DNA of 64,000 bases from Tridacna crocea (Eukaryota; Mollusca; Bivalvia; Cardiida; Cardiidae). Numbering within the stretch: position 1 is the stretch's first letter; each line of letters opens with the position of its first letter. Position numbers and translations under genes: made by a program. The notes below the pieces were generated by a model. The model worked only from the letters and a program-made list of their open reading frames with translations. It made no database searches and was not told the origin of the DNA. The stretch is from NCBI GenBank assembly GCA_943736015.1, contig OX031061.1, forward strand, positions 13,959,290 through 14,023,289, read 5' to 3'. Shown in pieces: positions 1 through 64,000 of the stretch.

Positions 1-115
1 ACAGGTCTGCTATTTACTTTTTTCTTGAGTCTGCCAACGTAACAAGGGCGATGTTAAGAACTGAATTATCAAAATAAACTACATGTACCTTAAACTTTCC
101 AAATTCTCTACGTAA

Positions 116-205
116 GCGTGGGTAGCGCAGTCGGTTACGCTGCCTACCCACATTCGTTTCTTTACATTTTGAGATCTGACTGTAAGATCGAGGCGCATCC
201 ATTAC
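116..205 (+). repeat. Possible degenerate tRNA-derived SINE head
   Basis: GGGTAGCGCAGTCGGTTACG at about 119-138 resembles a pol III A box, and AGATCGAGGCGCATCC near 184-199 is a weak B-box-like match at the right distance. No cloverleaf can be folded confidently and no target duplication was seen. It may be the decayed 5' part of a SINE or coincidence. Confidence 0.25.
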
Positions 206-343
206 CAGTTACATTTTCTTCTTCTAGTCTCCCTTTTTTTCCCATGTAAAAATGTTATTTACTTTTTTCCCTCGACAATATTTTGTTTGTGGTATTCTGA
301 TCCAACCCATTATTTCAACCCTGATGTCTATTTCTTCCTTCAG

Positions 344-827
344 GACATAGAGAGGTACTTTGGACGGACACCAATCAGCACACCGTTTGGTTCTTCAGAT
401 GGCTCATTATCGTGTGCCATTGATATTTCCGATGTGGAAGATGACGAAGATCCTTACATCAAGATCAATGGACGGGTTTTACAGTTTATCCAAGAATTAG
501 GTCAATGTGATTGTACTGAGGCTAATATTGAGGACCTGAGTGACCAGGTTCCGAGCCGCAGTAACCCAGTCGGTTGCGTACAGGACTTAAGGACAGGGAG
601 TCGTGAGTTCGACCAACGGCTTGGCCAATTTCTTTCCGTCTCAAATAATTTTGAAAACGGTGTTAAACACCCTTCAATCAATCAATCAATTAGTGGACCA
701 GGAAGACGGGAGAAATGGAGATTCAGAGAAAGGTGATCCGACTGCCAGTAACAACAGTCAAGTGATATTAGATCTGAGTCACAGTGGAGATTTTTTAATG
801 AAGATGAGGAGTTTGAAGAGAGATGGT
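344..827 (+). pseudogene. Coding exon of an unrecognised gene, interrupted by a SINE
   Basis: The exon begins after a pyrimidine-rich acceptor (TCTATTTCTTCCTTCAG, ending at 343) and runs in frame from GAC at 344. The first 68 codons encode a polar, acidic segment including DISDVEDDEDPYIKING and a Cys pair (CDC). A 154-bp SINE occupies 549-702 and is flanked by AGTGACCAGG (539-548) and AGTGGACCAGG (692-702). With it in place the frame runs into SINE sequence and stops near 736. Reading from codon base 548 directly into 703 keeps the frame open to GGT at 825-827, next to a strong GTAAGT donor at 828. The exon without the SINE is 330 bp, 110 codons, phase 0 at both ends. This is direct evidence for a real exon and for its disruption. 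The second part is Ser/Asp/Glu-rich (QEDGRNGDSEKGD). The family was not recognised and no neighbouring exon was found, so the gene presumably extends left of the window and far to the right. It could be a disrupted allele, a dead paralogue, or an exon skipped in the mRNA (skipping keeps frame). Confidence 0.6.
549..702 (+). mobile_element. tRNA-derived SINE inserted in a coding exon
   Basis: The B-box region AGTCGTGAGTTCGACCAAC, followed by GGCTTGGCCAATTTC, matches the SINE at 26157-26458 (GGTCGTGGGTTCAATCCC, then CAGCCAATTTC). The 3' end TTGAAAACGGTGTTAAACACC followed by (CAAT)n also matches that copy's tail. The two other copies are about 300 bp, so this one is internally deleted. The flanking near-identical 10/11-bp duplication shows retroposition. 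Confidence 0.7.
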
Positions 828-1559
828 GTAAGTGTAATTAAACTGTCCGTCAAAATTCACAAAGACAGGCATGATCGACCACATACAAAATATGCGCGAA
901 ATGTAGAAAAATGATAAAGACGTGTATGTAATGCGAACTTTGATGGATTTTGATATAGAAAAACCAACGAAAGGAGAGAAAAGGAAGAGAAATGGGAAGA
1001 AGTTTATGTTTGGGGGGAAATGCTTGTGTAGGACATTTCTTATGGTTGTGTTTGCCATTTGACGAAGGCGACTCAAAAATTTAATGCAGCTGAGCACATG
1101 GACAAAAATGGACCAGGTGTGCGAACACATGGAAACACTGGAAAAAGAGTCCACATCCCCATAGTGTTTGAACACATTAGAGCAGCTGTTTAGTTCACTG
1201 TGAACTATGCGAACGTGTATGGTCTTCCTCAGCCAGCTGCACCTCGGGGTACTGATAATACTCCACCCACATATCTTAACTGTGAGAAAACAAGAAAGTC
1301 AGTACATAAGGAGTATGTAGATTCCCTCTCTGAATTTACAAAGATATGGCGGAGCTAAGTGCCACACATTAGTATAGCAACACCAAACGACTTAAACACA
1401 TTTTTTCCCCGTTCTCTTTGTAACTGATGCGTTCAGTTCCGTTTACATTGTGTACTCCAGAAACAAAGGGGCTCATTAGACTAGTTTAGATAATTTATAT
1501 GGCACACATAGTTAACAAAATATTTAACCCTACATCGTTTGTCGAGTTTTCCTATGCAA
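828..1559. other. Intron-like sequence, no further feature
   Basis: This stretch starts with the GTAAGT donor and continues as AT-rich sequence with no recognisable repeat, RNA gene or supported exon. A 126-codon reverse frame across 795-1175 is low-complexity in composition, rich in Phe and Ser, and matches nothing recognised. Confidence 0.4.
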
Positions 1560-1750
1560 AATTTTGACGACCATGGTAAGACTGTTTAAAAAAATGTAGG
1601 CAAAGGAGAAAATACTTATGACCAGTATTTTCTTCTTATCCAACAACCTTGTATGTCCTTTTAATAACAAATCTCATCATTCGGGATATATTCAGTTTGT
1701 CGTCTGAAAACCCTTTCAATTTGGTACAGTCTAAAATATTGTCATCTGAT
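1560..1750 (-). mobile_element. Degenerate H67 MITE copy
   Basis: The core AGGAGAAAATAC..GTATTTTCTTCTT is a decayed version of the 67-bp palindrome. It is followed by the reversed left arm (TTTGTCGTCTGAAAACCCTTTCAATTTGG is recognisable by its TTCAATTTGG end). The terminal TTAA is not preserved. Confidence 0.5.
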
Positions 1751-2261
1751 ATATGCATGCACTTTACACATAAATATTTAGCAAGCTCTTTGGCCTGAAT
1801 CTTCTCTAAAGACTTTTTAAAAGTTCGTATTACATGTATTTGTGTTTATTTTGATAGTTTTGACAACCGATCTTTAGATGTTCATGTTATGTAGCAGATG
1901 CTAGCTTTGAATGACCAAAAGATAGGACATCAATACTTTAGGGATGCTGATATGTTTTCTTTTTTGTGTATTTAATACATACAGACTTTGATATACATGT
2001 ATCAATCTTTATACATTTTTACGGAACACACAATAGAAGGGTTTGTTAGAGAGACGTTTTAACATTCTTTGATGTGCTTGAACAAAAGATGGATTTGCGC
2101 TTTGGTTCCCATTTGTAGACCAAGATCAGGGTGCAATTATATGTGTGCTACTTTCTCTACATTCTCCATGATTTCATGCTAATGTGCAGCAGCAAAGGAA
2201 TGACACTGTTTCACTATCTCTTTGCGCTTTCATTTCAAAAATGAGCACGGCATTCCAACAA

Positions 2262-2460
2262 TTCTTTTTACCGAAAGACAAAATTTCAGACTGGTTCAAA
2301 ATGAAATCATTTGCAGAGGACAAATAAATAAAGACTGTCTTTGCAAGGGTAGAAAATATTGTGAGAAAAGGAAAACACGCCGGTTACTAGATTTTCTCAT
2401 TTTCAGAAGTCTGTTTCTTTGGGGATCGTTAAAACTCGGGGTTGAGTAGTAGAGTTTTAA
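2262..2460 (+). mobile_element. Degenerate H67 MITE copy
   Basis: The left arm TTTTTACCGAAAGACAAAAT..CAGACTGGTTCAAA is clear. The hairpin is eroded (GGAAAACACGCCGGTTACTAG), and the right end TTAAAACTCGGGGTTGAG ends in TTAA at 2457-2460. Confidence 0.55.
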
Positions 2461-3086
2461 CAGCATTATAAATAGATCGATAAGTTTACACATGTCTTTT
2501 ATGTGATTCAGTCTACCATAAACCTAGTAGTGAAACTGCACCCTGCTCTGGCAAAAGCGGGTCTGATGTATCTATGTCATGCATTATATCACGCGAATCA
2601 ACACAAAATTAGGGATCTATACAGCCCATATTGTCATAGAAGTGGCTCGATAATCCTGAGGTAAAATAGTCATTGAACATGCTAAAAAATCACAAAAAAA
2701 AATATACGAAAGGTCGACGCAGTTAATTTTCCACACTTCATGCAGGTTGGTCCTCGTCGATTCTCCTTGCAGATGCATCAAACAACCTTTTACCAGAGAG
2801 CACCTCTGTTTTTAAGTAGATCTACGTTTATTATATACCAATAAATTTTTCTGGATCTAATATAAGCGTTGAATCGAATTAAATAACACACACTACAAAA
2901 AAAAAATCTACACGCAGTGAAAAACGGTCTCAAATATGGTATGATGACGTAATATTAATCCGCCATTCACGAAGACAAGAGTTACTATACCATCCGTGCT
3001 GATTGATTTTCTCATTTTATCTGCCGTTTTCAAATAAAATGTCAATAACTGCAAATCTTGTTGAAAGTTGTACGTATATAATAAAA
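2461..3086. other. Unannotated AT-rich sequence
   Basis: No coding exon, RNA gene or known repeat was seen. Only short homopolymer runs are present (for example A9 at 2900). Confidence 0.3.
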
Positions 3087-3231
3087 GGAATATTATGTTG
3101 TAGTAACTTTCATGGTGTTTGTATTTACTTCTCTCAGCGTAAGAAAATTTTGACATTGCGCGACATCAAATTTTCTTATGCTGCACGAATTAATTACAAA
3201 CACAAAGAGAGTCACTACAACATTATATTCC
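3087..3231. mobile_element. Foldback MITE with ~72-bp arms
   Basis: GGAATATTATGTTGTAGT..GTGTTTGTA at the left pairs with TACAAACAC..ACTACAACATTATATTCC at the right. The arms meet near CATTGCGCGACATC, and both carry GTAAGAAAATTTTG/CAAATTTTCTTAT. The whole 145 bp is an imperfect inverted repeat. No target duplication is clear and the family is unknown. Confidence 0.65.
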
Positions 3232-3819
3232 GTATGTATTCCTTTATATCATGTAAATAGTAATTGCTATTTGGTAGTTTCTTTATTGAATATGTTTTAA
3301 ATCATTCCGAAGGACGAATATGTCGTATGAATATGCTCATTGTTTTTAACATTACATTCAGTAACAACGAATATGTTGTTTGTGTGTTACTTTTCTGTCC
3401 CGTTTTTTTTTCCTAATACATGGGAAACTGCCTAAGTAATCAGGTATCTAAACAGCGTCTCGTTGTCGTTTAATCCTTCGATTAAATCAAGGAACAAACT
3501 CAAGATACACATGCAGAGATGTGTTTTTACATTGACGTTTCACACCCACTGACAAAAATGTACGCATTTCACTGCGTTTTAGAACTGACGTCGCAGACGT
3601 GACGTTCGTAAGCAAAACGCACTGTGGAGGGTGCCTGTATTTAAACGTGCATATCTCCGAAACTACACATCATATCAATAAAAGATGATAAACACATGAG
3701 ACAGAAATGAATCCCCTTCAATAAAATGCAAAAAAAGAAAAATCGAAAATTTTGGTCATAAGGCACCTTTTCCCAGATCCGCGCTCATTTTATTTCTTAT
3801 CTGAGCTTTGAGCTTTGTA
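3232..3819. other. Unannotated sequence
   Basis: No gene or clear repeat. A GC-richer patch at 3570-3640 contains GACGTCGCAGACGTGACGTTCG with CRE-like TGACGT motifs, but there is no promoter context. Confidence 0.3.
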
Positions 3820-3879
3820 GATTTGCAAAAGCTTTAAGTTTGGACAAGTCTAAAGTTGTGTTTTCTGGTAAGGAGCTAG
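3820..3879 (-). mobile_element. H67 MITE fragment (left arm end only)
   Basis: TTTGCAAAAGCTTTAAGTTTGGACAAGTCT.. up to TTTTCTGGTAAGGAG is the reversed left arm and terminus, abutting the next copy. Confidence 0.5.
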
Positions 3880-4095
3880 GCCTTTACCAAACAGTCCCCT
3901 GTTTTAACGACCAATGGGAAGAAGACTTTTGAAAAAATTGTGGAAAAAAAAGGAGAAATTGCTGGTAAGCAGCAACTTCTCCTTTTCGCACAATGTTTTC
4001 TACTCTATCATAGACAAATTCCAGCATTTGAACCATCTTTATTTCGTCGTCTACTAAATTAATGCCTTTAATTTGTAAAGTCTTGCTGTTTTTAA
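3877..4095 (-). mobile_element. H67 MITE, diverged
   Basis: Starts CCTTTACCAAACAGTCCCC and carries the diverged core GGAGAAATTGCTGGTAAGC. It ends in a decayed left arm at TTAA 4092-4095, which is shared with the next copy. Confidence 0.6.
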
Positions 4096-4320
4096 ACCCT
4101 TTAACCACACAATGAAGGCTTTTGACGGTCTCTGGGAAGAAGCCTTTTGAAAATATAGTGGGAAAAGGAGAAATGCTGGTAACCAGCATTTTCTCCTTTT
4201 CCCACGATGTTTTCTAGCCTTCCCAAATTAAATTTCTGTTCTTCAGTCACGTTTATTTTGTCGTCTGCAAATGCTGTCAATTTGAACCAGTCTATAAATT
4301 TGTTGTTTGGTAAAGAGTTG
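4092..4320 (-). mobile_element. H67 MITE, near complete
   Basis: TTAAccACACAATGAAGGC start, core GGAGAAATGCTGGTAACCAGC, left arm TTATTTTGTCGTCTGCAAAT, and end GGTAAAGAGTTG with a mutated TTAA. Confidence 0.75.
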
Positions 4321-4368
4321 ATTTGGACAAGACTTAAGTTTTGTGGTCTGGTAAAGGAGTCGAGATGT
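4321..4368 (-). mobile_element. H67 MITE terminal fragment
   Basis: TTTGGACAAGACTTAAGTTTTGTGG..GGTAAAGGAG repeats the outer ~45 bp of a left arm directly after a full copy. Confidence 0.4.
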
Positions 4369-4737
4369 TCACTGCATCCAGAAGGTTTTTACATGTTAGA
4401 TAAATGCCTAACAATAATTCTACATTTTGACGCTACAGTGAAATGAAAGTAACACCTCAAGCTTTGTATGGTGAAATAATGATAGCCTTGCCAATAAATT
4501 GTCATGGTATCGAGTAGCTGTCAACTCCAAAAACTGACCAAACTGGTCATTAGACACCGCTGGACATTAGAGTTTCTCATGACTAGACCACAAAGAGAGG
4601 GGGCAAGAAACATTCATTTCTCTGAAAGAAGTAACTGTTATAAATGCAGATATGGACATAGATACAATTATTCATCCCTTTATCAAATGGATCTGCGGCA
4701 TTTCATGTTTGTTGAAAATAGTGTCTAGTGGTGGCTC
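4369..4737. other. Unannotated sequence
   Basis: No gene or repeat recognised. A 74-codon frame at 4504-4728 has no recognisable domain. Confidence 0.25.
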
Positions 4738-4967
4738 TTAACCCTTTCCCAAACGACAAACTTTTGGACTAGACCAAATTGAAAGCATTTGCAGACGACA
4801 ATTCAGCTCTTGCTGAAAAGATGATTTCTGCGTATGATAGGGTAGAAAACATTGTCGGAAAAGGAGAAAATGCTGGTTACCAGCATTTTCTCCTTTTTCC
4901 CACAATGTTTTTGAAAGACTACTATTCCAGACCCGTAAAAACCAGAAATTGTTTGGGAAAGGGTTAG
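4738..4967 (+). mobile_element. H67 MITE, near complete
   Basis: TTAACCCTTTCCCAAACGAC start at 4738, perfect-looking core GAAAATGCTGGTTACCAGC, and end GGGAAAGGGTTAG. Confidence 0.8.
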
Positions 4968-5164
4968 CCTAACCCAGACGAAATGTGGCTCAAATCTTCC
5001 TCCAAGAGAGAGCTTTTAATGAAATAGATTTAAAAATTAAGCAATCAGTATTTTTGATCATATTAGTAAGTGGATTTCCATGAAATAACCTTTCAAAGAA
5101 ATGATATGCGAATGACCCAAAGTTTGAATGTTCATTTTCCAGCTCCTTTTATACCTTTCTTCTG

Positions 5165-5391
5165 TAAACTCTTTACCAAACGACAAATTGTTGGAGTGGA
5201 TCAAATTCAAAGCATCTGCAAACAACAAATTAAATTCTGTTAATATAATGATTTCTGACTGATAGGGTAGAAAATATTGTGGAAATAGGAGAAAATGCTG
5301 GTTACCAGCATTGTCTCCTTTTTCCACAATGTTTTCTTCAGGTTTCTTTCTCTAGGTCATTAAAAGTCAAGATTTTGATGTAAAGAGTCAA
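5165..5391 (+). mobile_element. H67 MITE, near complete
   Basis: CTCTTTACCAAACGACAAAT left arm, core with GGAGAAAATGCTGGTTACC, and a right end decayed to GTAAAGAGTCAA. Confidence 0.7.
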
Positions 5392-5499
5392 AAGATATTT
5401 CTTGTCTGCAGTGCAAAGCAACTAGCCTCTATAAACAAAAATGTTCTCATAAATTAAAGCTTTAAAAAGATTAAATAGGTTTTAAAATGGAGCAGTGAG

Positions 5500-6535
5500 T
5501 AGAGCAAAGTACCCTAATTTCGGCATACCCGTAATTTCGACACCCCTTACTATTTATGTAGTAAAATCTATTTTCACTTCATCTATTAGTTGCTTCATCC
5601 GACTAGATCATGACTTCAAAATATATTTGACGTCTTGATAAAATCTCGGTTCAAAAGGCACTCACTTGATCTGACATTTTTGGTGAAGACCGATTTTGTT
5701 TCTTGAAAAAGTTTTTAAAAAACTAGCCTTTAACACTTTCCATAAGGACAGGGCTTTACGAAAAGTAAAGAGAAATCGAATTTTTTTCATCAATTCAATA
5801 CTTGCAGTATTGAAATAGCCCTGTACTATGTTTATTATGATGATTTGATGTTCAGATTTTCTATTCGTGCCTGGAATAAAATTTTAGCAGAGGTGTCGAA
5901 AATAGGAAACAAAATTGAAAGGGGTGCCGTAATTTCGCCACCCAACTAAAAAATAATCTAATAAAATTCCACACTTTTAACAGAAGCGCACGTGGCATCA
6001 TGGTCAAGAGTGCAGTTCACTTAGCAAACATATTTATTACCGCCGTAGGTTCAAATCACGAATTTTGTAATTTTTTTTTCCAACTTTTTTTTTTTAATAT
6101 CTTGGCTACATCCCTGGTCAAATCGAACAAATGAATGAACTTTTGTCCTCCAGCACAATTTTTTCTCATTACCAATTACGGATAAATCGAACTCGTTTAC
6201 TGACCCAAAAACTTGCAAAAGTTGCTTCCCTTGTGATTGGTAAATGGCGGATAACTGTCAAATCACGTGTTTGCCGTAATCTGCATCTATTTTTTTAAAA
6301 CAAAACAAGGGTGTCGAAATTACGATCCCCATGTCGAAATAAAGAACCATACCCTGGGTTACGTTTATATTGAAAATATCATACAGGAATTGCACAGATG
6401 ACAATTTAAAGCATAAAATGTGTCGGGTTGTTATCGTTCTTTGTCAGGGTATGTCGAAATTAGGTCATCTACAAACGGTATCTCATATGATGAAATTTTA
6501 CTGTTAACCTGTCGAAATTTGGGTACTTTGCTCTA
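5500..6535. mobile_element. ~1.03-kb inverted-repeat DNA element, TA duplication
   Basis: The left terminus GAGCAAAGTACCCTAATTTC (from 5502) mirrors GAAATTTGGGTACTTTGCTC (ending at 6533), with TA on each side. This is the pattern of Tc1/mariner-type insertion. The subterminal motif GTCGAAAT / ATTTCGAC recurs at least seven times (near 5531, 5896, 5931, 6309, 6332, 6454 and 6509), which may represent transposase-binding repeats. No transposase frame is present, so it is non-autonomous. Family assignment is inferred from the TA only. Confidence 0.6.
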
Positions 6536-6616
6536 CTATAATTATGTACATCTAAACCTTTTCATTTGCCCAAAGGGCTGAATTATGTTATGACCTTGGT
6601 TGTCTGTCCCTATGTT

Positions 6617-7534
6617 AAGCCCCTTTCACAACTGGCGTACGAGCACTTTACAACACTTTGCGATCGGAATTTTTTAGCCTGGCACGAGCTTTCGCATACG
6701 TTGCACGATGCCTCATATTCATTGCATGTGTTTTAGAGGTCGCATCAAATCTCATCAAAATATTGGACATGCAAACTATTCAGACGTGACCGAATGCGAT
6801 CCATATTATCGCAATGCAACGCACGAACATTAGTACAAACGTCTTGCAGCGTTTTGTGTACTCGCAAGAGTGATGCACGATTTTTAAAGGTCTTAAGATG
6901 AATTGCAGCAGTCTATGTGTGTGTTTTGCGAACCATGAGACTGTTGCTCAACGTGTCTCATGTAATCTTGCAATGTTTTACTATCATTGCACGAATTATC
7001 AGCTTCAATTTGCCATACTTTGCCACTAATATATATATATACCCTGTATAAGCATTTCTGCTTCAGACCACAATTGACATGGATGCTGCTGCACCAATAC
7101 CTCCTTGCATTCTGCTGGGTTTGCTGAATCTTCTTTCGCATTCAACTATGTCAACTGAAGAGCGTTGGAAACGGGCAGTATATAAACCCCCTCGCACGAG
7201 CATTTGTACCATTGAACGCAAGGTTGCACAAGCGCCCCACGTCCAATCGCATTGACGTACGTTCAATCATCCGATCCACCTGATCAATCGTACGATCCTA
7301 TCGCATTATCTTACAACACTCGCTTTCATTGTACAACAGTCGTATGTAGACGCAAGATATGTCGCAAGATTTAATGCATTTGCATTGCGCAACGGTCGCT
7401 TTGGATCGTGCGAATTTCGTACGAATATTTTTTCATATGCGATTATTTCGGCAACAGTTAACGATCCAAACCAACATTTATGTCGCACGAGTATTTTGTC
7501 GCTTCTGCTTGTGCGCCAATTGTGAAAGGGGCTT
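6617..7534. mobile_element. ~0.9-kb inverted-repeat DNA element
   Basis: AAGCCCCTTTCACAACTGGCG at 6617 mirrors CGCCAATTGTGAAAGGGGCTT ending at 7534. The interior is unusually rich in short CG-containing motifs (TTGCGATCG, TGCACGAT, GTGCGAATTTCGTACG). No transposase was recognised and the target duplication is unclear. The small frames inside are not convincing genes. Confidence 0.6.
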
Positions 7535-7969
7535 TTGCTGTTTCTTGTACACGCAACTCCGACTCTTTTCATTGGAATGAGTTCAAACATAGCACAATGA
7601 ATCTCTATGATGTGTAGTGGTGCATGTGATGTTTGAAATTTGGATATCTGCAGGCGTTCTAGACTTTAAGCAAGTTCACTGACAAGCCTCTTTGGGTGTA
7701 TATGCACCGCTTTGCAAAGATCTTGTTTTTTAAAAAAAATAGTGAGTACCATAAGGTGAACTTAAACTCACTTTTTTTAGGATGCAAAAACAAAAAAAAA
7801 GATACTTTTTCCAATTACTTCAACCACTTGTATATTGAAACCCAAGGATGGTGGAACTAATTATATGTTTTATACCTTTCTTCACTTGTATATAATCTAT
7901 CAAAGCATCTAGGCATTTTGTTTTATATTCTAACTTATTGACTGCTAAGCATGACTTGCTGACCTTTTG
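7535..7969. other. Unannotated sequence
   Basis: AT-rich with poly-A and poly-T runs around 7730-7800. No gene or repeat recognised. Confidence 0.25.
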
Positions 7970-8034
7970 CAGATAGTGTGGATCAAGATCAGACTTCACA
8001 GAACATGCAGTCTAATGTTGAATCTATATTGTCA
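7970..8034. repeat. GATCAAGATCAGACT hairpin repeat
   Basis: AGATAGTGTGGATCAAGATCAGACT..CAGTCTAATGTTGAATC is a decayed copy of a short inverted repeat that recurs at 38970, 57342 and 61007. It is preceded by the shared flank GACCTTTTGC. Confidence 0.55.
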
Positions 8035-8079
8035 GATAAGGAGATGTTCCTTCGTCAAAAAAGAGTGAAACAGCATTAA

Positions 8080-8449
8080 TTGGGGATTTCGCATCAAAAA
8101 TAAAATAAGCATTGTGGGAATGTCAAGTGACTAGCACATGACTAATGACCTTAAATTCCATAACGTAACAAACACTAATTTATTTTCCAAATTGTCTTAT
8201 TCAGATTCAATGTTTGAAGCTTCACGACGTCTGTATATTTGCCGTATGTAAATGAGTGAGTTGCTCATGTAAAAATAGACTGTGTTTTCCGTCGGAGCCA
8301 ACCAGGGCCATAATAAATCGCCAATTTCTCTTGTTGTTGGATGGTTTTCAGCTACTGAGTTTTATATATGAAAAAAGGCTTTGGGAGTATAAGGATGACT
8401 CTTTTCGATTTTTTGTGAAATTTTCGTCCCAAAACCTGAAGGGCCACCT
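8080..8449 (-). mobile_element. AGGTGGCCC-family element, truncated copy
   Basis: The right terminus (reverse-read AGGTGGCCCTTCAGGTTTTG) and GCATTGTGGGAATGTCA match the element at 31439-31976 in opposite orientation. The other terminus is missing. Frames inside are shared repeat sequence. Confidence 0.55.
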
Positions 8450-8525
8450 GTAAGGACTCTAAGCAAGACCTAATGCAATTGTGCTCAGTGCTTGCATCAA
8501 GATCAGACTGCACAGAGGAGATGCA

Positions 8526-8754
8526 TTAACTCTTTACCAAATGACAAAATTTTAGACTGGTCCAAATTGAAAGCACATGCAGACCACAACATAAACGTGA
8601 CTCAAAAAGTGAAATTTGTTTCCGGCCGGGTAGAAAACATTGTGGAAAAAGGAGAAAATGCTGGTTATCAGCATTTTCTCCTTTTCCCACAATGTTTTCC
8701 AAAGGCTTCTATCTCCGAGTTGTAAAAACCAGAGATTGTTTGGTAAAGGGTTAG
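8526..8754 (+). mobile_element. H67 MITE, near complete
   Basis: TTAACTCTTTACCAAATGAC start and core GGAGAAAATGCTGGTTATC, where a single change breaks symmetry near the centre. The end is GGTAAAGGGTTAG. A fragment of the GATCAAGATCAGACTGCAC repeat (about 8498-8516) lies just outside. Confidence 0.8.
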
Positions 8755-9245
8755 ATTCCTCTTACCTCTTAATTGTGATTGTTTTGATGTGAAGTAGCCA
8801 GTTGCTTTCAAATAATATTGTGTAAAAGTATTGATAAAAGAAACTCAGGGAAGAATGGATAGATGAACTGGCTGCAGCGATATAACTGAAATGATCTTGA
8901 AAAGGCCATTTAATAAAAAAAACAAAAAAACGTAAGGGATAGGACTTTTTTTTCATTGGAACATAAGTCATAGAATTTATCATTTCTGTAAGAATTTCCT
9001 TGTTATTTGATACAAAAAGAAATTTATCAATTATATTTTTTGACAGAAGATTTTGAATAGATTTGAAAAGAACAGAAGTGGCTTGAGTAATGTTTTATTT
9101 GCTTTGAAAAATTTTCATTAGTTTTTGCAGTGTGTTTACTTGAATGGGGGTGAATACTTGAAATAGTTCTAATTTAATAGCATGCTTTTAATTAGATGTT
9201 CTTATTGTGGAAAAAAAAAGTAATATTTGTTTTGCCAAAATTGGC
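8755..9245. other. Unannotated AT-rich sequence
   Basis: No gene or repeat seen beyond short A and T runs. Confidence 0.25.
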
Positions 9246-9463
9246 TTAACCCTTTACTCATTTCTACACATTACTTGTAGGAGCCTTTGGAAAACATTGT
9301 GGCAAAAGGTGAAATTGCTCATGATGAGCAATTTCACCTTTTGCCACAATGTTTTCTATGCTATCAAAAGGTGTCATATACACATAAGAAACTGCTTCAT
9401 CCTTGCTGTTATTCAGGGTCAATTAGAGATACCATAGAAATGCCTTATGGGGTAAAGGCTTAA
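9246..9463 (+). mobile_element. H67-B MITE, complete
   Basis: 218 bp with TTAA at both ends (9246-9249 and 9460-9463) and termini CCCTTTACTCATTTC / GGGGTAAAGGC. The arms are unrelated to H67-A (for example TACTTGTAGGAGCCTTTGG and CACATAAGAAACTGCTTCAT). The core 9290-9356 is a perfect 67-bp palindrome, with GGCAAAAGGTGAAATTGCTC in place of GGGAAAAGGAGAAAATGCTG. A second copy lies reversed at 24436-24663. Confidence 0.85.
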
Positions 9464-9513
9464 CCCATTACCAGACAACGAAATTTTAATTTGTTAGTTT
9501 GGTAATGAGCTAA
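9460..9513. mobile_element. 54-bp termini-only H67 relic
   Basis: TTAACCCATTACCAGACAAC followed by GAAATTTTAATTTG and then TTAGTTTGGTAATGAGCTAA. Both termini face each other with the whole interior lost. It shares its first TTAA with the H67-B copy. Confidence 0.6.
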
Positions 9514-9734
9514 TGCTTTAATTTTGTAAGATTTTGTATGAAACATGATCAAAATTTAATGGGCAGTCTGCTTAGTGTATACCAATGAATTTACATTAAA
9601 TTTTCCAGATCTGATGTATTTCATTTTATGTTTTGTTCCTGACAGCTCTAAAAATGCTATGAAATTGGTAAATTTTTTGCCAAGAATTTCCTTCTCATGT
9701 ATTAGGTACTATTAGAGTTTTCTTAACTTTTTTT

Positions 9735-10088
9735 AGCTCACCTGAGCACAACATGCTCAAGGGGAGCTTTTAGGATCACCTGGTGTCCGTCATGCGTCAT
9801 GTATTGTCAACAATTCTTTAAGCATCAACTCCTCCTAAACCACGCGGCAAATCTGGACTTAACTTGGCTGGCATGATCCTTGGGAGGTCCTATTTAAACT
9901 CTGTATACAGAATTTGATTCCATCAAAAACTCTGGTTGCCATGGCAACCAAATGGAATTTTTTAAGAAATTCTTGGCAAAATAAGGATTTTGTTTCCAGT
10001 GTTTCGATACCTCAAAAAAAAAAAATTGGCTATGATCCTCTCAAAAATTCAGGTGAGTGTGATCCAGGGCCATCTTGGCCCTCTTGTT
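9735..10088 (+). mobile_element. AGCTCACCTGAGC-family element, short copy
   Basis: Begins AGCTCACCTGAGCACAACAT and ends CAGGTGAGTGTGATCC..GGGCCATCTTGGCCCTCTTGTT. The GGGCCA/TGGCCC hairpin sits just before the CTCTTGTT end. The same termini bound the 1.85-kb copy at 36283-38136. Such elements are abundant in bivalves from general knowledge; their superfamily is left open. Confidence 0.7.
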
Positions 10089-10253
10089 CTTAATTATTTT
10101 CTTGTTGGGATAACCAGCCCAAGGATATTCTGTGTTGCGTAATGTAATGTGGAAATGTGGTATTTTTTTGCACCAGAATTCATCATGATGTGGTCTTACC
10201 ATTTCCTGATGACTGTAGGCTGAAAATTCCCTCTGGGTTTTTTCCACCCTTCA

Positions 10254-10452
10254 AATTGTCCAAATTGAAAGCCTTTAATTAGACAACAAAATAAATGAAT
10301 GAAAAGTTGAAATTTGGTTCGGGAAGGGTAGAAAATATTGTGGGAAGAGGAGAAAATGCTGGTTACCAGCATTTTCTCCTTTACTCATAATGTTTTCAAA
10401 AGGCCTCTTTCTAACGGTCGTTAAAAGTTGGAATTGTGTGGTAAAGAGTTGT
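10254..10452 (+). mobile_element. H67 MITE, 5'-truncated
   Basis: Starts inside the left arm (TTGTCCAAATTGAAAGCCTT), has the core GAAAATGCTGGTTACCAGC, and ends GTGTGGTAAAGAGTTG. Confidence 0.7.
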
Positions 10453-10469
10453 CAATCAACAATATTTTT

Positions 10470-11014
10470 ACTCTTCAAATCTGAAAACATCTGCAGAGGA
10501 CAGTATAGCACAAATATTTAGTTATCTAATAGGACAGGAAACACTGTTGGAGAAGGGGGATTGCTTGTTAAGGTAAGACCTGTGTAATGCACTTCCGGTG
10601 AAAATTCTAATTGGTTGATAAATAAGGATAAATAAGGATTTATGCAGAAATAATATTTATGCACATTTCTAACGGATCAGAAATTCAGTTTATGTCTATC
10701 TTGAAATTATTGTCTGATTTTTTTGTTAGTTTTCTGAAAAGGGAGTTAATTATTATCTCTTTTTGAATTGAGAATATAGTGGATTTGGATTTATAAATGA
10801 TAATTCAAAGAAGGAAAAAAATGGAAAAAATGAATGGGTGAAAGTAGTTCAATAATACTCATTTTTCATTATGGCTAATTTTGCAGGATGATATTTTAGT
10901 GGAAATAGCTGTTTTCCATTACTCAGGTCTTACCTTAAAAGCAATTTGTTCTTTTCCCAGAATGGTTTTGGGAAGGCAGATGTTAAATCTTGGGATTGTG
11001 TAGTACAGAGTTAA
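10470..11014 (+). mobile_element. H67 MITE split by another TTAA element
   Basis: The left part reaches the centre of the hairpin (GGAGAAGGGGGATTGCTTG) at 10567. The hairpin resumes at 10939 (AGCAATTTGTTCTTTTCCC), and the copy ends with TTAA at 11011-11014. The interruption is the element at 10572-10934. Confidence 0.65.
10572..10934. mobile_element. 363-bp TTAA-flanked MITE, GGTAAGACC family
   Basis: GGTAAGACCTGTGTAATGCA at the left mirrors CCATTACTCAGGTCTTACC at the right, with TTAA on both sides (10568-10571 and 10935-10938). It is unrelated in sequence to H67. The TTAA duplication suggests piggyBac-type integration. No coding capacity. Confidence 0.75.
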
Positions 11015-11508
11015 GGATCAGAATCTGTTCAGTTCCAGAAGGTGTTTTGTTTGTTACAATATTTTCTATTTGACCATTAATAGCCAATAGAATTGTGTCT
11101 TTTGTTCTGGCTCTCCAATTCAAATAAATGGTTTGTTTGACTAACAGGGTACCATGCTGAGGTGACAAGTCACCTCTTACCTCATTGACATTTTTCTATT
11201 GATGCAGCCTTCTGTAGATGTCTTTATTGTTGAAAACTATTGAAAACATTGTGGCAAGCAGAGAAAATGCTAAGTTTTTCTGCTGGTACCCAAATTTCCT
11301 TTACGCTTGAAAATCTATTTTAACAGAATTCATATATAGTGGTAAATCAAGTGGATAAATAACATGAACAATATGAAATTTGATTGATGTTTTACCACAC
11401 AATTCAAAGTTCTAACAACCCAAGAAAGAGGTACCGTTATTCTTTATTCTAACGTGGCTGTGATGTGAGTTTGGTTCTACAACCACAGTGCAACAAAGTG
11501 TGGTAAAA
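11015..11508. other. Unannotated sequence with a hairpin scrap
   Basis: TGAAAACATTGTGGCAAGCAGAGAAAATGC at about 11238 is half of an H67-like core without arms (quoted bases are two adjacent motifs: GAAAACATTGTGGC and GAGAAAATGC). Otherwise no feature was recognised. Confidence 0.3.
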
Positions 11509-11724
11509 TTAACACTTTCCTGAACGACAAATATCTTCCAAACTGAAAGACTTTGCAGATGACAATTTTAGATTTTGAGAAAATGGCAGAAAGTTCTCAA
11601 AAAGGGTAGAAAATACTGTGGGAAAAGGAGAAATTGCTCATTATGAGCAATTTCTCCTTTTACCACAGTGTTTTCAAAAGACTGCAGACAAGTAAAAACC
11701 AGGGCTTGTTTGGGAAAGGGTTAA
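11509..11724 (+). mobile_element. H67 MITE with intermediate core
   Basis: TTAA at 11509-11512 and 11721-11724. The 67-bp core (11609-11675) has the outer part of H67-A but the inner AAATTGCTCAT..ATGAGCAATTT of H67-B. The left arm is diverged. Confidence 0.75.
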
Positions 11725-12733
11725 GAAATAATCTTCTTCCTATCATTGTTTATCATTCAATAAACCACAGTTGTTAGTTATGAGGCACAATATATAATCC
11801 ACAAGGGCAATAGCGCGAGTGGTTTATTTATTGCACCTCATAACTCACAACATGGTTTAATGAACGATAAACCATGATAGAAAGAAGATTATTTCGATTC
11901 TAACATGGCCATTTCTTAATGAAAGGAAAACAAGTTCAAACTTGGAGTAAAGACGCGGATGAAGCGGATGAAGATCATGTTCCATTGAATAACCCACTCA
12001 TTGAATGACATCACTCGATATAGAATGACCTTACTCTACATGGATTGTTGCAGATTTTACCACACTTTCCTTGCACTTTGTTTATAGAGCAGAATTCGCG
12101 TGTCATGTTAGAATACACATTATTCTATGTAGTGACGTCATTCAATTTAGAGTGATGTCATTCTGTATAACCGAAGTCAGTCAGTTATTCAAGGGAATAA
12201 AATGAGCATCCCCGTTCTCTCTTGAAGTATGAACTTGTTTTCTTTTGATTTATAGATGGTCATATTCTATCACGGTTTATCGTTCATTCTAACATGAAAT
12301 TTGAATTTCGGCTCTTATAAACGCAGTGCAAGGAAAAAATGGTAAAATCTGCGCCAATCCATGCAGTGACCTCATTCTATATTGAGTGACGTCATTCAAT
12401 GAGTGGGTTATTCAATGGAACATAATCTTCATCTGCGTTTGAACTTGTTGCCCTTTCAGAAAAAATTGGCCATGTCAGAATCGAAATCTTCTTTCTATCG
12501 TGGTTTATCGTTCAATAAACCGCGTGAGTTATGAGGCGCAATGAATAAACCACTCGGGCTATTGCCCTCATGGATTATTTATTGTGCCTGATAACTCACA
12601 ACTGTGGTTTATTGAATGAATAACCCACTGTAGCCGTTGCCCTCATGGATTACTTATTGTGCCTCATAACTCACAACAGTTACTGTAGTTTATTAAACGG
12701 TAAAGGGTGATAGAATAGAAATATGATTATTTC
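11725..12733. mobile_element. ~1-kb compound foldback element between two TTAA sites
   Basis: GAAATAATCTTCTTCCTATC at 11725 mirrors GATAGAATAGAAATATGATTATTTC ending at 12733 (shared part: GATTATTTC). The element lies exactly between the TTAA of the H67 copies on either side. Its first 172 bp form an inverted repeat of their own (GTTTATCATTCAATAAACC.. against ..GAACGATAAACCATGATAG), as does the last ~240 bp. The middle repeats TTCTAACATGGCC / GGCCATGTCAGAA and GAATGAC..TCATTC motifs in opposite orientations. No coding region. Confidence 0.6.
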
Positions 12734-12964
12734 TTAATCCATTACCACACAATCCCTACTTTTGACCCCTTTGAGAAAGAAGCCTGTTGGAAACACTGCA
12801 GTAAAAGGAGAAAATGCTGGTAACCAGCATTTTCTCCTTTTCCCACAGTGTTTTCTACCCTTCCCAGAACAAATTTCAAATTTTTAGTCACCTTTATCTT
12901 GTCATCTGCAAAATGCTTTCAATTTAAACCCGGTCTAAAATTTTGTCGTTTGGTAAAGAGTTAA
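12734..12964 (-). mobile_element. H67 MITE, near complete
   Basis: TTAATCCATTACCACACAAT start, core AAAATGCTGGTAACCAGC, left arm CTTTATCTTGTCATCTGC, and end GGTAAAGAGTTAA. Confidence 0.85.
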
Positions 12965-13003
12965 TTCCACTGATGTTTAATACCATAGGCTGCTAAGCAT
13001 CAC

Positions 13004-14168
13004 TTAACCATACAACATAATTTTAGACTACAGTATTTTGCGTATGTTTTGGGACACCCAAAGAATTGGGACACCATCAAAAATCGTGAAAATAATTTTT
13101 TTTTATGACCTAAAGATTCGGGACATACTAAAAAATGCAAAGCAAGATTGGTAGTTTTTTGTTCCAAAGAATAGGGACAGTGAATATCTATTTGGAAAGA
13201 AAAAAATCATTCAATCCTTTTGAAAACTGTTGTTTTCAAATATTCATCAAATATTTATTTCTCCTATACGTTATGTTGTAAGCATGCTTCCCAACTCTCC
13301 CGATTTCAATGGGAGTTACCTGATTCAAGACAAAAAACCTGATCACCTGACAGTCTAATTTAAACCCTAATTCAAAAAGAAATCTGACATGCATGTAAAA
13401 AGGGTGTGATAAACTTCTATCCAAAATCCATAGCTGTATGATGTGTGTACATCCGAAGTTGACAGGTGTATAATTCACTGGCATATAATTCACTGTCAAT
13501 CGAGTTCTTTGTTTATAAATAGAAATCAACATACACAGTTTTACCCAAGGTTCATCAATTGAAGATCGATGAACCAATCAAATTTTAGAACAGTCCAAGC
13601 AGGTACTTGTCAGAGTGAAAGTTAACATGGTTCACCTCACATACATTTAAGGAGGTAAGATGTTGTGAATTTATCTACAAATGCAAAATAACATATTCAT
13701 TGCGATCCAAACATGCAGACAATAATGAGTGACAAGTTAATAATCAACAAGAACAATGAGAAAATGTGAAGTTTTAAAATCTTAGTGCTCAAATTGATTG
13801 GTGGAATTCCAATCTGTCTAAAAATAGACCAACCTGCAAACCTGACATCAGTCACGTAGCAATATTTCAATGTCTGCATTATTCATTGGGTCAGCTGCCA
13901 GTGACTTTCAGTATGACAGATTGTCTTGTTTTACCATAAGTTTTGGGACATGTCACAAAAATATTATTTCTTGTAGACCAGAGTATTCTGACACACACAA
14001 AAAAAAATTTATTTTTTTACAGCCCCAAAATTTAAGCAAATTACGGTAGTCCAAAGTGGAAGTGTTTGCAGACGCTGGTTACCAGCATTTTCTCCTATTT
14101 CCATGATGTTTCCAAAATCTTCCTCCTTTAGGGTTGTAAAAACATGGGATTATTTGGTAAAGGGTTAA
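13004..14168 (+). mobile_element. H67 MITE split by a 1-kb TA-duplicating element
   Basis: The left piece TTAACCATACAACATAATTT..AGACTA ends at 13030. The right piece resumes at TAGTCCAAAGTGGAAG (14047) and ends GGTAAAGGGTTAA at 14168. The left half of the hairpin is deleted (GCAGACGCTGGTTACCAGC). Confidence 0.7.
13031..14046. mobile_element. pogo/mariner-like non-autonomous element
   Basis: 1016 bp with termini CAGTATTTTGCGTATGTTTT and, reversed, CCGTAATTTGCTTAAATTTT. A TA lies on each side (13029-13030 and 14047-14048), and exact removal reconstitutes the H67 left arm. A CAGT..TTTGC terminus with TA duplication resembles pogo/Tigger elements (established pattern; assignment inferred). The motif AAGAATTGGGACA/AAAGATTCGGGACA/AAAGAATAGGGACA repeats near the left end. 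No transposase frame recognised. Confidence 0.65.
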
Positions 14169-14529
14169 GAACATTTTTAGTCTTAATCTCCTAGATTTTC
14201 TATATTTGAAAGTAACAAAAATTCTGAACCAAGTGGTTTAGCCGATCAGAATTCTTGTTACATTTTCCAGAAAAAGACTTTGATTGTTTGTGAGAGTTGT
14301 TGGTAAAAATGGGCCAATTCTTTGTAAAAGGGTTATTAACAAAATCGCCTCTTGGACTAATATAGATCTGCATGACAGAAAATTGCTCTGCCATTCCAAG
14401 TAATCAAAGAATCCTAAAAATCTGACAGAGGGTACAATTTACATTGACGCCGAATTCTAGACTGCACAGGAATGAGTAATGCACTGGAATAAAATGTAAC
14501 AAATACGATAAATATTAAATGAGGGTCAT

Positions 14530-14675
14530 AGCTCTTTATCTAATGACAAATTTTTGGACTGGTCCATATTCTAAAATGTTTACAGACGACAAAATAAATG
14601 TGACTGAAAAGTTAAAATTTGCCTAAAGTGGGAAGGGTAGAAAGCATCAGAAGTCATTGTGTGGTAAAAGATAAT
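14530..14675 (+). mobile_element. H67 MITE with hairpin deleted
   Basis: The full left arm to GGGAAGGGTAGAAAGCATC is joined directly to AGAAGTCATTGTGTGGTAAA. The entire palindrome is missing. Confidence 0.65.
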
Positions 14676-14827
14676 TCCTGCACCCCTCATCCTGTTCCAA
14701 ACAAAGTCACAGTTTTCCTGACAAAGCAGATGAAGGGATTTGAAAACATTGTGGGAAAAAAAAGAAAATGCTGGTAACCTTCCATTTTCAGCATCATTTG
14801 ATTTGTCACCTGCTTATTGGTTTCTGT

Positions 14828-15053
14828 TTAACTCTTTACCAAAAGACAAAATTTTAGGTTTGTCCGAATCGAAAGCATTTGCAGACAACAAAATAAAAGT
14901 GACTAATATTAAAATTGTTTTGTGCAGGGTAGAAAACATTGTGGAAAAAGGAGAAAATGCTGGTTACCAGCATTTTCTCCTTTTCCCACAATGTTTTCCA
15001 AAGACTTCTTTCTCAGGAGTGTAAAAAGTAGGGATTGTGTGGTAATGGGTTAA
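14828..15053 (+). mobile_element. H67 MITE, near complete
   Basis: TTAACTCTTTACCAAAAGAC start, core GAAAATGCTGGTTACCAGC, and end GGTAATGGGTTAA. It shares its last TTAA with the next copy. Confidence 0.85.
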
Positions 15054-15279
15054 CTCTTTACTGGAGGATAATTTATTGGCTGGACCAAATTCAAGGAATC
15101 TGGGAGACAACAAAATTAAATCTTGTGAAAATGATGGTTGTTGACTCTGATAGAGGAGAAAATATTGTGGGAAAAGAAGAAAATGCTGGTCACCAGCATT
15201 TTCTCCATTTCCCACAATGTTTTCTATAGGCTTCTTTCTCAAGGTTTTTAAAAATTAGGATTGTGTTGTAAAAAGTTAA
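15050..15279 (+). mobile_element. H67 MITE, abutting the previous copy
   Basis: TTAACTCTTTACTGGAGGAT start, core GAAAATGCTGGTCACCAGC, and end TTGTAAAAAGTTAA. The two copies share one TTAA with no spacer. Confidence 0.8.
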
Positions 15280-15294
15280 TTACCAATTCATATA

Positions 15295-15474
15295 TTGTTT
15301 TCTGTACTATAAACGACAAATCTGACATTTGGTTTTACTTTGTGAAAGGGTAGAAAACATAGTGGAAAGAGGAGAAAGGGCTAGTTTCCAACATTTTCTC
15401 CTTTTCCCACTAGTTTTTCAAAAGCCTTTTCCATTGAGGTTGTTGAAAACTTGTAATTGTGTTGAAGAGAGTTG
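15295..15474 (+). mobile_element. H67 MITE, diverged and internally deleted
   Basis: A shortened left arm (ACTATAAACGACAAATCTGA), a core decayed to GGGCTAGTTTCCAAC, and a right end TTGAAGAGAGTTGA. Confidence 0.6.
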
Positions 15475-15596
15475 AAGTACTGAATGAAAAATCTTCAAAT
15501 CAATGTGCCTAATGCTTCAAGTTAATCAATAGAACTCTGCACTTTTTGCATTGTCAGGTAAGTACAGAGAAGTTAGCATTTATCCTGTTATGTAAG

Positions 15597-15807
15597 TTAA
15601 CTCTTTACCATACAATCTCGACTTTTAACGACCCTGAAAAGGAAAGCTTTTAAAAACATTGTGGGTAAAGGAGAAAATGCTGGTTTCCCACAATATTTTC
15701 TTCCCTTCAAAAGTCAAAATTCAATTTTTGATTCACATTTACTTTGTTGTTTGCAAATGCTTTCAATTTGTACAAGTCCAAAATTTTGTCCTTTGGTAAA
15801 GAATTAA
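15597..15807 (-). mobile_element. H67 MITE lacking the right half of the hairpin
   Basis: TTAACTCTTTACCATACAAT start; GAGAAAATGCTGGTTTCCCA shows the core jumping from its centre to CCCACAATATTTTC. It ends GGTAAAGAATTAA. Confidence 0.7.
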
Positions 15808-15951
15808 CAGAAATCTTCAAGCTGATGGTAAAATCAAAATTGTTACTGTTTCATATGTGATACTTTGGGAACGTGATATTTTTACTCATCAGAGAGTGTA
15901 GATGCAGGATCAAACTGCACATTCGCAGCTGCACTCCATGATCATGCAGCG

Positions 15952-16118
15952 TTAATTCTTTACCAAACGACAAAATTTTGGACTTGTCTTAATTGGAAGC
16001 ATTTGCAGATAACAAAATAATGTAACTCAGGAAATGATATTTGTTTCCAGCAGGGTAGAAAACATTGTGGCAAAAGGAGAAAATGATGGTTGCCATTCTC
16101 TGGCAAATGGGGGTTTAA
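15952..16118 (+). mobile_element. H67 MITE, 3'-truncated
   Basis: The left arm and left half of the core reach GGAGAAAATGATGGTTGCC, then GGGGTTTAA, which is the start of the next copy. Confidence 0.65.
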
Positions 16119-16343
16119 CTCTTTACCACACAACAAATTTTTGGACTTCTCCAAGTTGAAAGAATTTGCAGACGACAAAATAAATGTGAATCAAGAATTG
16201 AAAATTGATTTGGAAAGGGTAGAAAACAGTGTGGGAAAAGGAGAAAATGTTGGTTACCATCATTTTCTCCTTTTCCCACAATGTTTTCAAAGGCTTTCTT
16301 TCTCAGGGTCGTTGAAAGTCGGAATTGTATGGTAAAGAGTTAA
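16115..16343 (+). mobile_element. H67 MITE, near complete
   Basis: TTAACTCTTTACCACACAAC start, core AAAATGTTGGTTACCATCAT with a coupled-looking change near the centre, and end GGTAAAGAGTTAA. Confidence 0.85.
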
Positions 16344-16441
16344 TGCATTTCTGTGACACATGATACAATCAAGCCATCATATAATTATCAGAGTTCCAGA
16401 TCGGAGAAAGTAATTGTCTTTAAAACCCATTGTTTCTCTTT

Positions 16442-16516
16442 GAAACCCTATGTTGTGGGTATTAGAATCGTCTAGTTGAGACAATCCTAATGACTAACCA
16501 CAATGTAAGATTTAGT
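16442..16516. mobile_element. AAACCCTATGTTGTGG short palindromic MITE
   Basis: GAAACCCTATGTTGTGGGTA at the left mirrors TAACCACAATGTAAGATTT at the right, with TTAGAATCGTC / GACAATCCTAA between. A better preserved copy is at 40103-40182. Confidence 0.55.
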
Positions 16517-16651
16517 GGAGAATAATTAATATTTTTCATTTTGAAATTCGAATTACTCCTTGTATCTAAACTGTGTAGTTGTCAGCCATTTATATAAAAT
16601 CTGTTTTTATTTAACCAAATGGCTCTTTCACATCTAGAAAATTTACAAATA

Positions 16652-16718
16652 GCAAAAAGGATCGACCAATGTCAGCCTGCGCGGACTGCGCAGGCTGACA
16701 TTGGTCGATACTTTTTGC
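16652..16718. repeat. GCAAAAAG..CTTTTTGC hairpin
   Basis: A nearly perfect inverted repeat: ATCGACCAATGTCAGCCTGC pairs with GCAGGCTGACATTGGTCGAT. It is followed by ATGCATCAAGCCCCCTTTT, a flank also present at 19421 and 59412. I recognise this GCGCAGGCTG type as common in bivalve DNA. Confidence 0.7.
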
Positions 16719-16995
16719 AAATGCATCAAGCCCCCTTTTAACACAGCACGACTCGTATAAGTTTATTGCCTCATGCCTAAGGGTAATATATGGCTATATG
16801 AAAATGCAGATTCCGTGTAATTATTGATAGACTGCCTGTAATTGGACATGGATGTTAATATAACCAGGAAAACATGGAAATTTCTAACAGATACGTCAAA
16901 AGATGCGGAAATTGCCTTTTCATGTGAAATGTAGAACAGCATGGTGTATGCGGTGCCAGACAGTTTTTCTATATTGATTGATCGTGCATGAGTTT
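16719..16995. other. Unannotated sequence
   Basis: No gene or further repeat recognised. Confidence 0.25.
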
Positions 16996-17232
16996 ATCTC
17001 TGTAATAAATGGCAAAATGTTAGAATTACCTAAATTCAAAGCATTTACAGGTGACAAAATTTTGATAAATTGCTGCTGAAACAATTGGTTTGGCTTTGAT
17101 AGGGTAGAATACATTGTAGGAAAAGGATAAAATGCTTGTTTCCAGTATAACTCCTTTTCTCACAATGTTTGAAAAATTAAAAAAAACAACAACTTTTGTC
17201 CATGGGTTTGTTAATCTTTGGTACAGGGTTAT
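16996..17232 (+). mobile_element. H67 MITE, degenerate
   Basis: CTAAATTCAAAGCATTTACAG left arm and a core decayed to GGATAAAATGCTTGTTTCC. An A-rich insertion follows, and it ends GGTACAGGGTTA. Confidence 0.55.
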
Positions 17233-17235
17233 AGC

Positions 17236-17440
17236 TTAACCAGATTACAAAATTTCGGATTGGTCCAAATTCAAAGCTTTTGCAGACGACAAAGTGAAGG
17301 TAACTCAAATGATGAAATTAGTCTTTGATAGGGTATAAAAACATTGACGGGAAAGAAGAACTCTTTTGTCCCAACATTATTCATAAAAGCCTTCTTCCTC
17401 AGGGTCCTTAGACCTTGGAATTATTTGATAACAATAATTT
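17236..17440 (+). mobile_element. H67 MITE with collapsed hairpin
   Basis: TTAACCAGATTACAAAATTTC start and a good left arm. The core is reduced to GGGAAAGAAGAACTC then TTTTGTCCCAAC, and the right end is decayed. Confidence 0.6.
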
Positions 17441-17525
17441 ATTTTCATGAAGCTGTAAGATTTTGAAAAGAGATTAAGATTTTGTCCATCACTTAAAATG
17501 TTTTCCCGCAAGTCATAGATTAATT

Positions 17526-17753
17526 TAACCCATTACCAAACAACAATATTTTAGACTGGTCCAAATCGAAAGCATTTGCAGATGACAAAATAAAAGTGAC
17601 TGAAAATTTAAAATTTGTATTGTGAAAGGTAGAAAACATGGTGGGAAAAGGAGAAAATGCTGGTTACCAGCATTTTCTCCTTTTCCCACCATGTTTTCTA
17701 AAGACTTCTTTCAAAGGGGCGTCAAAAGTAGGGATTGTGTGGTAAAGAGTTAA
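17526..17753 (+). mobile_element. H67 MITE, complete, private coupled substitution
   Basis: TTAA at both ends. The core 17632-17698 is a perfect 67-bp palindrome, with ACATGGTGGG and CCCACCATGT replacing ACATTGTGGG and CCCACAATGT. Confidence 0.9.
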
Positions 17754-17824
17754 AACATTGTATTTTGTCCTCTTCTAACTCTGCCAACATGAGCAAGTCT
17801 AAAGTTCTGTTTTCAAGGAATGGG

Positions 17825-18022
17825 TTAACTTGTCACCTTAAAAAGTTGAAAAAAAAAAAGAGGTGACTGAATGGATCATGAGAGAATATAAAACATAGAA
17901 GAAAAAGGAGAAATTACAGGTTACCAGCCTTTTCTACTTTTGGAAAAATGTTTTTGGTGGATCTAGCTTTTCTCAAAATGCTTCCGGTATCTTCTAATGG
18001 ATAGTTAAGGTGAAGGGTTTAA
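17825..18022 (+). mobile_element. H67 MITE, degenerate
   Basis: TTAACTTGTCACC start, a core decayed to GGAGAAATTACAGGTTACC, and a TTAA end at 18019-18022. The left arm is largely replaced by poly-A. Confidence 0.5.
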
Positions 18023-18348
18023 CTGTCATGACTGGTAAATCCTGACCAGCACTGGCCTACCTCACACAAATGACTATTTCTAGGATCAGAGTGCATGTTG
18101 CGGTCTAATCAAGGATAGATTTTTCTATAATTATCTAATTAATCAGGATTGTTGGCCACGAGAACCAAGCTTTATGGGTTGTCTCCGCCGCTAACAAGCA
18201 GGCATTAAGTAGCTTAGGACATGTGTCTCGTGCCGATACTTAATGCGGGCAGAGTGCTTCTAGTAAGGTTACTCTTCACTCTGTGTTGGTATGATTGGAC
18301 GTTAACTTCCAAAGTGGACTAAAGTTGACCATGGTATACCATGGTTAC
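18023..18348. other. Unannotated sequence with a small inverted repeat
   Basis: GCATTAAGTAGC and GATACTTAATGC (about 18202-18246) form a loose inverted repeat. Nothing else was recognised. Confidence 0.3.
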
Positions 18349-18500
18349 TGCATTACCAAATGATATAAATTAATGTTAGATGTATACAGTTTCTAAGCAT
18401 ATGCAAATGACATGTAAATCTTGGTACAAATCATGAAATTGATCCTCTGTAAGGTAGAAAAGAGTGTGGGAAAAGGAGAAAATGCTGATTATGCAAAATA
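18349..18500 (+). mobile_element. H67 MITE, left half only
   Basis: CATTACCAAATGATATAAATT left arm to GGGAAAAGGAGAAAATGCTG, where the copy stops at the hairpin centre. Confidence 0.5.
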
Positions 18501-18593
18501 CATGTAACTCCATGGTCTTATATGTAACTGTCCAATTTCTTCTTCTTTTACGGTACATCCTTCATTTTAACCCATTTCACTGACAAACCCATA

Positions 18594-18821
18594 TTAACCC
18601 ATTACCACACAATCCCTACTTTTGACGCCCCTGAGAAAGAAGCCTTTTGAAAACACTGAGGGAAAAGGAGAAAATGCTGGTAACCAGCATTTTCTACTTT
18701 TCCCACAGTGTTTTCTACCCTTCCAGAACAAATTTCTATTTTTCAGTCACCTTTATTTTGTCGTCTGCAAATGCTTTCAATTTGGACCAGTCTAAAACTT
18801 TCCTGTGTGGTAAAGAGTTAA
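18594..18821 (-). mobile_element. H67 MITE, near complete
   Basis: TTAACCCATTACCACACAATC start, core AAAATGCTGGTAACCAGC, and end GTGTGGTAAAGAGTTAA. Confidence 0.85.
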
Positions 18822-18880
18822 TTTTTGTCTGTATACATGGTCCCCTGTGATAAAGATTGAAATGCCTGTAGGTAAAGGAA

Positions 18881-19033
18881 TAGCTCTTTACCACATGACA
18901 AAATCTTAGACCTTTAATGTGACTAAAATAGTGAAAAGGATTAAAACATTGTGGGAAAAGGAGAACATGCTGGTTACCAAAAGGCTTCTTCCTTGGAGTC
19001 GTTAAAAGTCGTCATTGGTTGGTAAAGGGTTAA
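18881..19033 (+). mobile_element. H67 MITE missing the right hairpin arm
   Basis: The core stops at the centre (CATGCTGGTTACC) and continues directly with AAAAGGCTTCTTCC of the right arm. It ends GGTAAAGGGTTAA. Confidence 0.65.
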
Positions 19034-19639
19034 TTGACCAATCAGAACAGGAAAGTACCTGCTGATGAAGTTGTATTGGTGTGTGATCCATGTATCTGTA
19101 TGTGACTGGAATATACAAGCTTAAGAAAGTATAGGAACACAAAATCCCTTCATTTGGATGATTGATTTACCCTTTACCAAACACTTCAGTGTTTTTGTGG
19201 TCTGTAGGATCAAAGATATTAACCATTGTCAAAAAATGCACCCTGTTATATGCATCCTGTTGCAATGACCATCATCAATCCTGACAGAAATTATCCAGCT
19301 GAGAACTCAAACCAATGACCCAATGGTCTCAAGTCCTATGTATTACTGACAGTGTCACCAATTTCAGCTTTATGGGAAGAGGAAAAGGGCAGAGGTGATA
19401 GGAGCAATGCTGTGTGAAAAGGGGGCTTGATGCATCGGCAAAAAAAAAAGTGTTGACCCCAGGCAAGCCTGTGCAGCCCATGTCAGCTGACCTGGGCTGA
19501 AACTTTGATATCTGTCAATTTTTTACCAGCTTAGATAATCAGTCTACCTCATGATTGAATTGGTTGTTGGACACAGTGGATACTATGCTTCTGAATTATT
19601 GTAATGTTTTGCTTGGTACAATTGCGTCACAAACATGTA
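19034..19639. other. Mostly unannotated; contains one decayed hairpin repeat
   Basis: GGGGGCTTGATGCATCGGC at 19421 followed by GACCCCAGGC..TGACCTGGGCTG is a decayed member of the hairpin family seen at 16652 and 59433. The rest has no recognised feature. Confidence 0.35.
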
Positions 19640-19866
19640 TTAACCCATTACCACACAATCCCTGCTTTTGATGACCTGAGAAAGAACCCTTCAGAAAACA
19701 TTGAGGGAAAAGGAGAAAATGCTGGTAACCAGCATTATCTCCTTTTCCCACAATGTTTTCTACCCTTCAGAAAACAATTTCAAACTTTCAGTCACTTTTA
19801 TTTTGTCTTCTGCAAATGCTTTCGATTTGGATAGGTCTAAAATATTGTCGATTGGTAATGAGTTAA
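19640..19866 (-). mobile_element. H67 MITE, near complete
   Basis: TTAACCCATTACCACACAATC start, core AAAATGCTGGTAACCAGCAT, and end GGTAATGAGTTAA. Confidence 0.85.
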
Positions 19867-19917
19867 ACCCTTTTTTGCCAGAGTGTGGCTCATGAAAGCA
19901 TTAGCCTTACAGAGTAT

Positions 19918-19992
19918 TTAAGCTCTTTACCAAACAGCAACTTTTTGGACAGGTCCAAATTGAAAGCACTTACAGATGACAAAATAAAGATG
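19918..19992 (+). mobile_element. H67 MITE left arm only
   Basis: TTAAGCTCTTTACCAAACAGC through GATGACAAAATAAAGATG, where the next element begins. Confidence 0.6.
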
Positions 19993-20372
19993 TTAACCCT
20001 ATACCACACAATTCAGACTTTTAACAAACCTGCAAAAGAAGCCTTTTGAAATCATTGTGAAAAAAGGAGAAAATGCTGGTAACCAGCATTTTGTCCTTTT
20101 TATATGCCCGTCGAAGACGGGATGTATTATGGGATCACCCGTGGCAGGTGGGCGGGCGGGTGGGCGGCGTCCAGTTCTTTGTCCTGAGCATATCTCCAAA
20201 ACTGTTCTAGCTAGGATTATGAAATTTCATGGGTGGATAGATCTCATCAAAGGGGAGTGCAGTGCGCAGGAATCATAACTCTTGCTCGCTTAATTTTTGA
20301 GTTATTGCCCTTTGTTGTTTTTTCATACTTGAATTTTGTCCGGAGCATATCTCCAAAAGTATACTAGCTAGG

Positions 20373-20945
20373 GTTCACTCTCTTGCACTCCGGATCATTA
20401 CATTCACCTCTGTAGTGGGCTCAGAAAGTAGTCCGTCATTACGTCATATTTTTGTCACATGACCATAACTCAAAATGGCTACACAAATGCCGGTGAAAGA
20501 AACACCAATATCGATTGTTTCGTGTGCTGTTCAAACAGCATGGGACCAATCAGACTTAATGATAGGAAATGAATAAAAGAGGCATTTTCTGAAAAGCCTA
20601 AATATCTTTAAAGGACGATAACTTGATTTTTAATCGTACAAACTTAGATCCAGCGGTGTGTCAAATCAGTTGTCATCATTCATGGGCCCAGCCATTTTTG
20701 TTAAAATCGGCGTAAGATTCTGAAAAGTGAAGAGGCTCGAAAAAAATAGTTCCATTTTATACAGGTAAATTCATCAGTTTGAACACACCTATAATGTATC
20801 TAGAATCATATGTCGTTAGTCTAACTTACAATTTTACATATGAAACAGTTAAACAATAACAAAACATCTTTTCCTCGGTTTGACAAGATTCTTGTCATTT
20901 AGCCCATCGCAGAGATGTATGTGAGGTAACGAACGACAACTCTGC
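20373..20945. mobile_element. ~570-bp insertion inside a tandem unit
   Basis: The unit breaks at GCTAGGGTTCACTC and resumes at GACTAGGGTTATGAAATTTC. The insert has a loose terminal inverted repeat (TTCACCTCTGTAGTGGGCT against AGCCCATCGCAGAGATGTATG). The interior is unrelated to its surroundings and no coding region was recognised. Confidence 0.45.
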
Positions 20946-21098
20946 TCGGAGATTGACTAGGGTTATGAAATTTCATGGGTGGATAGATCTCATCAAGGGG
21001 GAGTGCAGTGCGCAGGAATCATAACTCTTGCTTGCCTAATTTTTGAGTTATTGCCCTTTGTTGTTTTTCATACTTGAATTTTGTCCTGAGCATATCTC

Positions 21099-22515
21099 AA
21101 CAAGAGCGGCAAATTGTCGCAAGATACGCCCGTCTTACCCCAAGTTGTAAAGCTGGGGCATGCACCGGACAAAATTCAAATATGAAAAACGACAAAAAGC
21201 AATAACTCAAAAATTAAGCAAGCAAGAGTTATCATTCCTGTGCACTGCACTCCCCCTTGATGAGATCTATCCACCCATGAAATTTCATAACCCTAGCTAG
21301 TAAAGTTTTGGAGATATTCACCGGACAAAATTCAAGTATGAAAAACGGCAAAGGGCAATAACTCAAAAATTAAGCGAGCAAGAGTTAGGGTTCCTGTGCA
21401 CTGCACTCCCCCTTGATGAGATCTATCCACCCATGAAATTTCATAACCCTAGCTAGTATAGTTTTGGAGATATGCTCCGGACAAAATTCAGGTATGAAAA
21501 AACAACAAAGGGCAATAACTCAAAAATTAAGCGAGCAAGAGTTATGATTCCTGAGCACTGCACTCCCCCTTGATGAGATCTATCCACCCTTGAAATTTCA
21601 TAACCCTAGCTAGTATAATTTTGGAGATATTCACCGGACAAAATTCAAGTATGAAAAACGACAAAGGGCAATAACTCAAAAATAAAGCAAGCAAGAGTTA
21701 TGGTTCCTATGCACTGAACTCCCCCTTGATGAGATCTATCCACCCATGAAATTTCATAACCCTAGCTAGTATAGTTTTGGAGATATGCTCCGGACAAAAT
21801 TCAGGTATGAAAAACGACAAAGGGCAATAACTCAAAAATTAAGCGAGCAAGAGTTATGATTCCTGAGCACTGCACTCCCCCTTGATGAGATCTATCCACC
21901 CATGAAATTTCACGACCCTAGCTAGTATAGTTTTGGAGATGTTCACCGGACAAAATTCAAAGTATGAAAAACGGCAAAGGGCAATAACTCAAAAATAAAG
22001 CAAGCAAGAATTATGATTCCTGTGCACTGCACTCCCCCTTGATGAGATCTATCCACCCATGAAATTTCATAACCCTAGCTAGTATAGTTTTGGAGATATG
22101 CTCCGGACAAAATTCAGGTATGAAAAACTGCAAAGGGCAATAACTCAAAAATTAAGCGAGCAAGAGTTATTGTTTCTGTGCACTGTACTCCCCCTCGATG
22201 AGATCTATCCACCCATGAAATTTCGTAACCCTAGCTAGTATAGTTTTGGAGATATGCTCCGGACAAAATTCAAGTATGAAAAACGACAAAGGGCAATAAC
22301 TCAAAAATTAAGCAAGCAAGAGTTATGGTTCCTGTGCACTGCACTCCCCTTCGATGAGATCTATCCACCCATGAAATTTCGTAACCCTAGCTAGTATAGT
22401 TTTGGAGATATGCTCCGGACAAAGAACTGGACGCCGCCCGCCCGCCCGGACGCCCGCCCGCCCGCCCGCCACGGGTGATCCCATAATACGTCCCGTATTC
22501 GACGGATGTATAAAA
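21099..22515 (-). mobile_element. Complete reversed copy of the tandem-core element
   Basis: Read in reverse it starts with the GACGGG..CCCGTGGCGGGCGGGCG head near 22515 and has eight ~157-bp units (TTTTGGAGATAT recurs near 21305, 21461, 21618, 21774, 21931, 22088, 22246 and 22400). It ends with the GCATGCCCCAGC tail at 21099. The unit sequences are very similar to each other. Confidence 0.7.
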
Positions 22516-23538
22516 AGTATACTAGCTAGGGTTATGAAATTTCAGGGGTGGATAGATCTCATCATGGGGGAGTGCAGTGCCCAGGAATAATAACTCTTGC
22601 TTGCCTAATTTTTGAGTTATTGCCCTTTGTTGTTGTTCATACTTGAATTTTGTCCGGAGTATATCTTCAAAATTATACTAGCTATGGTTATGAAATTTCA
22701 TGGGTGGATAGATTTCATCAAGGGGGAGTGCAGTGCATAGGAATCATAACTCTTGCATGCCTAATTTTTGAGTTATTGCCCTTTGTTGTTTTTCATACTT
22801 GAATTTTGTCTGGAGCATATCTCCTAGCTAGGGTTATGAAATTTCATGGATGGATAGATCTTATCAAGGGGGAGTGCAGTGCCCAGGAATCATAACTCTT
22901 GCTCGCTTAACTTTTGAGTTATTGCCCTTTGTTGTTTTTCATACTTGAATTTTGTCTGGAGCATATCTCCAAAATTATACTAGCTAGGGTTATGAAATTT
23001 TATGGATGGATAGATCTCATCAAGGGGGAGTGCAGTGGTTAGGAACCATTACTCTTGCTTGCCTAATTTTTGAGTTATTGCCCTTTTTTGTTTTTCATTC
23101 TTGAATTTTGTCTGGAGCATATCTCCAAAAGTATACTAGCTAGGGTTATGAAATTTCATGGGTGGATAGATCTCATCAAGGGGGAGTGCAGTGCCCAGGA
23201 ATCGTAACTTTTGCTCACTTTAATTTTTAGTTAGTGCCCTTTGATGTTTTTCATACTTGAATTTTGTCTTGTGCATGCCCCAGCTTTACAACTTGGGGTA
23301 AGACGGGCATATCTTGCGACAATTTGCCGCTCTTGTTCATACTTGAATTTTGTCCGGTGCATGCCCCAGCTTTACAACTTGTGGTAAGACGGGTGTATCT
23401 TGTGACAATTTGCCACTCTCGTTTCATAATGATTTCCAAACGCTTCACAAAACAAATTTTAAATTTTCAGTTGCTTTTATTTTGTCTGCAATTGCTTTCA
23501 ATATGGACCAGCCGAAAATTTTGTTGTTTAGTAAAGAG

Positions 23539-23693
23539 TTAAAGAATTGAAATTTGTTTTAGAATGGGAAGAAAACATTGTGGGAAAAGGAGAAATTGCT
23601 GGTTACCAGCATTTTCTCCTTTTCCTACAATGTTTTCAAAAGGCTTCTTTCACAGGGGTCGGTAAAAGTCGGGATTGTGAGGTAAAGGGTTAA
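23539..23693 (+). mobile_element. H67 MITE, left arm deleted
   Basis: TTAAAGAATTGAAATTTGTT start, then the core GAAATTGCTGGTTACCAGC and a complete right arm to GGTAAAGGGTTAA. Confidence 0.7.
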
Positions 23694-24435
23694 GAAGGAA
23701 ATAATGAATGGTAGAGATTTCTCATTTTGCTGTTTGATCCCCGGTAGATGGGTCATGTTACTGCATCTAAATTATGGAAGGGGAAAAATCCCATGTTTAG
23801 GAACTATTTGTTAAAACATCCTATCTCTCTCATGTTTCTTGAGCAAGTGCACCCCATAAACAAGTTTTTACACCAACGTGATATTCATGAGCTGTGGTCT
23901 CACAAAATTTTTTTTCCTTCACAGTGATGCATTTTATACCCCAGTCACACTTAACTTTCGTTCGTTCCATTTTGAGAATTTTGCCGAACGGACTTATACT
24001 GTGTTCAGATGGAGTGTATGTATGGGCAACTTTTTATGATCTGTTTACGAACCTAATGGGCGGGTTAGGACGGGAAGGTGCTCCAGAACTTTAAGCCTGC
24101 TCAAAATTTCTTGTCATTTATCCCATCCTGTAATTAGACGGATTGACAATGAACTTAAAATGAGATGGACATACTAAAAATAGAACTATCATGCTTCGAT
24201 CTTAATAAAAGTGCGGTGCAGTCGGGCATCAATTGACACTGCATTTACATATAATCAACCGAAATTTCACGACTACAGCCTGTTTTACATTTTTGTTGAC
24301 CAAGGTACATAACCGGACTACTTATCTACGTGAGCGATAACCGTTACTTTGAATTTCTAACTAAAATGAACGTTTACTCAAGAAAATGCTACCTGCTCCG
24401 CAAAAGGTCAGTGAGTCAAACTAACTGCCAAAAGG
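23694..24435. other. Unannotated sequence
   Basis: No gene recognised. CTGCTCCGCAAAAGGTCAGTG at about 24392 is the flank motif of the GATCAAGATCAG hairpin family without its hairpin. Confidence 0.3.
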
Positions 24436-24663
24436 TTAACCCTTTACCCCATAAGGCATTTCTATGGTATCTCTAATTCACCCTAAATAACAGCAAGGAT
24501 GAAGCCATTTCTTATGTGTATATGACACCTTTTGATAATGTAGAAAACATTGTGACAAAAGGTGAAATTGCTTGTCACAAGCAATTTCACCTTTTGCCAC
24601 AATGTTTTCCAAAGGCTCCTACAAGCAATTGTAGAAATGAGTATTTATGGAGTAAAGGGTAAA
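24436..24663 (-). mobile_element. H67-B MITE, near complete
   Basis: TTAACCCTTTACCCCATAAG start, and arms matching 9246-9463 in reverse (GGCATTTCTATGGTATCTCT; AGGATGAAGCCATTTCTTATG). The core 24543-24609 is 67 bp, with inner GCTTGTCACAAGC and a single mispair (GTGACAAAA against TTTTGCCAC). Confidence 0.8.
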
Positions 24664-24812
24664 CCTAATGAGCAAGATATGAATGAAAAATTGCAATGAA
24701 AGTCAGAAAACCCTAACCCCATAAAAACAGATGTTTCCTTCGGTTATGTAATCATTCCAGGGGAAAATTTGATGCCATGAGAGACTGAAATAAAACCCCA
24801 ATTACTGTATAG

Positions 24813-25030
24813 TTAACTCTTTACCAAGCAAACAAATTTAAGATCGGTACAAATTGAAAGCATTTGCAAATGACATGATATTATTTGATTTAGCTGAGTA
24901 ATGGTAATTGTCTGTTAAAGTGATGAAGACATTGTGGGAAAAGAAGAATGCTGGTTACCAGTATTTTCTTCTTTTCCCACTTGGTCTTCAAAAGGCTTTT
25001 AAAAAGTCTTCAATAGGGCTATATTCCTAA
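24813..25030 (+). mobile_element. H67 MITE, diverged
   Basis: TTAACTCTTTACCAAGCAAAC start and core AAGAATGCTGGTTACCAG. The right end has decayed to the next copy's CTAACTC. Confidence 0.65.
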
Positions 25031-25254
25031 CTCATTACCAAACAACAAAATTTTAGGTTTGTCCAAATTGAAAGCATTTGCAGAGGACGAAATAAAAGAG
25101 ACTGAAAATTTGAAATTTGTTTTGGGATGGGTAGAAAATGTTGTGGGAAAAGGAGAAAATGCTGGCTACCAGCATTTTCTCCTTTTCCCACAATATTTTC
25201 AAAAGGTTTCTATCTCAGGGTCATAGAATTAAGGATTGTCTGGTAAAGGGTTAA
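25027..25254 (+). mobile_element. H67 MITE, near complete
   Basis: CTAACTCATTACCAAACAAC start, core AAATGCTGGCTACCAGC, and end GGTAAAGGGTTAA. Confidence 0.85.
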
Positions 25255-25959
25255 CCCATTTCATGCATGCATGAAGACATTTTTTTCCCCCTAATATCTT
25301 GCATTAGGCTGCTGTTTAAAACACTAAGGCAAAAGATAAAATCACTAATTACAAGTGGCTCATTTTTCCTGACCATTTTGTTTTTTCACAAAGGTGTACA
25401 CCTGCTTTGAATTATTATTTCTATTGTCTTTATGCAAATATGCCTTTTAATTTGTATGACTACAAGACACAAATGTACGACCATTCTTTATTGCATTGTT
25501 TGTCTTATTGTAGATCTAAAAATCAATGCAAATTTTGATTAGCTAAACTATTTTGATTAACCAATTAAAATATTCGGTTACTATGAAATTTAGAAATCTC
25601 TAGAGATTTAAACCAAGAATTTTATCAAAAATGGTCGGTGAATACTTGTCGAAAATTTTTGCTGGAAATGTATTATCAAATATGGAGAAGAAAATACAGA
25701 ATTATGTAGCAAAAATAATTGTGTAATCTATTTTTTCATAGTGAGCAACTCATAATGTTTTCCTACCTTAATTTACTTAGTCGAAAAATTTTCCTTTTAT
25801 TCAATTTCAACTTTTATTTAAAGTTTCAATGTAAAAATATGCATTAGTTTGAAAGAGGTATTGCAACAAAATGTGATCTCTTTGATGTCATTTCATATTA
25901 CAGTCTTCCATGATTAGAAACAATTTATGACCTTTGTCTAATTAATTTTCTTTTAGTTT
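25255..25959. other. AT-rich sequence with a decayed CACCAACCATTC-family relic
   Basis: TGATTAGCTAAACTATTTTG and GGTCGGTGAATACTTG around 25535-25650 resemble the right half of the MITE at 53333-53510. No gene recognised. Confidence 0.3.
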
Positions 25960-26502
25960 TTAACCCTTTACCACACAGTAACGACTTTTAACGACACTGA
26001 GGAAGAAGCCTTTTGAAAACATTTTGGGAAAAGGAGAAAATGCAGGTGACAGCATTTTCTCCTTTTTTCCACAATTTTTTCAAAAGCCTTCTACCTGGTG
26101 ACAGCATTTTTTTTTCCATTTCTCACAATGTTTTCGAAGCTTCCTCAAGATTATTGAAGCCAGTTCCCGGTGGCTCAGTTGCTAGGATGCAGGACTCGAG
26201 AACAGGAGGTCGTGGGTTCAATCCCTGTCTCAGCCAATTTCTTCCTGAGGATGGATGATAGTCATTGTAACAGGATTCACTCCGCTCCCATCACTGACCA
26301 TTGTCCTAATGATGGTTATGTGGGAAAGCAGCCAGGGGCTTGGAAACAAAATTGTGCAGAGTTCTGGTAAAAAGAGACTCCCGGAAAGCATGGATTGATA
26401 CGCTGGCCACAGCAATATAACAGTAAAAATGTTGAAAATGGCTTTAACACCAATCAGTCAATCATGATCACTGAAACACAGGATTTTGTGGTAAAGGGGT
26501 AA
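25960..26502. mobile_element. H67 MITE with two right arms, interrupted by a SINE
   Basis: It starts in '-' form (TTAACCCTTTACCACACAGT, ACGACTTTTAACGACACTG) and ends in '+' form (GATTTTGTGGTAAAGGGG), so both arms are of the right-arm type. The core region holds two partial hairpins (GCAGGTGACAGCATTTTC and CTGGTGACAGC). A SINE occupies 26157-26458. Confidence 0.6.
26157..26458 (+). mobile_element. tRNA-derived SINE, near full length
   Basis: A box CGGTGGCTCAGTTGCTAGG and B box GTGGGTTCAATCCC are at pol III spacing. The body is ATGGTTATGTGGGAAAGC..GGCTTGGAAAC and the tail is TTAACACC(AATCAGTCAATCA). Imperfect flanking copies GATTATTGAA / GATCACTGAA suggest the target duplication. The same family is at 549-702 and, reversed, at 41664-41995. 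Confidence 0.8.
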
Positions 26503-26672
26503 CTCTGTACATAGATATAGAAAAATCTCCCGAGTTACAGCAGATCTTTTGAAGAAGTTGTGGCATGAGGAGAAATTTGTTGCAAGCATTTTCTCCTTTT
26601 CCCACAATTTTTCTAAAGCTTTCTTCTTCAGGGACATACATACAAACTTGGGATTGTGTGGTAAAGGGCTAA
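26499..26672 (+). mobile_element. H67 MITE, diverged
   Basis: Left part mostly lost; core GAGGAGAAATTTGTTGCAAGC; a good right arm to GTGTGGTAAAGGGCTAA. Confidence 0.55.
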
Positions 26673-27071
26673 AATATTGGTTGGGTTTGTGGGTTTGTTC
26701 ACTGCTCTAAGGGTTATTAATCACGGTTTGGTTCCGGTCCCTGGATGATCAGACTGTGGTCCAGTGCTGACCTTGTATAACCTTGTAACTTTGAAGTCTT
26801 CCTAATACGGTGTTAATTGTCCTCCACATCCTCGGTGACCAATCAAAATTGAGGAATCCATTTATCTTTGTCGAACCAAGTGCTCTCAGTCACACCAAGA
26901 TGTGCAAATTTTGGCGGAAATAATTCATAATTAGAAGAACAGCCGTGTTTTTTAACATGCAAATAGCCATTACTGACCAATATTTAGCTGGACTGGTTCC
27001 ATCTTTAGTGGTAATTTGAGCCGTAATGACATATTCAGGATCCATAGCCTGCCAACTTCATATCTTTTGTC
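26673..27071. other. Unannotated sequence
   Basis: No gene or repeat recognised. Confidence 0.25.
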
Positions 27072-27300
27072 TTAAACCTTTTACCATACCTCACCAATTT
27101 TGGACTTGCACATATTGAGGGAAATTATAGACAAAAAATTCAACATGTTCCAAATGATGGTATATCTTTTTGTCTCAGAATAGGAAGAAAACATTGTGGG
27201 AAAAGGAGAAAATGCTGGTTAACAGCATTTTCTCCTTTTCCTACAGTGTTTTCAAAAGGCTTTTTTCTCAGAAAACTTAGTTTATGTTGTAAAGAGTTAA
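27072..27300 (+). mobile_element. H67 MITE, near complete
   Basis: TTAAACCTTTTACCATACCTC start and core AAATGCTGGTTAACAGC. It ends TTGTAAAGAGTTAA, with diverged arms. Confidence 0.75.
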
Positions 27301-27751
27301 TGAAAAAATATTTCTTCATTTTTGGTGGAATTTAGTGGGGGGTTATTATGACCAAGACTAATGCATCTCAATAGAGAGTGTACACTGAGTTGGTTTGATC
27401 TTTGTCTATACTGTCAGCAAATTACAGCGTAAGGCAAGCACATTGTGTAGCCAGGCAGAAGCTTTGAAGCCTGGGTTTCAACATTCAATTTTCAAGTATA
27501 CCTTTCAAACAAGAAAATGGAAAGGAAAAATGCCAAAGGCCTAATTACTATGCTAAATCAGTGAGCTACATCTTTACTATATCATTGGCCATACCCCAAG
27601 CATGATAAGGGTTATTTATTATGAGAGCTATGTTGTACCTATAAGGCAAGAAGTGCTTGTGTAGGGCTTACAAAGTAAAGGAGGCTGTAATCTGTTTTCA
27701 CATTTTCTTCTCATTTATCCAGTATTGTCGACTATTACTCACCATCTATAC
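27301..27751. other. Unannotated sequence
   Basis: No gene or repeat recognised. Confidence 0.25.
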
Positions 27752-27973
27752 CCTTCTCTTTTTACCAATTTGAGACTTGCCCCCAAAGTTGAAAGCATTT
27801 GCACAGGAAAAGTCAAAATACATGTCAGATGATGGTTCCTGTCTATGGATGGGTAGAAAACATGGTGAGAAAAGGGGAAAATGCTGGTTGCCAGCATTTT
27901 CTCATTTTCTCACTATATTTTGAAAAAGATTTTTTCCTTGGGTTAGCAAAACAGATTAAAGTGTAAAGGGTTT
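27752..27973 (+). mobile_element. H67 MITE, diverged
   Basis: TTTTTACCAATTTGAGACTTG left arm, core GGAAAATGCTGGTTGCCAGC, and end GTGTAAAGGGTTTA. Confidence 0.65.
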
Positions 27974-28588
27974 AGACTTCTTGCTAAATGCAGAAGGTAA
28001 TATTTCAATAATATAGAAAAGAGGCTTTGTTGTTGTGGTTGCCAGAATTGATTTGGTCAAAACTTGTCACAAAATCAGACTTTGACAGTGTGAATCTGGG
28101 ATATAATGGCACTCTATGTGCCGTATGATCTTAATATAAGCTGCACACAAAAGAACTTCATCTGCTGTACAGTTGTCATGACAGTTTTATTAGTGCCTCA
28201 GGGTTAAACCACATAGAACAAGCCCCTGTAATGGGACTATATTAGGTACCCAATATTCATGTATTTGGAATTTCGAGGGGAATGCTTGGACACCATGAAA
28301 TACATGGTGTTATTGGAACATCCCTTCTTTGGCCCTTGCCCGTTACGGTATTTCAGGGATTTTGGTAATTTTACAATATACATACTGCATGCTTTTTTGC
28401 CATAATGTAATTTTGGGCTCTACAAATTGACAAAGCAGTCTTTGAATCCCTAATTAAACTGAAAAAAAAAAACCTGAATCACTTTAAATGGAAAAAAATT
28501 GATTTAAGGCACAGAAGCAATGAAAAGTTGACAATGTAGAGGTTAAAATACATTTTAATTGAAGCTATATTTTTTAAAGGTATGGAAA
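27974..28588. other. Unannotated sequence
   Basis: No gene, RNA gene or repeat recognised. Confidence 0.25.
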
Positions 28589-28690
28589 TAGTTGTGAAGA
28601 TAGCAAGCTGTTACTGTATGGTCAGTCTAAAAATAATTTGAGGACCGACCATACAATAAGATAATGATTGTCATCTTCACAACTTGTTAA
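28589..28690. mobile_element. Short palindromic MITE, GTTGTGAAGAT..ATCTTCACAAC
   Basis: TAGTTGTGAAGATAGCAAGC..GTATGGTCAG at the left pairs with CGACCATACAATAAG..CATCTTCACAACTTG at the right, around AATAATTTGAGG. Family unknown. Confidence 0.6.
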
Positions 28691-29159
28691 ATGCTATGAT
28701 CTGAATTTTAATACATTTCAACATTCACTTTGGTTTTATTTTTTGGTGCCACTGGTTCTTTGAAGAGTAAAATATTTCACACCTTGGCACCTTGGCACTG
28801 TCAGTTAATGGTTTATTCTGGAAGGGCGGGCAAGAAATGCACATTTTCACATGACAGCCACTCTTGCAACAGAAGGCTTTTGACCAATTGTTAGAGACTA
28901 GCATTAATCACCGCTGGAAAGCTCAATAGTTTTTCCTCAGGGTCAGTGATAACCCTTCATGCTTCCTTTCACTATCTTCATCGACTTTTGTGGCCATTGG
29001 AAATCAGTCTTGACTTTGACCTATAATGTCCGCTTTGCTTTACTTTACTTCAACATTCTGGGAAAAAGAGCAGCTTTTGAATAACTGCTATTTTTGTGTT
29101 ACTGTCTTTTCAAAAAAAAAATATTCAAAGAGATTTTTCTGGAGGGTGATTGTTATCCC
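28691..29159. other. Unannotated sequence
   Basis: No gene or repeat recognised. Confidence 0.25.
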
Positions 29160-29392
29160 TTAACCCCTATACCACACAATGCTAACTTAACAACCCTAAG
29201 AAAGAAGCCCTTTAGAAAACATTGTAGAAAAAGGAGAAAATGCTGGTGACCAGCATTTTCTCCTTTTCCCACAATTGTTTTCTGACCTGCTGGAAAAAAA
29301 ATCAATTCTAGAATTATGTTTATTTTGTCGTCTGCATGTGCTTTCAATTTGCACCAGTTTAGATAAAATTTTGTGATGTGGGAAAAATTTGA
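29160..29392 (-). mobile_element. H67 MITE, near complete
   Basis: TTAACCCCTATACCACACAA start, core AAAATGCTGGTGACCAGC, left arm TTTATTTTGTCGTCTGC, and a decayed terminus. Confidence 0.75.
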
Positions 29393-29966
29393 TTCTTTCC
29401 TTACCGAATAGATAAATTGCATGTTCTCAAAGGCTGTGACAAAGACAGTTCTGCTGTCAGACCAAGGGACATTTTGGTCCTTGTATCTGATACATGAAAT
29501 GGACAGTGTAGGTCAAAGATCAGACTGCACATTGATCTTGACCTGCACTGTCCACAAAAACTTCTTGTGGCAACATTGACATGAAAAGAGTTAAAGCTGA
29601 CAATGAACCTTAAAGAAGTTTTCAGTCCAAAAATAAGATCCAAATAAGTTGTTTGTTTCTTGTTACTCATGTCTTATGTGTCTCAAGGAAGCATGCAGTG
29701 TAGATCAAAGATCAAATAGCATTTTTTGTACAGTCTGATCTTGATTCACACTGGCAACAAAGGCAGCTATTGTAATGGAAGGCACTTGAAGGATTAATGA
29801 GATATGGGCTAGCTCCTGTCATTTCCTGCATCATTTTGAGGGAGAATTAATGAAGGAAGGAGAATGTTTCTGGTTTTATGAGTTTTTGGCTCTTGAAGAT
29901 GATCACTGAGTGTTGCTGCCTAAAGCTTTAGTGAAAGCCATTGACCTTTTTCAGAAACATTTATGT
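29393..29966. repeat. Two decayed GATCAAGATCAG hairpins in otherwise plain sequence
   Basis: GTGTAGGTCAAAGATCAGACTGC..GATCTTGACCTGCACTG at 29503-29548 and GTGTAGATCAAAGATCAA..CAGTCTGATCTTGATTCAC at 29698-29750 are two decayed hairpins. The remainder has no recognised feature. Longest quoted pieces are joined motifs, not contiguous runs. Confidence 0.45.
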
Positions 29967-30855
29967 TAACCCTTTACTGCACAATACTGAGTTTTAACAA
30001 CCCTTTCTCCATTTCTCTCAATGTTTTTGACCTTTTCAAAGATAGGTCCCATCATTTGAGACACAATAGATTTGTCATCTGCAAATGCTTTGAAATTCGA
30101 CCAGACTAGATTTATGTCTGGAAAGGGGGGGTACGGATAAAACAGGTTAGTCCACTGAGGTTTTGTCCTGGTGGGGTTTTGTCCTGGTGGAGTTTTGTCT
30201 AGTTGGGTTTTGTCCAGTGGAGTTTGTCTTGGTGGGGTTTTGTCCAGTGGAGTTTTGTCCTGGTGGGGTTTTGTCCATTTTGTCCTTGTGGAGTTTTGTC
30301 CTGGTGGGCTTTTGTCTTGGTGGGGTTTGTCCAGTGGAGTCTTGTCCTGGTGGGGTTTTGTCCAGTGGAGTTTTGTCCTGGCGGAGTTTTGTCTTGGTGG
30401 GGTTTTGTCTTGGTGGGGTTTTTGTCCTGGTGGAGTTTTGTCCTGGTGGGGTTTTGTTGTGGTGGGGTTTTGTCCAGTGGGGTTTTGTCCAGTGGGGTTT
30501 TTGTCCTGGTGGGGTTTTGTCCAGTGGGTTTTGTCCTCGTGGGGTTTTGTCCTCGTGGGGTTTTGTCCAGTGGAGTTTTGTCCTGGTGGGGTTTTGTCCA
30601 GTGGGGTTTTGTCCTGGTGGGGTTTTGTTGTGGTGGGGTTTTGTCCTGGTGGGGGTTTTGTTGTGGTGGGGTTTTGTCCAGTGGGGTTTTGTCCAGTGGA
30701 GTTTTGTCCTGGTGGGGTTTTCTCCAGTGGGGTTTTGTCCAGTGGAGTTTTGTCCTGGTGGGGTTTTGTCCAGTGGGGTTTTGTCCAGTGGAGTTTTGTC
30801 CCGGGGGGGTTTTGTCCTGGTGGGGTTTTGTCCTACACTCCTGGAAAAGAGTTAA
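29967..30855 (-). mobile_element. H67 MITE with a minisatellite in its terminus
   Basis: TTAACCCTTTACTGCACAATAC start. The left hairpin arm is deleted (CAACCCTTTCTCCATTTCTC). The left arm runs to GACTAGATTTATGTCTGGAA. The terminal AGAGTTAA is found only after the 680-bp minisatellite (GGAAAAGAGTTAA, TTAA 30852-30855). Confidence 0.6.
30157..30834 (+). repeat. 15-16-bp GT-rich minisatellite
   Basis: About 43 units alternate between GTCCTGGTGGGGTTTT (16 bp) and GTCCAGTGGGGTTTT (15 bp), with variants such as GTTGTGGTGGGGTTTT and GTCCTCGTGGGGTTTT. G and T dominate the + strand. Because the period is not a multiple of three and the unit lacks stops, several frames stay open for 230-249 codons on both strands; these are artefacts, not genes. 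Confidence 0.9.
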
Positions 30856-31080
30856 CCTTGTACCACACATAGAAAGTTCAGACTCTACCAAACTGGGAGC
30901 ATTTACCAATGACAAATTTATTGTGGCTCAAAATGGTGAACTTTTTCTATGAAAGGAAGTAAAAGATTGTGGGAAAAGGAGAAGAATGCTAGTTACCAGC
31001 ATTTTCTCCTTTTCCCATAATGTTTTCAAGTCTCCTTCATTGAGTTTGTTAAAACTGGGGATAGTTTTGTAAAGGGTTAA
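30852..31080 (+). mobile_element. H67 MITE, near complete
   Basis: TTAACCTTGTACCACACATAG start, core AATGCTAGTTACCAGC, and end TTGTAAAGGGTTAA. It shares its first TTAA with the preceding copy. Confidence 0.75.
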
Positions 31081-31357
31081 ACTCTTACAGCACTTAATTA
31101 ATTAAAACAAATTCCTTCAGTCATCATAAGAAAAGACCAAAATGTGAAATTGAAGCTGTTTGGGCAGGAATAATTCACTTTTCAGGAGGAAGAGTTTGTA
31201 TCTGTCCAGACACCATTAATTCAAGAGTTCATTTGAATCTGAAATTAAAGCCCCATATAGGTTTTTGTTGCTATCAGGCTTTTGACATATTCCTACAAAG
31301 TGCAAGTTTGGTACATGAAAGTGATAGAAAAATATCAGCAGGAATGAATCATAGTAG
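31081..31357. other. Unannotated sequence
   Basis: No gene or repeat recognised. Confidence 0.25.
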
Positions 31358-32133
31358 TGTAATTCTTTACCAAATGAGGAAATTTTACAACTAGACAAGT
31401 TCAAAGGGGAATCAGTATTTTGCAGACACCAAAGTTAAAGGTGGCCCTTCAGATTTTGGGACGAAAATTTTACAAAAGTGCAAAAAGTTTATCCTTATAC
31501 TCCCAAAGCCTTTTAATTTTCATTCATAAAATCCCAGTAGTCAAAAACTGTCCGACAACACGAGAAATTAGAGATTTACTATGGCCCAGGTTGACACCAA
31601 CAGGAGACACATTGTATTTTTAGATGATCAATTCGCTCATTTACTTACAGGAATACACAGAAGAAGCTTCAAACATAGCGTCCGAAGAAGACATTATGGA
31701 AAATAATTATTACATGTTTGTTATGATAGGGAATTTAGGTGTTATGAGTCACGTGCCAGTCACTTGACATTCCCACAATGCTTTATTGATTTTGGCGCGA
31801 AATCTAAAAATAGCTTAAGAGGCTATGTAGCCTTTTAAGGGAATACCATCAAAAAATATCATTTTTGTAATTTTATGAATCTTAATTATTGATGATTTGT
31901 ATTATTTTTGCATATGAATTTCAATGATATATATTTTTTCAATTTGGTGAGATGTAAAAATTCTAAATACCCACCTTTAATGTGACTCAGAAATTGAACG
32001 TTGTAGTAGAGAGGTTAATAAACACTATGGGAAAAGGAGAAAATGCTGGTTACCAGCATTTTCTCCTTTTCCCACAATGTTTTCAAAAGGCTTCTTTCTC
32101 AGGGTCCTTAAAAGTCGTGTGGTAAAGGGTTAA
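31358..32133 (+). mobile_element. H67 MITE split by an AGGTGGCCC-family element
   Basis: The left arm runs TTCTTTACCAAATGAGG..GCAGACACCAAAG to 31434. It resumes at TTAATGTGACTCAGAAATTG (31977), followed by a perfect-looking core and right arm ending GGTAAAGGGTTAA at 32133. Confidence 0.7.
31439..31976 (+). mobile_element. 538-bp TTAA-flanked element, AGGTGGCCC family
   Basis: AGGTGGCCCTTCAGATTTTG at the left and AAATACCCACCT at the right are inverted termini (AGGTGG), flanked by TTAA at 31435-31438 and 31977-31980. A truncated, reversed copy is at 8080-8449. It has no recognised protein, and the duplication again suggests a piggyBac-type mechanism. Confidence 0.7.
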
Positions 32134-32364
32134 TCCTTTTCTACGCTGCAAAATTTAAGATTTGTCCATGTTGAATGAATTTTGGGATGAGAACTCTTTT
32201 TTCTAAACATAAAAAATTTGTCCCTAAATAAGTTGAAAACTGTTGGTAAAGGAGAAAATGCTGGTCTCCAGCATTATTTCCTTTTCCCACAATTTTTTTC
32301 AAAAACATAATAATTAGAATTAATTAAAATAATTAAAAGTTGGTATTGTGTGGTAAAAGGATAA
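32130..32364 (+). mobile_element. H67 MITE, diverged
   Basis: TTAATCCTTTTCTACGCTGC start, core AAAATGCTGGTCTCCAGC, an AATTA-repeat interruption in the right arm, and end GTGTGGTAAAAGGATAAA. Confidence 0.65.
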
Positions 32365-32409
32365 ATAAAGGAATAAATTCCTAGAGTAAATTAGGCATGT
32401 CTTGATAAT

Positions 32410-32480
32410 TATATTGAATACAGTATTAAATGCTGATAACTGGCATTTTATCCTTTCTCACAGTGTTTTCAAGGACTAAT
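32410..32480 (+). mobile_element. H67 core scrap
   Basis: TTAAATGCTGATAACTGGCATT..CACAGTGTTTTCAAGG resembles the right half of a core without arms. Confidence 0.35.
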
Positions 32481-34401
32481 TCCACCAGGCAAACACAAAA
32501 TATATGTGTGGTTCTGGTTACATACTTGTGAGATTTAGGGTCACAGGGTTTTCCATGATGCACAAATCCTGCGTCATAGGTTTTCCGGTAATTCATTTAT
32601 AGAATAAGACTGGTTTACGCATTATAGCCGAAATATATATTGGACACATGTCTTAAATATGGGCCTAGTCAAAGTCGTGGTTGGGTTCTCTGTATTTCGT
32701 TGCATATTTTATACGACTTCAGTATATAAAAGTACACATTACCGGTCTGTGCTGTTAGCGGAAAAATAATGTCATGACAAAGAAAACTGTAGCATTCTCC
32801 TATCGTCTGCTTCCTACAACTGCCGATCAAGCCACATCAAGCAGCGGTTCAGACGAAAATGTTTGGTCTGTCAAAAAGTAACATCGGCCTTTCCGTCAGA
32901 AATGATCGACTGACTTTTCAATTTTGGAAGTTGGTATTTAAAGGTAAAATGCATTAATGAAATGACCCTCGACTAATGATGAAAGGGGTCACAATGACCC
33001 CCAATTTTCAAAGCCGAGGGAAAACCGTGGAGTCAGTAGGCATTGGACATACCTTGGGTTAAGGGAGCCATCAAATCCCTCAACTCTATCTGGTGGATTG
33101 ACATGCACCCTTACTGTACATTTCATTGCCAGACATATTCCGGTTTGCCCTTCTGAAAATTGTAAGGCTTCTCTTAAAAAGGAAAACTTTTAGTCTCAGT
33201 TTTCTACCAAAGTCTTTCTTGCTATATTTCAGCTGACAAAACAGTTTGTACAATTATTTTTTGATGTGGTTTATGAATTCCGATTGAAGTTTTCACCGAC
33301 AGATAGATAGATGTGAATAGCTTCATTGAGGTTGTTTATGGCACATCTTCGCAAGCCATTAGGGTGACGATCCACTATGCTACTCTGCCATTGGCCGATC
33401 AAGCTTGATTTCGACATTCCCCCGATACGCATTTTCATTGGTTGCAGCTAGCTTTAATTGCACAAATCAAATCGCTGGCAGCATTTCATCTTTTATAAAA
33501 ATAGAAGAAGGTCGCGACCTTTCGGATAAAAATAGAAGATAAACATGAATAACAATTGGATGTGTGCAGAATCTGTAATGATTTATTACTGAACAGCCAT
33601 AGACCAACAATATTTACAGAAAGTTTCAGTGTGACCAATCAATTAGCAGAGGTTTTAGGCTAATTATCCCGGCACCTGACCATGGAATGTCAAAGAACGT
33701 TACTTTGTGGTTATTGCTTCATGTTGAATTATTGTATTTGTAAGTGGTTTGTAAAACGATATTTCATTAGCTATAAGAACATGTAAGCAGATAATAACCA
33801 GCATAGGGAGTGTATCGCGGGAATCTCAAAATCGGGCCCGATCCGCCATGGTGAGATCTACGTAGTAATTGTAACCTTGGCTCGCAAAGATGTTTATGGC
33901 ATTGCTAAACAAATTAAAGTGGTGCCATCATGTATTAGATCACATGATTGGTATTTTAAATGGGAACGACTGTTGTACAGACGATATTAGATGTAGGTAC
34001 AGAACCAGCCAAGTTGTGATGAGTGGGTTTGATGCATATCCATATATACTTTTTCATTTGACTATGTTGAATATGTTGCATGCAAATGTTAAAACGACAT
34101 CATGTACACTCTGTGATAGTATAAAACAACAACAAAACAAAATGTAAAAAATAATGATAGAATTATGCCCCTTTTGCATGAAAAAATACTGTCTGAAAAG
34201 AAAAGGCTATAAAAACACAAACATTTTTACAGAAAAAAAATTTTTTTCATTCCAAAGCCAACAGTTTTGGTTCCCTCTTAACTAAATCAAGATAATGCGA
34301 CACCAAAAAAGTGCTAATTGACTCAAGAATCAATTTTTCTTGTTAAGATGCTATAATGGGTTCAGTGTCAGTGATTCATGTACTTTCGTTTGTCTGTTCC
34401 A
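32481..34401. other. Repeat-poor block, no gene recognised
   Basis: 1.9 kb with no H67 sequence. An 85-codon frame at 33890-34147 is rich in Met, His and Cys and has no recognised domain. GACCCC/GGGGTC patches at 32965-33005 and GACAGATAGATAGATG at 33299 are the only patterns seen. It could be single-copy intronic or regulatory sequence. Confidence 0.35.
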
Positions 34402-34536
34402 TTAACGCTTTACTAAACAATCCTGAGTTTTAATGACCCATGTAAGAAGCCAGCATTTTCTCCTTTTCCCATAATGTTTTTAAAAGGAGTCTACCTCAGG
34501 GTTGTCAAAAGTCATAATTGTGTGATAATGCGTTAA
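34402..34536. mobile_element. Short H67 MITE with two right arms
   Basis: TTAACGCTTTACTAAACAATCC..AATGACCC at the left and CCTCAGGGTTGTCAAAAGTC..ATAATGCGTTAA at the right are both right-arm sequence, facing each other around a half hairpin (CCAGCATTTTCTCC). Confidence 0.6.
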
Positions 34537-34544
34537 GGAAGAAA

Positions 34545-34636
34545 TCTTCAATGTAGCTACCTTTATTTCCTCCTTCTCAAAATCAATGCTTTCAGTTTGG
34601 TCTGGTTCAAAATTTTGTCTGTTGGTAACGAGTAAA
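34545..34636 (-). mobile_element. H67 left-arm fragment
   Basis: CTACCTTTATTTCCTCCTTC..GCTTTCAGTTTGGTC..TTTTGTCTGTTGGTAACGAG is the reversed left arm following the short two-right-arm copy. Confidence 0.5.
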
Positions 34637-34947
34637 ATAATGCTGCCAAAAGGGAGTGCACAGACTACTGTGTTACCTAATATGAAATTTTTTGTTCCGA
34701 TGTTTTTTCAAAGGAAATGGAGACATTATCATTTCCCTGTCGCCATCTGCATTGTTGTTGTCATTGTGATAGGAAAACTTTGAAAATTTCACATTTCTGA
34801 GTCATTTGTGAGGAAATGTTTACTCCAAGTTTTAAGGCTTCAATTACAATTAGTGAAATGTATAAGCATGGCATATTTTGACACATTAATGCCCCCCCTT
34901 TTGACTTTTTACAGGAAAGAGCAAGTGCAGCAGACGGGGAATGCACA

Positions 34948-35337
34948 AAAGCCAACTGGGACAAAAGCCACTAGGACAAAAGCCCACTGGAAAAAAACAC
35001 ACTGCCGATTTTGGCAGAGAGGACAAAAGCCCACTACTAAAAAAAAAAAATTTGTTACAAAATCATTTTTTCTTATCATTTTTGTAAGAAAATATTTTCT
35101 GCTTTTCACATAATGTTTTCTACTCTTCTAAAGACAAGTCACATCATATAAAATGACTTTTTTTAAATTAAATACATGATTATAACTAAAAGTGGACTTT
35201 TGTCCTTGTGGGCTTTTGTTCTAGTGGGCTTTTGTCCCTGCGCGCTTTTGTCCTTTTGGGATTTTGTCCTAGTGGGCTTTTGTCCTAGTGAGCTTTTGTC
35301 CTTGTGGGCTTTTGTCCTTGTGGACTTTTGTCCTATA
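34948..35337. repeat. Inverted pair of GTCCTAGTGGGCTTTT minisatellites
   Basis: AAAGCCACTAGGACAAAAGCC.. (34948-35038) is the reverse complement of the eight-unit array GTCCTTGTGGGCTTTT (35195-35337, 16-bp period). Between them is decayed H67-like sequence (CACATAATGTTTTCTACTC). The motif is closely related to the minisatellite at 30157-30834. Confidence 0.65.
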
Positions 35338-35397
35338 TCCGCAGCTGAGTGCTGTAATCTTGTCAGACACTTTCAAAAAAAATCCAATGTTTTAAGA

Positions 35398-35623
35398 CTC
35401 ACTCGAATCACAAATTTTAGACTCTTTGAAATTTAAAAGATCTGCAGATGACATTTATTGGAAATTGAAACAAATGAATTTGAGCTCTTTGATAGGGTAG
35501 ATAACATTGTGGGGAAAGGAAAGAATGCTGGATACCAGCATTATCTTCTTTTACCATATTGTATTTGAAAGCCCTCTTTTCAAGGGACTTGAAAACCTAG
35601 GATTGTGTGGTAAAGGTGTAAAT
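35398..35623 (+). mobile_element. H67 MITE, diverged
   Basis: TTTTAGACTCTTTGAAATTTAAAAG left arm (in two motifs), core GAATGCTGGATACCAGC, and end GTGTGGTAAAGGTGTAA. Confidence 0.65.
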
Positions 35624-35735
35624 GACCTCGAGTGAGACGACTTTTGAAAACTTTGTGGAAAAAGGAGAAAATTAATTAATGAACCAGCATTTTCTTCCAT
35701 TTCTTGCAATAATTGCCAATGCTTCAAAGGAAATT
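35624..35735 (-). mobile_element. H67 MITE, fragment
   Basis: GACTTTTGAAAACTTTGTGG..GGAGAAAATTAATTAATGAACC shows a core with its centre replaced by ATTAATTAAT. The rest is lost. Confidence 0.45.
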
Positions 35736-36282
35736 CCTTCACTGGAGCTATATTCAATTTGAGGAGTTGAATTTAAGTGGTTTTATTGGAGAGGTCATCA
35801 GACTTCTCCAACAGTGGTGAGTTTAAAAGGCAGACTGTCACAGAATTTTCTGTCTAAATCCATTTTTCTTGAGAAACTGTTCTGATGCAATCTATTTTGT
35901 CATAGTTTTGTAAATAAATCGAAATAAAAAAAAACAACAGGAAATAGACATGGTTTATTCTTATATGATGAATTTCAGAGAAATATTTGTTACATTAATT
36001 TGCCATGGCTGCAAATGACCCCTAAAATAATTGCAATTTTTCATGAAGTAAATTAATCTAAACAGAAGAAAAAATGAGAATAATTTCGTTAAAAAGAGAA
36101 AGAAGACTGCTTGGACAAGATCATGCGACTTGAAAACGCGATAAGAAGGTCAAATAAGCGTCAAGTAAAGCATATGACTTTTCTACCCGGCGGCTTTTTC
36201 ACTTGTTTATGATATTTACCAAAATGTATTGAAATTAAAATCCAATGGTCTACATTGTTGCTGACCTCTCCTGGCTCTTTTT
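35736..36282. other. Unannotated sequence
   Basis: No gene or repeat recognised. Confidence 0.25.
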
Positions 36283-38136
36283 AGCTCACCTGAGCACAAA
36301 GTGCTCAGAGTGAGCTATTGTGATCACTCACCGTCCGTCGGCGTCCGTCCGTTCACATTTTCTTGTTTACACTCTAGCATCTACATATATCAACCAATCA
36401 GGACCAAACTTGGTCAAAGTATGTATGACCATAAGATCTCGGATGAGTTCGATTTTGGGTCTTATCGGACCAGAACATCTGGAGTTATTTGCCCTTGAAT
36501 TAGAAAAATTGCTGTATTTCACATTGTTTACACTCTAGCATCTACAAATATCAACCAATCAGCACCAAACTTGGTCAAAGTATGTATGACCATAAGATCT
36601 GGTATGAGTTCGATTTTGGGTCTAATCGGATTTGAACATCTGGAGTTATTTGCCCTTGAATTAGAAAAATTGCTGTATTTCACTTTGTTTACACTCTAGC
36701 ATCTCTAAATATCAACCAATCAGCACCAAACTTGGTCAAAGTATGTATGACCATAAGATCTCGGATGAGTTTGATTTGGGTCTAATCGGACCAGAACATC
36801 TGGAGTTATTTGCCCTTGAATTAGAAAAATTGCTGTATTTGACATTGTTTACACTCTAGCATCTACAAATATCAACCAATCTGCACCAAACTTGGTCAAA
36901 GTATATATGACCATAAGATCTCGGATGAGTTTGATTTTGGGTCTAATCGGACCAGAATATCTGGAGTTATTTGCCCTTGAATTAGTAAAATTGCTGTATT
37001 TCACTTTGTTTACACTCTAGCATCTACAAATATCAACCAATCAGCACCAAACTTGGTCAAAGTATATATGACCATAAGATCTCGGATGAGTTCGATCATG
37101 GGTCTAATCAGACCAGAACATCTGGAGTTATATGCCCTTGAATTAGAAAAATTGCTATACTGCACTTTGTTTACTCTCTAGCATCTACAATTTTTAACCA
37201 ATCAGCTGTAAACTTGGCCATATATAACCATAAGATCTTGGATGAGTTTAATTATGGGTGTAATCGGATGCAAACAACTGGAGTTATTTGCCCTTGAATT
37301 AGAAAGTTCTTTGTAATAGTTCTTAATCCAGAGCATAACTTTGTCATCTCCAGTCTGATTGACTTGAAACTTGACATTTGTGTTCGTTGCAATAATGCAG
37401 AGTGCAATGTGAAAGATCCATAACTCTACTTTATACTGTCTGTAAGTTATTTCCCTTTGATTGTCATTTTTACAGCATTTTCTGCTTGTCTGGAATATAA
37501 CTTAGTCATCTGTAGCCTGAACATCTTCAAATTTGATATGCATGATCATTGTATATTTATGGAGTGCAGTGCTCAAGAACCATAACTCTTCCTAGCTTGA
37601 ATTTTGAGTTATTTCCCCTTTGAACTTCATTTTCATAGCATTTCTTGCTTGTCCGGAGCAAAACTTTGTCATCTGAAGTAGGAATGACTTGAAATTGGGT
37701 ATGATTATTTGGTACAATATTTGGAAGTGCAGTGCACAAGAATTGTAACTCTAATTCGTGCTGTCGAGTTATTTCCCTTTTAATGTCATTTTTACAGCAT
37801 TTAGTGCCTGTTTGGAATATAACTTTGTCATCTCAAGTCAGAACGACTTCAGACTTGGTATGCATGTTTGTTGCAGTATTACAGAGTACAATGCGCAAGA
37901 ACAATAACTCTACCTAGTGCGAACTTTATGTAATTCCACATTGATCTTCATTCTTACAGTATTTCTTGCTTGTCTGGAATGGAACTTCAAAGTCTCAAGT
38001 CAAATTGCGACAAATCGCAGCTCTTGTTTCATTGTCATTTAGCCTTGAACCTTGATATTTGGTATTTATCTTTATTGTAGACTTTTGCTGCTTGGTACTC
38101 AGGTGAGCGATATAGGATCATCATGGTCCTCTTGTT
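36283..38136 (+). mobile_element. AGCTCACCTGAGC-family tandem-core element
   Basis: Head AGCTCACCTGAGCACAAAG and tail CAGGTGAGCGATATAGG..CATGGTCCTCTTGTT. The first core type has six ~160-bp units (ACACTCTAGCATCTAC recurs near 36369, 36530, 36690, 36850, 37010 and 37171), each with CAACCAATCAGCACCAAAC and GGAGTTATTTGCCCTTG. Then four to five diverged ~160-bp units of a second type run to about 37990 (TGTCATTTTTACAGCATTT). TTGCGACAAATCGCAGCTCTTG at 38005 looks like the tail of a second tandem-core family. No protein encoded. Confidence 0.75.
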
Positions 38137-38415
38137 TAAAGAAACCAACTTGTTTTAGTCAAGTCTAAGTAACCAATATTTTCACCTCCACAATGTTTTT
38201 TTTTTTAAAAAAAAACTTTCATCTAGCTTGTTATATCTCTGGGGTTATACAAAAAAAAAAAGATCAATAATAACTTGTCGATAACAACTAATTTCTCATA
38301 AAAAAGATAACAACTAATTTCTCATAAAAACCTGAGATCTGATGAGCAGTTAAAAACCATAATTATGCCACTGAAATGTGATAGTTACTGCAGAATGTGA
38401 TATTTATCAGATTTG
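38137..38415. other. Unannotated AT-rich sequence
   Basis: AAACCAACTTG then T- and A-runs; AACAACTAATTTCTCATAAA is present twice in tandem near 38284-38329. Confidence 0.3.
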
Positions 38416-38560
38416 AGCCTTCACCACACAATCCTGATTTTTTGAAGAGTTTCGACAACCCTGCTTAAGAAAAACTTCGAAAACTTTGTTGGGAAAGGAA
38501 AAAAATGTTGGTAACCACCATTAAGTTCCTCCTTTTCCCGTATTTTTTCTTTCATATCAG
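38416..38560 (-). mobile_element. H67 MITE, 3'-truncated
   Basis: TTCACCACACAATCCTGATT start and a core decayed to AAATGTTGGTAACCACC. It stops in the TTTTTTCTTTC region. Confidence 0.5.
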
Positions 38561-38576
38561 ATGCAAAAATTAAAAC

Positions 38577-38802
38577 TTAACTCTTTACCAAACGACAAGA
38601 TTTTAGACTGGTCCAAATTGAAAGCATTTGCAGATGACAAAATAAATGTGATTAAAAAATTGAAATCTGTTTTAGGAAGGGAAGAAAGCAATGTGGAAAA
38701 AGGAGAAAAAGCTGGTTACCAGGATTTTCTCCTTTTCCCACAATGTTTTCGAAGGGCTTCTTTCACAGGGGTGTTAGTCGGGATTGTGTGCTAAAGGGTT
38801 AA
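38577..38802 (+). mobile_element. H67 MITE, near complete
   Basis: TTAACTCTTTACCAAACGAC start, core AAAAAGCTGGTTACCAGGAT, and end GTGTGCTAAAGGGTTAA. Confidence 0.8.
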
Positions 38803-38869
38803 GCTAGATTTATCTGCAAATGCTTTCAGTTTGGTCCAGTCCAAAATTTTGTGGTTGGTAAAGAGTTAA
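38803..38869 (-). mobile_element. H67 left-arm fragment
   Basis: TTTATCTGCAAATGCTTTCAG..TGGTTGGTAAAGAGTTAA directly follows a complete copy. It is reversed relative to it. Confidence 0.6.
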
Positions 38870-38969
38870 CTCTTGTCTTGCCAAAAACCTAAAATGAAAT
38901 TTTCAATTTGAAACTAAAAACCTGAAAATTATTTCAAAGTTATGTTTTGAGGACTAATATCTTCTTACT

Positions 38970-39036
38970 GGACAGTGTAGATCCAAGATCAGACTGCACA
39001 TTCTGTAGGGTCTGATCTTGGATCTACACTACTCTG
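38970..39036. repeat. GATCAAGATCAGACTGCAC-type hairpin
   Basis: GGACAGTGTAGATCCAAGATC pairs with GATCTTGGATCTACACT around AGACTGCACATTCTGTAGGGTCT. The flank CTCTGCAAAAGGTCAGTGAG is the reverse of the GACCTTTTGC flank of other copies. Confidence 0.7.
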
Positions 39037-39051
39037 CAAAAGGTCAGTGAG

Positions 39052-39267
39052 TTAACCCTTTCCCAAACGACAAATTTTGGACCAGTCCAACAACAGTCGA
39101 CAAAATAAACATAGCCCAAAAATTGAAATTTGTTTCCAGCATGTTAGAAAACTTTGTTGGAAAAGGAGAAAATTCTGGTTACCAGCATTTTCTCCTTTTC
39201 CCACGATGTTTTCAAAAGGCTTCTATCTCAGGACCATAAAAACCAGGGATTGTTTTGTAAAGGGTTA
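39052..39267 (+). mobile_element. H67 MITE, near complete
   Basis: TTAACCCTTTCCCAAACGAC start, core AAATTCTGGTTACCAGC, and end TTGTAAAGGGTTAA. Confidence 0.8.
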
Positions 39268-39270
39268 AGC

Positions 39271-39494
39271 TTACCTCATTACCAAACTACAATATTTTAG
39301 GTTTATCCAACCATTTGCAGACGACAAAATACAAGTGACTGAAAATTTAAAATTTGTTTTGTGAAAAGTAGAAAACATTGTGGGAAAAGGAGAAAATGCT
39401 GGTTACCAGCATTTTCTGCTTTTTCCCACAATGTTTTCTGAAGGCTTCTTTCTCAAGGTCGTCAAAAGGTAGGGATTGTGTGGTAATGGGTTAA
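39271..39494 (+). mobile_element. H67 MITE, near complete
   Basis: CCTCATTACCAAACTACAAT start, core AAAATGCTGGTTACCAGC, and end GTGTGGTAATGGGTTAA. Confidence 0.8.
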
Positions 39495-39505
39495 CAGTGT
39501 ACCGG

Positions 39506-39734
39506 TTAACTCTTTACCACACGAGAAAATTTTAGACTGGTCCAAATTGAAAGCATTTGCAGACGACAAAATAAAAGTGACTGAAAAAGTGAAATTTGTT
39601 CTGGAAAGGGTAGAAAACACTGTGGGAAAAGGAGAAAATGCTGGTTACCAGCATTTTCTCCTTTTCCCACAGTGTTTTCAAAAGACTTCTTTCTCAGGGG
39701 CGTCAAAAGTAGGGATTGTGTGGTAATGGGTTTA
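39506..39734 (+). mobile_element. H67 MITE, complete
   Basis: TTAACTCTTTACCACACGAG start, a core with CACTGTGGG/CCCACAGTG pairing, and end GTGTGGTAATGGGTTTA. Very similar to the copies at 42019, 43798 and 63388. Confidence 0.9.
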
Positions 39735-40102
39735 TGTTGAAATATTCTGTGGTATAACTGTATTGACCAACATTCAGATTCTTGTCAAATGAAAGTTTCA
39801 TTTCTATTCTAGGGGACCGCTGTCGTTGTGCTAGACTGATAAAAACCAAAAAAAAAGGAAATCCCAGTTAATTGTTTCCGGAATGGGTGGAAATATTTCT
39901 CCCATGTTTCGGCAAATGGAAATTGATTTTCAAACTGTTTTAACCTTTTGAACTTTCGGGGTTTTGATAAAAAGTATAATTATGTCAACTTCACATTTGG
40001 TTTATATACATAATTATGGTGCAGTCTTTCAGCAGAGCTCCAGATAGAGGGAGTAGATTTTTTTTTATTTCAAAATTGAAAATATCGATTATTTTCCATT
40101 AA
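39735..40102. other. Unannotated sequence
   Basis: No gene or repeat recognised. Confidence 0.25.
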
Positions 40103-40182
40103 AAACCCTATGTTATGGGTACTCATTAGAATCGTCTCATCAAATCAAATAATTCTGATTAGTATCCACAACATAGGGTTTC
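40103..40182. mobile_element. AAACCCTATGTTGTGG short palindromic MITE
   Basis: AAACCCTATGTTATGGGTAC..TTAGAATCG at the left pairs with ATTCTGATTAGTATCCACAA..CATAGGGTTT at the right. A second copy is at 16442-16516. Confidence 0.65.
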
Positions 40183-40339
40183 GAAGAAAAATAACGACTT
40201 TTGAATGTGATCATTCCCCAGCGACGTAGGAAGGATTTCAAGATTGGGGGGACTAACTTCGAAATACTGAGATTTTTTGCGTGGTTGTTTCATTGCGCTA
40301 AGAACTTGTATTTTAGTTACTATGATTTTCAAAATTATT

Positions 40340-40379
40340 GGGGAGGGGGGGGGGGCTGAGCCCCCCCCCCCCCCCCCCC
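40340..40379. repeat. G-run / C-run inverted repeat
   Basis: GGGGAG followed by 11 G, then CTGAG, then 19 C (40361-40379). It could fold as a G:C hairpin or form G-quadruplex/i-motif structures. Exact run lengths are unreliable in any assembly. A Pro-rich frame across it is an artefact. Confidence 0.7.
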
Positions 40380-40567
40380 TGTTCCGACGGGACTGCTCCC
40401 TCTTATCTAGAGCTATAGTCTTGTACTCAGTCTTTTTTAACCTGCTAACACACTATCCAAAGGTTTAACAAGTTTAACAACTGTGTCGGAGAGGGGCTTT
40501 TGAAACATAGTGGAGACATGGTGCCCTTGTGTTTTAAATATGATGGTTGGCATTTAAAAATTAGCTC

Positions 40568-40702
40568 AAGAATCTGACTCTGACTGAGTGTGACTGACTG
40601 TGACTGACTGACTGTGACTGTCTGTCTGACTGACAGACTGACTGACTGACTGACTCTGACTGACTGACTGATTGATTGAATGATTGATTGACTGTTTGAT
40701 TG
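40568..40702. repeat. (CTGA)n / (TGAT)n microsatellite
   Basis: Imperfect GACT/GACTG repeats grade into GATTGATT repeats just before an H67 copy. Confidence 0.85.
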
Positions 40703-40709
40703 TATGGTG

Positions 40710-40940
40710 TTAACCCTTTACCACACAGTGACGACTTTTGACAAGCTTGAGGGAGAAGCCTACTGAAAACATTGTATAAAAAAGGAGAAAATGCTGGTAA
40801 CCAGCATTTTCTCCTTTTCCCACAATGTTTTCTACCCTTCCCAAATTGAATTTCGATTTTTTCAGTAACATTTATTTTGTCGTTTGCAAATGCTTTCAAT
40901 TTAGACCAGTCTGTAAATTTGTCGTTCGGTAAAGAGTTAA
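40710..40940 (-). mobile_element. H67 MITE, near complete
   Basis: TTAACCCTTTACCACACAGT start, core AAAATGCTGGTAACCAGC, left arm TTTATTTTGTCGTTTGC, and end GGTAAAGAGTTAA. Confidence 0.85.
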
Positions 40941-41087
40941 AGTAGTGGCCTTTCGTCTGGGTGTTCTATGTTACGAATCTTGCCTGGTTCTTGTATTTGT
41001 TATGCTTTTGTTCATTTGTTTCTTTGTAACGCATTTTGCTCATAAGAAGTACCGTTTTCTTTTTATTTTCCCACAGTGTTAATTCCA

Positions 41088-41321
41088 TTAACTCTTTACC
41101 ACACAATCCCGACTTTTAACGACCCTGAGAAAAATGGCCTTTTGAAAACACTGTGGGAAAACGAGAAAATGCTGGTAACCAGCATTTTCTCCTTTTCCCA
41201 CAATGTTTTCTACCCTTCATAAAACAAATTTCAAATTTTCAGTCACTTTTATGTTGTTGTCTGCAAATCAATGCTTTCAATTTGGACAAACCTAAAATTT
41301 TGTCGTTTGGTAATGAGTTAA
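41088..41321 (-). mobile_element. H67 MITE, near complete
   Basis: TTAACTCTTTACCACACAATC start, core AAAATGCTGGTAACCAGC, and end GGTAATGAGTTAA. Confidence 0.85.
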
Positions 41322-41527
41322 ATGAGAAGAGTATTTGAGATGGAGTTGATTTATATATTTATTTTTTCCCTCCATAACAATACAATACACTAATTAGAAC
41401 CACATGAAAGATGGACATTTTCCTTTCCCTCTACCTGCATTTTGGACTGAGATATGTTTCCATAGAAACATACATGATAGATGATAAACTTATGAACAAT
41501 CTATCTTAAAACAGTAGCAAGGAAACC

Positions 41528-41663
41528 TTAACTCATTACCAAATGACAATATTTTAGGTTTGTCCAAATCGAAAGCATATGCAGACGACGAAATAAAAAT
41601 GACTAAAAATTTGAAATTTGTTATGTGAAGGGTAGAAAACACTGTGGTAAAGAAGAAGTGAAG
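41528..41663 (+). mobile_element. H67 MITE, left half, cut by a SINE
   Basis: TTAACTCATTACCAAATGAC through GTAGAAAACACTGTGGTAAAG (two motifs), stopping inside the left hairpin arm where the reversed SINE begins. Confidence 0.6.
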
Positions 41664-41995
41664 ATTGGTTTATTCATTGTATGGTGTTTAACGCTTTTTT
41701 CAACATTATTTCATTTATATCGTGGTGGCCAGTGCACCTATCCATGCCTTCCTTGAGACTCTTTTACCAGTATTTCACACAGTTTCCTTTCCAAGCCACT
41801 GGCTGCTTTCCCACATAACCATCGCCGAAACAATGGTCAGCGGTGGGAGAGGAATGAGTCCTGTCGCAGTGACTGTCGTCAGTCCTCGGAAACAAAAATT
41901 GGCCGAGCCAGGGGTTATGACCAGGGATTGAACCCTGGACCCTGTGTTGTCAAGTCTTGCATGCTACCGACTATCTTTGCTGCTGGGGCTGGGCC
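41664..41995 (-). mobile_element. tRNA-derived SINE, near full length
   Basis: In reverse, B box AGGGTTCAATCCCTGG, body ATGGTTATGTGGGAAAGC and tail GTTAAACACC align with the SINE at 26157-26458 over most of its length. AGAAGTGAAGAT before it and AGAAGATGA after it may be a decayed target duplication. Confidence 0.75.
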
Positions 41996-42018
41996 AAGTA
42001 CAGAAGATGATAGACCCT

Positions 42019-42245
42019 TTAACTCTTTACCTCATGACAAAATTATAGACTGGATCAAATTGAAAGCATTTGCAAATGATAAAATAAAGGTGACTAAAAA
42101 ATTGAAATTTGTTCTGGAAAGGGTAGAAAACACTGTGGGAAAAGGAGAAAATGCTGGTTACCAGCATTTTCTCCTTTTCCAACAGCGTTTTCAAAAGGCT
42201 TCTTTCTCAGGGGCATCAAAAGTAGGGATTTTGCAGTAATGGGTG
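42019..42245 (+). mobile_element. H67 MITE, near complete
   Basis: TTAACTCTTTACCTCATGAC start and core AAAATGCTGGTTACCAGC. It ends GCAGTAATGGGTGA with a mutated TTAA. Confidence 0.8.
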
Positions 42246-42261
42246 AAAATAGAATTTTTTT

Positions 42262-42468
42262 GATACACAATTTGGAAGTACCTGTAGACAAAATCAAAAT
42301 CACCCCAAATTACAGGATTTGTCTTCTTACAGTAGAAAAGATTGTGGGTAAAGGAGAAAATGCTGGTTACCTGCATTTTCTCCTTTAGTCACTATTTTTT
42401 TTTTCAAAAACCTTTTTCTTCAGGAAAGCAAAGATATTGTGGTTGTTCATTATTTGGTAAAGGGTTAA
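42262..42468 (+). mobile_element. H67 MITE, left arm diverged
   Basis: Core AAAATGCTGGTTACCTGC, right arm with a T-run, and end TTTGGTAAAGGGTTAA. Confidence 0.65.
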
Positions 42469-42675
42469 TTGATTCCAATCACTTACCTGGATAGGTAGGT
42501 AAGTGGCTGAGTAGGTATGAGGCCATTTCTGAGGTTTAGATAAATGCATTTTGACATTTATGTGGGCAGATTTGGGCTTCTCAGTGTTTTATCCATGATT
42601 AAGTCTGACCAGTTTATGCTCCCAGGGCACATAGATAGTGATCATGAATTTCTTTTCTGCTCTATCATTTTACAG
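42469..42675. other. Unannotated sequence
   Basis: No gene or repeat recognised. Confidence 0.2.
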
Positions 42676-43003
42676 TTAACTCTATCAAACAATCTCTGGT
42701 TTTTACCACCCTGAGATAGAAGCCTTTTGAAAATGTTGAGGGAAAAGGAGAAAATACTGGTTACCAGCATTTTCTCCTTTTCCTACATTGATGTTTTCTA
42801 CCCTGCTGGAACAAATTCTAATTCTTCAAGTAGAAAACATTGTGGGAAAAGGAGAAAATGCAGGTAACCAGCATTTTCTCTTCCTACAATGTTTTCTTGT
42901 AACCCTGCTGGAAACAAATTTCAATTTTTGTGTTGCGTTTGTTGTCTGCAAATTGCTTTCAATTTGGACAAGTGTAAAAGGTTGTCATTTGGTAAAGAGT
43001 TAG
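42676..43003 (-). mobile_element. H67 MITE with two hairpins in tandem
   Basis: TTAACTCTATCAAACAATCTC start. The first core AAATACTGGTTACCAGC is followed by CCCTGCTGGAACAAATTC, then a second core AAATGCAGGTAACCAGC followed by CCCTGCTGGAAACAAATTTC. A single left arm ends GGTAAAGAGTTAG. The hairpin plus ~40 bp is duplicated directly. Confidence 0.75.
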
Positions 43004-43165
43004 CTTATCACCACATAATTCTGAATTGTAATGACAGTGAAGAAAAAGGCTTTTGAAAATATTGTGGGAAAATGCTGTTTACCAGCGTTTTCTCTCTGTC
43101 CAAGATCTTTTTCAAAGGCTTTCTTTTCATTAAGATTGAAAGTTACGTTTTTATGGTAAATGAAA
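43000..43165. mobile_element. Short H67 MITE with two right arms
   Basis: Starts TTAGCTTATCACCACATAAT..GACAGTGAAG (right-arm type) and ends CAAAGGCTTTCTTTTC..TTATGGTAAATGAA (right-arm type) around a shortened hairpin AAATGCTGTTTACCAGC. Confidence 0.5.
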
Positions 43166-43251
43166 TTTTAGACATGTCAATCAAAAGCAGTAACTTACAA
43201 GCAACAAATAAAGAATGGCTTAATTTAAAAGAAATAAACTTGGAATGACTT

Positions 43252-43484
43252 TTAACTCTTTACCAAACGGCAATATTCTGAACTAGACCAAATTCGAAAC
43301 ATAATTATGCAGACGGCATATTGAATGTTGGTAAAATGATGATTTCTGTCTGAGATAGAGCAGAAAACATCGTGGAAAAAGGAGAAAATGCTGGTTACCA
43401 GCATTTTCTCCTTTTCCCAGAATGTTTTCTAAAGGCTTCCTTCACAGGGTCGTTAAAAGTAGGGATTGTGTGGTAATGGGTTAA
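43252..43484 (+). mobile_element. H67 MITE, near complete
   Basis: TTAACTCTTTACCAAACGGC start, core AAAATGCTGGTTACCAGC, and end GTGTGGTAATGGGTTAA. Confidence 0.85.
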
Positions 43485-43572
43485 ACATTGTGTGGATGCC
43501 TAGGCTCTGTCTTCTTGCAAGAATATCTTGAATCTAATAGGAAATATTTTTATTTTGAAATATCACAAGCAT

Positions 43573-43801
43573 TTAATACTTTACCATACAATGACAACTT
43601 TAAGCACCCCTGAGAAAGAAGCCTTTAGAAAACATTGTGGGAAAAGGAGACAGTGGTGGTAACCAGCATTTTCTCCTTTTCCCACAAAGTTTTCTTCCTT
43701 ATTTGAGCAAAATTGAACCATTTGAGCCACTTTGAAATTGTCATCTGCAAATGCTTTCAATTTGGATAGATCTGAAATTTTGCTATATGGTATAGGGTTA
43801 A
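43573..43801 (-). mobile_element. H67 MITE, near complete
   Basis: TTAATACTTTACCATACAAT start. The left half of the core is altered (GGAGACAGTGGTGGTAACC). It ends GGTATAGGGTTAA and shares the final TTAA with the next copy. Confidence 0.8.
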
Positions 43802-44026
43802 CCCATTACCACACAGCAGAATTTTAGACTGGTCCAAATTGAAAGCATTTGCAGACGACAAAATAAAAGTGACTGAAAATTTGGAATTTGTTCTGGGAAG
43901 GGTAGAAAACACTGTGGGAAAAGGAGAAAATGCTGGTTACCAGCATTTTCTCCTTTTCCCACAGTGTTTTCAAAAGGCTTCTTTCTCAGGGGCGTCAAAA
44001 GTAGGGATTGTGTGGTAATGGGTTAA
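43798..44026 (+). mobile_element. H67 MITE, best-preserved copy (family reference)
   Basis: 229 bp from TTAA to TTAA. Left terminus CCCATTACCACACAGCAG, left arm ATTTTAGACTGGTCCAAATT and GCAGACGACAAAATAAAAGT. The central palindrome 43905-43971 is perfect: 33-nt arms (GAAAACACTGTGGGAAAAGG, then AGAAAATGCTGGT) around one T at 43938. The right arm is AAAGGCTTCTTTCTCAGGGG and GTCAAAAGTAGGGATTGTGT, with terminus GGTAATGGG. TTAA duplication and a CCC start fit piggyBac-type MITEs. No protein is encoded; small frames reading like GKGENAGYQHFLLFPQCF recur only because the hairpin recurs. Confidence 0.9.
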
Positions 44027-44329
44027 GACATTTTCTTGTTCAACATGACAGTCGGCTTCAGCAGGGTGTGTTTGACTGATGTTGACATGGGGTTGGAATG
44101 AAAGTAAAGTTGTTGAAATACAAGTGTAAAAAACTTATTTCAGTACAAACAAATAAATTGGGACAAACCCTTATCAAAACAATATAAAACTGTTAAATGT
44201 CACAGCAGAGAATGAAGTTACAATAAAATATAAGAACATGAATTTTTGTCCACCATTTTTTTTCTTTTTCCTTTCTTAAATAAAACTTTTTTTTAGTTTA
44301 CTCTGTTCACAGAAAACTTTTAGCTAAGT
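44027..44329. other. Unannotated AT-rich sequence
   Basis: No gene or repeat recognised. Confidence 0.25.
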
Positions 44330-44493
44330 TTGAGCCTTTTGAAACTATTGTTACACAGCATTTTCTCCTTTTCCCACAATGTTTTCTACACTTTCTAAAT
44401 CAATTTTTAACTTTTGATTCACATTTATCTTGTCCTCTGCAAATGCTTTCAATTTGGTTAAGTAAAAAATTTTGTTGTTTGGTAAGGAATTAA
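44330..44493 (-). mobile_element. H67 MITE, left hairpin arm lost
   Basis: AGCCTTTTGAAACTATTG joins directly to TTACACAGCATTTTCTCC. A complete left arm ends GGTAAGGAATTAA. Confidence 0.65.
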
Positions 44494-44649
44494 CTCTTTA
44501 CCTTTCTAACCAGCATTTTCCTGTGTTTCCACAATGTTTCCTACCCTTTCCAAATGTAATTTCAATTTTTTAAGTCACATTTATTTTGTTGTCTGCAAAT
44601 GCTTTGAATTTGGACCAGTCTAAAATTTTCTTGTGTGGATTAGAGTTAA
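44490..44649 (-). mobile_element. H67 MITE, right arm and left hairpin arm lost
   Basis: TTAACTCTTTACC joins directly to TTTCTAACCAGCATTTTCC. A complete left arm ends GATTAGAGTTAA. It shares TTAA with the previous copy. Confidence 0.65.
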
Positions 44650-44936
44650 GCTGTCTACAGTTTGATGCAAATACTTTCATTAAGGGTGAGTCTTCAATTT
44701 TGTTATTAATCAAAAATATTTTTACTTTTTATTTCCCAGGTGTGAAGGTGATTTTCTAGGAACAATCAGCCAGGTCCATTTTATGTATGTCTCAAAACCA
44801 CAGTCTGATGAGTTCTGAGTTATAATTACATGTACCTGGAATTTTGGGGTTTATTTATAGAGCCAGTAATCCATCAGGCATTGATCTAACAGCACTACAA
44901 AGACACAGGTATTTTACCCATTACATTCTTATTAGA
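44650..44936. other. Unannotated sequence
   Basis: No gene or repeat recognised. Confidence 0.25.
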
Positions 44937-45030
44937 CCTTTATCATTTACGTGGACTCCGATATCGGACGTGGACTTCGGCCAAAAAGGGGCCATCTCAA
45001 AGTTAATTTTCGTTTACCCGAGAAGTTCAG
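44937..45030 (+). repeat. Dispersed TTTACGTGGA repeat
   Basis: TAGACCTTTATCATTTACGT..CCGATATCGGACGTGGACTTCGG matches, in reverse, 48415-48540 (CCGAAGTCCACATCGGATATCGG..ACGTAAATGATACAGGTCTA). The quoted strings are separate motifs. Function unknown. Confidence 0.5.
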
Positions 45031-45104
45031 ACTGAGCAATCTAAATCCCCTTAATTCAAAGACAGCCATTCAGGTCATTTCAAATCGTTAAGTATAGATT
45101 AAAG

Positions 45105-45300
45105 TTTTGACTCTTCACCAGACAAAAAAGACATCTTAGTTTGTGTTTAAAGCATCTTCAGGCAACATGCTAAGTGCTGTTAAATTTGTGCAGGATTTGT
45201 CTTTGAAAGAGTAAGACAAGTAAGCGCACGTTCGCCAAGAAGAAACAACTGCTTTTCAGTATTTTCTTCTTTTCCCACAGCATTGTTCCTCAGGATCGTG
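45105..45300 (+). mobile_element. Very degenerate H67 MITE
   Basis: CTCTTCACCAGACAAAAAAG start, CAGTATTTTCTTCTTTTCCC core remnant, and CCTCAGGATCGTGG right arm. Confidence 0.4.
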
Positions 45301-45819
45301 GTATTGTTGTTATTGTTGTGAGGATGACAATCTGTCATTGTACTGTCGGTCAAGGAGTTAGTCGCTGGCAGAGAAATTGATAACAAAACTAGGTTAAAAC
45401 CTGCCAGGTAACTGTGTCGTTTGTTTACATTTTGCTTGATTTTATTTTATTTTTGTTGCCAGCGACTAACATATGGTTTGACTACGTGAGAACAAACCGT
45501 CATCTCCACAATACTTTTTATACCTTTAAATGGTTCGATTTAAATTTAATTGTATTCTGACACCTGCTTTGATAATTTGACCTAAACTGCACCTTTAAGG
45601 TTTGATATATCAATATACTTGAAAACATCGTAACAAATGAGACCTTGCTCGTCATAATTTATTTTTTCTTTTTCCACAATTTTCTGTCAAAAGTGGTCAG
45701 AAAGCCACTGTGGCAGGTAAGTAATAAAGAAGGAAAATGCAGTAACTTAGAAAAAGTCTTTCAATGCGTCTGACGTCTAACAAGGGATAAATACATTTCT
45801 AATGCGTTAGAGTATCGGT
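45301..45819. other. Unannotated sequence
   Basis: A possible core scrap lies at 45620-45690 (GAAAACATCGTAACAAATGAG). No gene recognised. Confidence 0.25.
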
Positions 45820-45990
45820 TGGTCCAATAACCCATTTGGTAAGCCGCCGATCCTAGTATCAAAGGCTGTGGATTCGAGTACCACCAAAGATTTCGTCAGC
45901 ATTTTGCCCCGTCTCCCCCCTCCCCACATACTGGACCTGGCCTATCTACTCGCTTAGGTTCATTCCCTCTGCAGAAGTAGACCGGTCGGG
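45820..45990 (+). mobile_element. tRNA-derived SINE-like element
   Basis: AACCCATTTGGTAAGCCGCC is a weak A-box region and TGTGGATTCGAGTACC a good B box (45868-45883). A C-rich body follows. No tail or target duplication was identified. Confidence 0.4.
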
Positions 45991-46960
45991 ATAATCGGTT
46001 GCAATAATTATCCATTCTATCTCGGGTTCGTTCTTTCGTTTACTGTACATCAACATATGCCTTCGCTGCGGTTTGACATAGCGCATTCTTTAAATCTCTC
46101 ACCGATTAAACAACAGCTATCAATCTGAGATACTGACTTTGTATTATGATATCTATAACATCAATTTGAAATGATTTTCAAGAGTAATCAGCACAGTCCT
46201 GCCATTCTCCAACACATCATAAATATGTATTATACGTGTACACACGCTTTTTTTTTTTTACAAAGCTTTATTGTGTAGACATTGTTTTGATATAGCTTTT
46301 AAGTATATATGGTGCGTTCCATCCCAATTGAAACAATAATTGTTTAAATGGGTAACAGATAATTATTTTGGGACACCCCCGTATATGTTTGAAACATAAA
46401 TGATTATTTGACGAGTAGGTTTGTGCTCATTTCCCCCGACTTAATCCGCATTTGGTTATATCTATCAGCACGTATAGTTTGAAGTTTTGGTCAAAGGAAA
46501 AATACATGAACTAAATAAGTGTACAAATGTATACTTTTGAAATTGTTTGTACAACAAAAACTATTGCATATTGCATACGATTTTAAATTCACTTTATTCC
46601 CTGGGATGGATATATTTCGTTGAAATGTTATTCCCAACAGAAAAGGACTTTTTTGATAGAACCATATAAGAGGTATTGTGTTTTGCATGTATACGTTGCC
46701 TTTCTGTTATTGGTCCATTATGAAATTATACACTTAACCCCTTCTTTTCTATGATATGGTATTTCATTAAATAAAAACAATAATAATGCTGATTTCGTTG
46801 AAACGATATCCCCTGCTGAAAAAGACCTTTTCAAAAATGTACGCGACCACGTCATTCAAAATCGCTCCTAGTCGGTTATTATGCATCAAATTAAAAAAAA
46901 AGTATCGGCGGAATAGGTTATTGTATACATGTATAAATTTTTGCAAAATTCCGTGCGATC
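45991..46960. other. Unannotated sequence
   Basis: No gene, RNA gene or H67 sequence recognised. Confidence 0.25.
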
Positions 46961-47370
46961 GTAGATATTGCCCCGGATGGAGACACGGCCAAACACGGAT
47001 AGACGGACGGAGAGCTCTGAAACTTTATTCATCTGCCTACGTCAGGCGATTTAAAAAAAAAAAAAACTTTAACCGCAAACTGTAACAAAGAACACATGGA
47101 TGGCTTATGATAAACAATGTGAATGAAGTTTCATAGAATCTTATCAAGGAGTTAAAGAGATATTGGCTGCATATTGGAAATATACATTAAACCCCCCTTT
47201 TTCATGGCACAGCGTCAAATAAAACAAAACAAAAAGTATGTCTGCGGACTATCGGCGGAGTATCATTAAGGAACATATGTATGAAATTTCATAATTTTTT
47301 GTCAAGGATTTTAAAAGATATCTGTCCGGACGGACGGACAGTCTGACGGACAACGCGAAAATTTATCCCC
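46961..47370 (+). repeat. GGACGGACGG-containing dispersed repeat
   Basis: Two related blocks: ATAGACGGACGGAGAG near 47000 and GGACGGACGGACAGTCTGAC near 47328. Each is preceded by ATGAAATTTCATAA / ATGAAGTTTCATAG-like text. Such GGACGGAC blocks are frequent in mollusc repeats from general knowledge. Confidence 0.4.
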
Positions 47371-47919
47371 TCGCACTCAGTGAAAGATAAATGTAAGAAA
47401 ATATCTCATAACTGCCTAATCAGGCTTGGTTACGCCCCTATTTGACGTTTTCAAATATCATGGTTTAATCAAGATATTCTCAGGGCAGGGTTTAGTGTTT
47501 CAGCTGTCGTCTGGACGGTCCGAATTTGATCTTCACTGGAAGCACTGGGTTGTTCGGGGAATGTCCTTTGACAAGAAACTTCGGAGCCCTAGCCTAGTGC
47601 TGGTAAAAACTAATGATGTATATGAATAAGTGAAGTGTGGCCGTTACATAACTATAGTAATGTTGAAAGCGGCGTAAACAGCCATCGTAAGAAAGCAAGT
47701 TAATGTGTTACGTTTATCGATGGTAACGAAGCATGAGCATAGTTTGCCAAACCTAGCACTACTCTGTTGATTTGTTCTTGTTTTCAACGTTTCAGACTCA
47801 ACTCACAAAATAAGTGAATTTGTCAGTTAACTGCGTCTTAAATTAAGTGAAGTCTGTTTATTTTTGAGTTGATTCTGAAACAGTCTGCCAACTCAAGATT
47901 TAAAAATAATAAAAAAAAA
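47371..47919. other. Unannotated sequence
   Basis: A 67-codon frame at 47426-47629 was considered and has no recognised domain or clear splice sites. Confidence 0.25.
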
Positions 47920-48130
47920 CGGCCTGGTAACTCAGTGGTTCGTGTATCTGAATTGGTTGCGTGTTTGATACCCGCTCGAGGCAAACCTCCTGGCGGCAAT
48001 TTTTCTCTCCCACCTCTAATGCATTGGAAAAAAGTAGCCAGAAGGTCAGAAAGAAAGTTTTGTCAGTACTCGTATAAGATTGACAGGAAACACTTGCGTA
48101 GGTGCACTGACCGCCGTGAAAAAAAAAAAC
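47920..48130 (+). mobile_element. tRNA-derived SINE-like element
   Basis: GGCCTGGTAACTCAGTGGTT is a good A box. GTGTTTGATACCCGC at B-box spacing, then GGCAAACCTCCTGGCGGCAA. It ends in an A-run near 48120. Small frames across it are incidental. Confidence 0.5.
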
Positions 48131-48356
48131 ATCAAACAAACAGATAGGATATTAGTATATCACTTAAACCCGTTATGCTACTTGAAATTCTTTTCAAATA
48201 ACGAACCTTCTTTAAGGAGGAAAAATAACGTTTTATATATTGAGCAAATTGGACGATGAAGTTTGTCCGTGAAATCGCGGAATGGAGATAAATTTGGACT
48301 TAACTTTTGTAGATTTTGCATCCCTTTCGTACAGGTGAAAGAACAGAACTTATGAA

Positions 48357-48540
48357 CTAAACTAAGGTAATGTTGTAGAAAAGAAGAAATAAAGATCGTC
48401 TGTAACCCTCGAAGTCCTTTCTTTTCACATGCGTATTCCTGCTCAGGTAAATTAATACTAATTTTGAGATTTTCCCCCGTTTAAACCGAAGTCCACATCG
48501 GATATCGGAACTCCACGTAAATGATACAGGTCTATTACAC
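48357..48540 (-). repeat. Dispersed TTTACGTGGA repeat
   Basis: In reverse it matches 44937-45030 (TTTACGTGGA, CCGATATC, GTGGACTTCGG). It abuts the 3' tail of the LINE. Confidence 0.5.
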
Positions 48541-50100
48541 AGATACAGATACAGATACAGATATTTTATTGACAAGCACAGAGTACATAGTCATAGCAAC
48601 ATTCTAAATATGATAAAGAAAAATGTCAAACGTCAATGTCTATAATAATTTATGGAAAACAAAAGAAAACAGAGATAGGAAACAGAAATTTATCCTCACA
48701 CACACACATCCAAACACACACCCACACCTACTCGCACACCCACACACACAATCTGAATTATGCTTTAAAGGAAACATTATGTGTTTGGTTTTAGAGACGA
48801 ACTCTTAATCAGCAGTCAATTGATGCGTGTATGAAGTTCTTTCAAAGAGGGCGTTTTTCACATAGTTAGCCAAATTGAAAATCTCATTTTTATTTGTTGA
48901 ATTTAAAAGTTCTAAAAGTTTATAGGTACTTGGTCTTATACGATAATATTCTTTAATATATTTTTTTCTTAAATGATCAAAAAACAGACATTTTAATACG
49001 AAATGAAATTCATCTTCCGTTTCTCCCGAGGTACAGAGGAGACATACTCGTTCATTTCTCGGAATTCTATTTTCACTAAAACGACAAGTTTGAATTCTTA
49101 AGGAATGAGAGGAAGTTCTAAGCCTAGTTATAAAGAATCTGAGATCAGGCGGCAGAATGTCCAAATATAATTCATATTGTAACGTATCTTTCAAATATTT
49201 ATAGACTTGTAAGGAAGAAGCATTTGCAATCAAAGAAAAACAACTTTGGGTATAATTATCAATAAGTCGCTGTCTAAAATATTGTACAAAATTTTTACCG
49301 TTAACTGAAAATGGATTTTCCCATATATTGGAAAAGCCATGCTCATTCAACATACTTTTAACGTCTGAAACCCAATTTCTGCAGCCTTTCTCACACTGTT
49401 CATGACTAAGCCTATACACTGTTTTCAAAATAATATTTTCTGTAGACTTTAACTTAAACCAGTACTTTAGAATTTGGACATATCTATTTATGAATAAAGG
49501 GTATCTACCAAGTTCTGCATATACAACTGCATTACATGTACTTTGCCTAACATTTAGAATCCTTTTACAAAATTTCATATGTATACGTTCAATAGATTTT
49601 GACTTCGTATAGCCCCAAATTGGTGCTGCGTAACTTAAAATTGATCCTACGAACGAATCAAATAGTTGGCATAATATTTTTGGTTTCATTTTATATTTGC
49701 TGCAATTTGTCAATAATACATTAAGGGCCTTCAGTGCTTTACCAGTAATTTGTTCTTGATTGTTGCAAAAATTGCCTGTATATGAAAAAACAGTCCCTAA
49801 GTAATTAAAGTGATCCACGTTTTCAAGTACTATATTATTATATGTAAAACATTCATTGGGTAAAATTCCTTTTTTGAGAAATACCATTACCTTAGTTTTT
49901 TGTGTATTTACTTCTAGTCCCCATGTTTGACAGTATTCATACAATTTATTTAAACTATTTTGTAGGTCCTTGGGGGAATTTCCAAATATGACTAGGTCGT
50001 CTGCAAAAAGTAACAATATTATTTCTAATTCATCAATTTGTATACCCGAGTTGAAATCACCCTGAAGGAAAAGTTCATAGTTAACATAGTGGACCCATAA
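48536..50100 (-). mobile_element. 5'-truncated non-LTR retrotransposon (LINE)
   Basis: Read on the minus strand: reverse transcriptase coding region, ~260-bp 3' UTR containing an imperfect (CA)n/(GT)n patch (48694-48752 on +), AATAAA, then an (ATCTGT)n tail at 48536-48565. The 5' end is lost near 50100, as expected from incomplete target-primed reverse transcription. Clade not assigned. Confidence 0.8.
48805..50095 (-). pseudogene. C-terminal reverse transcriptase fragment of a LINE
   Basis: The frame is open from about 50095 to a stop at 48805 and encodes about 430 residues. The RT catalytic motif LLLFADDLVIF (the F/YADD box of domain 5) lies near the upstream end, followed by QKTKVMVF and YLGTVFSYTGNF (typical of the region after the palm in jockey/CR1-like RTs). 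Then come the thumb and a C-terminal CX2C-X9-HX4C cluster (CLLC..HFVLKC). The fingers, the first palm motifs and the endonuclease are absent. The remaining frame has no internal stop, so the insertion is fairly young, but it cannot encode a complete enzyme. No native start codon is visible because of the truncation. Confidence 0.8.
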
Positions 50101-50149
50101 TAGAAAACGGCTATTTCCACTATATTATTATCCTTCAAACTTTGCGAAG

Positions 50150-50909
50150 ATTTAACGACGCCACTACAGAGGGACATAGGGACCGACATGCAACCCCCTT
50201 GTTCCTAACCTTTTAACTCTTTACCACACAATCCCGACTTTTAATGACCCGGAGAAAGAAGCCTTTTGAAAACACTGTGGGAAAAGGAGAAAATGCTGGT
50301 AACCAGCATTTTCTCCCTTTCCCACACTGTTTTCTACTTTATCTAAACCAAATTTTAATTTTTCAATCTCATTTATTTTGTTGTCTGCAAATGCTTTCAA
50401 TTTGGACCAGTCTAAAACTTTCTCATGTGGTAAAGAGTTAAGACGCCAGTACAGTTGCACATCGGGACCCACTTGCAGTACCCTTGTTTCTAACCTTTTA
50501 CCGCGCCACTACAGTGGCACATAGGTACCCACATCCAGTACCCTTGTTTCTAACCCTTTAGGATGCCACTACAGTGGCACATAGGTACCCACATGCAGTA
50601 CCCTTGTTCCTAACCCTTTAGGATGCCACTACAGTGGCACATAGGTACCCACATGCAGTACCCTTGTTCCTAACCCTTTAGGATGCCACTACAGTGGCAC
50701 ATAGGTACCCACATGGAGTACCCTTGTTCCTAACCCTTTAGGATGCCACTACAGTGGCACATAGGTACTCACATGCAGTACCCTTATTCCTAACCCTTTA
50801 GGATGCCACTACATTGGCACATAGGTACCCACATGCAGTACCCTTATTCCTAACCCTTTAGGATGCCACTACAGTGGCACATAGGTACTCACATGCAGCT
50901 CCCTTGTTC
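50150..50909 (+). repeat. 60-bp satellite, ~9 copies, split by an H67 MITE
   Basis: The unit GCCACTACAGTGGCACATAG, then GTACCCACATGCAGTACCC, then TTGTTCCTAACCCTTTAGGAT is repeated with exact 60-bp spacing from 50442 to 50909. One diverged copy (50150-50212) lies before the MITE. The motif CACTACAGTGG is a small palindrome in every unit. Confidence 0.9.
50213..50441 (-). mobile_element. H67 MITE inside the satellite
   Basis: TTAACTCTTTACCACACAATC start at 50213, core AAAATGCTGGTAACCAGC, and end GGTAAAGAGTTAA at 50441. Satellite sequence flanks it on both sides (CCTAACCTT | AAGACGCC). Confidence 0.9.
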
Positions 50910-51122
50910 TTAACCCTTTACCACACAATCCTGAGTTTTAACTACCCTTAGAAAGTATCCTTTTAAAAAACATTGTTGTTCCAAGCATTCTCTTTTTGCC
51001 CCACAATGTTTTCTTTCATTGCAAAGGCAAATTTATAACTTTGAGTTATGAAATTATTTTATCATCTGCAAAAGCTTTCAACTTGGACAATCCTAAAATT
51101 TTGTTGTATTGTAAAGGGGTAA
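50910..51122 (-). mobile_element. H67 MITE, left hairpin arm lost
   Basis: TTAACCCTTTACCACACAATCC starts where a satellite unit would read TAACCCTTTAGG. The core is reduced to ACATTGTTGTTCCAAGC. It ends TGTAAAGGGGTAA. Confidence 0.7.
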
Positions 51123-51289
51123 TTCACAATGAGCAGTTTTGAGTTTTATCACTGTACTTTCAGAACAGTCAATAATTTTGATGTACCTGATTATATACTA
51201 CTCAAAATTTGCTAGGGATTACCATGTTTCCCTCCATCCTCTTCAATTTCAGAAAATCTGTTTTGATATAAAGAACTAGTTGATATATT

Positions 51290-51518
51290 TTAACCCATTA
51301 CCTCAGAATCCCTACTTTTGACGCCCCTGAGAAAGAAGCCTTTAGAAAACATTGTGGGAAAAGGAGAAAATGCTGGTAAGCAGCATTTTCTCCTTTTCCC
51401 ACAATGTTTTCTATCCTTCACAAAACAAATTTCTAATTTTCAGTCACTTTTATTTTGTCGTCTGCAAATGCTTTGAATTTGGGCAAGTCCAAAATTATGT
51501 CTTTTGGTAATGGGTTAA
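51290..51518 (-). mobile_element. H67 MITE, near complete
   Basis: TTAACCCATTACCTCAGAATC start, core AAAATGCTGGTAAGCAGC, and end TTGGTAATGGGTTAA. Confidence 0.85.
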
Positions 51519-51869
51519 GTATGCTATGTTTTGGATACTTGAATATTGTATAGTAATACTGATAAAACCAACTGCCTATGGGAAAGTATGCAAAACTAAA
51601 ATGTAATATTTTTCGAAATATTGAAAATGACCCCTATCAAAGTGTGAGTCGTATAATTTATGTACAGGTGTGTTCAATTCCAGAGCTAAAAACTTGCTTA
51701 CCGGGTAATTAGTGATGGGTGGAATGTTGATGTTTGTTTTTTTGCTTCCTACATCTTTAAGTCGTCAAGTTCCCATTTCCAAATGTCTAATTACCATTGT
51801 TCTCTTACTTGCAAAGTATTTCTGATCAAGAGGTCCAAAGTGGGAAACCCTTTCCCTCATTACCTAAGC
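51519..51869. other. Unannotated sequence
   Basis: No gene or repeat recognised. Confidence 0.25.
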
Positions 51870-51883
51870 AACTGTTTAATCCT

Positions 51884-52105
51884 GTTTAATTAGTGGTGTC
51901 CGTGGTCGTGAGGTAGAGCGTCGGCCTCATAACCTAAGGGTCCTGAGTTTGATACCTGGGAGCGATACCTGGGAGCCGGTGTCAACTTTGGGATTTTTCA
52001 TTGGCCCACACAGGGTGCGCGAGTACTGGTGTAGTTCCCAGGAAGCAGAATCGAGAGAGATTAGTATAAGTTGTTATTCGATGTGAAATAAATATTTTTA
52101 AACTA
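51884..52105 (+). mobile_element. tRNA-derived SINE with 14-bp target duplication
   Basis: A box TGGTCGTGAGGTAGAGCGTC and B box CTGAGTTTGATACCTGG. The body is TGGGATTTTTCATTGG..GTGTAGTTCCCAGGAAG, with an AT-rich tail. AACTGTTTAATCCT flanks it exactly on both sides (51870-51883 and 52106-52119). It belongs to a different family from the SINE at 26157. Confidence 0.85.
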
Positions 52106-52111
52106 AACTGT

Positions 52112-52235
52112 TTAATCCTATCCTACACAATCCTGGGTTTTTCTGACCCTGAGATATCAGGCTTTTAAAAAAAATGAGGGAAAAGGAGGTATAACCAGTA
52201 TTTTCTCCTTTTCCCACTGTTTTCCACTCTCAGAG
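52112..52235 (-). mobile_element. H67 MITE, left arm lost
   Basis: TTAATCCTATCCTACACAATC start, with a shortened core (AAAGGAGGTATAACCAGTA). It stops after CCCACTGTTTTCC. Confidence 0.55.
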
Positions 52236-52275
52236 TATTAAGTTTCAAGGACTAATTCAATCACATTAGTCAAAC

Positions 52276-52431
52276 TTAACTCATTACCAAATGACAATAT
52301 TTTAGGCTTGTCCAAATCGAATGCATTTGCAGACAACAATAATAATGGCATTTTCTACTGTTCCAACAATGATTTCTTAAGGTTTCTTTCTCAGGATCAT
52401 CAAAATTAGGGATTGTGTGGTAATGGGTTTA
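52276..52431 (+). mobile_element. H67 MITE, left hairpin arm lost
   Basis: TTAACTCATTACCAAATGAC start. The left arm joins directly to TGGCATTTTCTACTGTTCC. It ends GTGTGGTAATGGGTTTA. Confidence 0.7.
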
Positions 52432-52656
52432 CTCTTTACCAAATGACAAACTTTTGGACTAGTCCAAATTGAAAGCATTTGCAGAAGACAAAATAGATCT
52501 GACTCATGAATTGAAATTTGATATGGGAAGGGTAGAAAACATTGTAGGAAATGGAGAAAATGCTGGTTACCAGCATTTTCTCCTTTTCTTACAATGTCTT
52601 CAAAAGCTGTCTTTCTCATGGTCATTAAAAGTCGGGATTGTGTGGTAAAGAGTTAA
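52428..52656 (+). mobile_element. H67 MITE, near complete
   Basis: TTTACTCTTTACCAAATGAC start, core AAAATGCTGGTTACCAGC, and end GTGTGGTAAAGAGTTAA. It is followed by a lone terminus AAAATTTTGTCATGTGGTAA at 52667. Confidence 0.85.
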
Positions 52657-52696
52657 TAGCAAATTTCTAAAATTTTGTCATGTGGTAAAGAGGTAA

Positions 52697-52863
52697 GACT
52701 CTGAACCCCTGTTTTAGTTGCCTCTTCAGACAGATTGTGCAGTTCGATCTTAGATCTGCAGTGTCTGTTACTTTGTTAGATATTCTGACCAAAGCAGTAG
52801 AATAGAAAAATTGTTTTTATTATGATTAAAAAGTTTCATTTCAACAAATGAGAGCTAAAAGAC
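52697..52863. other. Unannotated sequence
   Basis: A fragment of the GATC hairpin family (GTGCAGTTCGATCTTAGATC) lies at 52737. Nothing else was recognised. Confidence 0.25.
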
Positions 52864-53092
52864 TTAACTCTTTACCAAACTACAGTATTTTAGGCTTGTC
52901 TAAATTGAAAGCATTTGCAGGCAACAAAATAAAAGTGATTGAAAATTTGAAATTTATTTTATGAAGGGTAGAAAAGCTTACGGGAAAAGGAGAAAATGCT
53001 GGTTACCAGCATTTTCTCCTTTTCCCACAATGTTTTCTAAAGGGTTCTTTCTCAGGGTCGTCAAAAGTACGGTATGTATGGTAATGGGTTAA
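52864..53092 (+). mobile_element. H67 MITE, near complete
   Basis: TTAACTCTTTACCAAACTAC start, core AAAATGCTGGTTACCAGC, and end TATGGTAATGGGTTAA. Confidence 0.85.
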
Positions 53093-53332
53093 TTTTTTTT
53101 ATTTGCATTCAGAGCAATCAAGATGAAGGCACATATTCACCAACCATTCTTAAGAAATTTCATTGTCTTATTCTACATTACATTCTACATTGTAAGTAAT
53201 GCAACTTCTGATTGGCTAAACTATTTAGCAAAATTGCTTTTATTCTAATTGATAAATTCAATTTCAATAAATGAGAGCTGTAAGAGTTAATTTTTATTTG
53301 CATTCAGAGTATATCAAGATCAGGGCCTGTAT
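53093..53332. mobile_element. Partial CACCAACCATTC-family MITE
   Basis: GCACATATTCACCAACCATT..CTTATTCTACATT and CTGATTGGCTAAACTATTTAG match the left part of the copy at 53333. TTTTTATTTGCATTCAGAG precedes both copies, so the region may be a tandem duplication. Confidence 0.5.
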
Positions 53333-53510
53333 TGACCAACCATTCTTAAGAACGTTCTTTGTCTTATTCTACATTTGTAAGTAACACAACATCTGACTGG
53401 CTAAGCCACTTGGTTTTAGCCAATCAGAAGTTTTATTCCTTACAAAATTTAGAAAACATTGGACATAAGACTAAGAATATTCTCAAGAATGGTTGGTGAA
53501 TACAGGTCCT
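53333..53510. mobile_element. CACCAACCATTC-family MITE, full copy
   Basis: GGGCCTGTATTGACCAACCA..TTCTTAAGAACG at the left mirrors TTCTCAAGAATGGTTGG..GAATACAGGTCC at the right. The interior is GCCACTTGGTTTTAGCC. A half copy is at 59590-59702. I recognise GGGCC(T/C)ATATTCACCAACCA as a common bivalve MITE terminus. Confidence 0.75.
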
Positions 53511-53849
53511 GATAGTGCATTGCATTTTTGTCCCTGATTATCAGCTATTCTTAAGAATATGATGTCTGAAATCTATGAATTTTGTAAGTGTACATTTGAA
53601 AGTATTTTGATGGGTGCGGCTATTGTTTTCCTTGATTTATACCTGCCCTCTGCTACTGTTTGATCGTTAATTTCATCCCTCACAACAATTATGCTAATTA
53701 TCTTTTGGCTTCATGTAGTGCCTGTGTAGGGAGTGCTCTTTACTTGATATCTTTTGAAGACATTGATAGGCAAGATGAATTTTAGCTGATGTCTGATTTT
53801 CTAGTGTTCAAGCATTACCTCCACTTGAAACTGACCCTCTATAGATTAT
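53511..53849. other. Unannotated sequence
   Basis: No gene or repeat recognised. Confidence 0.25.
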
Positions 53850-53970
53850 ACTTGTAAGATCTTAGACTTGTCCAAATTGTAGGCATTTGCAGAAAACAAA
53901 TGTACATCATATGATAAGGTTTATCACAGACAGTGTAGAAAATATTGTTGGAAAAGGAGAAAATGCTGTA
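53850..53970 (+). mobile_element. H67 MITE, left half only
   Basis: ATCTTAGACTTGTCCAAATTG through GTTGGAAAAGGAGAAAATGC, ending at the hairpin centre. Confidence 0.55.
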
Positions 53971-54244
53971 TTTCCTGTAGGGAACACTGTCCTGTTTAGA
54001 CACTAAAGTGCAAGGTGTAATTTTAATTATAATTTTCAGATTTCTGATTTCTAGTGTTAAAAAATTATCTACCCTTGAACTTACAGTAAAGTCAACAGAC
54101 ATTCTTGAAATACAACCCAGTTGATAGAAATTTACTATGTGGTAATCAGGGTAACTAGATAAAAAAAAGTCAATAGAATTTTGTGCGCTCAACCTACTGA
54201 AGCTAGCACTGTCAACAAAAAATCAAAGTGTTTAGAACACTGAA

Positions 54245-54972
54245 GTGGTATTTGTCAAAAAAGCCATTGGGTGGAATCAATATTTTGAAAGAAAAAGAGA
54301 AAAATTATTCAAATATGGGCTTGAAAGTCACCCTACTAATCATATGAATACCCCTTTAGTTGAAGGGAGAGTACTCATGACAATGTTAAGATTATATGTG
54401 TATTAGTGGTCTCCCTTTGATTATAAGGAGGAGTCAGGATTAACACACCTTGATAGAAGGATGCATGGTAGGTAGAGAGAGAAACCATATAAATATATTG
54501 AACAAAATTAAGTTTGTACCTGAAAACTATGATTTTGAAGTATCTTTGGCCGTTCACATTAAATTTTCAACATTACAATCAATAATTTTGATCTATAAAT
54601 ATTCATGCCCAATCAAATGGAGTAGCGCACAATTATGGGATTAAAAAGTCAGTGGACAAAGTGGTTTTGGAACAAAAAAGTTTAGGACCAAACGATCGTA
54701 AGATGAATTTTGTATCAATGCGTTAATAGAAGGCTATGAGCGAGTGAAGTTATTTTCAATAAAAAATAAGTATTTCTAAAACAGTGGCCTCATCCAGTAT
54801 TTTTTAACCTGCCATTTTCAATTACATACCTGAGTGCTACCAAACAACTCATTTGTCTGGGAAAAATTGAGTTTAATTGGGTTTATTTCCTTTGGTTTTG
54901 CACAAAAAACGTAACATGCTCTTCAAAGTTCAATATTCAACTTATAGTGGTATTGTCTTTGACAAATACCAC
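54245..54972. mobile_element. 728-bp GTGGTATTTGTC-terminal element, copy 1
   Basis: Left GTGGTATTTGTCAAAAAAGC and right CTTTGACAAATACCAC are inverted. The interior (GTACTCATGACAATGTTAAG, CTATAAATATTCATGCCCAA) aligns with 60125-60800. No coding region recognised. Confidence 0.65.
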
Positions 54973-55182
54973 AAAAATGGTAACAAATTCTATTGATTCT
55001 TTTAGAAGCTTAAGCTCCCTTGGTGATTACCAAACGTAAAACTTTAAGGTAAAGCTGTCAAGCAAAAACACTTTGCAAAGCTGACAGCGTGGACAAAAAA
55101 TCAGGCTGCATATTTTATCACTTATCACTTGTGCCAAATTGATTTGCCTGCAACACTGGAGTTGTGGAAAGTACTATCTGGG
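54973..55182. other. Unannotated sequence
   Basis: No gene or repeat recognised. Confidence 0.2.
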
Positions 55183-55411
55183 TTAACCTTTTACCAAACA
55201 ATCCAGGGGGGGGGGGGGGGGGGGTCAAAACTCTCAGAAAGAAGCCTTCTGAAAACATTGTGGGAAAAGGAGAAAATGCTGGTAACCAGCATTTTCTCCT
55301 TTTCCCACAAGGTTTTCTATGCTTTCCAAAATAAATTTCAATTTTTAAGTCACATTGATCTGCCGTTACACTTCTAATTTGAACTGGTCTAAAATTATGT
55401 TGTTTGGTTAA
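55183..55411 (-). mobile_element. H67 MITE with a G-run in its right arm
   Basis: TTAACCTTTTACCAAACAATCC start, then 19 consecutive G (55206-55224), core AAAATGCTGGTAACCAGC, and an end shortened to TGTTTGGTTAA. It shares TTAA with the next copy. Confidence 0.75.
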
Positions 55412-55586
55412 CCCATTACCACACAATCCCTACTTTTGACGACCCTGAGAAAGAAGCCTTTTGAAAACACTGTGTTTTCTACCCTTCCCAGAACAAATTT
55501 CAATTTTTCAGTCACTTTTATTTTGTCGTCTGCAAATGCTTTCAATTTGGACCAGTCTAAAATTTTATCGTGTGGTAAAGAGTTAA
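55408..55586 (-). mobile_element. H67 MITE with hairpin collapsed to a stub
   Basis: TTAACCCATTACCACACAATC start, complete right and left arms, and end GTGTGGTAAAGAGTTAA. The 67-bp palindrome is reduced to GAAAACACTGTGTTTTC (55463-55479). Confidence 0.85.
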
Positions 55587-55710
55587 AGAGATTTAGGCAA
55601 TAATATTGCCAAGCAGCTCAGTTGAGGATTAAGAGGAGCAATTTCGCCTTGTAAATTCTTTTAGGAGATTTTTTTGTGGGCAAAACATTTAATATTATTA
55701 ACCAAAGGCA

Positions 55711-55806
55711 TTTAACCTTCTCTCAATCAATCCTGTGTTATACAGAAACATCGCAAATGCTGAATACAAGCAGTTTCTTTATTTTTTCACAGTGTTTTTT
55801 CAAAGC
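55711..55806 (-). mobile_element. H67 MITE fragment
   Basis: TCTCAATCAATCCTGTGTTATAC then CAAATGCTGAATACAAGCAG is a decayed right arm and core, abutting the next copy. Confidence 0.4.
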
Positions 55807-56036
55807 ATAACTCATTACCAAAAGACAAAATTTTAGGCTTGTCCAGATTGAAAGCATTTTGCAGACGACAAAATAAAAGAGAATGAAAAGTTGAAATTTG
55901 TTTTGTGAAGTGTAGAAAACATTGTGGGAAAAGAAGAAAAAGCTGGTTACCATTATTTTCCCCTTTTTCCACAATGTTTTCAAAAGGCTTCTTTCTCGGG
56001 TTCGTCAAAAGAAGGGATTGTGTGGTAATGGGTTAA
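55807..56036 (+). mobile_element. H67 MITE, near complete
   Basis: ATAACTCATTACCAAAAGAC start, core AAAAAGCTGGTTACCATTAT, and end GTGTGGTAATGGGTTAA. Confidence 0.85.
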
Positions 56037-56066
56037 AAGATACACATCCTATCATGTAACTCCTTG

Positions 56067-56295
56067 TTAATTCTTTACCACATGAGAAAGTTTTAGACCA
56101 GTCCAAATTGAAAGCATTTGCAGACGACAAAATAAAAGTGGCTGAAAATTTGAAATTTGTAATGTGAAGGGTAGAAAACATTGTGGAAAAAGGAGAAAAT
56201 GCTGGTTACCAGCATTTTCTCCTTTTCCAACAATGTATTCAAAGGCTTTCTTTGTCAGGGTTGTTAAAAGTCGGGATTGTGTGGTAAAGAGTTAA
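56067..56295 (+). mobile_element. H67 MITE, near complete
   Basis: TTAATTCTTTACCACATGAG start, core AAAATGCTGGTTACCAGC, and end GTGTGGTAAAGAGTTAA. Confidence 0.9.
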
Positions 56296-56354
56296 ATGAC
56301 AGGAATATTTGTAGACTATATATTTGATGTGGTTGAAGTATCAGAATTTGCATT

Positions 56355-56491
56355 TGAAAGGGAGGGAAATATTGTCAGAAAAGCAGAAAATACCCTTCTG
56401 ATTACTAGAATTATCTGCTTTTCCCACAATAACGTCAAAAGTGTTCCATTTCAGGGTTGTTAAAACTCGGGATTATGTGTGAAAGGGTTAA
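56355..56491 (+). mobile_element. H67 MITE, left arm lost, core diverged
   Basis: GGGAAATATTGTCAGAAAAGC..TTCTGATTACTAGAA is an altered hairpin. The right arm ends GTGTGAAAGGGTTAA. Confidence 0.55.
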
Positions 56492-56618
56492 ACAACATTT
56501 AATTTGTCTGTCCATAAAATGTGATGCCAGCAAAATAGACCTAATATTTATTAGTCTTGGAAAGAGTCTCTTTTTTGTATTTATTGGACATTCTAAAGGT
56601 TATTAACAAGACCAATAT

Positions 56619-56770
56619 TCTATCCTTTACCGAAAGAGCTTGTTGTCGTGAGGTGTAAAAGAAGTTCTTTAAAAATAATGTGGAAAAATAAGAAAATGCT
56701 GGTAACCAACATTTTCGTCTTTTTTCCACAATGTTTTCGACAAATCTGATCACTTGAACTTGCAGTTTTA
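56619..56770 (-). mobile_element. H67 MITE, diverged, left arm lost
   Basis: TCTATCCTTTACCGAAAGAGC start, core AAAATGCTGGTAACCAAC, stopping after TGTTTTCGACAAATC. Confidence 0.5.
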
Positions 56771-57341
56771 TATTTGATTTGACTTGGAATGCTTTCTTAA
56801 AAAGGTATAAGACTATCGTTTTCTCATCTTAGAAAGGGCCCATGTTATTTATTGGCTGTAGGAAAGGTTATAAACAAGACCCATTAAATAGTTGAGTCAC
56901 TGATTTTTTTTTTCCAGGCAATTTAACCCTTAGGGCACCAGATAAACACCATAAACAATTTTTTTTTAGAAAAAAGAGATCCAAATGCTTCAAGGTTACT
57001 ATTGCTTTATGGCCAATTTATGTAGCCATTTTACCACTGCAAGTAGTTGGTATTCAGCAGCATTTTTTGTGCTGTCTGATCTTGATATACACTGGCTGCT
57101 TCTTATTTACCAAGCAACAGTTACTGTGTTTGAGAAACTGACAGGAACTACTTGAAGGGTGAAAGGAGATTTCTAAACAATCTTCGAAGACCTCAAAGTG
57201 TTGTTTATGTGTTGAAAGTTGATTCAATAAAGTGATTATTTGCCTGCAGCGAGAGAGCAGAGAAATGAGAGAGAAATTGCTGTAGTAGCTGGATAGATTT
57301 TTGATTAACCCTTGGGCTGAGTGCAACTCCCTGACCTTTTG
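56771..57341. other. Unannotated sequence
   Basis: No gene recognised. CTGACCTTTTGCGGACAG at 57331 is the flank of the hairpin that follows. Confidence 0.25.
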
Positions 57342-57407
57342 CGGACAGTGTAAATCAAGATCAGACTGCAGAGAACATGCAGTCTGATCTTGGATCTACA
57401 CTGTCTG
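57342..57407. repeat. GATCAAGATCAGACTGCA hairpin
   Basis: GGACAGTGTAAATCAAGATC pairs with GATCTTGGATCTACACTGTC around AGACTGCAGAGAACATGCAGTCT. Confidence 0.75.
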
Positions 57408-57608
57408 ATAAGGAGATATTATTCCCACAATCATAACTTTGGGGCTTTAGTATCGAAATGATAATTTCATTTTAGTTATTTATCAGCATAAGGGTAAACT
57501 CTAAGGCCATTTAAAAACCGAACTAGTGGTAGGTTTGTTAGTTGGTACAGTCAAGATCAGACTGCACAATAGATAACTGTTATATGATCTTAGTTTTACT
57601 CTGTCTGC
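57408..57608. other. Plain sequence with one decayed GATC hairpin
   Basis: GTACAGTCAAGATCAGACTG..ATGATCTTAGTTTTACTCTG at 57545-57602 is a decayed copy of the same hairpin family. Confidence 0.35.
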
Positions 57609-57835
57609 CTTACCTGTTTACCAAACAACAAAATTTTAGACGTGTCTAAATTCAAAGTATAATTATGCAAAAGACAAACTACTTGCTACTCTGAAACAAT
57701 GAAATTTGTTTCTGAAAGGATTGAAAATATTGTTGGTAAAGGAGATAATACTGGTAATCAGCATTTTCTCCTTATTCCACAAAAACCCCTTTCCTCAGAG
57801 TTGTTGAAAACTGGAATTTGTGTGGTAAAGGTTTA
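57609..57835 (+). mobile_element. H67 MITE, near complete
   Basis: CCTGTTTACCAAACAACAAA start, core AATACTGGTAATCAGC, and end GTGTGGTAAAGGTTTAA. Confidence 0.75.
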
Positions 57836-58509
57836 AGGCTTATGATAGCCTTTGCAACAGGATTCATTCCTTTCTCATCTCTAAACATTGTTTACATGAT
57901 GTTAATTTTATAAAGTACATGTAGGCAGTAGCTTTAATGACGTACATCACAAATTTTGCGAACAGAGATTTTTTTTAAAACTTTGCATATACAAAGCTTG
58001 TCATCTTTCTTGATTACTTTACAAAAGATATGGGTCACCCAGCCTGCATTTTTCTGAGAAATTTTCCTTTGAAAAAGGTGTATATAGTTCCTAAATTCAG
58101 ATTACATTAGATTTGAAAAGCTTTTCTTAAATAATAAGTTGAATAGGAAAATTACTAGACGAATGTATAAATATACACCATTATATTGCTGAAAATTCAC
58201 TTAGGTTTGTACAAAATAATAATATAAAAGCCTGGTTTTGAGCTTGGTAAATGTAGAGATACGCTTGTTATAATAATTATGGACCATATAGGTAAAGAAG
58301 GGAGACGATTTGAATTAATTAAGATTTAGTCCTTGATAATAAATAATACATAACTTCTAATGGACATATTTTTCTTAAAAGTTTCACTCTTATAGCATTT
58401 ATAATTTTAAGCAACAGCAAAAAATAAAATGGCACCTATCCTTGCTCATTTTATCAGAAAACATGGATGAACATCACTGTGGAAGATAATTTTTTCAAGG
58501 AAAAATATG
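57836..58509. other. Unannotated AT-rich sequence
   Basis: No gene or repeat recognised. Confidence 0.25.
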
Positions 58510-58590
58510 ATAAAAGCTCAGCAGACATAGCGGGAAAAGAATAAATTGCTCATTAGGAGCAATTTTTCCTTTCCCAACAATAATTTCTTA
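58510..58590. mobile_element. Lone H67-like core of the inner CAT type
   Basis: GGGAAAAGAATAAATTGCTC..ATTAGGAGCAATTTTTCC has the AAATTGCTCAT centre of H67-B without recognisable arms. Confidence 0.45.
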
Positions 58591-58866
58591 CTGGAAGCAG
58601 CTATACTTTCACAACTTTAAACTTTTTTTCTTTTTCTGGCTTGTTTGGTTTGTCAACATTATATTAGTTATTGCGTGGTGACAGTTCCCAGATCCATTTT
58701 GTTCTCTTGACTAATACTACCCAAACAAAGTGCTGCTTGTTTCAGCCCACCAGTAGTATTAACATATGAGCAAAAAATACCTAGGCACATCTTTGATACA
58801 GTATCCATGACAAAAACACATGTGCAGTAGGATGCGCGCAAACAGTACTGATGTCATGTAATTATG
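58591..58866. other. Unannotated sequence
   Basis: No gene or repeat recognised. Confidence 0.2.
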
Positions 58867-59242
58867 TCGTTAAAAAGAATATTGTGTTGTGTACTGATAA
58901 AAGAATCCTCCATGAAAGGCAGGTGCACTGAACACCATGGTTTAATCATTACCACACAATCCCTACTTTCAAAGACCCTGAGGAAGAAGCCTGCAGAAAA
59001 AAATGTGGGAAAAGGAGAAAATCCTGGTAACCAGCATTTTCTCCTTTTCCCACAATGTTTTCTTCCCTTCCCAAAACAAATGTCAAATTTTCAGTCATTC
59101 TTATTTTGTCGTTTGCAAATGCTTTCGATTTGGACAAGGCAAAAATAGTGTTGTTCGGTTAAAAGTTAAAAAGAATATTGTGTTGTGTTATGGTAAAAAA
59201 ATCCGCCAGGAAACCATGGGTAGGTGCACTGTACACTATGAT
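58867..59242. repeat. ~80-bp direct repeat flanking an H67 MITE
   Basis: GTTAAAAAGAATATTGTGTT..GTGCACTGAACACCATGG (58867-58941) recurs after the MITE as GTTAAAAAGAATATTGTGTT..GTGCACTGTACACTATGA (59164-59239), with small differences. Confidence 0.65.
58942..59169 (-). mobile_element. H67 MITE, near complete
   Basis: TTAATCATTACCACACAATCC start, core AAAATCCTGGTAACCAGC, and end TCGGTTAAAAGTTAA. Confidence 0.8.
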
Positions 59243-59432
59243 TTAACACTTGAGAATGTTCAAAACAGTAAAAAGTAAAGAGTCTCCCTGTGTGAGTTAT
59301 ATTCAGTTTTTCAACATCTAAAGCAAAGTTCAAAAGTGCCGACAACTTTTTGAAACACTGTTACATTAGTCTCAGGTTTCTTGTAACAAACATTTTGAGC
59401 CATGCTCTGTGAAAAGAAGACTTAATGCATCT
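59243..59432. other. Unannotated sequence
   Basis: No gene recognised. GACTTAATGCATCTGC at 59419 is the hairpin flank. Confidence 0.25.
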
Positions 59433-59490
59433 GCAAAAAGCTAAGACCCAGGTCAGTCTGCGCAGTCTGACCTGGGCTTTGGCTTTTTGC
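59433..59490. repeat. GCAAAAAG..CTTTTTGC hairpin
   Basis: GCAAAAAGCTAAGACCCAGG and CCTGGGCTTTGGCTTTTTGC are inverted around TCAGTCTGCGCAGTCTGA. Same family as 16652-16718 and 19421-19505. Confidence 0.7.
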
Positions 59491-59589
59491 TATTGGTCAA
59501 AACGATTTGATGACTTCCTTAGCTTAATTCTCTGAGTTTGGCATGCCCCACCCTTAGTAATGCGCTATATTGATTGTCACGCCCGACAA

Positions 59590-59702
59590 GTTAACCAGAA
59601 ACTGGTTTAGCCAGTCAGAAGTTGTGTTACTTTCAACTCTAGAAAATTCTGGAGATTAAGACAAAGAACATTCTTAAGAATAGTTGGTGAATATGGGCCC
59701 AG
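59590..59702. mobile_element. CACCAACCATTC-family MITE, right half
   Basis: TTTAGCCAGTCAGAAGTTGT..CTTAAGAATAGTTGGTGAATATGGGCCC (separate motifs) matches the right half of 53333-53510. Confidence 0.6.
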
Positions 59703-59715
59703 TTTGTTAACTGTC

Positions 59716-59943
59716 ATTTCTTTACCGAATGACAATTTTTATACTTGTTCAAATTGAAAGCACTTGCAGATGACAAAATAAAAGTATCCCAAAAAAAATG
59801 AAATTTGATTCCAGCAGGGTAGAAAACATTATGGGAAAAGGAGAAAATACTGGTTACCACCATTTTCTCCCTTTCCCACAATATTTTCAAAAGGTTTCTT
59901 CATCTGCGTCTGAAAAACCAGGAATTGTTTGGTAAAAGGGAAA
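59716..59943 (+). mobile_element. H67 MITE, near complete
   Basis: TTTCTTTACCGAATGACAAT start and core AAATACTGGTTACCACC. The end GTTTGGTAAAAGGGAAAT lacks TTAA. Confidence 0.75.
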
Positions 59944-60124
59944 TTCATATGATGGGAGCAGGTAACCATTAAAATATTTTTGACACAGTTTTGCCACCTT
60001 TTGGGGCTTGAAATCTTCAAATAAAAGTAACTCCAGTTGAGTGTTGGCACCTGCAAGCAGTGCTTTTGAATGTTCTATTCTTGGAAAACAGGTAGGTTGA
60101 AATCACAGTGTTGAGAACGCTGAA

Positions 60125-60800
60125 GTGGTATTTGTCGAGGAAGCCATTTTGTGGACTTAATAATTTGAAAGGAAAAGAGAAATATTATCCAAATATTGGC
60201 TTGAAACTCAACCTACTAAGCAAACGGATACCTTTCTTGGTTAGAGGGAGAGTACTCATGACAAAGTTTGGGTTATTTGGGTATTGGAAGTCTCCCTTTG
60301 ATCATAAGGAGTCGGGAGTAACTTCATTTGAGAGTAGTATGCATGATGGATAGAGAGAGAAACAATGTCAATATATCGAATAAAATTAAGTTTGCACCTG
60401 AAAACTATGATTTTTAAATATCCTTAGCTGTTAACATTTAATTCCCCACATTACAATTATTTCGATCTATAAATATTCACGCTCAATCAAATGGAGTTGG
60501 GTGCAAGCCCAGGACCAAACGATCAGTAGACAAATTTTGTATCATTGCGCAAATAGAAATCTGTGAGTGAGTGAACCTATTTTTAATCAAAAATTAGTAT
60601 TTTCACAATTGATGGCCTCACCAAGTGTAATTCAACATGCCATTTCTAATTACATAACTGAGTGCGACCGAAAAACTCAGTTGTCTGAGAAAAAATGAGT
60701 TTAATTAGGTTTATTTCCTTCGGCTTTGCACAAAGTACGATAAATGGTCTTCAGAATTCAATTTTGAACTCATAGTGGTATTGTCTTCAACAAATACCAC
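60125..60800. mobile_element. GTGGTATTTGTC-terminal element, copy 2
   Basis: Left GTGGTATTTGTCGAGGAAGC and right CTTCAACAAATACCAC. The interior aligns with 54245-54972 (GTACTCATGACAAAGTTTGG; CTATAAATATTCACGCTCAA). A short frame at 60108-60353 is repeat sequence. Confidence 0.65.
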
Positions 60801-61006
60801 AAAAAATGGTCTAACATTCTGAGGGGAATAAGGATTGATATTTGAACTGAGAAGGATATTTTTGGAAACAAATTTGTTAGTGGGTTCTATCAGGGCTAGC
60901 TTAGTCAGACATTTATTTGTCATTTTAGGAACATAACAGTCAAGATATTTTCGGTAACATGTTTGTTAGCTCTTTCCATACTGTAGACAACACCAGAAGC
61001 TTTTGT
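60801..61006. other. Unannotated sequence
   Basis: No gene or repeat recognised. Confidence 0.2.
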
Positions 61007-61070
61007 GGACAGTGTAGATCAAGATCAGACTGCACATGCTGTGCAGTCTGATCTCTGATCTGCAATGTCC
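61007..61070. repeat. GATCAAGATCAGACTGCAC hairpin, best copy
   Basis: GGACAGTGTAGATCAAGATC then AGACTGCACATG and CTGTGCAGTCTGATCTCTGA then TCTGCAATGTCC form a nearly perfect hairpin. Confidence 0.8.
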
Positions 61071-61379
61071 ACTCAGTTATTCTAGATCTAGAACAAAACA
61101 TGTTTTAATGTTGCAGTAGAACTGTATTTGAAGCCTTTAAGATCAGATTTGAGGTCAGATTTATTTGTTCAGTAGTGAAAAGAGTTAGTGGGGTCTATGA
61201 GAGCTATGTTAGTCAGACATTTACTTGTCATCTTTAGGAATATTATTCATTGCCAAGATATCAGTGTTGTCTCCTCTACGATACCCTTTCCCTCATTACA
61301 AGCTATGTCTCTGACTTGCTGTTTTTATGTCAATATTCATTTCCTTGTTCAGAAAAGCCATTTAAGGAACAGTGACAAG
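61071..61379. other. Unannotated sequence
   Basis: AGGAACATAACAGTC.. near 60928 and AGGAATATTATTCATTG near 61236 sit in similar surroundings (AGTCAGACATTTA precedes both), suggesting a diverged local duplication. No gene recognised. Confidence 0.3.
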
Positions 61380-61592
61380 TTTCAGCAACCTGGGAAAACA
61401 TTGTGGAAAAGCATAAAATGCTGGGAACCAGCATTTTCTACTTGTCCCACAATTTTTTCTATCCTATCACAGACAAATTTTAGCATTTGAGTAATACTTG
61501 TCATCTGCACATGCTTTAAACTTGGACCAGTCCAGAATTTTAGAATTAACCCTTTGCCAACCAATCTAGAGTTTTAAAAACCATGAGATTAA
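61380..61592 (-). mobile_element. H67 MITE, right arm lost, plus a terminal scrap
   Basis: Core AAAATGCTGGGAACCAGC and a left arm to CCAGTCCAGAATTTTAGAATTAA. A lone terminus TTAACCCTTTGCCAACCAATC (61546-61588) follows. Confidence 0.6.
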
Positions 61593-61815
61593 CCCTTTAA
61601 CACACAATCCCTACTTTTAATGACCCTCAAAAGGAAGCCTTCTGAAAACATTGTTGGGCAAGGAGAAAATGCTGGTAACCAGCATTTTCTCCTTTTCCAA
61701 CAATGTTTTCTTCCCTTCACAAAAGAAATTTAAAATTTTCATTCCTATATTATGTTGTCTGTATATGCTTTCAGTTTGGACCAGTCTAAAACTTTTGTCA
61801 GTTGGTGAAGAGTTA
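61589..61815 (-). mobile_element. H67 MITE, near complete
   Basis: TTAACCCTTTAACACACAATC start. The core has paired changes (CATTGTTGG / CCAACAATG) around AAAATGCTGGTAACCAGC. It ends GTTGGTGAAGAGTTAA. Confidence 0.85.
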
Positions 61816-62082
61816 AGGGTTCTTGAAAAAAAAATGTGGAAAAACAAGAAAATGACAGAAATAAACAATTTGTTTGTTTTTCACAATTTTCTCTGTCCTT
61901 TCAAAGATCTATCATTTAAAAAAAAAATCAGTTTATAACCTGTAAATGCTTTTAGTTTGGACATGATTATATAATGATGAAATTAAAGATGATGATGATG
62001 ATGATGATGATAAAATTTACAGGAATTTGGAGCCTTTTAGTTTCAATTTTCAGGATGATGATGATAGAAATAATTATATTTA
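61816..62082. repeat. (GAT)n-containing sequence with an H67 arm scrap
   Basis: GATGATGATGATGATGATGA at 61989-62013 and GATGATGATGATAG near 62053. TGTAAATGCTTTTAGTTTGG at 61940 resembles an H67 left arm. Confidence 0.5.
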
Positions 62083-62420
62083 TTAACCCATTACCACACA
62101 TTCCTTACTTTTGATGCCCCTGAGAAAGAAGTCTTTAGAAAACATTGTGAGAAAAGGAGAAAATGCTAGTAACCAGCATTTTCTCTTTTTCCCACAATGT
62201 TTTCTACCCTTCACAAAAGAAATCTCAAAATTTCAGTCACTTTTATAATGTCGTCTGCAAATGCTTTCAATTTGGACCAGTCCAGCATTTCCTCCTTTTT
62301 CCACTATGTTTTCTACCCTTCACAAAACAAATCTCAAATTTTCAGACACTTTTATTTTGTCGTCTGCAAATGCATTCAATTTGGACAAGTCTATAATATT
62401 GTCGTTTGGTAATGGGTTAA
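62083..62420 (-). mobile_element. H67 MITE with its distal half duplicated
   Basis: TTAACCCATTACCACACATTC start and core AAAATGCTAGTAACCAGC. A left arm runs to GGACCAGTCC, then the sequence jumps back to CAGCATTTCCTCC and repeats the right hairpin arm and the whole left arm, ending GGTAATGGGTTAA. Confidence 0.75.
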
Positions 62421-62754
62421 AATGATTATATTAATGATGATGATGATGATGATGATGTTCAGGGAATTACAAGCCTTTTAGTCCCAAAATATAATTCCAG
62501 AATGCTTTCAGAAGCACTTGTCCTCAGGGGCCATGGAAAAAAAAAGGGATCTTCCCAAACAAGGATCAAGGGTTATGCAAATTATCACTTAATCTAATAT
62601 CTTCTACATGAAATCATGAATCCATTTGGAGCGGCTGACAAGAGAAAAATTTGTCATGGAATTCACTCCCATCTTGTTGAATAGATCATTAGCTTCGACC
62701 CTGAGCAAAAAAGAGCTCTATTGTGATGTGACCGTGACAGGCTATTATTTGCTG
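62421..62754. other. Unannotated sequence with (GAT)n
   Basis: A GATGATGATGATGATGATG run lies at 62436-62457. No gene recognised. Confidence 0.3.
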
Positions 62755-63225
62755 TTAGACCATTTACGCCACCCTGAGAAGGATTGCCACCCTGAGCAGG
62801 ATTGCTTTTGAAAACATTGTGGGAAAAGGAGAAAATGCTGGTAACCAGCATTTTCTCCTTTTCCCACGTTTTCCACTTTAGTCAAGGCAAATGAGGTTAT
62901 TTTAGCTACATTTAAAAATGTGTTGCCATTTACAATCCTGAGAGGGATAGCTTTTGAAAACATTGTGGAAATAGGAGAAACTGCTGGTAACCAGTATTTT
63001 CTTCTTTTTCCCACAGTGTTTTCTGTCAAAGTAAAGACATGTCCTGTTATTTACCACGTATGCCACTTACTACCCTGAGAAGGATTGCTTTTGAAAACAT
63101 TGGTTACCTGCATTTTCTCCTTTTCCCACAATGTTTTCTATTGAAGTTTCAGAAAATCAGGTCATTTTAGCTACATTGAATAACATTAAATAAATGTTGC
63201 CATTTACAAACCTGAAGGAGCCATC
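62755..63225 (-). repeat. Three tandem ~160-bp units carrying the H67 hairpin
   Basis: Each unit has CCATTTAC(A/G)..CCTGAGAAGGATTGCTTTTGAAAACATTG (in motifs), the hairpin, then AAGT..AGCTACATT. Unit 1 (to about 62935) has a full hairpin. Unit 2 (to about 63065) has AACTGCTGGTAACCAGTA. Unit 3 lacks the left arm (ACATTGGTTACCTGC). There are no TTAA termini or normal left arms. Confidence 0.65.
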
Positions 63226-63387
63226 ACACCATGACCTTCTGGTCAACTTTTTCTGAAGTTTGAGGAAACGTTGTTAGTCGCCCATGGTCGCTGGGATAGC
63301 GCCAGAAGAGCGTCCTGTGAAGGCTAGTGAATGTTGATGATGGCCGGGAATCGGCCGAGAACGTTTAATTTTAAACGCTGAAGATCA
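63226..63387. other. Unannotated, GC-richer sequence
   Basis: CCATCACACCATGACCTTCTGG and GGAATCGGCCGAGAACGTTT look like part of another repeat that resumes after the MITE at 63617 (AGAACGTTGTGG). The family is unknown and the window ends inside it. Confidence 0.3.
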
Positions 63388-63616
63388 TTAACTCTTTACC
63401 ACACGAGAAAATTTAAGACTGGTCCAAATTGAAAACATTTGCATACGACAAAATAAAGATGACTGAAAAATTGAAATTTGTTCTGGAAAAATTAGAAAAC
63501 ACTATGGGAAAAGGAGAAAATGCTGGTTACCAGCATTTTCTCCTTTCCCCCCAGTGTTTTCAAAACGCTTCTTTCTCAGGGGCGTCAAAAGTAGGGATTG
63601 TGTGGTAATGAGTTAA
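63388..63616 (+). mobile_element. H67 MITE, near complete
   Basis: TTAACTCTTTACCACACGAG start, core AAAATGCTGGTTACCAGC, and end GTGTGGTAATGAGTTAA. Confidence 0.9.
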
Positions 63617-64000
63617 AGAACGTTGTGGAATGTTTTACTAACGTTCATCGAGCATTGCACGCATTCAGCTATAGCTAGTCCGTCGTTACGTTAGCGTTAC
63701 TTGGTTGCTACTAATCGTTTGCTTTGCAGTGAACGATACACTGGCGACCTGTCAACGACCACTGAACGATCTCCTAGCACACGCAGAGTGTGTTTAAAGT
63801 GAAACAAACGTCCTTTTGGTGTTCATTTAGTGTCATTCGAGTGTTTCCCTAACGTCCATGCATATGGAGGTATCAGAGGTATCTTACGTGGTCGCTGTTA
63901 CACGCTTCTCGTATGTTAGATACACCCTAGTCATGCGTTAGGCACACGTTAATAACACGCCAGATGTGAAATCCTCATTCTAGAACGCTAAAAAATCAAA
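63617..64000. other. Unannotated, CG-containing sequence to window end
   Basis: Many ACGTT/AACGT/CGTTA words (TCGTTACGTTAGCGTTAC near 63703) suggest an element with subterminal repeats, cut by the window edge. No frame recognised. Confidence 0.3.

Follow-up and report, generated by a model that had tools for sequence, protein, structure and literature searches.

The window analysed here, a stretch of 64,000 nucleotides on contig OX031061.1 of the Tridacna crocea genome (1,048,827,098 bases, or 1.05 Gb, in 31 contigs), carries at 9290–9356 a palindrome, the H67-B core, within a short mobile element (Table 1). The palindrome is perfect, with arms of 33 bases (9290–9322 and 9324–9356) on either side of a single centre base at 9323, and the sequence-only reading was therefore right in describing a perfect palindrome of 67 bp. 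It had also counted five mirrored substitutions relative to the core of the A family, and these are indeed found against the A consensus, at positions 14, 21, 26, 31 and 32 of both arms. Compared with the consensus of its own family, B, the copy differs solely at arm position 32, again in both arms, which implies that four of the five differences belong to the family and one to a sub-lineage. Folded as single-stranded DNA, the palindrome reaches −37.6 kcal/mol, compared with −7.84 ± 2.05 kcal/mol for 200 shuffles (z −14.5). With up to two mismatches allowed, the window contains 132 occurrences of the 13-base arm end, as against 4.3 ± 2.2 in shuffled sequence, so that chance is excluded. A perfect palindrome is atypical: of the 66 copies in the window whose arms could both be aligned (those, from a total of 93, with no more than six gap columns in the palindrome), only 4 have one, and it is absent from all 16 B copies retrieved otherwise than by likeness to the copy at 9290.

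Table 1. The H67-B element, its palindrome and related copies in the window
Feature	Coordinates	Strand	Description
H67-B element	9246..9463	-	Family B member, a piggyBac-like MITE flanked by TTAA (9246–9249 and 9460–9463); short deletion close to one of its ends; aligned to the B consensus
67-bp perfect palindrome	9290..9356	.	H67-B core; arms, centre, fold and consensus comparison as in the text
A family copy adjoining the H67-B element	8526..8753	+	Palindrome 8633–8699, two mismatched pairs
A′ family copy	11509..11724	+	Palindrome 11609–11675
A family copy	17525..17753	+	Perfect palindrome 17632–17698, private mirrored change at arm position 9
Second window B element	24436..24663	+	Palindrome 24543–24609, one mismatch at arm position 13, loop TGT.ACA
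A family copy, ACT subfamily	39506..39732	+	Perfect palindrome 39613–39679
A family copy, ACT subfamily	43798..44026	+	Perfect palindrome 43905–43971

The H67-B core is the internal palindrome of a non-autonomous, TTAA-flanked piggyBac-like MITE of about 229 bp, whose family, B, is one of a related group of four or more (A, A′, B and D). The consensuses of A, its ACT subfamily, A′, B and D are 228–230 bp long, start with TTAACYCTTT and finish with its inverted form; the terminal inverted repeats are CCCTTTAC.../...GTAAAGGG in B and CCCTTTCCCAAAC/GTTTGGGAAAGGG in A′, and A starts with CYCTTTACC. The combination of TTAA and CCC ends characterises piggyBac-like elements. Of the 29 copies in the window whose alignment reaches both ends, 24 have TTAA at each, a count made on an alignment whose consensus itself includes TTAA. 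The window holds 93 copies or fragments of the 229-bp consensus, and with the B element as query the genome gave 3895 first-look candidates, of which the best 40 were scored and showed 94–100% identity. Elements cover 26% of the window, 30% of 20 sampled stretches of 9.9 kb (a non-random sample, as these were picked around B copies) and 8% of 18 kb beside piggyBac genes. The A and B samples described below were both drawn around matches to the query, within about 269 kb of sampled sequence. One copy, at 55408–55586, is 97% identical to the A consensus over the aligned bases and has its palindrome reduced to a short remnant, GAAAACACAGTGTTTTC, which fits the outcome of a palindrome-mediated deletion. 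A second palindrome of 67 bp, unrelated and nearly perfect (matched in 31 of 33 pairs), lies at 16652–16718 and has four weaker relatives in the sampled loci (L027 8085 and 9576, L013 7620 and L021 4195).

The genome contains 118 matches to PF13843, the piggyBac transposase family. Paired ends were located in five of the ten piggyBac elements whose outer parts were read, and these were TTAACCCATTTATGCCT, TTAACCCTTTATATAC, TTAACCCTTTCAGYGC and, in two elements, TTAACCCTAGTCATGC; no element starting with CCCTTTACC was found among the ten sampled, with paired ends located in five of them only. That the palindrome is part of autonomous piggyBac elements was considered, and none was present in the parts read of the five elements with paired ends. 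Palindromes that lie beside the piggyBac elements C1, C13 and C15 align to the MITE consensuses, although the copy beside C15, an element whose ends were not located, may be nested within it. A nested insertion of a small palindromic element was rejected, because four families whose lengths are almost the same all carry the palindrome at one location.

Protein-coding constraint on the palindrome was also considered. A frame is open through the palindrome in one A copy (43800–44026) and, after a stop, in one B copy (24438–24663). The A peptide, which may resemble predicted proteins of other animals, matched no Pfam family at the cut-off (E 0.11), and a full-text literature search with nine of its letters found no paper. 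This reading was rejected on the stop that D, as read by eye, has next to the palindrome, and on a Pfam E value of 0.11 obtained for the A peptide only. Elsewhere in the window, a 403-residue frame on the minus strand (48805–50016) has a partial match to reverse transcriptase (PF00078, E 2.5 × 10−10) and is a retroelement remnant; four overlapping frames of 230–249 residues on both strands (30163–30952) appear as from a repetitive stretch; and long inverted repeats with arms of 112–442 nucleotides, 90–96% complementary, are clustered at 20957–23265.

Mirrored change between lineages is real. The palindrome begins at base 107–109 in A, A′, B and D, and the flanks differ among these families. 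All five consensus palindromes (A, here the ATT subfamily, ACT, A′, B and D) are perfect, with A′ based on 10 aligned copies and D on two copies only, for which sites differing between the two were given the base found in the other families, a choice that favours agreement. The consensus palindromes differ at arm positions 8, 14, 21, 26 and 31, and every difference is mirrored, with no one-arm differences; the rough chance that ten randomly placed changes would form five matching pairs is 5 × 10−9. Positions 14 and 21 distinguish B from the other consensuses and positions 26 and 31 distinguish A and ACT. The palindrome is also better kept than its surroundings between A and A′ (61 of 67 bases identical, compared with 84 of 100 aligned bases in one flank and 40 of 55 in the other), and the flanks of A and B are barely alignable, scoring 14 and 25 (shuffled −9 ± 8 and −7 ± 6) compared with 98 for the palindromes. 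In four of the five lineage changes the two arms exchange the members of the pair (A-T for T-A or G-C for C-G), as against 24% of 972 one-arm changes; this looks like preservation of stem composition, on small numbers. The sequence-only reading had argued from coupled change to either selection on the folded form or copying of one arm from the other, and its premise of coupling stands between lineages but not within families.

Position 32 is a different case. The B consensus loop, CGT.ACG, has one CpG in each arm, and the copy at 9290 has CAT.ATG. Among 56 B copies the loop states were CG.CG in 26, CA.TG in 16 (a frequency partly inflated by retrieval through likeness to the copy at 9290), CA.CG in six, TG.TG in two and TG.CA in two, with CG.TG, TG.CG, CA.CA and CG.CA once each. 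The 16 copies not retrieved through that likeness comprised nine CG.CG, two TG.CA and one each of CA.CG, TG.TG, CG.TG, CA.CA and CG.CA; hence both CpGs are kept in nine, doubly decayed with a match in two, doubly decayed with a mismatch in two and singly decayed in three. The equality of matched and mismatched double decay fits independent decay of the two CpGs, although numbers are small. Position 32 is thus a CpG that has decayed on each arm, with intermediates and mismatched combinations present, and no family difference. It requires neither selection on the fold nor copying between arms, since CpG decay on two arms yields the mirrored state, and it serves as a caution that a mirrored change may be no more than this.

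Mutation alone, in the form of CpG decay on both arms together with coincidence, accounts for the loop states at position 32 but is hardly credible for the palindrome at large. Positions 14, 21 and 26 are non-CpG in all five consensuses, and their mirrored family differences refute mutation alone as the whole account; at position 31, A and the rest differ as G against C, on both arms.

Hundreds of sampled copies of varied age allow lineage selection, in-place correction and plain mutation to be separated by counting. In the A-like sample (264 of 347 copies, retained for having no more than eight gap columns, about 10 of them A′-like) there were 1085 one-arm changes, together with double changes of which 111 were of the same kind (35.7 expected from column frequencies) and 64 of different kinds. 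The biggest same-kind excesses were at the diagnostic sites, position 8 (31 C/C), position 26 (10 T/T) and position 31 (7 C/C and 4 T/T). With every position included, matches make up 111 of the 175 double changes, compared with 74.9 expected (z 5.6); when positions 8, 26 and 31 are left out, 58 of 118 match, compared with 52.7 expected (z 1.0). The number of double changes away from the diagnostic positions is itself 118, where copy age and position predict 102.3, and true arm pairs carry 15.2 per 1000 cells compared with 7.4–11.0 in slid pairs, a comparison that gives an upper bound on residual coupling because slid pairs do not share position rates. A small residual excess of matched double changes may therefore be present in resident A-like copies.

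The B family gave a similar picture. Of 60 matches, two were D copies and two were partial, leaving 56 for the loop-state, divergence and one-arm or coupled counts (57 entered the analysis shared with the A age classes). Outside positions 13, 31 and 32, the 56 copies have 30 one-arm changes and no coupled ones; the 16 unselected copies have 17 one-arm changes and no double changes. The sequence-only reading had itself named the frequency of one-arm changes relative to independence as the test of coupling, and within families both this count and the matched pairs of the A-like copies go against it. Perfect palindromes were counted in age classes of the 226 A-like copies that had 100 or more flank columns. 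Those that are perfect in the strict sense number 19 (21 when gapped pairs are ignored) and are distributed, by rising flank divergence, as 6 of 21, 8 of 38, 1 of 44, 3 of 44 and 1 of 79. The 21 copies that are perfect over ungapped pairs compare with 21.1 from a negative-binomial fit and 13.5 from a Poisson fit. Inserted copies thus become mismatched through changes in single arms, and repair templated by the partner arm has left little trace or none; if resident copies do have one arm rewritten after the other, this happens rarely at most.

The divergence of arms and flanks gives a more divided result. In the 193 A-like copies with at least 130 flank columns, the ratio of arms to flanks is 0.43 for total divergence and 1.07 for rare variants, which indicates that most of the saving concerns variants that lineages have in common. 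For rare variants the ratio falls to 0.73 in 56 young A copies and to 0.42 in the 56 B copies, and this reduction is not explained by lineage selection alone. It is among the observations that would favour correction between the arms of resident copies, by template switching in replication or by gene conversion, as are the number of doubly changed pairs, the rate in true relative to slid pairs (which, again, share no position rates) and the A copy at 17632–17698, which is perfect and has a private mirrored change with no mismatch. However, the doubly changed pairs match scarcely more often than expected, coupled changes are absent from the B copies, and perfect copies are not in excess of the negative-binomial fit, though they exceed the Poisson one. 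As the main force, such correction is unsupported by the matched-pair, perfect-copy and B-copy counts; it is already disfavoured, and we regard it as very improbable.

Symmetry mostly belongs to the spreading lineages, and it is not absolute. Seven mirrored variants occur in at least four A copies, and those at positions 8, 26 and 31 are tied to flank variants (p 5 × 10−16, 5 × 10−8 and 5 × 10−8), whereas the other four show no such tie (p values of 0.01 or worse). Among 115 one-arm A variants, the best two flank ties have p values of 1.7 × 10−6 and 2.6 × 10−6 in about 29,000 comparisons, and these two may mark small one-arm lineages. An exception is arm position 13, which in the 56 B copies is mismatched one way in 20 and the other way in one. 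The two arms present the same sequence context, so this 20:1 bias points to inheritance and not to a mutational hot spot; a flank tree of B, drawn up for dating the variant, had 18 changes and gave no signal. Since 20 of 56 B copies share this one-arm variant, imperfect copies evidently do spread.

Decay at random does not yield mirrored changes at the rate needed, and nor do resident copies, from which we infer that mirroring arises in copies that are still transposing. That it does so through selection on the dyad or the fold, during mobilisation of the amplifying lineages, has in our estimation about an even chance of being correct. In its likeliest step, selection during mobilisation would favour a two-fold symmetric site, which might be either a duplex bound by a dimeric transposase or an extruded hairpin; copies with one mismatch would be tolerated for a time, and symmetric lineages would prevail in the long term. 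There is a precedent in the piggyBac and piggyBat transposases, which bind palindromes through the two C-terminal domains of the dimer (PMC11707139). Selection at mobilisation is favoured by the mirrored consensus differences, five with no one-arm counterpart, by the one-arm decay of resident copies and by the flank-tied mirrored variants at positions 8, 26 and 31. Against it stand the ten sampled piggyBac elements, five of them with paired ends located, which include no mobiliser with matching ends, the possible one-arm A lineages and the fewer rare arm variants in B and young A; copies can, moreover, spread without a perfect palindrome, as the position-13 variant shows. Were the palindrome a transposase dyad or a hairpin used in movement, this may help to explain how a 229-bp element covers at least a quarter of the sampled stretches.

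Mirrored pairs might instead be made in one step, if a hairpin or template-switch intermediate tied to mobilisation rewrote one arm from the other. This is possible, though we think it rather unlikely. It would give lineage differences that are mirrored and none that are one-armed, and independent decay of resident copies is expected if the step occurs only at birth. The centre base of the A copies also changes as inversion of the centre would have it, on small numbers: T>A is seen in 23 of 216 and T>C in 11 of 216, compared with 15 and 21 of 715 at other TTA sites. Template switching has been proposed as a source of compensatory changes in RNA genes (PMC8794818). However, the position-13 mismatch reached 20 of 56 B copies uncorrected, and plain copying of random mutations would not favour the pair swaps seen in four of the five lineage changes, although a sample of five events is small. 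Such copying could amount to proof-reading at birth, in which a hairpin or template-switched form, with one arm templating the other, would arise at each mobilisation, so that new copies are matched, lineages evolve only by mirrored pairs and residents decay freely. We consider this stronger version unlikely; under it, the position-13 lineage would be a failed or incomplete step.

Selection could also act on a transcribed RNA hairpin, such as a small-RNA precursor, and the long and stable stem (the fold energy given above was obtained with DNA parameters) is what this would call for. No Rfam match was found in the window at the gathering score, however, and the palindrome is identical on both strands, so that pairing evidence cannot name the strand. 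We judge an RNA hairpin to be quite improbable and retain selection on the dyad or fold at mobilisation as the preferred reading.

No published account of the H67 element was found in the open-licence literature, among the matches listed. The core patterns had no match in viral contigs, in genome contigs or in phage records; one match to a looser pattern (L001) was non-palindromic and was taken as chance. In its TTAA at both ends (24 of 29 copies), its CCCTTT... ends, its small size and its want of a transposase, the H67 element resembles MITEs of the piggyBac superfamily. It differs from them in the 67-bp internal palindrome, symmetric across four families, and in having no same-ended partner among the ten elements sampled, of which five had paired ends located. 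Bacterial REPINs offer a parallel in kind of change, and a further precedent for selection on the dyad or fold, being small, mobile hairpin DNA for which compensatory changes in the two sides of the hairpin are reportedly common (PMC3116915). REPINs are moved by RAYT proteins and have short, imperfect palindromes in bacteria, whereas H67 has TTAA ends and lives in an animal genome of 1.05 Gb. Template-switch correction of quasi-palindromes and RNA stems (PMC8794818) would likewise make mirrored changes in one step, but little or no trace of it is seen in resident H67 copies. The binding sites of piggyBac and piggyBat share with H67 a two-fold symmetric DNA, which is bound there by paired domains of the transposase dimer (PMC11707139). 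Those sites are 19 bp or imperfect and lie near the ends, whereas the H67 palindrome measures 67 bp, is internal and has a perfect consensus, with binding that is putative.
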